64,000 bases of DNA from Halichondria panicea (taxonomy: Eukaryota > Porifera > Demospongiae > Suberitida > Halichondriidae): contig NC_087388.1 of NCBI RefSeq assembly GCF_963675165.1, positions 4,097,047 through 4,161,046 on the forward strand, in the 5' to 3' direction. Every line of letters starts with the position of its first letter. Position 1 is the stretch's first letter. Shown here piece by piece: positions 1-64,000 of this stretch. Both the position numbers and the translations under genes were made by a program. The notes beneath the pieces are model-generated. The model was not told the origin of the DNA, ran no database searches, and saw only the letters and a list, made by a program, of their open reading frames with translations.

Positions 1-2000
1 CAAAGATATATAACAGTTTGAAGATGAGTGAAATACGTGAAACATTGCTACACCAATCCTGGCCTAATTACAACCACTAGTTGTAATAATAATTATAATA
101 TACAATATATGACATTCGTGTATAACAGTATGGTTATAAGTTGAATTGTATACAATTATCATATTTACAGCTTGAAGTTGCGTAGTTGTTCATGGGTATT
201 ACACTCAAACTTTTTTCATCAAAGCTATGAAACAATACTGTAAAAGACTATAATAATTCTTTGTATATTAATGCATGATGTGACTCAACAAACCTTTTTC
301 CGTAGTACTTGCTCCTCATATTCAGGTAGAGATGGATCTGGACTTGAACCTAGACCTGAATCCTGTTGGAGTTCTGCTTTTCTCCATTGAGTCAGTTTTA
401 TCTGTATAATTATAGGATGCAAACTTGGCTCATCAATCTGGTTATAGGTTCAAGCTGGTTTCGATGCTGTAATTCCTATATAGTTTGAAGATACTTGAAA
501 GAGCTCTTTTCTAATTAATAACTCCAGTATCACTAGAAAAAAAAGCCAAAATTTTGTTTGCCAAGTGAATCTTTGCCTATAAATTATAAGTACAGCTAAC
601 TGATACATAATTATATACTGCATGGGTTCAATCGTAGAGTATTATACAGCACATGGTAGAGCAATTTTTTTGTCTGTATTATGGTTCATGGTGCATGCTC
701 AGTCAGCAATGATCTCTACCCATCCCTACTTATATCAGAGCTGTATAATATATATGGCCGCTGCAATGGTTGCCTCATAAAACAGTTATCATTCGGCTTT
801 CCCTGTTTGCTTGTTTCCATGCATTTTGGTGCTTTCTAGGCCTGCATGGCCAATCCTAAAAACTTTTATATCGCAAATGTGTTTGGTCTAGAATCATACA
901 CAGACCTGAGGCACATGGGGGCCACTGGTTATAGTATAGTCAGTCAGTCATGTGTTACGTTTGTTTGTTTGTTTGTTAGTAAATCTGCTCACCTGCATGC
1001 TAAAGTGCTGCGTTTACAGCACGGATAGCCTCAGGCTCAACATAAGTTAGTTGTGGCAGATCAGTTTTCACATAAAAGCTTTGTTGTCGAATAAAAACGA
1101 GCAAAAACTATAATAAGACTTATTTTAGACAGATCACTAATTGCATTCCATTGTACAGCCACCATCTTGCACACTAGCCTTGTCCCCAGGCTGATTTGAA
1201 GTGTTGTTACTTGGAAGCTTGCTGGCTATAATTATAGAGCCATACCTACTAGTAGATGTGTGCGGCTTTTATTCGAGGTACTTTCTTACACATGCGCACC
1301 ACATGAAACCATGCATGCATATGGAGCTGTGAATTGGTTTACATGAATGTGAAGACTCCATGCAGGCTTCTTTGCTGACTCTATTGTATCAGTGCATGCA
1401 ATGCATGGCCTATATAAGCACGGTAATTATACCGTTTCAAAGCTACCACAGCTTAATTTGTGTATAGGTGTACACCAGTAAAAAAAGAATTTCGCCTTCT
1501 GTTAGTTCCCTGTGGCCGTTAATAATTATCATCATGATACATGATGGTTAACGACCACCTCCAATCAGCAACCATAATATTATAATAATTATGCCATAAA
1601 ACGACCCAAAACTACATAACTGCAACCTCTCAGGTCTCTCTACTCCGTATAACGAGCAGCTTTCTAGTCCCCAATACCTTTAGCAATGGAAAATAACCTC
1701 GCAGAACAAACAGCCACACCCAGAATTAGCAGAAATTATTAATTGTTGAGATAGCAGTATTTTGTATACAATCATGAAAATTTAGCTGCAGCTAACTTGT
1801 CCCTGTACAGCCTTTAAAGCTTGTATAAGCTAGAGAAGCAGTTATAGCAAGGCTCCAGGATTTATTTGCAGCAGAATTGACTCATAAAGCATAATTATAC
1901 ATGTGATTAAACCTCTCAACCGAGACCGTCTCTCTATAACGACCAAAATATGTCCATTTTATGGAGGTTCCACTGTAGATCTACACTATACAGAATTTAC
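1..2000. other. Gene-free stretch
   Basis: I see no supportable gene here. The open frames are short, lack splice-signal context and resemble no family I know. The sequence is AT-rich with scattered ATGCATGC-like tracts, as in the introns and spacers of the rest of the window. Short GTTT repeats occur near 960-975. Confidence 0.6.
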
Positions 2001-2007
2001 ATTAATA

Positions 2008-2250
2008 CAGTAGAACTTCGATTATCCGGCTTGGCAATTTTCTCTGAAAATGGGTGTCCCTTAATGCACTATATTATTCAGCATGCACAATTAACAGCAC
2101 CGTGGACACAGGCATATTATCTTCTGCACATGCGCAGACACCCACGTGCACTAAATTTGCAGTGCAAGTAAGCGGGCGAGGTTTCTCCATTCGATCCGGC
2201 ATATTCAGTTATCCGGCCTGCCTCTGGAACCAAGGTATCCGGATAGTTTC
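2008..2250 (+). mobile_element. Partial pogo/Tigger-like inverted-repeat element
   Basis: After a TA at 2006-2007 the sequence begins CAGTAGAACTTCGATTATCCGG-like, closely resembling the end of the complete element at 45236-45664. TATCCGG motifs recur near 2212 and 2238. I could not find a clean right end, so this is probably a truncated or rearranged copy; the right boundary is approximate. Confidence 0.4.
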
Positions 2251-2458
2251 CCTTAGTTGGGGGAGTCCCGTGCACCAATGCGAATGCGTATATGGTTGGA
2301 GTAGCACGTTTGTTCTACTGCAGGAAATTTGATTAATTCAAGTCTCCAGGGGCGTAACTATAGAAATGTTACGGGAACCGCAAAATGGTTAACCAGAAAT
2401 CACACCCACTATAATTATCGTGTAGAAGGCAGGTAAATGGCAGTATATAAATAATAGT

Positions 2459-2595
2459 TAGATACTGTTTAGGAGGTATATATCTATGGGAATTATAAGC
2501 CCAAAGGCCTGCTGTAGTATCCCGAGCGAAGCGAGGGTACTACGAGTGCCTGCGGGCTTATAATTCCCATAGATACCTCCTAAACAGTATCTAAC
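2459..2595. repeat. Long inverted repeat inside the 2347-3798 element
   Basis: The left arm starts TAGATACTGTTTAGGAGGTA and the right arm ends with its reverse complement. Each arm is about 45-55 bp and includes TCTATGGGAATTATAAGCC. A single 4-bp TATA insertion and a small mismatch separate the arms. The central loop holds CCCGAGCGAAGCGAGGG, similar to loop sequences in the tandem units at 33785-35033. Confidence 0.8.
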
Positions 2596-2603
2596 GAGTT
2601 TAG

Positions 2604-2918
2604 TTGCTAGGTTCATTTCAAAAACTAACCGAAAGAATGGACGCAGACGAAGACCTAGGCCTAGACAAGCTCTTTTCTGAAGAAGTACTCGGCATAATAA
2701 TGACCGATCCCATAGACCCCGCCCTCTACGACATAAATGTGGAGGCGGAGCTGGCTACTCTTTCTACAGAACAAAGAAAGGAGGAGGAGCTGGACGAGCC
2801 AACAGAACCTGCACAATCTTCTCTACCTAACTCAAAGCGAATGAAGCAAAGTGTCTGCAGGCCTCTTATCACGGCAGGTGCAGTGTACAGTTTGGATAGT
2901 GATATCTGCATAAGGTGA
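2604..2918 (+). CDS. Hypothetical acidic 104-aa frame within a transposable element
   Basis: Open frame of 104 codons that starts just after the element's hairpin. The predicted product is acidic (runs such as DADEDLGLD and EELDEPTEP) and ends in a basic patch (NSKRMKQ). Composition looks more protein-like than random translation of this AT-rich DNA. I do not recognise it. It may be the first exon of a captured or element-encoded gene whose remainder has decayed. Confidence 0.25.
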   Translation: MLGSFQKLTERMDADEDLGLDKLFSEEVLGIIMTDPIDPALYDINVEAELATLSTEQRKEEELDEPTEPAQSSLPNSKRMKQSVCRPLITAGAVYSLDSDICIR

Positions 2919-4479
2919 ATAATTAGAATGGAAATCCCGGGATTGACCTGTTCAAGGATGCTTGACTTTCGAGTGTGCCTAGACTCCGAAATGAAGCGCT
3001 TGCAGAGAGCTGGACTAGGGTCACAAAAGAAGGCTGAACCTCTAATACATACTCTGTGCAACTGCTGCTACTAGACTCTACAACGCTGGAGTGGACGAAC
3101 AAATGATAATGGATAATGGAAACAACTGGACACCGAAGCTTGGAAGGAGTTCGCAGCTACAAGAGAACTTCTGAGTGTCAAAAGAAGTCAGTTTCAGACA
3201 TCCTCAACGTAAAGCCAATTAACATACTGGCACACACTGATCACTCACAGATGGCAATGCAACAGTCTCGCAAACCAACTGCTGTCAATTTATGCCTCCA
3301 AACTTTAACTTTAGTGCCTGCAACGTTATACCATCAATCTCTCTATGCCTACATCCAACAACCAACGTATTAACAGCGACTGAACATTATAATTTTTTGT
3401 CATTACCAAAAACAGAACAGTTCCTTCTCATTGTTTTTTATAATACAATCTACAAAAAACATGTTTGAAAAACACAAAAATTAATAATGAATGGTTGTTG
3501 TGAACATGAAAATTACAGGTTTATATGAGAATTTACAGGTTAATATGGGAAATATAAACCCTGTACTGACCAATCAGATTGCTGGATTCTGGGCTACTAG
3601 TAACTAATGCTATTTACCTGCTCTTCTTCTCTTTTCTTTATCAACAATTAAGACAGTGATATAGAGCTCATTTCTGCTCATTCTATATAGTTGGCTACTC
3701 AGAGCTATTAAAAGCTAGTTAGGTGAGTCACATGACACTAGAAGTTCACTAGTACAGGAGGCAAGGCCTCCTCTGCCTTATTGCTAGTTACGCCTCTGGT
3801 CTCCTTTAATTAGTTGGGGGAGTCCTGTGCACCAATGCATGAGAATGCATTGGTTGGAGTAACACTTTTGTTCCACTGATTTGCAGCCCAATCAGATTGC
3901 TGCGTTCAAGTGGTAAATCTTATAGCTCAATTTAGCTGGCAAGGCAAGCTGGCTCATTGTAATGCAGCAACATGCAACTTCTGCCTGATATCTAGGCTAC
4001 TATAGAAAAGAAACATGATGAAGTTTGAACAACATTTCTAAGTCGTATAATTATATATAGGCTCTTTGTGTTTTGAGTATTGGTGTGCTACCAAAAATGT
4101 GGTATATATGAAACTTCTGGTTGTACCACTTCTTGTGCTAGATCTATAAAAAATGATATTTCTGCCTCTATACCTCTACTAGTCTACATCTTGTATTACC
4201 GGCTGAAATATCAAGAGCTCTTAAGTCTTCCTTGCATCCCAGAACAGCTATATATAATTATTAGCTATAGTCTAGCCAGCTAGACAACAGCATATAATTA
4301 TCGATTTCTTTATAATTATATACCCCAGCCTGAGCCATGTGATTGTCAGCCACAACAATAGTCAAAACTGCCTAAGTACTATATAGTGGAACAAAAACGT
4401 ACATCTAAGTACTGATACCCAACCATATACGCATTCGGACTCCACGCCCAACTAGATTTTTCCTTATCAATTTACAATT

Positions 4480-4700
4480 ATCTACCTGTGCATGGATTTA
4501 ATTATATTAGCTTTGTGAACTATCCCAAGGGAATTTTTCCGAAGGAATCTCCCTGGGATTTCTTCCCACAGTCTATGCATGCTTATAGCATTTACCACAG
4601 ATTTACACCATGCATTGTATAATAATAAGCTTATAGTACAATGTAGAACTGTCCCCAAGAATTTCCCTGGGATTTTTCCCAGCACAACTTGTATGCTTAT
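4480..4700. repeat. Diverged direct repeat downstream of the small minus-strand gene
   Basis: Two related blocks at about 4508-4575 and 4652-4712 each contain a CCCAAG-AATTT-CC-CTGGGATTT core followed by a GCTTATA motif. A related block (AATTTCCCTGGGAATTTCC) lies at about 37402 downstream of the paralogous gene at 37592-38168. The repeat therefore probably belongs to the same duplicated unit. No function can be read from it. Confidence 0.5.
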
Positions 4701-4805
4701 AACAATCACTTTAGATTACCACAAACAAACATGGAATTGTAAAATGGCATGCATGCATGCTGCTAGGATTGGTAAAATTATGTGCAATCCTCCACTATAA
4801 CTCAC

Positions 4806-5343
4806 TTTTTGCGTTGAGTTCCATAACCTGAGATCAATAATCCATTTATTCATTGGACTAAATAAAGCAATTACTCCTGCAACATCTCCACTCTCCAACG
4901 CATCTTGTAGTCGTTTGTTTTTTTCAAGAGCAACAGGCATTGGTATGTCTTGAGAAATTTGCTTGCTTAACTGATCAGCTTGCTTCTCTGATGCAGCAGA
5001 ATTTGATGGTGAAGGATTTGCCATGTAAACTGCCTGACCTTTCCTCTTCTGAACTGCCTGACCTTTCCTCTTCTGAACTGCCTTGGTTGCTGTAAAGTGT
5101 TGTGGTTAACAACATGCAGCTCTATAATTATAGATCTCTATTACATGCACATATCTAGGCCTATCAATTACCAGGTCCACAATTTTAATGGCTAAATCTA
5201 TACCAGATTTGTACTACAGTCTAAGACCCAAGTGAACACTAATTATACACACCAGTAGATGTAGCCATCTGGTAACTACAAGCCTGACTTATGCTCCCAC
5301 GCCTTTCGTTTGCAGTTTTCTTTCTTGGCGTTTTCCTCGGCAT
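4806..5343 (-). CDS. Two-exon hypothetical gene A (paralogue of gene B)
   Basis: Exon 1 is 5253-5343 (ATG, 91 nt) with donor GTGTGT. Exon 2 is 4806-5089 (284 nt) with acceptor CTTTACAG and donor GTGAGT. The frame stays open through 125 codons, so a further exon may follow. The N-terminus is short and basic (MPRKTPRKKTANERR). Exon 2 carries two copies of an 8-residue QKRKGQAV unit from a 24-bp tandem repeat, then a conserved block containing VALEKNKRLQ and SPMNKWIIDLRLWNS. The gene at 37592-38168 shares these blocks and the same intron phase, which is the main evidence that both are real. I recognise no family. The basic N-terminus could suit a nuclear protein. No further exon was found below 4805. 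Confidence 0.55.
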
Positions 5344-5666
5344 AGCTGGGTGTGTTGTGTTGGCTCATATAATATTATGATTAAACTGAGATCTAGTTAT
5401 AGGAACTCAGAATCAATAAAATCAGAGATGAGAGACAGACTAAATAGATCTAATCATCCACTATTGTATGTGCAGGGCACAGGAGTTTGGGGCTTTTATA
5501 ACTCATGAATCAACAATTAGAGGGCGGCTAATTTATGAGAGTAATTTCTAGCACGTGTCGTAGTGGAACTGCAGAAGACCACATCCTCTCAATCTCATGA
5601 CTGATAACAAAAAACTTTCTGAAAAATAACGTGATTAGCTACTCTTGCTAGCAGATAGTATAGGCA

Positions 5667-8600
5667 ATGGATTCAGTTGTGAGAGGAAATTTCAATTGTC
5701 AGCTACCCCAGCAAGATACAAATCTTGTCAGAATATTTCTGAGCTCTACATTTGGTGGTAAGCTGCATTCAGATTCTCAGCTATTAACTATACATTATAC
5801 ACCACAAGCAGCACTAGTTTGTATGTAGACATACAATTGTTCAATTATGAAAATAATAGTGATGATGGCAGAGTATGTATTTTCCACTGAATGAATGCAT
5901 GCCCGTCTAAAAGACTAAAGTAGTATAAATAAAGTTATATAGCTTCTGTATAAATGCAGTCCATGCAGTCTGAGTCAGTTTTTCCATTTTGCCGAAACTC
6001 GAATAAATATATAGAGTCTAGTACAATTATAGTATAAAGTGTATGGACGAAAGAAAAAAGTATTTGGCTGTGTGCTGCATGCCATGAAAGCAGGATCACA
6101 TCAAAACTATAGATCTATCATGGTAAAATACGATTATAATTATATAATTATATATAGCCATTATAATTATGTATAAGGGCTGATGTAATTATAACTCATT
6201 CAAAAAGTGATCAAATTGACCACCAGCTACAAAACACGATGATGTGCTAATGAGATCATAATTATAAGACATTATAGCAATCCTAAAGGTGAAAGATAAA
6301 CAGAAGCCTTTCAACACTATAGATGGGGAACTTTTTATACCAATATGATATCATTTTGTTAATGATTACACTGTCACATGCTGTACATGCATGTGTATCT
6401 GTTTCAGATTTCATTGAGGAACGCAACCGATTGGCTCGGGAAACATTTCCTTGCCTGCAGAAGTACTGCCAGAGCCTGGGTCTGGAGTTTCAGGTAGTGG
6501 ACATGAGGTGGGGGGTGAGGGATGAAAACATCTCCTACCATCAGACCAGTGACGTTTGTATCCAGGAGATACATAACTGCCAAAGACTCTCCATTGGTCC
6601 ATCCTTTGTGGTAAGCTTCATGTTGACGTCCTTACGAGTCCATGCATGCTTGATTATACCACACTTGAGTTTTTTTTTGTTTTAGAGCTTGATACTTACA
6701 ATAAAGTACGTTTTAGAACTCGATGCTTACAATCAAGTACGTTTTAGATGCTTACAATAAAGTACAACCATCATTCATGGCATACTTCAGTCCTATGTAT
6801 ATACTGCATGCGTGCGACTTGATGCAAGACAACATGCAAGTACATGCACATGTAATGTTATATATACACAGTGGCGTATCCAGCTATGTAGGAGCTCACT
6901 ATACGGCAGGGTGCTCCGTAAGCTTAAAATTGTAACTTACTGATTATCTGCATAGGAACTAGATCCATAAAATAATGGTGGGCAGCACTTAGATTGAAAG
7001 CTATAGATCTCTATAGGTACGTCTATAGTAATACCACACCTAAAGGTAAACATTATTCTGAGCCTATATTATTACAAGCAAGTCACACCTATTTCATAGT
7101 GGCACATATCTTATACACGTACCTTAATTAACTTGCACCTTAGAAAGCAACACCATCATGATGTACTATAATTATATAGGCCCTGATTGGAGATCGATAC
7201 GGGTATCGTCCATTCCCAGCAAAAATTCTACGCAAAGAGTTTGAGCTTTTTGTGAAACTGGGCTCGTCTGAAGACATTGATACGACTATCCTGTCAAAGT
7301 GGTACAAGGCCGACACAAACAGCCTTAACAAATCATACCAGCTTCTTCCGATTACCTTTCATTATCCCAACTACTCGTGTGAAGACAAGCTTTTAATGGC
7401 TTCTGACAGAGACCGCTGGTGGAAGACATTTCTTGAGCTCCAGAAAACATTTTGGGCTCTCGTAAAAGCCGCTGTTGCTCAGGGTCAAATGACTGCAGAG
7501 AGGGCCCACATTTACTTGCAGTCAGGTGAACATGCAATATTAATAGCTATTAGCCTTATGCAGTTTTAACAAGTGCATGAAGCCTCAAATTTGAGAATTC
7601 TCAGACTGTACCTACTAATGTTAAGCACTTTGTGATTAGTGTACTTTGGTCGCATGCTTCTTGTTTACACTGTTTGACAACTAAATGACTCAAATTAGTT
7701 CCTCCTTTTACAGTTACAGAGGATGAAATAAATCATGGAATCTTTAGAGCTGCTTCTCCTAATGCCAGCTGCCTGTGTTACACGAGAACATTATCCAACT
7801 TGGAAACAAAATTGACAGATCACCTTGCCAACAAATACATTGACATCTCTCCGAACACTGCTACTCCTTGTATTGATGGCGAAGCTCAGCGGCTACTACA
7901 CGACTTCAAGTTCCGTAAACTGCCAGCCACTCTTGGATCTGATAACATGCATTCGTACACTGTCCCTTGGATGCCTGGAGGCATTAATGAAGATGTCAAC
8001 GAGCACAAAAACTATGTAGATGAACTCTGCGATCAGATGCTACAAGATATCAAATCTCTCATTGATAAAGGACTTGTAGCAAGAGGAGAGTTGAAAAAAT
8101 CGGCTCTGTACACTGAAGTTCTACACCATGCTACTCTATGCCTTACCAAAGCCAAATCGTATTGTGACAGGGGAGATGATGTAATTCAGAAAATCAGACA
8201 CTTTGCTACCAGTACCAACAGTAAACCACTTATCGTGTACGGAAGATCAGGATCTGGGAAAACATCCGTCATTGCAAAGGTTGTGCATAGTTTGCGATTA
8301 TGGACGAATGGAACTGGTTTTGTGGTCATGCGATTTCTCGGCACCTCTCCACACAGCTCAACTATACGAGAGGTTTTGATTAGCATTTGCGAGCAGATTT
8401 GTGCTTTATACAGCATAACTCCTCCATTGTTTCAAAAAATGGACGCTATGGGTGTAACTCTGTACTTTCGAGACAAACTGATGAATACACTAGAAACTGT
8501 TGCACCTAAAACACTCTATCTTGTAATCGATTCTGTTGATCAGCTCTCTGCTAGTGATGGTGCTCACTCTATGAAGTGGCTTCCTTTAGCCACACCACCG

Positions 8601-11600
8601 AATGTTAAAATCATAGTCTCTATGCTCAGTGAAGGTTACAACTGCCTTGAAAATGTGCAATCCATGCTACCATTCTCCCCAACTAACTACATTGAGGTTG
8701 GTCCGATGACTATTGAAGCTGGCCTGCATATTATGAGCAAATGGCTCTCTGATGTTGGAAGAACAATCACCCAAGAACAGACATTTCTCATATCCACCGC
8801 TTTTCTCAACTGTCCACAACCACTATTTCTTAAATTACTGTTTGGTCGAGCACGTACATGGAAGTCCTACACAGACATAACGTCTATCAAATCGTTTCCG
8901 AAATCAACTCACGAAGCTCTCGACGATTGTTATGAACATCTTGAAGAATATTTTGGCAAAGTGCTGGTTGAGAAAGCTTTAGGTTACTTGACAGCATCAA
9001 GAGAAGGCATTACAGAGTCTGAGCTTGAGCATGTCCTATCTCTGGATAACGAAGTGTTAAACGATGTGTATCAGTATTGGGACCCGCCCACAAAAGGAGT
9101 AGTTCGAATTCCATCACTGCTGTGGAAGAGAATACATCACTTCATTTCGGACTACATTGTGGAACAGTTATCTGGAGGTGCAACAGTTATGGTTTGGTAT
9201 CATCGGCAGTTTATTGAGAGTGCAATGGCTCGATACGTGAATGAGAAAACGAACGTTTCTCTACACTGCACACTAACAGAATTGTTTGATGGCTCCTTCG
9301 CTAAAAGCAGCCGGAGTGTCAGGCTAACTCATCGAGACCTTGAGTTGGTCGATGCTGACAGACAAGTACCATTGCAACCACTAGCCTTTCCAGGAGGTGC
9401 TTACAATTTCAGAAAACTGAATGAGTTGCCTTATCACCTTCTTCACTCGAAACAGCTCAACAAGCTCAAAGCCACTGTTCTGTGTAATTTTGAATGGATG
9501 CACACACAGCTCAAAGCTTCCGGTTACACAAAGCTCATGCGTGACTACATTGCAACACAGCAAGTGCACAAACACGAGCAAGATGTATTGACTGTTGGTG
9601 AGACTCTCTCACTGTCCCACAGTTCCCTGCAAATTAACCCTGACATGCTCGCTGGCCAATTGTTAGGTCGAATGCTGAGAATTTCATCCACATCACCCAC
9701 TCTAGGCATATTAATAGACAATGCCAAACGTTGGATCAGCAAGTATGAAAAATGTATTTTCGAGCCTCTCAACAACTGCTTAATTAGCCCTGGAGGCGAA
9801 CTCAAAGCTACCATTTCTAGCCACCCTCAGGTTGTTTTGGGAATCAAAAAATCACTTTTTTCTCCCATTGTTGTGTCTCATTCCAAAACAGAGGACGGAA
9901 GCATTTTACAAGTATGGAGTATTGAATCCCTCGAATGTATTGAGAACATTTGTACATTAAGAATGCCTGGTAAAGAAATGCCTACGGGAAGCAACTTTGT
10001 AATTGCTGGTGACTTTGTAGCAGCAATCAGTACGAACTCATACACACTTTGGAATATGAATACAGGAGTTATGCGGGATCATTTTGAAACAGAATCCGAT
10101 GGAAAATTGACCTCTGTTGTTGCAACTCAAGATGGACAGCAAATACTTATTGGAACCTCTAATGGGCATGCTATCTTTAAAACAACATCAATACCGACAA
10201 GTGGCACTACTATCAAAGCAGAAGACTCGATACTTTCAATGGACTTGACACCAGATGATCGTACTACGGTTACACTGCTGGCAAATAATAAGTTTGCTTT
10301 GATTGACATCAACTCTAGGCAGATTGTTAAAGTGTTAAACGTTGATAGTGACTTTCACTCATCATCAAGCACAGTCAAACACATAGCCAAAAGCAGAGCC
10401 GGCAGTTTTTTTTTTATAATTGGTGCAGAAAGTGGCTCAGTTTTTTTTGTGGATCTGAAAACTTTCAACTCTGTTAAAATCGCTGCACATGGCAAAGCTG
10501 TAAAATGTGTCACACACGTGTCCGAGTTGAATGTAGTCATCACTGGATCACTTGATAGCCTTTTAAACGTATGGGATCTTAGTTCTTTTACTCTGTTGAG
10601 AGTCCTGAAAGGGCATGTAGATGGCATTTGGTGTGTAGATTCATTACCTAGCATGTCCCTTGTCGTGTCCGGCTCGAAAGACGACTATTTAAAGGTTTGG
10701 GACGTTGAAAGTGGGAAGTGTCTTCACACACTAGAAGGTCATTCCTCCTGGATCTCATCAGTGTGTGCCGTATCTTCAGATGTCATTGCTTCTGGCTCAA
10801 ATGACAAAAACCTCAAGATTTGGAAGCTGGGATCGGGTTCAAGCACATTTGATTCATCCACTCGGCATCTTGCTCAGCCAGAGTGTGTTGGACTGAATGG
10901 CCTGAAAATAGCTGCATCTGGTGGACCTGATGCACTGAAGCTCTGGGATCCACAGAACGGCGAATGCTGTATGTCAATAGAATCCCCAACCTCATGTCTA
11001 CTCTTCACTAACGATGGTGCTTTGCTAGTATCAGGTTCTAAGAAAGGAGAGATTGAAGTCCGTGATTGCAGTTCCAATTTTTCATTGCTGCATTCAGCTC
11101 ATAAGCACACAGACAAAGTGACCAAAATACTGGAACTATCAAACAATCGACTAATTTCAGCTTCACTCGATTCATCATTCATAGTATGGACGAAAAAACT
11201 TCAAAGTGAAACTGTTCTTCAGGGTCATTCTAGTGGTGTGACCTGCATTGCTATTGCAAATTTTCAAAGCATTCTTGCCAGCGGTTCTTCTGACTGCTTT
11301 ATTTGCTTGTGGGATTCTCAAAAACTTGAACTTGTGTGCACTCTAAAAGGCCATTCAAAAACTGTAAACTGTATTGTGTTCAATCACAATGATACGAAAA
11401 TTGTTACCGGAAGTGACGACCGAACAGCTCGAGTTTGGAATATCTCTGATTTTACTTGCACCAGTAGTATTAATTTTTCAGACAGTATTAAAACTATTGC
11501 TTTCATAAGTGAAGACATTTTCCTAGCTGGAGTTCATTGCAGTCGGAAACAGTTGAAATCTTGGAGCGCTAATACTGGAGGATTTGTGTGTGAATTTAAT

Positions 11601-11840
11601 GGTCACACGCATGCTGTAATGTGTATGTTGATCATAGATTCTGATCATGTAGTGACCGGATCTCGAGATGGAACTATCAAGCTGTGGTGTTCTGATAACG
11701 GCTCGTTACTAGCCAGCTATGATCTTCAATCTCAAGTGAAGCATATTGCTGTTGTCAAGTCAACTACTAAGCATTTCATTCTAGCTGCTACCACAAAGAC
11801 TGGCCCAATAGCATTCTTAAAACTGATGTGTATTTTCTAA
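5667..11840 (+). CDS. NACHT and WD40-repeat protein, NWD1/NWD2-like
   Basis: Exact four-exon model: 5667-5757, 6408-6610, 7180-7525, 7714-11840; 4767 nt, 1588 aa. Residues about 20-115 form the N-terminal module found in NWD1, TEP1 and NPHP3 relatives (DUF4062-like): VRIFLSSTFGDFIEERNRL, then FQVVDMRWGVRDE and IGDRYGYRPFP. The NACHT ATPase follows, with Walker A GRSGSGKTS at 390-398 and a Walker B-like VIDSVDQL near 486. The C-terminal half, from about residue 920, has some 12 recognisable WD40 units, for example LLNVWDLSSF and TIKLWCSDNG. Family members are STAND ATPases: WD40 propellers act as a sensor and nucleotide exchange drives oligomerisation. Ligand and output are unknown here. Almost everything from the NACHT onward is one 4.1-kb exon. 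Two in-frame acceptors, 6 nt apart, precede the last exon. The gene runs convergently towards the SecA-like gene. Confidence 0.9.
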
Positions 11841-12291
11841 GCTTGTTATAATTATTAAAAAGTTATTAAATTTTGTATCCACAATGTTTTTCTGCCTAAT
11901 TCATGGGACACAAGCGCAAATATATATAATTAATTTATATAGAGCTAAAGTGGATTAAGGGGCCAAATGTTATGATATCTGGGCACTATCAGGGTTATTG
12001 GTTTATATGTAGATATGTAATCAGTACAATGCGGAATCTCTGACACGATAAAATGTTCAATATTATATTAGGGGAGTATAGACATACATCTTGTTTAGCT
12101 GTAATGGCCGGTATCATGCCCAACTATTTTCAGCAGACCCTATATGGTCTACTGAATGGCGTAATGACACAGCACAATATTAACAGGGTGTGCTTAGTAG
12201 GGTATTATACCCGTAGGCGTAGAACATAGAGGTCACTGATCTGAGAACATCTGTAGAGGGGAGAGAGACTGAAATTTGTACTATGTAGTAC
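11841..12291. other. Intergenic spacer 3' of the NACHT-WD40 gene
   Basis: No gene seen. It should include the 3' untranslated region of the preceding gene. It is AT-rich and ends at the left terminus of an inverted-repeat element. Confidence 0.5.
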
Positions 12292-12993
12292 CAGGGCCGT
12301 AAGAACCAGGGGGGTTGGGGGGAAACTGCCCCCCCACTCTGAAATGGGGTGGGGCACTCCTCTGCAGAGTCCAGCAGATCACAGTCCTGATATTATATTT
12401 AGTGCCTTTTAATCTAACCATGCACATTGGTTAAATGCATGTGCATGGTTTGTTGCAACAACACTATACAGTAACTAATAAAGTAAGTTAATCCACATGC
12501 AGCTGAAATTTATATAGCTAGAACTCACTATCACTGTACAATATAAACTAAAGTAAGTTAATCCACATGCAGCTGAAATTTATATAGCTAGAGCTCACTA
12601 TGGCACAATATTCATTCTTTTTCTCTTCAGTATCTCAGCCTGCCCATGATGAAGAAAGTATAGGACCTTCTTCTTACGAAGCTCGATGAATCCCCAGCGT
12701 CTATTCTATACTTTATATACACAAGTTTTGCTAACTGACTTTGAAGCAGTTGCTCGTGACTTTGCTTCCACGTCGAATAAACTATTTTGCTATAGCTCTC
12801 ACATGCAAATTATTTCATTTATGTATCTTTCTCCTGTTTATCTCTGAGAACATACAAAATGTAAAAAGTTCGCCTCCGGCGGGGCAGGAGGGGAAATTTC
12901 CCCCTCCCGGACCCACCCCCTAGCTGCGTCCCAAGGAGAGGGTCTATTCCTTTTTTCTGCCCCCCCCACCTAAAAAATCTTCTTACGGCCCTG
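12292..12993. mobile_element. CAGGGCCGTA-ended inverted-repeat element, 702 bp
   Basis: Left end CAGGGCCGTAAGAA and right end TTCTTACGGCCCTG are inverted complements. G-rich then C-rich subterminal tracts lie inside both ends, as in the 35796-36106 element. The flanks AGTAC and TGTAC match at four of five positions, a likely decayed 5-bp duplication. A direct repeat of about 65-70 bp lies inside (about 12480-12610). No transposase frame is present. Confidence 0.7.
12480..12610 (+). repeat. Two-copy direct repeat, about 65-70 bp unit
   Basis: The segment starting AAGTAAGTTAATCCACATGC occurs twice, at about 12482 and about 12552. The copies are nearly identical through GCTGAAATTTATATAGCTAG. 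They lie within the 12292-12993 element and look like a recent local duplication. Confidence 0.8.
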
Positions 12994-13565
12994 TGTACGT
13001 ATAAAGTAATAAACAGTTAGTCTATAGCTACAACTACTGATACTGGTAGTACAAATTACAAAATATAATTGTAGAGTTGAAATAACAAAACTGCATGAAA
13101 AGTGCATGCTTAACAAGATGCTTAGTAGAGTATTCACACCTGTGTGGTGAGTTTCATTAAATATTGCACAGCAACAAAACGGATACAATAACGCAATGAC
13201 CTTATCATTATGATGAATCTATAAAGCAACAATTATATCGATTAGTTTTTTGTCACCTTCAAAGATCGCCATGCCGCTGTAACTTTATAAAAAGTTGTTA
13301 CCATGCACTATAGACATGCAGTCAGTCTTGTAAATTATTTGTTTTATGACAGATCATGAATCATCATTACCAGAGAAAATTGAACACAGTTAAAGTTAAT
13401 TACATTTACTGTTATAATAGAACAAGAGTTTTTGTTATAGCTAATTAGTTTTTGTTATAATAAACGTTTGTATAATTATGCAACCACTAGCTAGTTATAC
13501 TTATATACAATCATGCAGGCTAGGTAATAATCATTTGCAAACATAATAATGATGTGGTAAAAGTG
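12994..13565. other. Spacer between element and SecA-like gene
   Basis: AT-rich sequence with no gene. It should hold the 3' untranslated region of the minus-strand SecA-like gene. GTTTTTGTTATA repeats occur near 13430-13465. Confidence 0.5.
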
Positions 13566-16500
13566 TTACTGTAAATTACCAGAAGGTGGACGTGTATGTC
13601 GTCCAAATCTGGTGTAGGGTAGGTGTAGCCTCGGAGGTACAATTCTTTTCACATTTCTTTGAGTCTGTGGCGTGCATTGAAGCTGAGCAGGTTGTTTAGG
13701 AAATTGTCCTAACCTTATGTCTTCATTCATTCCATCCTTTCCTAGAAGTTTTCTTTCTCCATCTTGTACTTTTCTGTATTCCGTGTACGATGTAATACGA
13801 TGAATACCCACATCTTGCCGATTAAATAAACGCAATCTTTCTTTATTAGTTTCAGCATTGCTATCAAAAACCTTACAGTTGTTATTCTTTTTCAAAAACG
13901 TACTCATTTTTTTAATGTGTTCCTGTGCATCATCCACCTCTACTGATCCACATCTGAATTCAGCATCTTGCTTTCCCTTCACTAAGCCTTTTTCTTGTCT
14001 TTGTTTCAACTCATATGGAGGGCTAGATACAGCAGTATTCCCATGGATGTACTTTCGATCCACTAGATTGGCCGCTTTGACCCCTGCATTCACACCAGCA
14101 TTTGCAGATGCATGAAATGTATAGATAGAGTCTGGACACTTAGGTGGTGGTACCATTCGTTCAATTTCAGTTTCCATCTTGTGTTGCTTATGTTCTCTGT
14201 TGAGTGTTTTTTCTCCCCTATAATCTTCGGAATGTTTCAGTAACAATATATCATGTGGACTTGTTTTGGTACTTCTGGAATTTGAAGGATCTCGACCTCC
14301 TTGCTGTACAACACCTTGAACAGCAAGATTGCCAGGATTTTGATGGCCCTGATGAGGCACTGCCTGTTGGCCATTTCCATTGCTGCCAATAGAACCATGT
14401 GCTGGTTGAGCTGGGATTTGCATCGTAAGAGTTTGGTGGTTTGATGGATCACAAATGCTTTCTTTAAACTCATCTCTCCGCTTTTGATGGGCTTTAAGTT
14501 TTTCATCAGCTTCTGTAGAATGAGGCTGTTGTTGAGAAGGTGTAGCTTGCTTGATCATATCTTCATGATCTGCTACTGTTGATTGCTTTGTACGTTTATT
14601 TTTTTGACTTAGATCTTTCACAACTTCAGATGGAGACTTAGTGAATGTACTTTTTACGCATTTTGTGATAGCCTTCTTTGAAGCCTTTGCTACTTGTTTG
14701 ACACCTTTTCTGACAATATTGTCGACGCCTTTTTTCAGTGTAGATTGCAGCTTCATTCTTATTGGATCCATGTAGGCTCGTTCAATATCAGCTAACTCCC
14801 GAGAAACTAGACTCTCATTAGCAAGGCCAATCTCTAATTCTACTACTGTTACATGTACAGTAACAGCATCCATGTTTCCACTGAGAGGACACATAGATTC
14901 CAGATTATCTTGCAATACAGCATGCCCATTCTTTTTATTGCCAGAGTGTTTATTAGAATTCTGCTTTCCACGACCGGAGTGTTTGGTTGTATCTTGGGTT
15001 TCTTCCAATACTTCAACCACAGCTGACACTAGGTGATACACTTTCACTGCTTTCTTTACAGCCGAGTGAATTGTTTCTGCTATTTTAACAGCTTTTGCAG
15101 CATTTCCTGCTATTTTGGCCAAATTTGAGTTAGATCTGCTCAAGTTATCAGCAAGTGTATCAAAGCTGTTACTCAAGCAAGTGCTTATTTCAGAAACAAT
15201 TCGATCAACGTGATCTGGCAGTAGTTTGAGTATAGCATTTTCTAAACGCATCCGAATATCTTGACACTTGGCATGGAAAGCATCATCAGAATCGGCTTGT
15301 TCATACAATCTCGTTAAAAGCTTGAGTAATTCATCTCTCAACTTTGAAAAGATGTTATTTTGTATAAATTCCACAACACCGTCAACTATTTGCTGTTGTA
15401 CTTTAGCCAAAACTACGTCTGAAATTATTCCTGTCACAGCTTTCATAGCAAACTGGCCGGCAGCTTTAGCCATGACTTTACCAAACGCTCCCAGTGTAGA
15501 AGGGGAGCCAAGTTTAGCAGCTGTACTACCACCAGATGCCACAATGCCAATGCCAACAGTTGCTATAGAGATGGCAATGCTAATAGCTTTCTGTATTGCC
15601 CAGTCTTTCCAACTAAATGTCCCAGTTAGTCCAGCAATAGTAGCGTATACCATGTCATTGATTCCTTCGGCAATCAGTGCAGCTCCTATTTGAGCACCTG
15701 CTCCGGCTGTTATTACCATTAGAGCTGCCCCACCAATGACCTGAGCCAGACCAATCAAAGCACATGCAAAGGCATTCCAATCCCAGCACCATCTTTTTTT
15801 AACTTCTTGTTTCACAGTTAAAAAGTAATCTATACGCCATGCAATAAAAAACTCTAGTGCTTGAGGAATTTCATCAGGGCGAGGGTCAAGTTCACTGAAC
15901 TCAACAAAACCGACTTTCATGTCTCGTTCAAATTTACAAACTTCACCTTGTAAGCCTTGAAGGACGTTTAAGATGAAACTAGTCTGTTCTTCAGTGTACC
16001 CATTACCTATCGCTTCCTCTGTCAGTGACCTCAATTCATCATCACGGATGTTGTATTTATTTCTAACAGCAAGTTGGCCAGACTTTAAGATTCCATATTC
16101 CTGAAGAAACACATGAATTTTCTTTGCTTCCAGTGATTTCTTTCCATAAGGTAGCATGTGTTCGTAGAGATAACGACTTTCATTCTCACAGCAGTGCTTT
16201 AACACTTCTGCCAAGAATGCACGTAACTTGAGGTGACCACCATCCCTGGAGATCTCAATATCTTTGTAGACACCAATTTCTAGAGTAAGTATACACTCGC
16301 AAGCTGTTTCAATGAGTAAACCTCTCCTAGTCTCAACAACAAGGCAGTTATCCCTCAAGTGTGAAATTAGATTTACATATTCTTGTTTCTGAAGGATTGG
16401 ATCATGAGATGGTAGTACGATTTGACAATCAGTTTCCTGAGATTTGAACTGATTTACAAACTTTGTCCAGTTCTCTATTTGCTCATCACTAGTCAGTTTT

Positions 16501-19500
16501 GTTTGCACTTGTTTAACTTCGATAACTACGACCTCTTCGGTCTGCCCCATTAGTGGACTGAGAACGCTCCAAAGATCTTCACTGCTGAAAACAAACTTTG
16601 AGATATCACTTTCGCTGATACTGGTACTTGTGGGGACAAGACTCATTAAATGGTCTGCAATGTGAGGATCAAGCTTTTTGTAGAGAAGATGCTTCAGCTT
16701 ATCCACTTTTTTCCAGCACTTTCTTACTTTATGGTGGTGTATAATTCTGTGAGCAACCAACTTGTGATAGATTTCCTCTGACTGTTTTTTAGTTAATTTC
16801 TCATTAGTTAAAGTAGATTTTTCAGCAAATGAGCACTCATCAACAGTACTTCCCAACAATGTCTTGATGATGTTTAAGTGTAACCCAATAACTTTGATCT
16901 TTTCTTCTGTCTGCTGTAAATAATGGTTCTCTTTGCAATCAACATACTGGCTTACGTCAATGAGATCAGAAAGCAAGCGACTAATTTCTCCATTAGACAT
17001 CCAACTTCTACGCAACTCGTTCAGATGAATCTCTGCAGTTTTCAGAAAGTGGCAGACTCTCTTTTTATTTTTAACTGTTGCTTCAGGGTTAAGTTTAATG
17101 AAGCAATAGCAAGCTGCCATTGCAGGAAATCCTGTTTTATCACCTCTATATATTGCTCTATCAAAACAAGTTTGAGCAGCATAGTAGATTTTCTTTATTA
17201 AATCATCATTCACCTTTTCAATTTCTTTGAGAAAAGCTTGGCCAAGTTGAATGTAGTCTTCTGGTATCTTGAAAAATGGTGAGTCATAAGCTATTGAAAC
17301 AACTGATAGCTCTTCAAGAGGAAACTCTTTGTTAAAGAGATCTTGAACTTGCTGTCTTTTGTCTTGACTGTTTGCTGCCTGTATTTGTGTGCGCATTGAG
17401 TCTAACCAATAAGCCCAGCGATCAGTCATGATTGCAATACAAGCTCTTTTGCAGTCTTGGAGGTTCATGATCGCAATATCAAACAATTTAGTACTGCTAG
17501 CATTTAGAGCTGAAGCAAATGCTATTTTGTATTCCTGGAATAGTAAGTACATATTTTCTTCGAGATCAAGTTTAGGTAATCCCTCAATTAACAGTAAACC
17601 AAGTCGGTCAGTCTCTGCTTGGTCTCTTTTGATCTTCTCCATTTCTACTATTACTTCAGTTGCAGTTTCAAGAGAGCCAAAAGTTTCAATTTCATCTTGA
17701 TACTCTCTGTAATCAATTGGAACAACTAAACAGCCACTTCCAGCTTGTCCGGCACGAGCAGCTCTCCCAAATGCTTGCTCTTCTATTCTTGTATTCTCGG
17801 GCAGGAAACTTAGTATCACATGCAAACCTTTAGGAACTTGTTCTTCTTTGATAATGATGTCTGTTCCACGTCCTCCCTTATTAGTGGCCAATACAACTTG
17901 TCCAGGTTGAGCACCACTTTGTTTAAATCTGTTTTCAACATCATCGCCATCGCGGGCATAATCAATGATATGCTCTTCAGTAACTACAGCATGAGTTAGT
18001 AGGTAGTTTTTCAACAGCTGTAGCTGACGAATGTTCTCACAAATGACCAATATAGGTTGGCTTGCAGTCTTAGAAGATATCTCGGTTTGTATTTGTTTAA
18101 ACCACTCTTCCTCATTTGAGGCACAATGAGACTTGACTTGTGAGTATCTTTTGACTCGGTTAGTTGGAAGCTCCACTGTTCTGATTGTGTAAACTGTTTC
18201 GAGCAGCCTACGTGATGAAACAGAACCAAGGGTGCCGGTCAGGCCATAGAGTTGCTCATTGTATTTTTTGAAGAACCTCTTGTTTGATATGAAAACAGCT
18301 TTTAGACTCTCAGTTGAAAGAGGAAGCCGATACTTGAGTTCAAGAAACTGTGACAAACCGTTACTCCATTTCATATTGTACTGTTCAGTGCCAGTTTGTT
18401 TATCGATGGGGAAAATATGCCTATCAGCAGATTGTTCATCATTTTTATGATCGAGGATAAACTGATCATCTGCATCCATAAACCGGGCTTGGTATGCACT
18501 TCGAACCCAGGCTTTTATCTTGTGCCGACAGAATCCTTCTAAATACTCGGGGACAGAGATTGTTTCGTTCTCAATCAAAGCAATTAAATGATCTGCTAGC
18601 TCGTTCAAGATTGTTTCAAAGGAAGTATCTCTGTCCTCACTTTGTGGGTTAAGGTTTAGAACAGAACACCATATTGTTACAAAGAGAGATTCTAAGTGTT
18701 TCAAAGCCGGACTCTCGTGAGACAGATACAGCATGTGCCGACCTTTATCAAGGAACATGCTATCAACTTCATCTACGAGCAGACAATTTCTTTCGGAATT
18801 AGAATAGCGAGCACTGAAGTTTGTGTCACCTGGATTGTTTTCTTCAATTAGAACATCCCTTTGGAATGAACCAACCTCACCATACACTATGTGTGAATTG
18901 TAAGCCTGTTGATTGGTGTCATCATCCTCTCCACAGTTAACAGCTGCCATAAGTCCAAGAATATCAAAGAATTTCTCGCACTTTTCTCTTCCATCTTTAG
19001 CCAGATCTCTATTGCTCGACACAACATCGACCTTACAACCAAGCAGAGCTTTAGCAGCTGCAAGCATTCCAACAATCAGCGTCTTCCCTTCCCCTGTCTT
19101 AACCTGTTGAAGGAGGCCTTTGTTGCTTGTTTGCAAAAAAAGCAAAAGAGACACAATTTGTGTGTTGTAGGGTACTTGTATTGAAGTTGTCGATGTAGCT
19201 AACATCCAAGCTAGTACTATGTGTACAACAAACTGCACGCGGTGTTTCTTAAGCCATTCATCTTTCTCATCAACAGAAACACATTTCTGAAGAGTTTCAA
19301 AAAACCTTCTCAGTTGTTGCTTACTAGGCAAGGGTTGCTTAGAACAATGTTCAATACGGTCAATGATTTCCATTGCTTCTCCTTTGAATTGCTCTAGTTC
19401 ACGAGGGCTGATGGCAAAATTCCCAATTTTCATTTGATACTCAATGAGGTCGATTATCTCACTAACTCCTTGTGGCTTCCTACTTTGCTTGTTACTTTCT

Positions 19501-22500
19501 ATTTCCCTCAGTGCAGGTAACCAATCAAGATAGTCACGATCTACAATGATAGAGCTAATATCCTGCAGAGTAACTCTCTTGTAATACAGATCTTCAAATA
19601 GAGTCATCAGAAACCCGTTATCTTTAGCACCACTGCTGATATACTTGCTTCTCATAGTGTACAGGAGAGACATAAATTCTAAGTGAGGGATGCCAGCTTC
19701 AAGCCGAACCCGATTCATCAAGTACATTGTTCTCTGTTTTACAGCTTTTGTGATGTCAGCCCAGTGATCAAGATATTGCTTGAAATGTATCACCGCTAGC
19801 TCTTTCTCCCAAAGTGGCATTGAAGTATTACATAACGAAGTGGAGACTTCAGGACACACTTCAACAAAAGGTAGCCATTCTATAATAGTGATAAGCTGAG
19901 CAAGGGTAAGTATGCCAACTGTCGAGTTTGGATCAGCTTTATGATACTGATCATTCGTGAAAACATTGTACAGAATTTGCAAAAGCTTGGTATCGATACC
20001 CATCAACCTATCATGAAGGTGAATGGAGTTAGTTTTAAAATGATCAGTGCAGACTCGTACAAAGTTGAATGCAAGCAAGTTTGAGAGCCATTGGCCACTG
20101 GGAACTTGCCGTAGAATAGAAACTACTGGCAATAGATCTGGAGTGACTTTAATAACTTGGATGATGGTAAGCAAGTTTGATAGTAGATCAGTACAATCAT
20201 TTTGAGTAAACAATGGCAAATGTTCCAGAAGCTCAGCTTGTAACGATTTTGTGAGCATATTCCCTATTAAAAGCAAATCATGGATGTTATCCCAGGCACA
20301 TTGTTGGAACGCTGTTTCTGATTTGCTTGTTACCCATAATGAAAGTGTATGCATGACTAACTCTTTCCTTGAGTCGTGATTGAAGATTTTATCAGAAAGA
20401 ATTACGTGAAAAAATTCCATCATTTTGTATAATCTTTCATTAGTCCATAAAAGTAATATCGTTGAGACGTGGGAGTAAAACTCCGAAGAATACAGCGTAT
20501 TCTCAAGACATAATTCGTTTGAAAGACTGCAATTGACGACACATTCAATTTTAAGAAATTTTTCATGTAGATCTTCTATTGAACGAATCATGCTCATTAG
20601 TGTATAAAGATTTTGTTCATCATCCATCTTTTTAATGACTTCTAGGAACACATTGATCCTGTGGTACTTATTAAATTTGGGGATTCTACTTAACAATTGT
20701 TCTATTTCAGAGCTAAGTGGTTTGTTTAAATTTGGACTTTTCTCGATAATAATCCTTAATCCTTCGGATATATTGCTATACATTTGAAACTGAGAGTGAG
20801 CACTCTCAAACGTTAAGTAAGCGTTAACATTTTCAGACTCACGAAGGTATGCAAATGCTGAACAAAGGCACTTTGCAGTGTAAACTGAGAAATTATCCGC
20901 CTTCAAAACATTCTCCCAAAGTTGCAAATAAGTGTCATCTATGTTCACATGACCCTTGTGTTTCCTCTTTCTATCCTCAATCAGCAGAAACTGTAAGTAA
21001 AATTCCATTCCCAACAAATGGACATCTTCAACAACTATGCTTTCACAGGCTGGCGACAAAATCTCCTCTAATAGTTGTTTCATCATCTGAAAACATTGCA
21101 GGTCACAAGGAAGTGAGTTAATACACTCTTTAACAAACTGTCGACGAATCAATCTCACTAGCTTTGGTACATCTTTGTCATAAAGGACAGTGGGAGAATC
21201 TTGTATGGCAGCTTTGAGTGCTGTGTTAAGCAGAGAAGTTGGTAATGATGCTTGATATAGCTGATCATACTTATTCAGTAGGTTAGAAACCAATAGAAGA
21301 TTTTTAATAGGATTCTCGTTTGTATTGGTTACCAGTGGTAGCGAGTAGGTAAACTCAGTATCCACTATAGATTCACATTTTTCAATATTGTACACAATAG
21401 CTGGCTTTGAGGGGTGCTTGATAACGCAAGCAGCAACAGAAGATTGTATCATTGAGATATCATCTTCAGTAAGTTCAAGAATTTGAAGTGTTTTCACTAT
21501 TTCTAGAGCCTTGTCCCTGCATAAACATTGTATTATAATGACTTTGTCCTTTAAGTGTTCATCTTTGACATCTTCTGTATCAATCTGTTCACACAAGCAT
21601 GTTCGTAAATCGATACATTCAATGTATACATTCGCATTATGCTCATCTACGAGAACTTGGCCACAAAAGTCAACTTTAAAGTGGGTGCAAAACTCGTTCT
21701 CATATCCTAGTCTTCCAAGAAGACAAGCAGCTTCTTCTTGGCTCAAAATTATTTGGTCTTTTTCTTTCTCAAGTAATTCTTTCATATTCATTCGGAGAGC
21801 ATCTAAAATGATGTCACCAGACACCTCTCTGTATACTAAGGAATGTGGCTTATTGTCTGACAATGTACACGACCCCCACTGACCACCATCTGGGTAGAGG
21901 ACTAGCGTGTGGCAATCGATATTATCCTCCTCATTAGGTTCCTGTGTTTGGAAAACAACCTTGTGTTGTGGTGGGAGTCTCTCGAGTACAACATGAACTT
22001 TTCGTTCTGTTTGAATGCTTAGGTCAGGATAGATCCAATGCACTAACGTGTTAAGGCAAGAAGATGAATCGAATTGATTACTAAGGGACAACTTACAAAA
22101 TAGGAATTGTTTGCACTTCTCTTCTTTTCCCTCTGCATTGTACAATGAAGAAAAATCTTCAATACTCGTTGCAGCACAAACCATCTCTTTGATGTCTAGC
22201 AGCTTTTGCATTAGTTGTAACAGTGAAACACCTTGCTTGAGCGTAGAGGACAACTGTGCCAATACTTTACAGGTAGCAGTTGCTCTAGTTCTTTTGTCGG
22301 AGATAAATTGTAACTGCTTTTGAATATGCAGCTCCCAGTGTTTTAAAAGAGGTGATGGCTGTGAGAGGGGGTAGCGACCTAGTACTCTGAATAGTTTACT
22401 GAAGCAGTCTGCTCTTTCACGAACAGAATCATTTGTGTTAGCACTCGTCTCTTTTATCAAATACTCCACATCTAATACAGACATCGAAACATCCTGCTGT

Positions 22501-25500
22501 AAGAGTGACTGATTACACGATTCCATTTCACCAGCACATGTTTGTTCAATAATTGTAATACTTTGGAGAATCTGCAGGAAACTCTCAACAGTTGAGTGCA
22601 AGAGGTTTGTCTCTGAAGTTTTAACAATACGACATGCAATTTTTAGCAGAGCTGTTATGTTTAAGCCATCTTCATTTAGTCGCTGAATAAAGTCATTAAT
22701 ATTGGTATCGGCTTCAAAGGAGTGGAAATAGCGTTGTAGAGCATTAAACAACCAAGACAAAAGATTGAGAATTTCATCTGGAAACTTTGCTACAATCATT
22801 TTTGAGCGGGCACACACAGACATTGCTGCTGTCAGTGTAAGGGCACTAGGAAATGCCTGAAATGCTGCATAAAGATCCACAAACTTAACACGAGATACTG
22901 AATTCTGAGACTGCAAATCAGGCACTTGTATGCCAGTGATGCTCTGGAAATATTGAGCTAGATCTACAAAAAATGTGTCAATTACACTATAAACTGGAAA
23001 AGGGTTAGTTTTTAATTTAACCAAAAAGTCAGTGAAGGCCTTTTGATTGTCACGACAGTTGATTTTTGGCAACAGGTGGATATTTTCTATCAAAGATTGA
23101 CTTGCTGTCACACAAGGTATCTCCTCAGAACCCTCTCTAATTTGTTTATTATCACAAAGTATTCGAAGTATGCCACAAACTTGATGATAGAATGCCCTCA
23201 GCCCATCCACTACCGTTTCTGAGCTAAGGTACTCAATGTAGCTATCATGTGATTCGGTGAAGTAGTTTTGATGACATACACGAATGCTTGACAACAATGT
23301 AAAGAAATTCTCAGAGGATGGGACCTTGTTGAAAAGATTGATGGCTCGTTTCAGCTTCAATGATGTTCCATTGCAGAATGACCTTGTGCTAATCCAAGAA
23401 GTGTCCAACGGTAAAATTAAAAGTTGTTCGCTAAGTAAGACTTTTTGGATAGTGCTAAGTTTGTCACAAGATGTAGCTGTGATAACATCGTCAACACATT
23501 GAGCATAGAGCTTTTGAACATACTGAAATTGTTGAGTTTGATAATACTTTCCACCAATCATCAAATACGTTTTTCTGATTGCAATTAACAGTCTCAGTTT
23601 CCAAATACAGCATAGTTGTTCTTTGCAGCATGGAACAGCCTTAGGTCCATAGTTGGTTCGTATCCAAGTCGCCATTTGAGAGTAGAGCATATTATCACGT
23701 GGAATTGCTTGAATTTGATTGTCTTCAATCTCAATATCGTTCAATATGGCCAGCAGTGACTGATCATGGATCGATCTCCCTGAGTAAGAGCCAACATGGT
23801 AATACTGGTATCGGTCACTACCTTGTTTGAGAATACGAAAGTAATCAGTAGCTTTGTGTGTTCTCATCAAGCTGGGGGGTCCATTTGAAATGAATATTTC
23901 TCCTTCGGAAATGTTCAACATCATCTGATTCACAATAGTGTCACTACTATCGTCAGATAAAAATAATTCCACTGTGAGGCGGCTTAAATACTTTCCTGCA
24001 CAGGTTTTTAGTGAAGACAGATCAAGGATCACTTTTGAGCTGTCACCATTTGTTCCAAGATAACCCAACGTTTTATGATGGCTTTTTTCCTCTATGTCTT
24101 GCATTAGTTGAGCTCGTTCTCGTCGCATTTCTGTTGTAGTTTGCTGTTGCATACTCCTCTGTAGAGATGCAGATTGACTGTGAATGCGAGTGATCCAAGC
24201 TTCACTGTTATTTCTTATCATCTCACTGTGTTTTAAGACAGTAAAATTTCCTTTCAAAACCTCTCCTATTTTCTGTGCGAATGCACTCAAGAAACTGGCA
24301 TGAGATTTAGCATTCCAATGTTGCAGAGATTGTTGACACTGTTCCTGCATAGAATGGAAGCAAGCACACTTATCAATCGCTTTGTTTTCATTAGCTACAG
24401 CGTGGTTCACTTTAACTTGAGCATTTTTCCCCTTTATATTCCTTCCTCTCAAAAAACTAGTAAAATCAGGGTGACTTCCGGTCTTCATTTGATATGGTAG
24501 TGACTTTCCTCTACACTCGTACCATTTTCCAGACCCATGATTCCTCGGAATAGAATTGTGTCTCAATTTCCCCTCGACTGTTTTTTTCTTCCTGTAATCC
24601 CTTCGAAAGAGAAAAGTCCCAAATGTACGGATGCAATTTGGGTGTTTTGCATACGCCCCATAGTCTTTACCATGTCTTGTGTGCCTTCCTCCCCTGCCAG
24701 ATAGGCCTGGATTGCCTAGTATTCCATCTTCGATTTTCTTTTGAGTTGCTCTGCAGTTTTGATCGTTTTCAAGATCAATTAATTGAATTTTACCGCTGAT
24801 TCCTGATTTTCCAGCAGCTCCACCCATTCCAGCATCACCCCCTTGGCCTCCGTTTTTACCAAACGTTCCATAGCTAATAATGACACTATGTTTCCAACTA
24901 GTTTTAAATTCTTTGGCCTCCCCATCACGTCCTTTATAGCAGGGCGACCAACCAGCTCCGCCTTTGCCTCCATTTTGACCATTTTCCCCTCGACTTCCAT
25001 TGGCGGAAAGAACCCAATTAGATGGGCATAGGCTGCCACTGACCAACAAGGTGTGACCACCAGGGTTTCCATAGCGACCGTTATCCCCATCCGAGCCCGG
25101 TTTTCCTTGCTGACTGTGCTCGTTACCAGCCTCCCCAGAAAACGCAGTGCCTGGGCGATCATTTTCTGATATAGGTAGTCCATCAGTGTTAATACTGATT
25201 GTAGGTTTGTTAGTGCAGACAGTTTTAGGTGAAATGCAAGCAAAACTAATTCCTGGAAGTGTTATGTTCGTATCAGCATACACTACTGAGTCAGCAAAAA
25301 ATCTGAGATGGTCTCCTGGTTTTAGCCTCATTGGGTACTTTTCTAGCCATTCTTTAAGGGATGCATCTGCTCCTACAAAAGTTCCAGCCACAAACTTCAC
25401 ATTGAAGATTCGATAGTCATCCTTATGCTCATAAGAAATAGTGTAGCGTTGTAGCATGGGCGACAGCAGTGCACTTAAATGGCTTAGATACTCCTGCAAG

Positions 25501-27650
25501 TATGAATAGTGATTCTTGTTTGAGTTTAGGTACTCTTCCACCTGTTTTCTGGAGTCTAGTGAGATCAATTGCTTATTAATGAATGACAATATTCTTGTGT
25601 ATAATGAAATCTGTGATTGGTAAAGCTGATGTTTCTCAGGTGTGTATTCACTGGACTCTTTGTTACATTTTTCGTATTGTTTGTTGAGATTTTGTATCTG
25701 TTTGAGAAAATCATTAATTTCTTGCTGCTGGTTTTCTTCTGGTGGCTTTTGAAGGAAGCTATATGAAGTTGTCGCTTGGTGTACATCTGTTTCGATTTGC
25801 TCCAACACTTCCATCACTCTGACACGAGAATCAATGAGATACAAGCAAAATGCTGTTACGCAATCAATGACCACCCTGTGAAAATCATCGGTATCAAATA
25901 TATCCTTCTTCTCCTTGAATAATTCTGAGAAAGATCTAAGGAATTGACTGACAAGTTCTTTTGGACAAGATTCAAAGTGTGCCGAGAAAAAATCTAGAAA
26001 CTTTTGCACAACGGAACATTTTCCAATACTTTCGAAGTCATGCAACAAAATAATCTGGCTAGTATTGTCACCATCTTTGCTTTCAATACTGTCATCAGAT
26101 TGATTCGGATTGCCAAAAAGCTGATTCTCTGACAAATGCCCATATCTACATTCTAAGAGATGATGAAATAGATCACGGAATTTTAGGAGTGGACCATCTA
26201 CTGCAATCCCTTTGTCCAAGTTAAACAAATCAATATCCTCACCAAAATGTTCAAAAATCAAATAATCAGATCTCGAAAAGTGAAATTGATCGTTATAGCA
26301 AGTACTAGGTACCAAAGCAGCCACCTGCTTTGGAGGGAGCTGAGCTTTTGCCTTATTCTCAGCCAAGCACTCTTCTAGGAGGGATACCTATAATATCATA
26401 GCATGTAATAATTATTGATGATGAATTTACAACTTGAAATAGTAACACAGACCACAAAATGTTTAGGGGAAAAACTAAAAAGCATGGAGTGGGGGAGAAA
26501 AACATTATATCCATCCGCGTATTTAATCTCGAATTAATCTCGATCCTTTACTGCAAATTTTCTAGCATTTAATATAGCACGCATGCATAGTACACACATT
26601 TGTAAGCTATTACAGGCAGTTTTTGCAAAGGATAATAATTGCAATGCTATAACCATGGAATTTAACTGTTCTACTGTCTCTATTATTCCCTACTTCATTT
26701 ATTTCATTTCCCTGCCATTCTACTTCCTTTTAACAAAAAATGATCAGGTATACCGTGATATCAACGATGACAACATTTTCTGAGATCAAAATGAACTTAT
26801 GACATACAGAATCGTCCAAGTCAACAATGGGTATGAATGTACTTGTTTAACGGAGCGTATTACTAGCCATAGGTCCGTGGAATCAATCGTCTACTACCAA
26901 CGTTACATTTCCTTATTTGTAGTGCTGTGTATATAAGCTGATAACACGTTTGATCTAATTTCATTAAGCAGTACAACAAATAAAATTATCAGTATCCAGC
27001 AGTTTGACATGTATATTGCATGCAGGACGATATTAATTCCGCGTAGTAATCCACATCCTCTCATTTGCTCTTGGTTTAACTATAGTGTATCGTATAGCGA
27101 ATATATTTCGAGGGTATAAACTTTCGTGTTGCATGTATATACCGCGAAAATTTTTAGTTATATCCTAGAATATTAATATCGCACACATGCATGCGCAAAA
27201 CACTGTAGTCCACGAAAATTAAATCCACTACACCAATCCTACAGAGTACTATATATAGAGTAAATCATTAAGCTTCTAAGGCATCAAAATCGTCAGCTAC
27301 AAGGGCATATAATTCATGAATAAAACAAGATTGATTCTAACTAACGTCCGAAACACCAACAGGTGGCTATGAGACGGGACTACTAACCAGCAAAAAATGG
27401 ATGGGCCAAGTTGATCACTAATTCCGTAGGAACTGTGATTACTAGAAAAGAGCTGCCAAATAGTTCGATTTTTGGGAGAGCGTAATCTATCTCGGATTGG
27501 CCTAGAGAAACACCAACGAGTGCATGTGGAAACAATCAAGCGGGAGAGAGCCGTACATCAATCCGTCACGTCACTCACAGGCCAATTTAACAATGGAAAT
27601 GATTTATTAACGAGTGTTGCAAGCTGCGCTGTGCTAATACCTCTCGCCAT
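13566..27650 (-). CDS. Giant SecA-core ATPase protein, 4297 aa
   Basis: Exon 1 is 27579-27650 (ATG, 72 nt, donor GTGAGT). Exon 2 is 13566-26387 (acceptor ATTATAG), 12.8 kb and open throughout. The join is phase 0 and gives 4297 aa. Residues about 440-600 are glycine-rich and collagen-like (GSDGDNGRYGNPGG, GGKGGAG). Residues about 2400-2910 match both nucleotide-binding halves of bacterial or plastid SecA: Walker A KTGEGKT (G at 2456), Walker B DEVD at 2563-2566, the LTGTLG motif, ATNKGGRGTDI near 2855-2865 and FGRAARAGQAGSG near 2895. In SecA these drive ATP-dependent protein translocation. About 3555-3690 is strongly hydrophobic and Ala/Gly-rich, with possible membrane segments. The final 500 residues are polar and Lys/Gln-rich. 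Most of the N-terminal 2400 residues match nothing I recognise. There is no evident signal peptide. Exon 1 is the least certain part. Function is unknown. Confidence 0.85.
26388..27578 (-). other. Single intron of the SecA-like gene
   Basis: Inferred from donor GTGAGT at 27578 and acceptor ATTATAG ending at 26388; both sides are phase 0. The long frame continues upstream of 26366 without any ATG until it meets this acceptor, so a 5' exon is required. The intron is AT-rich. Near 27090-27130 it contains ATATTTCGAGGGTATAAAC, also found at the end of the element at 35266-35476. Confidence 0.6.
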
Positions 27651-27720
27651 GTTTTGCTTCACAATAATTATAATTATTGTTGACACTGAACCACACAGTC
27701 ATTATAGAAGAGGAGCTTAA
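27651..27720 (-). promoter_or_regulatory. Putative 5' untranslated/promoter segment of the SecA-like gene
   Basis: Only about 70 bp separate the proposed start codon from the TTAA target site of the element at 27721-28213. Transcription therefore starts either in this short interval or within or beyond the element. I see no unmistakable core promoter motif. Confidence 0.3.
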
Positions 27721-28213
27721 GGTTACGGTAAACAGTTTGCTCATGAATATTCATGATTTCTTATCTGAATGATTTTTTGTGAAACTATAAGTGCCATGAT
27801 AGAAGTTTGAAGCATATACATATCGATGTATCAATCTGTATGACAAGTATCAATCTTCAAAACATCTTTCAGTGCCGTGGAAGCGCGATCAAGTTTACTA
27901 GAAACAACACAAACTAGTAGTCATTTTATACTTCGAACAATACTTCTAGGTTTGTGTTCTTGCTCTGTGTTCTTGCTCTGTGTTCTTGCTCTTATAGGGT
28001 ACTTATTATCATACTGGAGGGCTACTTTTGTTCCAGGCCAGGAAAAACTCACAAAAAAAATATTTATTTAAAATGGCTGAAATGCAGAGCCAAGGAAAAC
28101 AGCCTCTTGTGAGCTTTCAGTAGTATTTTTAAAAATATATCTTTGTGTGGCCTTGCATAATATAGTTAAGCTACAGTAGACTGTAATTAATGAGCAAATG
28201 GTTTACCGTAACC
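27721..28213. mobile_element. TTAA-flanked inverted-repeat element, 493 bp
   Basis: Ends are GGTTACGGTAAAC and GTTTACCGTAACC, with the inverted similarity extending about 24 bp inward (to GTTTGCTCAT / ATGAGCAAA). TTAA flanks both sides (27717-27720 and 28214-28217), the target preference of piggyBac- and Kolobok-type transposons. There is no transposase frame, so it is a non-autonomous element. It contains a 14-bp unit, TGTGTTCTTGCTCT, repeated about three times at 27951-27993. Confidence 0.85.
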
Positions 28214-28671
28214 TTAATGGAATAGACTTTTATCTGATGCCTGATGAATGGATCTTCAAGGATATAGAAGTCAGAGATTAGAAGCATGTTCAATACCAGT
28301 AGAGTCAATGAAAAAGAAGGTGGAATCAAGGGCCGGGCAGTGTACTAGCCACCTCTAACGCCATATAATTATTTTACTACGTAAAAGGACAATTAAACGT
28401 GTGAATAATAGAGAAGTCTAAACTAGGCATAACTCGCATAACTCGAGAACGAAGCATTATTTTGCAAATCGGTTATCCACAAATAAAAACATGACTATAA
28501 AAACTCTTATTTGCACTTTATACACACACTACCGTATACCTCGCTTGCGCATGCATGCGTACCGAGGCATAATAACTATAGAAAAGAAAAGGTCACCAAT
28601 TGAGGAAAATCTACCAAGGCCTATAAACTAGGCCTAACTCTTACTCACTAATCTTACATAGACTTATTAAA
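28214..28671. other. Transposon-rich spacer
   Basis: No gene. The motif CCGTATACCTCG with ACCGAGGCATAATAA (about 28530-28575) recurs near 36670-36705, so it is probably another dispersed repeat end. Confidence 0.4.
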
Positions 28672-28848
28672 CAGGTAATTTTCGTGGGGTAAAATTTTCG
28701 TTATTTTTGTGGGCAGGCTGACCTACATGAAAACGTAGGCGTGGTTTACCGGAACAGTGCAGGCAATGAAGTCAAACGAAATTTTTACTCACGAAAAGGT
28801 CACCGTTTTCGAGTTGAACGAATTTTAACCCCACGAAAATTACCTGCT
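28672..28848. repeat. Short palindromic element, 177 bp
   Basis: Arms CAGGTAATTTTCGTGGGG at the left and CCCCACGAAAATTACCTG at the right are perfect inverted complements separated by about 140 bp. This is a typical miniature inverted-repeat element, though the outer boundaries and target duplication are not clear. Confidence 0.7.
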
Positions 28849-28941
28849 ATATATACGGTAGTCAGTCAGACAAAATGCGGTTTTTGAGCAATTTTGCAAT
28901 GATAAATAGATGTGAATGTTTTGGACTATTATAGCACATCA

Positions 28942-30293
28942 CAGTGGCGTAGGCAGAGGGGGGCTGACGGGGCTAGAGCCCCCCCTTTTGTGCTTCATCA
29001 ACTCCAACTCAGCTTGAATCACCTTGATCTGTCAATCTATTCTGCACTTAGCCTCGATCCCAGGCCGAGTTTTCGCTTTTATAACGGTTAGGCGAACAAC
29101 TAGGCCTGGTACTAGTTGTCTGCGCATGCGTCAGTCGTTCGTCAGATTCTGACGAATGGATATTCTCGTTCACTTTCGTGACATTTATATTCGTGTACTA
29201 TCGTGTACTAGAAGTCAGTTCCCGTTTTATCATTATTGGAATGGCTCTTAGCTGAAGCTTCTCTCTTCTCTGAAGCTTAGAAAACATTACTCTGAAGACT
29301 GAACAACAAGGGAAGAGGTATAAAGCTTTGTCAAGCTTGTTAAGGTCAGACATTTTTGTGTGGGCCCTGTGCTATCAAATCTTGTTCATGTTTGGCAAGA
29401 TCTAGGTAGACTATAGTTTCATCATTAATATGGTGGATCAAGTGAAGAGTGTGAGCTAGAGAACTTGGTGCTGCCATCATTAGCTCGTCGACAATGACAC
29501 TATAACCTGTTTAATACGAGAAATTTAATATAGATCTACACGTATTTAGAATGTCTATTTCTCTGTACAGGAGCAATGGCTAATATCCAGCTATCCCAAC
29601 AGTGCTCCGCTTGGCTATACTAACGGACGAGACTGGACAGTTTGAGGTAAGGGTTTAACCGTCTTTGTAATTATTGTCCTATACTTACAGGACTGGAGTA
29701 TGACCTGCTCGTTCGAGCGTTGCTGGGTAGCTCAGACTGACAGAGGCATCAAGAGAATCTACGTTTTCTCAAGAATTACGAGTTGGGGCCTAGAATCAGA
29801 GAAGTCCAGCAGCCTGCTAAATCTTTTTGAAACGTAATTTGAAGGCATTCAATCATCCTGAAGTTGCCCTGGGTCACTGTAATCGTGCTGCAGCACAACT
29901 GGCAACTCCCCAGGCCCTCTCTATGTGCATCTTTTGTGTACTCACTCTGTGCATTTTCTGTGTACAAATTTCGATTATAAATATTTTTGCCGACCACAAA
30001 TACAAAGAAAATTTGACGCATGCGCAGACAACTAGTACCAGGCCTAGTTGTTCGCCTAACCGTTATAAAAGCGAAAACTCGGCCTGGGATCGAGGCTATT
30101 CTGCACTGTACTGTATGCGTAGTTACTAGAATGATGTCATTCAATGGAAATGTGGGCAGGGTCATCTATACTGCGCATGCTTACTGCTGATGAAAAGTGA
30201 TGATCTGGTAAAATTCCAAGCTATCAGCGCCTGCTCTGGCCCTGCTCAACAGATTTGAGCCCTGCCCTTCCCAAAATCCTGGCTACGCCACTG
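28942..30293. mobile_element. hAT-like 5-bp-TSD element split by a nested Mutator-like element
   Basis: Left end CAGTGGCGTAGG, right end CTACGCCACTG. The flanks CATCA (28937-28941) and CATCA (30294-30298) are an exact 5-bp duplication. The element at 29049-30098 sits inside with its own 9-bp duplication. Removing that insert leaves about 293 bp, close to the 312 bp and 311 bp relatives at 30572 and 35796. Confidence 0.85.
29049..30098. mobile_element. Mutator-like element E1, 1050 bp, 9-bp TSD
   Basis: Ends TAGCCTCGATCCCAGGCC and its inverted complement are part of an inverted repeat of about 80 bp. The flanks TTCTGCACT (29040-29048 and 30099-30107) are an exact 9-bp target duplication. Long terminal repeats with a 9-bp duplication are the signature of Mutator-like (MULE) elements. 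Internal frames (for example minus-strand 29776-30165) resemble nothing known, so it is treated as non-autonomous. A diverged relative starts at 32517. Confidence 0.85.
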
Positions 30294-30571
30294 CATCAGG
30301 GTTATATTCAGTGAGGGGGGGAGGGGGGGGGCAGGACCTCCAGACCCCCCTTACTTAATTCATTTTCTCCCTCAAACCATTAATCAACTTACTCTGCACA
30401 CGTACTTATACATGCACTTAAGGCTAAGAAACTAGCTGTGCAGATCTGTATAACAGGTCTGCACAGCTAGTTTCTTATATCTCTCTGCCATGCATGCATG
30501 GAAAGAGATATAACAGTAAACATAGCAGTCTATATAATTATATACACACACAAGCACACTACCATACTAAT

Positions 30572-30883
30572 CAGTGGCGTAGGAAGTGGGGTGGCTCCAG
30601 GGGCTAGAGCCCCCCCCCCTTGTTGGAGAGCAATGTTTAGCTTGAACTGTTGAGCTAGCTTAGCTACAGCTGCTGGCTGTAGCCAGCTAGCTGTAAATTA
30701 CATGATTATTTCAATGATGGGCTAGGTTTCAAAGTCTTTAGCGCAAAGTGATAGATAACGATTGATCTATGAGCCTAGTCTCGAATTCCAGCCTCTTTCA
30801 GTCTTTGCAAGAATACGAAGTTTTGGAGGGCGTGGCCAGACTACTATGAGCCCCCCCTTGCAAAAAATCTTCCTACGCCACTG
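30572..30883. mobile_element. hAT-like 5-bp-TSD element, 312 bp
   Basis: Left end CAGTGGCGTAGGAAG, right end CTTCCTACGCCACTG. The flanks CTAAT at 30567-30571 and 30884-30888 are an exact 5-bp duplication. It has C-rich subterminal tracts and no coding frame. This is the best single intact copy of the short form of this family. Confidence 0.9.
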
Positions 30884-31421
30884 CTAATGTATGCTTCGGT
30901 GTGCGCATGCGCAGTGAGGTATACGGTATAGTGTGCATGTATGTGTAAGTAATTCTCAACGAGCGCTGATAAGCTTCACTGCATACATACAAATGAATAA
31001 ATAACTCAACGAACCTCTTTCCGTAGTTTCTCATATTCAGAATTTGAAGTACCTAGACTTAACCTCCTTTCTGAAACCTGCAGTCGGCATTCTTCCAACT
31101 TTCCTTGAAGAATTTTCATCTGCAATTGAATCATATAACTTGAATTCTGGCAATCAAATTTGAAATTCATACTTGAGGCTATAAACTATGAAAGCATTAT
31201 TAACTTACTATAAAACCCAAAAGCTTAATTATAGAAGTGAGTGGGTTAATAAATATATTCATAATCAGCACATTATATTGGATGTTAGCCTCGATTCAAG
31301 GCCGATTAAAATACGGCCTGGTACCTATTGCATGGGTGATAGTGCACATGCGCTTCAAATTACCCAGATATGGATAATCATACTACGAACGTAAAACCTT
31401 AGTAAATTATACCGTAAATTA

Positions 31422-31804
31422 CTGTATTTATCTTCTAATTTATCGGACAGCAAAAAATAATCATTTTGGAAATTGTCCGGGTATAATTGGAACAGACTTT
31501 TATAGAGCATACGAAGTGTCCGGAATAATTAGAACAAGCAAGCAGCTGCATGCGAGCTAGCTAGTTTAATAGAACAGTGTGCGACTAAATAGTTGCACTA
31601 GCTATCTAAAACTATACCTATACTCAAAGCTATCTAACTGCAGCACTCTAAGCCTTACTTGCCGTCTATGAATGTAACTCAACTTTTCAAGGTATTGTCT
31701 GGATATTTAGTAATATTGAGTGTCTGTTGTATTAGAACAACGAAAATTGCCCAAAAGAGTGTCCGGGGTAATTAGAAGTGTCCGATAAATTAGAAGATAT
31801 ACGG
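31422..31804. mobile_element. TA-flanked inverted-repeat element, 383 bp, nested in E2
   Basis: Ends CTGTATTTATCTTCTAATTT and, inverted at the right, CCGTATATCTTCTAATTTAT share the core ATCTTCTAATTTATCGGACA. TA lies on both sides (31420-31421 and 31805-31806), as for Tc1/mariner-type insertions. Internal GTCCGGG-TAATT motifs are repeated. The sister copy E3 lacks this insert. Confidence 0.8.
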
Positions 31805-31900
31805 TAGTTCGTTTACTAAGAATATATTACGTAATACTTTATCTCCATGGCTGAGTTTCGTGAAGCTGCATGTGGTTTATGCAATCTATTGCGTTGGTGT

Positions 31901-32117
31901 AGAAGGCTTGAACACTAGTCTAATAAAGACAGAAGAGGCTCTCATCTACATCTACGATCGTCCTATAGCCAGGTTGTCTTCGCAAGTAGCAGTTAAGAGG
32001 CACCATACACTTCCCATAGACTGTACACATCCAAGCTAAGATATCCTGACCATACAGCCGTCATATAGAGGTAGATGAGAGCCTCTCTGGCTTCAAACTA
32101 GTGTGAAAGCCTTCTGG
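31901..32117. repeat. Internal fold-back of the E2 element
   Basis: AGAAGGCTTGAACACTAGT with a following GAGGCTCTCATCTAC is repeated in inverse order at the right (GTAGATGAGAGCCTC, then ACTAGTGTGAAAGCCTTCT). The core of the element can therefore form a second hairpin inside the terminal repeats. The same arrangement is present in E3 (about 36920-37130). Confidence 0.75.
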
Positions 32118-32516
32118 AACAACGGAACAAAGAGCTAAGCTCATGTACATAGATAGAAAATAGAAGAGAGAAAGAAAAAGGGGATTCCCCAGATTCTTGA
32201 ATAAACTAACGCATGCACACTATAATCATGCAATAGGTACCAGGCCGTATTTTAATCAGCCTTGCATGAATCGAGGCTAATTGGATGTATATAGGTACGA
32301 TCCGTTCCACTTGCCTCTGCGGTAAAGTGTATGTTTACCCCTTCACGTAGGCCCATATACTTGGGGAGGTAATTGATACATGCATATAAGGTATACCCAT
32401 AATAATAGTAACTTTCCAAAATCAAACACATTTGCAATGTGAAAATTGCTAAGAGCAGCAAAAAGCGTGGAAAACAAGCAAGCAGAAGATAGTACATCAA
32501 TCAGTTACAACGTCAC

Positions 32517-35105
32517 TAGCCTCGATACCAGGCCGAGTTTTCGCTTTTATAACGGTTAAGTGAACAACTAGGCCTGGTACTAGTTGTCCGTGCATGTGTC
32601 AATCGTTCGTCAGATTCTGACGAATGAATATTTTCGTTCACTTTCGTGACATTAATATTCGTGTACTATCGTGCACTTGTAGTCAGTATCCTGTTTATTA
32701 TTATTGGAATCGATTTGAATGGCTCTTTGCTGAAGTTTCTATCGTCCCTGAAGCTTAGAAAACATTATTCTGAAGACAGAGCAACAAGGGAAGAGGTATA
32801 AAGCTTCGTCAAGCTTGTCAGGGTCAGATATTAAGATCTATAGACTGTATAGTTTCACCATTGATCTATATCTTTAATATGGTGGATCAAGTGAAGCTTA
32901 AGTGTGAGCTAGAGAACTTGGTGTTGCCATCATCAGCTCGTTGACAATGACACTATAACCTGTTTAATACGAGAAATTTAATATATAGATCTACACGTAT
33001 TTTAGAATGTCTACTTATTCTACACAGGAGCAATGCTGGGCTAATATCCAGCTATCCCAACAGTACTGGCTGGAGTGGAGTAGGAACAGGGGCGGTCAGG
33101 GGGCCAGTGGCCCTCCCAACTTCAGAACAAGGGGGCCTGGCCCCCCCAGTTCAAAATAAATTGGCTTGAATGGGCTCACCCTTCCTGAGTTGGATAGGTG
33201 TTCTATTGACAAGGAGAAATGAATTTGTAAGCAGAATGAAAGAAGGATTGCTTTTTTGACGCTTCTGAATGATAATAACTCTTGTAACATGTTTTATTGA
33301 ACGCAATTCTGCTGTATACGGCACATAATTATACATAATGTATACAACTTCGGTATGTGTGTGTGTGTGGGTTTTGAGAGTACAATTAATTATTATAATA
33401 ATTATACACTTTAGTTCTTGTTCAGAGCTTCACACCACCGAAGTGGCCCCCCCAACCTTTTAACTGTTCTTATACTTCACTATGGCTATACTATATAACA
33501 GACGAGACTGGACAGTTTGATGTAAGGGTTTAACCGTCTTTTAATTTTTCCACAGGACTGGAGTATGATCTGCTCGTTCGAGCATTGCTGGTATAGTTCA
33601 GAGGCATAAAGAGAATCTATATTTCTCAAGCAAAGTTTACCTGAGTTACAATTAGGGGCCTATAGAATCAAAGAGGTCCAGCAACCTGCTAAACCTTCTT
33701 GTCAATCATCCCGAAGTTGCCCTGGGTCAGTATAATCGTGCTGCAGCACAACCAGCAGTGAAGCAGCTTTCTATAATTATGTGCATTTAGAAAATGCTTG
33801 TAGTAATACTGCAATCTGATAGGTCACTGAGAGGTCCATTATTTCACTTATGGACCTGAGGTCTTCTAAGTAGGTCTATTATACTGATTATGCCTACAGG
33901 CAAGATGATGTCAAGATTAACTTGTATGGAACATGGCAACATCACACAGTTTATGTTGAAGTCATAGTAACGATGATACAGTGCATCATTAAAAATTTTT
34001 TTTTTTTAAGTTTTGCGTTCTGCATGCAGTGCCGCTTTGCAGCTTTTATCTCTCTCTTGCAGCTACAATAGCTAGTGCTCTAGTGCAGAGCTAACTACTA
34101 TGACAATAGCAACTTTTTATTTGCAATGCGGATTCTCAAGAAACAGAAACTGCCTTCATCAATGTGATTTTTTTTATGTAGACTAGCCAGAGCAAAGCTT
34201 TAACGTTGCTTGAGGCTTGTAGAAACTCTTGGTTTCAGAGTCTTCTTTGTGTTGATATAGCCTAGCTTGCTTAGCACTATTCTAAACCAGTTATAGGCCT
34301 CGTCAACGGTCACTATGAAGTTTTGAGACCCTCAGGCCCTTAGTAGCACCCTCGCTACGCTCGAGATGCTACAGCCTCGGGCCTTCAGGTCTCAAAACCC
34401 CATAGAGACCTTGGACTCAGTCTATAACTATTATTTAGAAAATGCTTGTCACAAATGGTGCAATCTGATTGGTTACTGAGAGGTCCCTTATTTCACTTAG
34501 AGACCTCAGCAGAGGTCTTCTACAGAGGTCCATTATATGTATTTGCCTATGGAAATTTATGTTGAAGTCATAGTAACCATGATGCAGTGCATCATTAAAA
34601 AATAATTTTTTAAAAAGTATATATTTGTGTTCTGCGGTGCAGCTTTGCAGCTTTTGTCTTACTCTTGCAGCTACCAATAACTAAACTAACTACTATTAAA
34701 GTAGAATAGCAAGTTTCTATTAGCAGTTTTTGCTATGCATGGTTCTCAAGAGACGGAAACGGCCTTCAATGTGAGTTTTTTATGTAGACTAGACTAGCCA
34801 GAGCGAAGTTTTAACGTTGCTTGAGGCTTGTAGAAACTCTTGGTTGCAGAGTCTTCTTTGTGTTAATACAGCCTAGCTTGCTTAGCACTATTCTAAATCA
34901 GTTATAGGCCTCGTCCAATGGTCACTATGGGATTATGAGACCCTCAGGCCCTTAGTAGCGCCCTCGCTGCGCTCGGGGGCGCTACAGCCTCGGGCCCTCG
35001 TGGTCTCATAGACCTTGGACTCAGTCTATAACTATTATATATACTCACTTTGTACATTTTCTATTCATTATCTTGGTATAACCGACCACAAATACAATGA
35101 ATATA
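32517..35105. mobile_element. Disrupted copy E4 of the E1-type Mutator-like element
   Basis: From TAGCCTCGATACCAGGCC at 32517 the sequence follows E1 (29049-30098) with small differences. It is broken by an insertion at about 33070-33485 (C-rich, starting near CAGGGGCGGTCAG). A second break holds the tandem units at 33785-35033. Homology resumes at about 35040-35105 (GACCACAAATACAA). The inverted right terminus and second target duplication are missing, so the copy is dead. Confidence 0.65.
33785..35033 (+). repeat. Two tandem units of about 600-650 bp
   Basis: Unit 1 (about 33785-34432) and unit 2 (about 34433-35033) both start ATTTAGAAAATGCTTGT and end with a stretch containing ACCTTGGACTCAGTCTATAA. 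Each includes a GC-rich fold-back around CCCTCGCTRCGCTCG, flanked by GCTACAGCCTCGGGCC. The units sit inside E4. No coding content was recognised. Confidence 0.75.
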
Positions 35106-35265
35106 ATATAACATTATAAGTAGCCTCGATTCCAGAAGGAGAAGAATGGCCTGGTATTCTTTGCATGCATGCGTATGCACGAAATTATTCAGTATTTCAT
35201 CACTGTAAATTTCATGATGCGGACAAAGTACACACTGTCAGAGGAAAATTACATAAGAACATGTG

Positions 35266-35476
35266 GCGTATAGCGGGATATATTTCGAGGGTATAAACTT
35301 TCGCGGATTGACTGTTAGAAAGGTTTTTGCGGATTGGAATTTCACGGAATAGCAGCCTTTCTGCAGCATGCATACATGCGATATTTAATTTGTGGGTATA
35401 AATTTTCGTGGTACATGCTTGATCAGCGAAATCCGCAAACATGTATACCCTCGAAATATACACGCTATATACGGCA
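35266..35476. mobile_element. Miniature inverted-repeat element, about 210 bp
   Basis: GGCGTATAGCGGGATATATT with TCGAGGG at the left mirrors CCCTCGAAATATACACGC with TATATACGGC at the right. Related sequence occurs once in the intron near 27090-27130. The target duplication is not certain. Confidence 0.65.
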
Positions 35477-35795
35477 GCCTTCAAAGACACTACACGTACT
35501 TATCTCTAAGAAATGACACAAGAAATGGGGAACTCAGTCATCTTTGCACAACAGTTAATATAAGATGTATATACTTCATGTAACACAAACTACTTACTTC
35601 AGAATACTATAGTACGCATGCGTTTACTGACTATCAAATTAAACGGATTATCCACTTTTTGGGGTAATAAGTACGCGCAATGTATACCAGGCTGCTTGCG
35701 TGTTCCAGCTGTAACTGCTCAACGGTTACAATGCGACGAAAACTAACAGAACAGCTTTTATAGGCTTCTTGGATTTTGATTCGTGGATTAGACTT

Positions 35796-36106
35796 CAGGG
35801 CCGTAGATATCTTAGGTTTGCAGGGGTGGCAAAATAACAGCTGACAATTTTTACTAAAAAAAAAGGTCAACTGTTATTTCATATCCTCTGAGTATGGCAA
35901 CTTCCAACTTGCTGTGGCACCAACTTAGAGCAACGAGCTCAGAATTTTATCTAAAAAAAAGGTCATAACTTATTCTCAGCAGTCAGCACGGCATCAGATA
36001 GCCCTGCCCACATCTCATTGGGCATGTGCAGATCAATAATTTTAGCAGACTTGAGAATGCCAGGGGGGCAACTGCCCCCCCCTGCCCCCCGCTGTCTACG
36101 GCCCTG
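35796..36106. mobile_element. hAT-like 5-bp-TSD element, 311 bp
   Basis: Left end CAGGGCCGTAGA, right end TCTACGGCCCTG. The flanks GACTT at 35791-35795 and 36107-36111 are an exact 5-bp duplication. Poly-C-rich tracts lie next to the right end. No coding frame. Confidence 0.88.
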
Positions 36107-36752
36107 GACTTGTGTACATACATCTATTGTTATCTGGTATAATTATCATTGTGGCTTACTGGTATACCAGAACCTCAAGAAAAAGAGTGGTTTAACCTTG
36201 TGGAAAACCTAATTTGATTCACTTGCCACAGGATCATGGGATTTTAACATGTGGGGTGAGCGCGCATGCATGTGCATTACATCCAGGAATAATTATTAAA
36301 GGGTGAGTCTGCAAAGAGATCGAGTCAAGTTCACAAATGGCTACTATATATAATTATAGGTAGCTGCTTAACGGATCTTTTCTGACTCTTGTAAGCTAAC
36401 AAAAACCTAGCAATTTAGTGCAAGGCTAACTCATATGTTGAATAGAAAGTTTGTGCTAACGGATGATGCTATAAAAGATTCTGAAGAGACTGCAACAGCC
36501 TTCAATGAGAGTCAAACTAGCCATAACTCGAGAAAGAAGCTTTATTTTGCTAATCCACGAATCAAAATCCAAAAGAACGTGGCTAGAAGCCTATAGAAGC
36601 TGTTCTGTACCGTTGAGCAGTTACAGCTGGAACACGCACACATGCACACACACACACACAGTCTGTGTTACCGTATCCCTCGTGCGGCTACGCCTCGAGG
36701 CATAATAAAGCGCTATAAGATATTGGATATAAATGAGGGTCTAGCCTATATT
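36107..36752. other. Spacer with microsatellite
   Basis: No gene. A short CA repeat lies at about 36638-36660. The region ends at the left target duplication of E3. Confidence 0.4.
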
Positions 36753-37350
36753 TAGCCTCGATTCCAGGCCGATTAAAATACGGCCTGGTACCTATTGCAG
36801 GGGTGATAGTGCTCATGCGTTAGTTTATTCACCAGAATCTGGGGAATCCCCTTTTTCTTCCTTCATCTATTTTCTATCTTTGTAACATCAGCTTAGCTCT
36901 CTATTGCGTTGTTCCAGAAGGCTTTCACACTAGTCTGAAGCCAGAAGAGGTTCTCATCTACCTCTATGACGGTTGTATGGTCAGGATGTCTTACCTTGGA
37001 TCTGTACAGGCTATGGGAAGTGTGTGGTGCCTCAAACTGCCACTCGCAAAGACAACCCGGCTATAGGACCATCCTAGATGTAGATGAGAGCCTCTTCTGT
37101 CTTAAAACTAGTGTTCAAGCCTTCTAGACCAACGCAATAGACGGCATAAGCCACAGCTTCACAGAACTCAGTCTTTGAGATAAAGTATTAGGAACATATT
37201 CTTAGTAAACGGACTAATTTCCGGATAATTTACTAAGGTTTTACGTTCGTGGTACGATTACCCATATTCTGGGTAATTTGAAGCGCATGCGCACTTTTAC
37301 CCCTGCAATAGGTACCAGGCCGTATTTTAATCGGCCTTGAATCAAGGTTA
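36753..37350. mobile_element. Mutator-like element E3, 598 bp, 9-bp TSD
   Basis: Left end TAGCCTCGATTCCAGGCC. The right end has decayed to CAAGGTTA where CGAGGCTA is expected. The flanks GCCTATATT at 36744-36752 and 37351-37359 are an exact 9-bp duplication. It is the reverse-orientation sister of E2 without the nested TA element. It ends about 230 bp from the last exon found for gene B. Confidence 0.85.
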
Positions 37351-37591
37351 GCCTATATTTAGCTGCATCTTTAAATAGCTATACTTACATTGAAAGTTAT
37401 AATTTCCCTGGGAATTTCCATGGGATTTCCCTAGGTATACAGGTGTATACAATTTGTGGACTTGGGAATTATGATAATTATACATTCACTATCAAAATAC
37501 CAAAATAACAATAGCAATGCCTCTTGCATGCCTCTTGCATGCATGCCTGTTGCCATGATTAACATTGCATGTGCAATCTTTTCTGACTTAC

Positions 37592-38168
37592 TTGTAACTT
37601 TGAGTTCCATAACCTCAGCTCAATAATCCATTTATTCATTGGGCTGACAGAGGCTATTACTCCCACTTGACCAATTCCACTCTTTAACGTAGCTTGTAAT
37701 CGTTTGTTTCTTTCAAGAGCAACACACATTGGATTTACGTCTTGAGAAGTTTGCTTGTTTAACTGCGATTCAGAAGTGGATATGGATACTGATGATCTGC
37801 TTGTTGATGCAGATTTTGATGGTGAAGAATTTCCCACATGATCTACCTGACACTTTTTTTCCTTGGTTGCTACAAAATAATGTGTTATGATTACTGAACA
37901 TGTAACTTTATGTCGGCTGTAGCCATGCATGCATGGATATACGCACATGGATATACGTATGAGCTATGACACCACATTCTTTAACTGTGTCTACATATAA
38001 TAATTAATACGGGTTACCGGCCAACCTTGGTAGAATTTTACTATTAATCATTAACTTACCAATACTAGATACAATCATCTGGTCACTGCAAGCCTGGCTT
38101 ATACTCCCACACCTATTGCCTGCAGAAGATGCAGTGTTCTTCTTTTTCGGCCTAACCCTACTAGGCAT
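37592..38168 (-). CDS. Two-exon hypothetical gene B (paralogue of gene A)
   Basis: Exon 1 is 38060-38168 (ATG, 109 nt, donor GTAAGT). Exon 2 is 37592-37869 (278 nt, acceptor TTTTGTAG, donor GTAAGT). The frame is open for 129 codons. As in gene A (4806-5343), the first intron is phase 1 and exon 2 ends in phase 0. Shared blocks are GSISQACS, then VALERNKRLQ and SPMNKWIIELRLWNS. Gene B has a Ser-rich stretch in place of A's QKRKGQAV repeats. The N-terminus is basic. The gene may continue in exons I could not find; E3 lies about 230 bp downstream. Function unknown; no family recognised. Confidence 0.55.
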
Positions 38169-38575
38169 AGCTGCTGGTGTGTGTGTGTGGGGGGGCTATA
38201 CTTATTTAGTTATTAAAATAGGATTTAGTCTTACCTGTGTAATTTCCACTGGATCTCTACTACTGCAAAAAGCACATGCAGGTTTGTATATGAGAGTACT
38301 CACTTTTATACTAGGGATACACTGGAGTTGCAAGCCTCGCTACGCATGCGCATGGAATAATTATAGCATCTGGACCTAATAATCATCGTCACATAAGAAA
38401 GCTAGGTGTATGTGCATTCAATCTGGTAAAGACGTCATAATGGTCGACACACAAGAAAACTAAATTTAAGTTCGATCGTCCAGGGCCCGGTTTAGCCATG
38501 CACTCCTGGCTGTTGCTGAGGTCTAAGACTGTGAGCCGACGTCCCTCAGAACAGTACTGTTCGCCTAGTCGAGCG

Positions 38576-38607
38576 TCGCCGCCCTCCGGGCAACGGTAGA
38601 GGGCGGC
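38576..38607. repeat. GC-rich short hairpin
   Basis: CGCCGCCCTC and GAGGGCGGCG are perfect inverted arms around a 12-base loop. They form an unusually GC-rich island in AT-rich DNA about 400 bp upstream of the Death-kinase-Kelch gene. Role unknown. Confidence 0.6.
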
Positions 38608-38847
38608 GGCCCCCCACTACTGTTATGCTGCAACAGACAGTTTACGAGTCTAGTCATGAGGTACCGTAGAGCTCATTTTGCCTCCGCCAATCACCACGTG
38701 CACCACTGCCACCGCCGCGCCACGAACATAACCCTCGCCTTGTGCAAAATCCGGTCAGGGACAATGGGACAGAGTACACTGGAGTGCAGAGTGCAAACCT
38801 TGCGACACATGTGCAATTTTGAGCGTGGGTGGAACCGTATCCTAGCC

Positions 38848-38900
38848 TAGTTGGGCGGAGTCCAACCAACTGTGTGAGTTGGTTGGACTCCGCCCAACTA
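38848..38900. repeat. Perfect 24-bp-arm palindrome upstream of the Death-kinase-Kelch gene
   Basis: Arms at 38848-38871 and 38877-38900 are perfect inverted complements with a 5-base GTGTG loop. The arm includes TAGTTGGGCGGAGTCCAACC. It lies about 140 bp before the proposed start codon. It could be a solo palindromic mobile sequence, a cruciform-forming site or a hairpin in the 5' leader. Confidence 0.85.
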
Positions 38901-39038
38901 ATCCTAGCCTAGCCTGTACTAGTGTGCATTGCGGTATAAGATTAAGAGTATGATTTCCGTGATATAGAATCTAGTGATCATACACTATTACAGACTAGAT
39001 CTATAAATATGTATGCACTAGTCTAGCGCTGGATCTAC

Positions 39039-42000
39039 ATGTCTATCACCTTAAAGGATCTAAAAAAAGTTTATGCTGCGACGTTTGCAGCTCGAAACAA
39101 ATGGCGAAACATCTTACTAGATCTGGATGTTGATAGTTCCACAATTGATAGCATTAGTACTAAATGTCGTGACATTCCTGACGACTGCTATCGTGAGGGA
39201 CTGGCTTATTGGCTGAGAGGTGAAGAGAGAAGTTGGAGTGATGTGGTGGAGGCTCTGTCTAGTCCCACTGTGGGATATGATGACATAGCCATGATGATTG
39301 AAAGAGAATATAATATTGACGGTGAGCGTTTGTTGCTAGTTTCTAGAACGTTCATTATCAATAAACTCTGCACAATAGTGGCCAGTTATTTATGATTCAC
39401 AGTCTTTAACGTAGACTTAAGAGTCCATAATAAAAGAGAGAGTATCAAACGCATGCACTGTGCATCAGATGTATTCGGAAAGTAACGTGACTTCCTGTCT
39501 GAAACGTGTGATCAATAATAATTTGGCAATAACATTATTGCTGCCTCGAGGCAAGTGAACCAATTTGAACGCTAGACTGGAAACCACTCCCCTTCTCTCT
39601 AGGAGAAAGGGACTAGCAAGTTGCTGTGTTGAGAGTTGTCCCGTTGGAGAACAAATCACAAAAATACGTAATGCGCGGGTGATATATTACTTTAGCCTCG
39701 AGAACAGACCGCCAGTGATGTACTCATACTCGAGGCCAATTATATTTTGTGCTGTAATAGTTAGCGCATGGGCGCGGGCGGTGGGTGGCACATGAGTATT
39801 TGTGACGTTTGCATTCTTGTGGGAGCGTGACACTGGGGACAACTCTCAACACGGCAGCTTGCCAGTCCTTTTCTCCCAGAGAGAAGGGGAGTGGTTTCCA
39901 GGCGCTCGGATTGATCAGTTACCAAGCAGGAAGTCACAAGGTAATGCTCTGGTTCGATACTCTCTTTCTTTTATTATGGACTCTTGGTCGAACCTATAGA
40001 TAGTATTATGGCGCTTATAGCTTGGTTTGTATATAAAAAGGGGCGTGCATGTAGATCTACATGATGAGGTTGACAGTATCTTGGCAACAATCATGAATTA
40101 ACTATCGTACAGTAACACAATCAATGTATGTACGTGCAGAGAAAAAACTTAAGCGCATACATGTAGCTATAATTATAATCGTACGCGTGTTTTGTTGAAT
40201 CAGCACATTTCTAGGCTTTTGTTAATCACCTCTACATGAAACTTTTAATGGCCATCAGTATCTTTATCACTGCATACCCTGATAAAATGATGCAACACAT
40301 AGACACTATACAACAGTGTCAGTCTATTAAGTAGGTGTGTTCATAATTATAGGCATTCACGGTCATGCCTCGTTAAGTCAGTACACCATTATGTCCGAAA
40401 CCTTTTAGCTGCTTTCTGTACAACTTCTTAATGTAAGTCTGGCATAATACTATGGTAAATGTATATGGCACCCTAATAAATGTGTTATAAATTATACAGT
40501 TGGAGGATCCCCAGAACCCAAAAAGTTGAAAATTGAGGGCCATCAGCAGGTGAATGCAGGTATGAAAAGTTAATACTGATGCCGCTGTGTGTGAAATGTT
40601 CATTTAATTTATGCAGATCAGCAGAAGATTAATAAAGAGTTGTTAATAAACATGAAAGAAAACATCGGAAATGGTGCATTTGGTATAGTCTTTAAAGGTC
40701 GATACAAAAACCAGCCATGTGCCATTAAAGTGTTACACCATGTCGCAATTGAAATGCAGACTGATCTTCCAGCTGGACAAGGTATGAAGAAAATTAATCA
40801 AGCCTTTCAGCGCGAGTGTGAACTTTTAGAATCATTTCGTCATCCAAATATTGTGAGGCACTTATCAACCACAAAGCATCCCAAATCCAACAACACTTTG
40901 TTGGTCACAGAGCTGCTGGACTGTAACTTGAGATCCTATAATATCTCTAAAGAAACTCAACTTAGTAGTCATGGTGAAGTAAGCCTCTCCAAAGATGTAG
41001 CCTCTGGTCTCGCTTACATTCATAGTATGAATATCATCCACCGTGACCTTTGTGGTGATAACATTTTACTGAAAGTTGGCCAACCAATACCTGTAGCAAA
41101 GATTTCTGACTTTGGAATGGCCAGATTTATTGATCCATCCAGACTTAGTGCCACGTTAACAGCTATCGGACATCGTATGGGGTACCTACCTCCTGAGGCT
41201 CTCCGAATTCCCTATGAGAGCTATGATCATACTCTAGACGTTTTCTCTCTTGGGGTGATCATGGTTCAGATAATTCATCGATTAGACACAATAAAAACAG
41301 CGGAAGATCGATCGTTGTTTGCTGGAAAGATTCCTAAATCACATTTCCTTAAGGGTATTGTTATAAAGTGCTTACAGGAGGATAAAGATCGAAGACCAAG
41401 TTCCAAAAGTGTTGGTGAGTCACTGTTTTTGTCATAATTATTTCTGTGTATAGCTATAAAATAATGTAGCTGATCGTGATCTGATTAGACCATAATTATG
41501 CCTGCATGAATAGCCAGAGGAGGTACGATATCTGCAAGGCGCAGAAAGTGTTGGATGCACCATATTCTCCAGGTCAAAGTTTACTAGCACATCAAGCAAC
41601 TTTGCCAACTCCAGGCAGATTTGAAGCTGCAGAAACCATGTTTGATTAAGCTGATGACAATAACTTAAAGCATGACTCTTGCCAGCTAATAGCTCAGTGC
41701 TATATAGTGCAGTGGCAGGTAACACGCAATTGAACTTTGATCCCAATGTAATAAAGAATGTGGTATATCCAACACTTAATTCCTGCGCCTCGTGGATGTT
41801 GTACCTCCTCTAAGTTGAAGCCAGGCTAGGGGAACTCTGGAGTCCACAAACATGTTAATACATAAGATATTGCATAATGTTTGTGACCTACTATTTATAT
41901 TTTTTATGAAGGATTTGAATTGGCCAAACAGATGTCAATGGCAGATACTATGAACTACACTCCCTTCGGAGATAAAAAACTAAACGAAGCAAAAATGGCA

Positions 42001-43118
42001 CATACACCACCTGATAATGTCAACCGTCAGGTATATAAACTCTTAGTAAATTATCTACTGCGGCAAGTATTTATGGCTGCATGCCTGCATGCACTAGAAT
42101 TTCCAACTCTCCGTCAGTATAATATATAATTCTTAGGTTTGAGTATTATGTTGAATATAATAATAATAATATTATCATTTAGAATCCTCCCGCTAAGTTG
42201 CCTGTTGTCAAGGTTCTAAGAAGAGGAAAAGACATGCCTATTAAATCGTGGAGCGATGTTAGGAGTGTTACTATTGGAGAAGTGGTGTATGTTGGAGGAA
42301 GTACTGCTGGAGGAAGTCAGGATGCTGGTTGTACAGTAATTAAATTTTACTTTCAGCAAAACTTGTGGACTGTACTCCCACAGTACAAGGTTGATGAGTT
42401 TGCTATGGTGTGCTTCCTTGATCAGTTAGTTTTAATTGGAGGATTGGATCCTACAAAAACTATCATCGTGGATTATATAGCAATGTTCGATAATACAGTC
42501 AACAAATGGACATTTCCGTACTCGCCACTAAACATTGCTCGCTACGATTCAACAGCTATCTCCTCGAACCAAAGCATTGTGGTCGCTGGAGGATGGATTA
42601 ACTGTGAAAAGAAGCGAATTAGGTCTACCTCTGTTGAAGTGTTTGATCTTTCAACAAATATGTGGTTCATAGCTGATTCCCTACCTATTGCCCGATCAGC
42701 AGCCAAATCTAGTATGCTTGGAAATACCCTCTATCTCTTGGGTGGATTTGACGACATTAAATCCTACAGAACTGTACATAAAGTTGTATTCAAGGAACTT
42801 TTCGACAAAGCTGTAAGGGAGAGAAATAACCCTGGATCACTTCAAACTACCCTTTGGCAAACCGTTGAACGAACTCCACTTGGTCGATGTGCAGCGCTTA
42901 GCATCGAGTGCTATCTCTTGGCTATTGGTGGGTATAATGAACAATTCCGAGCCTCCTCGTCCATACACCTATTACAGCCAGATACTATGGATTGGGTGAA
43001 GGTCGGAGATCTACCAACTGCACAACACGGATCTACGTGTTCAGCACTGTCCAATGGAGAATTTATTGTAATAGGTGGTTATGGTGTTAGTCGAGTTGAT
43101 TTTATGTCTATTTTATGA
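39039..43118 (+). CDS. Death domain - protein kinase - Kelch fusion protein
   Basis: Exact five-exon model: 39039-39321, 40500-40559, 40617-41414, 41912-42030, 42183-43118; 2196 nt, 731 aa. Residues about 1-93 fit a Death domain (conserved W at RNKWRNIL, then YWLRGEERSWSDVVEAL), an interaction module of immune and apoptotic adaptors. Residues about 127-385 are a kinase resembling the tyrosine-kinase-like group: glycine loop GNGAFG from 132, lysine K152 (CAIKV), HRDLCGDN from 256, DFG from 279, LPPEA in the activation segment. All catalytic residues are present. Residues about 430-731 are Kelch repeats (VVAGGWI, LYLLGGFD, LLAIGGYN), probably a substrate- or ligand-binding propeller. No signal peptide or membrane span. 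Intron 1 carries a hairpin element. An alternative terminal exon at 43735 is possible. Partner and substrate unknown. Confidence 0.88.
39419..39985. mobile_element. Large fold-back element in intron 1 of the Death-kinase-Kelch gene
   Basis: The outer arms pair AAGAGTCCATAATAAAAGAG with CTTTTATTATGGACTCTT. Further in, ACCACTCCCCTTCTCTC pairs with GAGAGAAGGGGAGTGGT and GTTGAGAGTTGTCCC with GGGACAACTCTCAAC. The pairing runs discontinuously over about 240 bp per arm. No clear target duplication or coding frame. The loop includes a small TAGCCTCGAG-like sequence resembling Mutator-like ends. Confidence 0.75.
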
Positions 43119-43260
43119 AGTACGTATTATGTACGTACATACAGTAAACTCAGATACGGATTCAGAGTTATACCAAAATTAATCCATTTTTCTGTTGTTG
43201 GTTCATCAATTTTATTGGCATACGTAATGCTGACAATGTAAGTGCACTATGTCTATATAG

Positions 43261-43387
43261 CTAAATAAGTCTTGCTCTGCCAATATACTGGATAACTGCA
43301 CCATACACAAATTTGTGTATGAATCATTTGCACCAGATGCATTCGTTGAAATCTCAGTTCCTTTAGACTCTTGGAAATAACAATTGC
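43261..43387 (-). pseudogene. Dead copy of the last exon of the FERM-PTP gene
   Basis: This 127-nt segment is nearly identical to the working terminal exon at 44669-44797 (129 nt), including LKELRFQRMHLVQMI. A net 2-base loss near 43315 shifts the frame before the QYKFVY region. It is read on the same strand as the phosphatase and lies just downstream of the intact Kelch gene. Confidence 0.85.
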
Positions 43388-43734
43388 CTGTGCGAATAAG
43401 AGAATGGTTAATGGCCACCTATATAATTATGTAAAAGCAATTTGGCCTGGAATGAGGTCATAATTAGTGAAAGTTCAAGTAGATTCTAATGTCCGACCTC
43501 CTCTAGCTCTAGCTCTGTGTCTGACCTCCTGCTTCTTATTCTTAATTGCTTTGTTCACACGTGATCTTAACTGTACATATATATACACTGAGTCCCAGAG
43601 TCCTGCACTGAGTTGCTTGCACTGTGTAAAACCATATCTAGGATCAGGAGCCCCTGCTAAAAAGGACCAGTTTTTTGTGAGTTCAATATAAGGAGGTTGT
43701 ATAATTGTAGATCTACTCACTTATAATTTTGTAG

Positions 43735-44066
43735 GTTTGACTATTAAAGTGCCCTCGCAGAGATCTACGTTACCTGATGCTATGAACAGTGCTGGTGTAC
43801 ATCAAGCAGGAGAAGCTGTAATTGAAACCCACACTGATGGCACTATAGTAGTCAATGGATGCTGGACACTGAAATACAGGAGAAAGCGTAATGAATTTGA
43901 AAGAGATGCAGGCTGTCGTTTTACGGTATGGGTACTTCCAGCAATAGTAATAGTTATAGCATTATGTGTAGGGCTTGACTGTATTTCTGGACCTGGAATG
44001 GTAGCACTTTTAGTTTCCATTTATGCTTATCTGTGTCTTTTTAAATCAACTGTCTGTTATGAGTAG
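43735..44066 (+). CDS. Possible terminal exon encoding a membrane-anchored tail
   Basis: Preceded by acceptor AATTTTGTAG and open for 110 codons to a stop. The exon needs one base from an upstream exon to be in frame. The product has a polar stretch (GVHQAGEAVIETHTDGTIVV), a basic patch (KYRRKRNEFER) and one or two hydrophobic segments (VWVLPAIVIVIALCVG, GMVALLVSIYAYLCLF), so it would be a membrane tail. A weak donor in the Kelch exon, TATG/GTGTTA near 43080, has the right phase. Splicing there would give a membrane-anchored Kelch isoform; otherwise this belongs to another transcript. Unconfirmed. Confidence 0.35.
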
Positions 44067-44385
44067 AAACACACATTGTCATTCGGGTAATGTACGTATA
44101 GTCAGTATATATGAATGTTGCAAGCTAACCTCTCGGTATATTTTACTTTGCTCAAATGTATAGAATAGCTCATTAGTTTGCTTTGTATAATTTATTACGA
44201 AAATGATTTTTAACATTTGCAATTTTATTGTGGCAATGAAATTAGATTCCATCGTCTTCTATAGGTTCAACAACCCTGGCCGCGTGGCGATGTTCGAGAC
44301 AGTACATTGCCTGTCATTAGACCGACTTGTTTCGCATAGTCCAATTACCGTATACTCACAGTATAGCTGGGGTATTTTTAAGACA

Positions 44386-44502
44386 TGTACATAAAGTTGT
44401 ATTCAAGGAACCGACAAAGCTGCGCTGTGAGGGAGAGCAATCTCAAACTGCATCGTTGACCCCTGAATTGGTCGATTTGCAGCGCTTAGCATCGAGTGCT
44501 AT
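44386..44502 (+). pseudogene. Degenerate fragment of the Kelch exon
   Basis: Matches the Kelch coding sequence from about 42773 to 42910 (GTTGTATTCAAGGAA, then GCGCTTAGCATCGAGTGC) with internal indels that destroy the frame. After this match the Kelch 3' end is deleted and replaced by a TA repeat (about 44505-44530). It is the decayed half of duplication block 2. Confidence 0.85.
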
Positions 44503-44668
44503 ACGTATATATATATATATATATATATAAATTATATATATTGTTATCCACATATCAGATAGAGACTCAGATTTATCCATTTTTCTGTAGTTGGTTCATC
44601 AATATTATAATTATTGATGATGGCATAAAAAGGGAAAAGTAATGCTGACAATAGTAAGTGCACTATAG

Positions 44669-57765
<13,097 letters not shown>

Positions 57766-58148
57766 CTTCTCAAGAGTTAGTAAACAGTGGTGTTAGAAGC
57801 TAGCCCCAGGGCAGACTTTGACAAGAGGTTTGAGTGAACTATTTCCAGCAGATCACCTTGAACTTGGATTGTGATGGAAGCTCTATGTAGTAAGGTATCT
57901 TAGCACTTGTAGCTTTTTAGCACAAGTCTTTTGTAGCTGTCTGTCATCTCCCAGAAGACTATGAGAATGCCAAGAACTCTATTGATGTTGGATACACGCC
58001 CCCCAAACTAAAATTGTGACGTAACGCGAGTAGTTGTATGCGCATGCGTGAAAAATGATAACAAAATTCAAAATTAATTTCAACTTTGACCTTCACTCAG
58101 TCAAAAAACAAAAATCTAGCTAGAAGATCATATCAAGATTAAGAGAGA
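57766..58148. promoter_or_regulatory. Shared head-to-head promoter of the phosphatase and NuSAP genes
   Basis: The two start codons are 383 bp apart on opposite strands. Between them are TGACGTAA at 58017-58024 (CRE/ATF-like) and TGCGCATGCG at 58039-58048 (NRF-1-like palindrome), both common in bidirectional metazoan promoters. TGCGCATGCG-like sequences also occur in transposon ends in this window, so the second site is only suggestive. Confidence 0.5.
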
Positions 58149-61100
58149 ATGGACTTACCTGAAGATTTGTCTTGCCTCAAAAGACCAGCTCTACAGGCTC
58201 TTTGTAAGAGGCATGGTATCAAGGCTAATGGGAAGGTAAAATGTAGTTCCCTACCTAGAATCATAGATTGAAGAGTTTAACGTCAATCTATATCTATGTG
58301 TAAGGTGGTACCGTAAAACCTCGATTTAAGGCGACCCTCTAAATAAGCGACACTTGGACATTTCTCCCATATAGCACCATATAGCACCATATAGATCTAA
58401 ATTAATTTTTTGTGTACATTAAAACTTTACTTTTGCAAAATGTAATTATTTAAAAGTGTCGCTTTAAATCGAGTTTTTACGGTACATGTGTTTAATGTTT
58501 TCTGTTATTCACTAGAACACGGACATGATAAAGACCCTTGAGAGAATCAGGAGTGAGACGTACGTTTAATTGTTTATTCTATTCCTCTTACACATACGTG
58601 AGCCATTTAATACATGCAATACTAAACATGAAGTCACTTTTACACACACATGTAGCTGAATTCATTGTTTCACTTGTTTTTGCAGTGTTGAAGCTCAAAC
58701 CGTTAAAGCTCAAACCGTTGAAGCTCAAACCAACTCTGATGCTGATGACCAACCAGGGCCGTCCCCTGTTGTTGAGGAGTCAGGTGACTCCCCATTTGCT
58801 GTGGCAACAAAAATCGTGAGAAAGAAGAAGGCTGGACGAAAGGGAATGAAACGGAAGACCAGAAGTGGAAGCAATAAAGAGAGAAAATGTTTGTCAAGTT
58901 TGAGTACGCTGAAACTAAAATAAGGAAAAAGAGATCTGTATTTACTTGGTGCCTTAGCATTATAGTAATGGGATTAGACACGCTGCTACATTGATGATTT
59001 CTGTCTTACCCGAAGGGTGTACATCTATAGCTTGCTACATACACAGTGTTATTCCGTAAATTAATGGTCCTTTCCCCCCTCTACAGCTGAGTCCAGTGCT
59101 GACTCTTCTGCTGCCAGTGACCTATCCGAACTAGCCTCAGAGGACCCAATCCTGAAACCAACTGATTCGACGGGCATGGGTGACACGCCCTGTGACAATA
59201 AGCCCACTTCCCGTAAGAGAAAGAGGCGAAACACCCACAGCGTATCGCCCAACTCTAGCTTCTGCTCACTACCAAAGATCCCTCGATTAGGCCCTACCAA
59301 CGATGACTTCACATCGTGGGGGAGCCCACCCAACACACCAATGCAAACTGGCGATTCAGATAGCAATTCAGGTGATAAAAACACATCGGATTATGTCGAC
59401 AAAGAAGACAATATTGTGACCAGGCCACCAATTTCTCCACCAACTGAGAACTCTGGTTCTAGGAAACGAAAGCGGAATTCCACCTTTGTGGTTAGCCCCT
59501 CACCGAGCAAAATGGAGACGGGAGCACCAGAAGAGAAAAGGTTTGTATTCTTCGGTGATTACTTTTGTACACTGACTCTCTGTATACATGTACACGACTG
59601 TGCTCCTGCATCTATTAATCTTAATGTATAACGGATCTGTTCGTCCTACATGTAAATTATGCTAATGAAATGCCTGCAGTGAGAGTGGCTATGATGTCAT
59701 GGCTGAGCTACAAAACATACTGGACAAAAAAGTCCAAGAAAGAAGTAAGCAAATCCAGTTTTACCGCAGACATTTATAACTTAATTAGCTGTTACAACAG
59801 CCAGTGGATAATAATTTTACTTACTCTGCCTACAGAGCATGCCCCGGACTACAAGCCAGTGCACAGCGTGGGCAAACTCTTCTCCAGACTACCAGTCAAG
59901 ACCAATACCGAAAGAAAGTTTGATAAGGCTCACTCAAGTCATTTCAAAAAGTACCAGTACAATGTACATGTATTTGAATGGTGTACATGTACAATGTACA
60001 CTCACTGAGCTTTTCCTTGTTCTTAAAATGTTTATTTGATTAAAAGTGTAATAGAGATCGTGCCTGTTTAATCAGCTGTTACGAGTGGGACTTTTCCACG
60101 AGGATAGATAATAAGTAGTCTAAGAGTTAGTTGCTTAGTGAGAGCATGCTATACGCTATTGTACCAACATCTCTTACGGGTGTGATGGTCTGTGTGTGTT
60201 TGTTTGTATTGTAGTTGCCAATTGACACACCTGTTTTACTTAGCATACTCCCTGTGCATAATAGCCTCACAGCTGATGGGTGTCGTCTGTGTGTGTCCTG
60301 TGTGCTAGATAAATTCGTGTACACGTACACACATTCATGACATGTAGTAAGTGTATGAAAGGTGGAAATGACACATAATGGTGTATTGTACAGTACTTCA
60401 ACTGCCGTGTGCTATACGGCGTTTGGTCATTATCTATATCTCCTGTCATTGTCACTTCTCTATTATTACTGTTCAAACAATTCATAGGATGAAATCCATC
60501 GTGTCTGTGGTGGAGGATAAAAAGAGAAAACAGTCGACTGGCAGAGTGCCTTCTTGTGCCAAGAAACCCAGGGTAAATAAGTGTGCTCATGTACATGTAC
60601 GTTATTATTCTATTTTTTGCCATTTAAACCTCTACATGTGCGTACTGTACTACATGTGAGTGCAGTTGGTAATCAATTGACAATAGATTTCTCTGCATTA
60701 CAATAGTTATTACTGCGATGAGTTATACAGGCACAAAATTGTGTATTCGTACTGAACATAATTATACATCCATTTGATTTTTCTGTCCAGTTGAGCAGTT
60801 CTGTAGTCAGAGCCCCCCTGCACACCAATCCCTCCACCCACAAGTCCCCCGCTAGGAGGAGGGTAACCAGCAGCATAAACAGTGAAGGTGAGTTGTTCCC
60901 TGCCGAGATGTGATATGCATCTGTACATAAACTAATGTTTGAGGCCTCCACATGTACAATATGTACATGTAGCACTGGTAAACATTAAGTTGTAACCACG
61001 ACTCTGGCACTTTATTTCCCATCAGTTTTCAAGCCAACCAACACCACTACTAAAAAGATGAACGTCAAATTCTCTGAGCTCTCCAAATCTACCAACAACC

Positions 61101-61685
61101 CTACAGGTTTGACACTAAGTGATGGCTCCTGGATCCTCGTATTGTACTTGCCCAAGCTTTTTATTTGCATGTGGCTCTATACACACTGTACATCATTGTA
61201 CATGTAATAAATTGCAAGGTTTATGATTTTAATCTGTGTTAACTGCTAGGAGCTTCTTATCTTGGTCTGCTCCGTCTATACTTATTGTGCAGTAGCTATG
61301 CACACTACTATTTACATTTCACATCACTAGTCTTGTGTTATTATGTATGTCATATCTACATGTATGCAGTCCAATGCTGCTCTCCCCACCCAGGGTTTCA
61401 GCTCAAGACACCCAAGAAAGTATTAGTTGTTAAGAAGACCCCCTCCAAGAAATCATACAATCTGGAGGAGTCCCTCAGGAAGAAACCAGCCTACAAACCA
61501 TACACAGGTATAGTGCACACACACACTGAGAATAAAATAATTATCATCGGCCTAGTGTCATTATATCTACCATCTACGTAGCTAAAAATTTGGCCTAGTA
61601 TAAATTATAAATAGGAGTTGGCTTAAGAAATTTCCTGTACGTATTTGTAGGTCCAGTGCCTAAGTTTGGAACAGCTCAACATTGA
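58149..61685 (+). CDS. NUSAP1-like: NuSAP-like nucleolar and spindle-associated protein
   Basis: Eleven-exon model, 459 aa: 58149-58235, 58516-58559, 58686-58888, 59087-59540, 59680-59744, 59836-59950, 60488-60572, 60791-60887, 61026-61106, 61394-61507, 61651-61685. The end of exon 3 is the only uncertain junction (58888, or 58903 in the same phase). The N-terminus is a SAP-like DNA-binding helix pair (LSCLKRPALQALCKRHGIKA). The middle is Ser/Pro- and Lys/Arg-rich with SRKRKRR-type nuclear signals. The C-terminal half aligns with human NuSAP in order: a block like AHFKEMESI (AHSSHFKKMKSI here), VKFSELSK, and FQLKTPKK to KKPAYKPYTG. NuSAP binds microtubules and chromatin around the mitotic spindle. 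Length is close to human (441 aa). A TA-flanked element lies in intron 1. Confidence 0.88.
58311..58482. mobile_element. TA-flanked miniature element, 172 bp, in NuSAP intron 1
   Basis: Ends CCGTAAAACCTCGATTTAAG and CTTTAAATCGAGTTTTTACG are inverted near-complements, with TA on both sides (58309-58310 and 58483-58484). GCGACACTT and AAGTGTCGC pair further in. CATATAGCAC repeats lie inside. A related one-sided fragment (GCGACCCTCTAAATATGCGACAC) is near 62778. Confidence 0.85.
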
Positions 61686-61997
61686 AATCTGCTGAAGAAC
61701 TCGAGCCTTGGACTCATTTTCATTTTTGTACATTCCATGCAATTACGTGTATTATATAAATTATGTGTTTGTGTTCATACCATTGCGGAATATTATAGAT
61801 ATAATTATATAAACACTTTTGTCTTATTATTGTCCAGTATTATTGATGTCAAATCTTGTTATTCATTGTAACACAAGTATGCATGTATATACATGGTATA
61901 TGTACTGCCAACATTCACAAAACAATAGTGCTATATATAATTGTAGACTGTATTTATGTGATTCATAAAAAGTAATTAGGTCATTGAAGGGAATCGA
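61686..61997. other. Convergent 3' spacer
   Basis: The NuSAP gene and the ZNF706 gene converge here, 312 bp apart. The AT-rich sequence presumably holds both 3' untranslated regions. No other gene is seen. Confidence 0.6.
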
Positions 61998-62219
61998 TCA
62001 CGCGCTCTCAGCTAGCTCTGGAGGAAGGGGACTTCGGGGATGCTTGCTCTCGAAGTGTTGTTTGTACGTCTTTGGATCAGGCATTTGTGACCGACAAACT
62101 GGACACGTAAAGACAAGAGCTTTCATGGCAGCAGCTTTGTGGTCTGTGCTTTTCTTAGAGGCTGATTTCTTCGCTGCATTCTTTTGCTGGGCCTGTATCT
62201 TCTGTTGACCCCTGGCCAT
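61998..62219 (-). CDS. ZNF706: Zinc finger protein 706 homologue
   Basis: Single coding exon, 73 aa, nearly the human length of 76. It starts MARGQQKIQAQQKNA, a basic 4F5/SERF-like N-terminus, then has one C2H2 finger (FTCPVCRSQMPDPKTYKQHF, with the second histidine in ESKH) and ends PLPPELAES. This small protein is strongly conserved in animals; in vertebrates it is a nuclear or translation-associated regulator of stem-cell exit. An upstream in-frame ATG would add 24 residues, but a likely acceptor (TTGTACAG near 62231) puts that stretch in an intron, so the conserved MARGQQ start is chosen. Confidence 0.95.
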   Translation of the reverse strand: MARGQQKIQAQQKNAAKKSASKKSTDHKAAAMKALVFTCPVCRSQMPDPKTYKQHFESKHPRSPLPPELAESA

Positions 62220-62571
62220 TTTTGTAATCGTCTGTACAATTACAACAAAACAACATGAATCGTTAATTGTACAACTTGTACAGTATTGCACACATGTACG
62301 TACACAAGTTTTGTGGCTAAATAATTATACTACATTAGAAAACATGCATTTACATAATTATTATGAACTATAGCTTTAATAGCAGTAACCTTACTGACGT
62401 ACGTAGGTACTGAGCTTTTGAGAACTTCACTGTTTACCTGAGTCACTTGATGAGCATTAGTTAGAAAAGTGGACAGCCGATAGGGTTAAAGGTCAAAGTT
62501 TACCTCTTTTTGTGAGGTTCTTTTTCCTGGTCAGCCAGGCCGCCACTGCATGCACTGAACACCCACCTTCA
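62220..62571. promoter_or_regulatory. Head-to-head upstream region of ZNF706 and the last gene
   Basis: The start codons of the minus-strand ZNF706 gene and the plus-strand gene at 62572 are 352 bp apart. The interval probably includes a ZNF706 5' untranslated exon and both promoters. No specific motif is convincing. Confidence 0.35.
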
Positions 62572-63962
62572 ATGGAGTCTGTGAAGGAGTATATTATCAG
62601 CTGGCTGGATTGGGGAGTAGACTATGTGAAGGATGACCCTCAAGACTTTTTCACCAAATGTTAGTTCGAAAAGTTGTGTTTTAAAATTGTAATTGTCTGA
62701 ATGACGTGCCACTCAGACCATAGATTTTGTGGTTCTTTAGTTCAGATGATTTGGTGTTCGTTTAAATACAAGTTGATTGCGACCCTCTAAATATGCGACA
62801 CAAGGACGCAAAGCAGTTACACTACTGCACTGTAATTGATTTAATTACAGCGCCAGAAAAAATGAATTCCACTTCTGAGTGGCGCATCTTTTAGAACACA
62901 AAACAATTTAGTTTAGCTGGCACTTATGTTCTACAGCTAGTAGACATTATAGAGAAAATGGGCATGGTCTAGCTCAGTACGTTTCATGCTAGCTGCACCG
63001 TTGAGAGCTGAGTGACTGGTGAGCTATGGGTTAGAAAACTGTTCAGAAGTGTGAAGGAAGTCAAAGATGCAGGATGATTGTCAAACAAGCTTTTTTTATA
63101 AGCGCCCAAAAAATAATTACAGCAACGGTAGGCGCTTCTTTTAGTGTCTCAATTATGCTGATACTGACGTGGCGCTGTAATTACATCAATTACAGTACTA
63201 TGCGGATATATTTAGCGAATGAAGCAAATAATTATAATTGGAAAGCTTCATGGGATTATTGATCACATTATTATGAGATTGTATTAATTGGCGATTTTGG
63301 CGACTCTTACCATAGATTGAAAAGGAAGGGGATTGGAAACGACCAGGCCTCCCTGTGTAAATGGTTGAAACACTCCGCGTTATGATTTCGCGCTCGCGAT
63401 TATTTTTGTTTTGACCGTACTCTGGTTGTATTTCAACTGTTTCTAGCTCTCCTATCCACTAGCGATCACTCAGAGGCTGGGAGGTTACTCTAGAGAAGTA
63501 AGTTTACACCACTGACAAGCTCTAACTTGTCTAAGTCCGCTGTCTTTACTCTGTTTTTAGTTTTTGTTGAGTATAGCTTGAATTACTCCACGTCAACTTT
63601 TCTCTTTCCCTGCTGCAAAGCCTAAACAGCAAAAGACATTGCTTGACTTGGTTATTATGTATCTAAGTGCTATATAGAATGGTTTCATGCCATGGATAAG
63701 CTTTACTGTTCATAAACGTTTGCAGTATAGTCCTTCAAACTGCTTTAATATACTTTTAGACACACCACGGGCCTTGACCTCTCACGACTTCATAGTAAGG
63801 GCTGTTCCTTCTTTTATAGCATTTATTTGTTTAGTGATAGTGGTTGCGTTGCTTAGTCAACCTTTTAGAGCTATATTCTCTTTACTTTTTAGAATATTCA
63901 ACATTAAAAGTGATCAATTTCACCATTTCTATGTACAGCACATTGTATGGCAGCCAAGACAG
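62572..63962 (+). CDS. 5' part of an unrecognised membrane-protein gene, running off the window
   Basis: Proposed exons are 62572-62659 (ATG, donor GTTAGT), 63463-63497 (acceptor CCACTAG, donor GTAAGT) and 63726-63962 (acceptor TTTGCAG, donor GTAATG). The phases agree (1, 0, 0), giving 120 codons that continue past the right edge. The N-terminus is acidic and Trp-rich (ISWLDWGVDYVKDDPQDFF). Exon 3 has a hydrophobic run (AVPSFIAFICLVIVVALLSQ), probably membrane-embedded, followed by FRAIFSLLFRIF. The beginning faintly resembles SMIM15, but the following sequence does not. The middle exon is the least certain; an acceptor at 63446 gives a longer exon in another phase. Function unknown. Confidence 0.45.
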
Positions 63963-64000
63963 GTAATGAGCATGCTGATTATAAAATAATCCCTTTGTAG

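Follow-up and report, generated by a model that had tools for sequence, protein, structure and literature searches.

A SecA-type motor within a giant sponge protein and its relatives in animals and bacteria

The gene and its motor

SecA is the textbook export motor of bacteria and plastids, and to our knowledge it is not expected in animals. What, then, is a SecA-type ATPase doing inside a giant protein encoded by the sponge Halichondria panicea? We analysed a stretch of 64,000 nucleotides of its genome (the window). On the reverse strand, a single open frame of 4266 codons occupies positions 13566-26366, and seven further codons to a splice acceptor extend the main exon to 13566..26387 (-). 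The acceptor side is supported by the paralogue C12b, which has an AG at the equivalent position followed by a similar peptide. A sequence-only reading of the window had proposed a protein of 4297 residues, which implies a candidate first exon at 27579..27650 (-), which starts at an ATG and reaches a GTGAGT donor after 24 codons. Read directly from the sequence, exon 27650-27579 spliced to the acceptor immediately before 26387 gives 24+7+4266 = 4297 residues. The frame of this model is confirmed. Its acceptor side is further supported by an 'FLExC'-like peptide near the frame start in four of ten other frames examined (P0010, P0012, P0014 and P0019). Exon 1 is unproven because its peptide, sought near the paralogues, found no convincing match there.

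The SecA-type core recognised in that reading is a genuine SecA motor by profile. It comprises both nucleotide-binding folds (frame residues 2381-2900; 17667..19226 (-)) and, as had been estimated, makes up about an eighth of the protein. The Pfam profile SecA_DEAD matched with an E-value of 1.5e-29 and 103.7 bits (curated cut-off 24.6), and P-loop_SecA with 4.2e-8 and 33.5 bits (cut-off 27). All 24 matching sequences in a PDB search at E<=0.01 were SecA, and profile comparison with canonical SecA (hhalign) gave a probability of 100 and an E-value of 1.6e-59 over frame residues 2374-2886. The five catalytic motifs are intact: Walker A, KTGEGKT (frame residue 2423; 19080..19100 (-)); Walker B, DEVDSM (2532; 18756..18773 (-)); LTGTLG (2709; 18225..18242 (-)); ATNKGGRGTD (2827; 17859..17888 (-)); and GRAARAG, which carries the arginines belonging to the helicase C-terminal fold (2867; 17748..17768 (-)). 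Across the family, motif counts were taken on 295 of 332 cores.

Domains around the motor

The N-terminal flank had been described as unrecognised, with a glycine-rich segment, and the C-terminal flank as hydrophobic. The glycine-rich segment and the hydrophobic region are both real. Features do exist in the flanks, in that the glycine-rich, post-motor and hairpin parts are conserved across relatives. The glycine-rich domain (residues 372-568; 24663..25253 (-)) contains 42 glycines, placed at every third residue. Glycine pairs spaced by three number 26, against 8.6 in shuffles, and none of 2000 shuffles reached as many. Its PDB search returned a single match at E 0.28, and the domain was detected in none of 46 large bacterial frames. 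Behind the motor lies a segment conserved in relatives (residues 2905-3185; 16812..17654 (-)), comprising WAYWLD followed by a part whose counterparts in relatives are TPR-like. By eye, WAYWLD resembled the SecA finger helix 'LWKEHLAAMD'; this idea was dropped because hhalign paired the two with a probability of only 0.1.

Further downstream lies a hydrophobic hairpin domain with a TFSWKDW signature (residues 3500-3665; 15372..15869 (-)), within which the hydrophobic region proper spans residues 3531-3615. A profile built from 12 rows, including the window protein, retrieved the hairpin in 117 of 121 long-type rows, 114 of the 120 short-type matches listed, 26 of 46 large bacterial frames and two of three viral-contig frames, and in none of 35 SecA proteins of ordinary size. 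Among 1644 scored candidates, all proteins of similar length, the hairpin search gave 18 matches, every one with a SecA domain. In a single-sequence PDB search with a short-type hairpin, three of seven rows were heads of alpha-pore-forming toxins (VCA0883, E 0.012; NheA, 0.014; MakA, 1.6). This candidate was rejected: no such toxin appeared among the 10 PDB rows of a 20-hairpin profile or the three rows of the window protein's own hairpin. Against Pfam, the hairpin gave scattered weak matches only. It convincingly matches no characterised family, and we do not claim a pore.

The window protein ends in a polar, fast-evolving tail (residues 3810-4266; 13569..14939 (-)). Many relatives carry an OTU-like protease domain, in whose context catalytic cysteine and histidine motifs were found; no OTU-like catalytic motif occurs in the window protein, its tail included. 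The OTU-like profile retrieved only OTU-type entries from the PDB (best OTU1, E 0.0022), and PF02338 matched three of 11 OTU-like pieces (best 3.1e-5). The piece from locus C16 alone retrieved no OTU from the PDB (five rows) or Pfam; recognition came only with the profile and with some other members. The domain appears to be permuted, judging from motif order and one weak two-part match (6dx3). In individual relatives the outer domains vary and are of kinds linked to conflict or ubiquitin: ankyrin, Ulp1-type peptidase, UCH and ApoL.

Relatives in animals and bacteria

Far from standing alone, the window gene is one of seven SecA loci of this kind in its genome, three of a long type (the window gene and two on C12) and four of a short type, and it belongs to a large family of animals, vertebrates included, and bacteria. 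Among the matches listed (120 of 346 and 120 of 1176 in the two homologue tables), the long type is represented in rotifers, mussels, a brittle star, arthropods and Wolbachia, and the short type in a hemichordate, fishes and amphibians. From the bacterial scan, 80 of 147 were kept; 14 partial cores and then near-copies were removed from the core set. Three trees were computed from hand-picked rows (100, 100 and 68), the second 100-row tree retaining the partial core P0155. Both animal types branch among large bacterial SecA proteins of 1,000-5,000 residues, many from intracellular groups, and apart from canonical SecA. In the 68-row tree, the motor falls inside the large-protein clade, separate from canonical SecA, with 100/100 support, and each type forms a clade that is well supported and includes more than one animal phylum. 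The Wolbachia copies are nested in the arthropod branch in the first 100-row and the 68-row trees; therefore, transfers occur. Phage records gave 18 matches, all below 60% identity and named or placed as ordinary bacterial secA.

Earlier work had already noted SecA domains in invertebrates and in phage WO. PMC5062602 and PMC9203015 describe 'Eukaryotic-like secA' genes in the eukaryotic association module of phage WO, which the former classes under secretion. In our set, the Wolbachia protein P0076 and its kin, at about 3,900 residues, have the motor and the glycine-rich and hairpin domains in common with the window protein and sit in the same tree branch, but they are bacterial and nested within the arthropod part. 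They are probably the genes of those two papers. SecA-like domains are also reported among Amoebophilus effectors (PMC3482391). Those frames from Amoebophilaceae that contain both motor and hairpin lie close to the animal proteins in the tree; unlike the latter, they belong to the bacterial frames in which no glycine-rich domain was found. The secondary SecA_DEAD proteins of Planctomycetes (PMC4452313) likewise have a SecA motor that lacks a complete wing-scaffold part. In contrast, the planctomycete frames have about 640-700 residues, form a separate branch in all three trees and lack the hairpin domain. In the literature searched, we found no description of the animal giant SecA-motor family; its members go by names such as 'uncharacterized protein' or 'Protein translocase subunit SecA'. 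Conserved as far as fishes and amphibians, the family places an uncharacterised ATP-driven protein machine in the genomes of tractable species, and the branch common to animal proteins and large proteins of intracellular bacteria makes host-symbiont gene exchange and function directly testable.

Proposed function and its alternatives

With moderate confidence, we read the window gene as a functional animal member of this giant SecA-motor family, which would perform membrane-linked, ATP-driven protein handling, probably in host-microbe conflict. The earlier suggestion, that such a machine may serve translocation, remodelling or defence, remains the leading kind of hypothesis. The motor would hydrolyse ATP and pull or unfold polypeptides, the hairpin may anchor the protein to a membrane or insert into it, and the glycine-rich and repeat-like parts may position partners. 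Relatives with the OTU-like domain might strip ubiquitin from the handled substrate. The most likely site would be the cytosol, and the targets microbes inside the cell, or else the vacuoles or effectors of such microbes. An anti-microbe role is suggested by the relatives and the domain company. Movement of polypeptides would be an analogy with SecA, since scaffold, wing and two-helix finger have no significant match in the window protein (the local profile alignment stops at residue 592 of E. coli SecA). Only tentatively do we extend this to animals from the window lineage to fishes and amphibians: two ancient subfamilies of SecA-powered, membrane-engaging machines, many with a permuted deubiquitinase, may act against intracellular bacteria, their genes having moved repeatedly between hosts and endosymbionts.

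The SecA folds could instead be an ATP-dependent switch that changes conformation but does not drive a polypeptide along, working like the nucleotide-binding portion of immune sensors. In favour of this reading, recognition stops at the two motor folds, and the layout, with an ATPase in the middle and variable ends, is reminiscent of sensors. In addition, a NACHT/AAA-WD40 frame adjoins the window gene (106 of 144 open frames were scanned for neighbours; PADLOC gave no match). Yet all six complete cores in this genome keep every SecA catalytic motif, second fold included, which a mere switch would not need, and we regard this alternative as unlikely.

It is quite unlikely that the gene is a symbiont-derived relic or selfish passenger, maintained by duplication without host function. 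The genes are clustered, three of the seven loci (C12a, C1 and C7) are broken into several frames, and the Wolbachia copies attest to transfers; against this, the reading frame of the window copy is uninterrupted for 4266 codons and both types are well supported clades across animal phyla. Moreover, dN/dS, computed for the window gene against C12b and for C16 against C2, is low in both types. The motor is under purifying selection, as had been thought likely (0.148 (0.08-0.24) for the first pair and 0.195 for the second), and the OTU-like domain of the second pair gave 0.103 (0.04-0.19). The window protein's glycine-rich domain and tail are weakly constrained, the tail being loose at 0.66.

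A true Sec-type exporter, partnered by a membrane channel and located, for instance, in an organelle, is very improbable, although the motor is nearer SecA than other helicases and, like canonical SecA and SecA2, has both nucleotide-binding folds and all catalytic motifs. Its best NCBIfam SecA/SecA2 score was 162.9 bits against a curated cut-off of 862, the other seven SecA models also scoring far below theirs, and profile-profile alignment detected neither scaffold, wing and finger nor, more broadly, the second, substrate-handling half of SecA. The preprotein cross-linking domain PF01043 gave no match in the window protein at E<=1, and weak matches in seven of 11 and eight of 12 relatives (one relative common to both sets). 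The motor is also embedded in 4,300 residues, ten times the usual context size, and coupled to the hairpin and glycine-rich domains. That it belongs to a superfamily 2 RNA or DNA helicase merely resembling SecA was already disfavoured and is extremely improbable: the generic DEAD profile matched at E 2.9e-7, far more weakly than SecA_DEAD, and the PDB matches were SecA throughout. Symbiont contamination, to which the bacterial nature of the nearest non-animal relatives might point, is likewise extremely improbable, given that three of the loci lie within 115 kb of the same contig and that the fragments around the gene have matches to kinase, tyrosine phosphatase, Kelch and FERM families. Silicatein was sought as a demosponge marker: the five best of 77 cathepsin-type matches, once translated, all had the catalytic cysteine. 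The contig measures 6.76 Mb in a 131-Mb genome with Wnt genes (10 matches, against none in 14 control genomes); therefore, the window gene is an animal gene and does not lie on a symbiont contig.

Gene model, motor core and genomic setting

The giant SecA-motor gene was read directly as a main open frame of 4266 codons (window 13566-26366, minus strand). With a possible exon 1 (27650-27579, minus strand), it totals the 4297 residues proposed in the sequence-only reading. The main exon of that model stands, its splice-acceptor side being common to the paralogue C12b, but exon 1 received no support from paralogues. The SecA-type core with intact catalytic motifs, claimed in the same reading, was confirmed: SecA_DEAD (103.7 bits) and P-loop_SecA (33.5 bits) both scored above the Pfam cut-offs, and five of five motifs are intact. 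Profile alignment showed homology between residues 2374-2886 of the encoded protein and E. coli SecA 62-592 (probability 100, E 1.6e-59, 25% identity), with no significant alignment to E. coli SecA past the second nucleotide-binding fold. All 24 PDB sequences retrieved at E<=0.01 were SecA. The NCBI SecA and SecA2 cut-offs were missed by far (best score 162.9 versus 862).

This is an animal gene, given its megabase-scale contig (6.76 Mb, in a genome of 131 Mb in 39 contigs), 10 genomic matches to the Wnt family, which is not known outside animals (versus none in 14 control genomes), and its neighbours. Among 106 of the window's 144 other open frames scanned, single frames matched kinase, tyrosine phosphatase, Kelch, zinc-finger, SERF-like and other families, and two matched FERM. 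These frames look exon-like and lie at window 1-7.8 kb and 26.5-64 kb. Adjoining the SecA gene is a single-frame gene of 1346 codons (7800-11840, plus strand), whose product has an AAA/NACHT-like P-loop, with a weak match to orc1/cdc6, and after it WD40 repeats. Cathepsin-type protease genes were also seen in clusters, at G000 C8:493345-533232 and C6:4947247-4950915.

Domain architecture of the family

Relatives in animals fall into a long type, which includes the window protein, and a short type. When 12 full-length long-type proteins were aligned, the invariant positions fell in a glycine-rich domain, the motor, a post-motor segment and a hydrophobic hairpin. Domain profiles were built from this alignment, and its 12 rows are included in the counts. 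The hairpin profile matched 117 of 121 long-type rows, 114 of the 120 short-type hits listed, 26 of 46 large bacterial frames and two of three viral-contig frames, and none of 35 ordinary-sized SecA proteins. The glycine-rich-domain profile matched 103 of 121 long-type rows and was not detected in the short-type (0/120), bacterial (0/46), viral-contig (0/3) or ordinary-sized (0/35) sets. The window hairpin consists of two hydrophobic stretches (3531-3566 and 3590-3615); among 20 diverse sequences, only one Gly and one Lys are invariant in this domain.

Motor motifs were counted in 295 complete cores, and all five were present in the six complete cores of the window's genome. Walker A is kept in 114/114 long, 99/99 short and 42/43 bacterial or viral cores. 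Conservation is lowest for the LTGT-type pattern (106/114, 37/99 and 29/43, respectively).

Many relatives carry, after the hairpin, 'GHYDV...', about 18 residues and then 'SNCLF.A.A'. A strict form of this OTU-like pattern was found in 32 of the 120 short-type hits listed, and a looser form in 35 of these 120, in 15 of 121 long-type rows (at least one probably spurious) and in two of 46 bacterial frames. A profile of 11 such regions retrieved four PDB matches up to E 10, namely OTU1 (0.0022), two viral entries that we take to be OTU domains (0.036 and 0.44) and wMelOTU (0.8). Pfam OTU matched three of the 11 pieces (best 3.1e-5) and one of 12 full proteins (0.026); the piece from the short-type locus C16 had no convincing PDB match on its own. 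The domain looks circularly permuted, since its His half comes before the Cys half and the usual order is thereby reversed. A motif search found no OTU-like motif in the window protein or its closest relatives, the single looser-pattern match in that group probably falling in the motor.

Paralogous loci and selection

The window's genome contains seven SecA_DEAD loci of two types. The three long loci lie within about 115 kb: the window copy (4266 codons), C12b (4082798-4095664; 4288 codons), which is 77.7% identical to it, and C12a, split across two overlapping frames. The short loci are C2 (2458 codons), C16 (2365 codons), and C1 and C7, each split across several frames; their motors show about 34% identity to that of the window. 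Between the window copy and C12b, dN/dS over the whole length was 0.385; by region it was 0.148 (0.08-0.24) for the motor, 0.45 for the hairpin, 0.49 for the glycine-rich domain and 0.66 (0.49-0.85) for the tail. Since dS was low in the motor (0.134 versus 0.294 overall), gene conversion there is possible. The comparison of C16 with C2 gave a dN/dS of 0.302 over the whole length, with values of 0.195 for the motor, 0.20 for the hairpin and 0.103 (0.04-0.19) for the OTU-like domain. By sequence comparison, an intact SecA motor under selection is fused to a conserved hydrophobic hairpin. The gene is real, is functional as judged by selection, and is one member of a broad family.

Distribution, history and proposed role

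Among proteins of 2,350-7,470 residues, the window motor retrieved 346; among the 120 listed are proteins of rotifers (Rotaria, Adineta, Brachionus), Mytilus, the brittle star Amphiura, Artemia and many insects, together with Wolbachia proteins about 3,900 residues long. A short-type motor retrieved 1176. Here the listed 120 cover a hemichordate (Ptychodera), an ostracod (Darwinula), ray-finned fishes, the coelacanth and amphibians, for example Xenopus, with no amniote among them. For many of the named relatives the contig measures tens to hundreds of megabases. Three viral contigs also carry relatives.

A prokaryote scan (one genome per species) gave 147 relatives. The best 80 comprise 46 large frames (L036-L080, L103) of 966-5255 residues, many ended by contig ends, and others mostly of 570-1062 residues. 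The large frames belong to Rickettsiales, Legionellales, Parachlamydiales, Amoebophilaceae and further groups, among them some that are not known to live inside cells (Elusimicrobia, one Ruminococcaceae bin, and bins of Cytophagales and Flavobacteriaceae). The Elusimicrobia frames L069 and L103 (4433 and 5255 codons) and the Ruminococcaceae-bin frame L074 (2981 codons) lie outside the usual endosymbiont groups. The best scan match by E-value, L036, is on a 7.4-kb contig labelled Gammaproteobacteria (best segment 39% identical over query residues 2481-3915); it may derive from a symbiont, or the contig may be animal DNA that was misbinned.

In a fully bootstrapped tree of 68 rows, canonical SecA was separated from all large proteins (100/100), the short type formed a single clade (100/100), and the long type grouped with the bacterial rows L037, L038 and L039 (100/99). 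A quicker 100-row tree joined the two animal types at 97, a joint origin that the 68-row tree does not settle. Wolbachia proteins nest in the arthropod branch, beside Artemia, a moth and a bee. The animal-labelled P0223 (Darwinula stevensoni) branches among Rickettsiales proteins in the 100-row tree and may be symbiont DNA in that assembly. In the simplest history, intracellular bacteria and early animals would have exchanged the gene long ago, in a first step whose direction we infer, and later exchanges would have gone both ways.

A search of the open-access literature, where most subscription papers are absent, found no publication that treats a SecA family of animals, and the animal family as such seems undescribed. 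Related reports mention SecA among phage WO domains closer to invertebrates than to bacteria (PMC5062602), a 'eukaryotic-like secA' (PMC9203015), SecA-like domains in Amoebophilus effectors (PMC3482391), SecA-like ATPases accompanying glycosyltransferase toxins (PMC8195603) and secondary SecA_DEAD proteins (PMC4452313). A term search did not find the word SecA in the main text of PMC4784904, which deals with prokaryotic genes of a sponge, Amphimedon.

Outer domains found in single relatives include ILEI, Ulp1-type peptidase, UCH, ankyrin, SH3, OCRE and GDSL lipase, and the short-type P0155 has an N-terminal apolipoprotein L domain (residues 60-222, E 8.1e-17). Keeping the motor constant while the ends vary is a typical feature of conflict proteins, and by this argument from company the family may have such a role. 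The family sets a known motor, SecA, in an unusual machine, which would handle polypeptides at a membrane with ATP, remove ubiquitin in relatives with the OTU-like domain, and act against intracellular microbes or in symbiont control. The window copy, without that domain, may have taken on a different role or may work together with the short-type paralogues of its genome. Two amphibian relatives, P0229 and P0242, combine SecA and reverse-transcriptase domains within one predicted protein and are perhaps gene models fused with retroelements.
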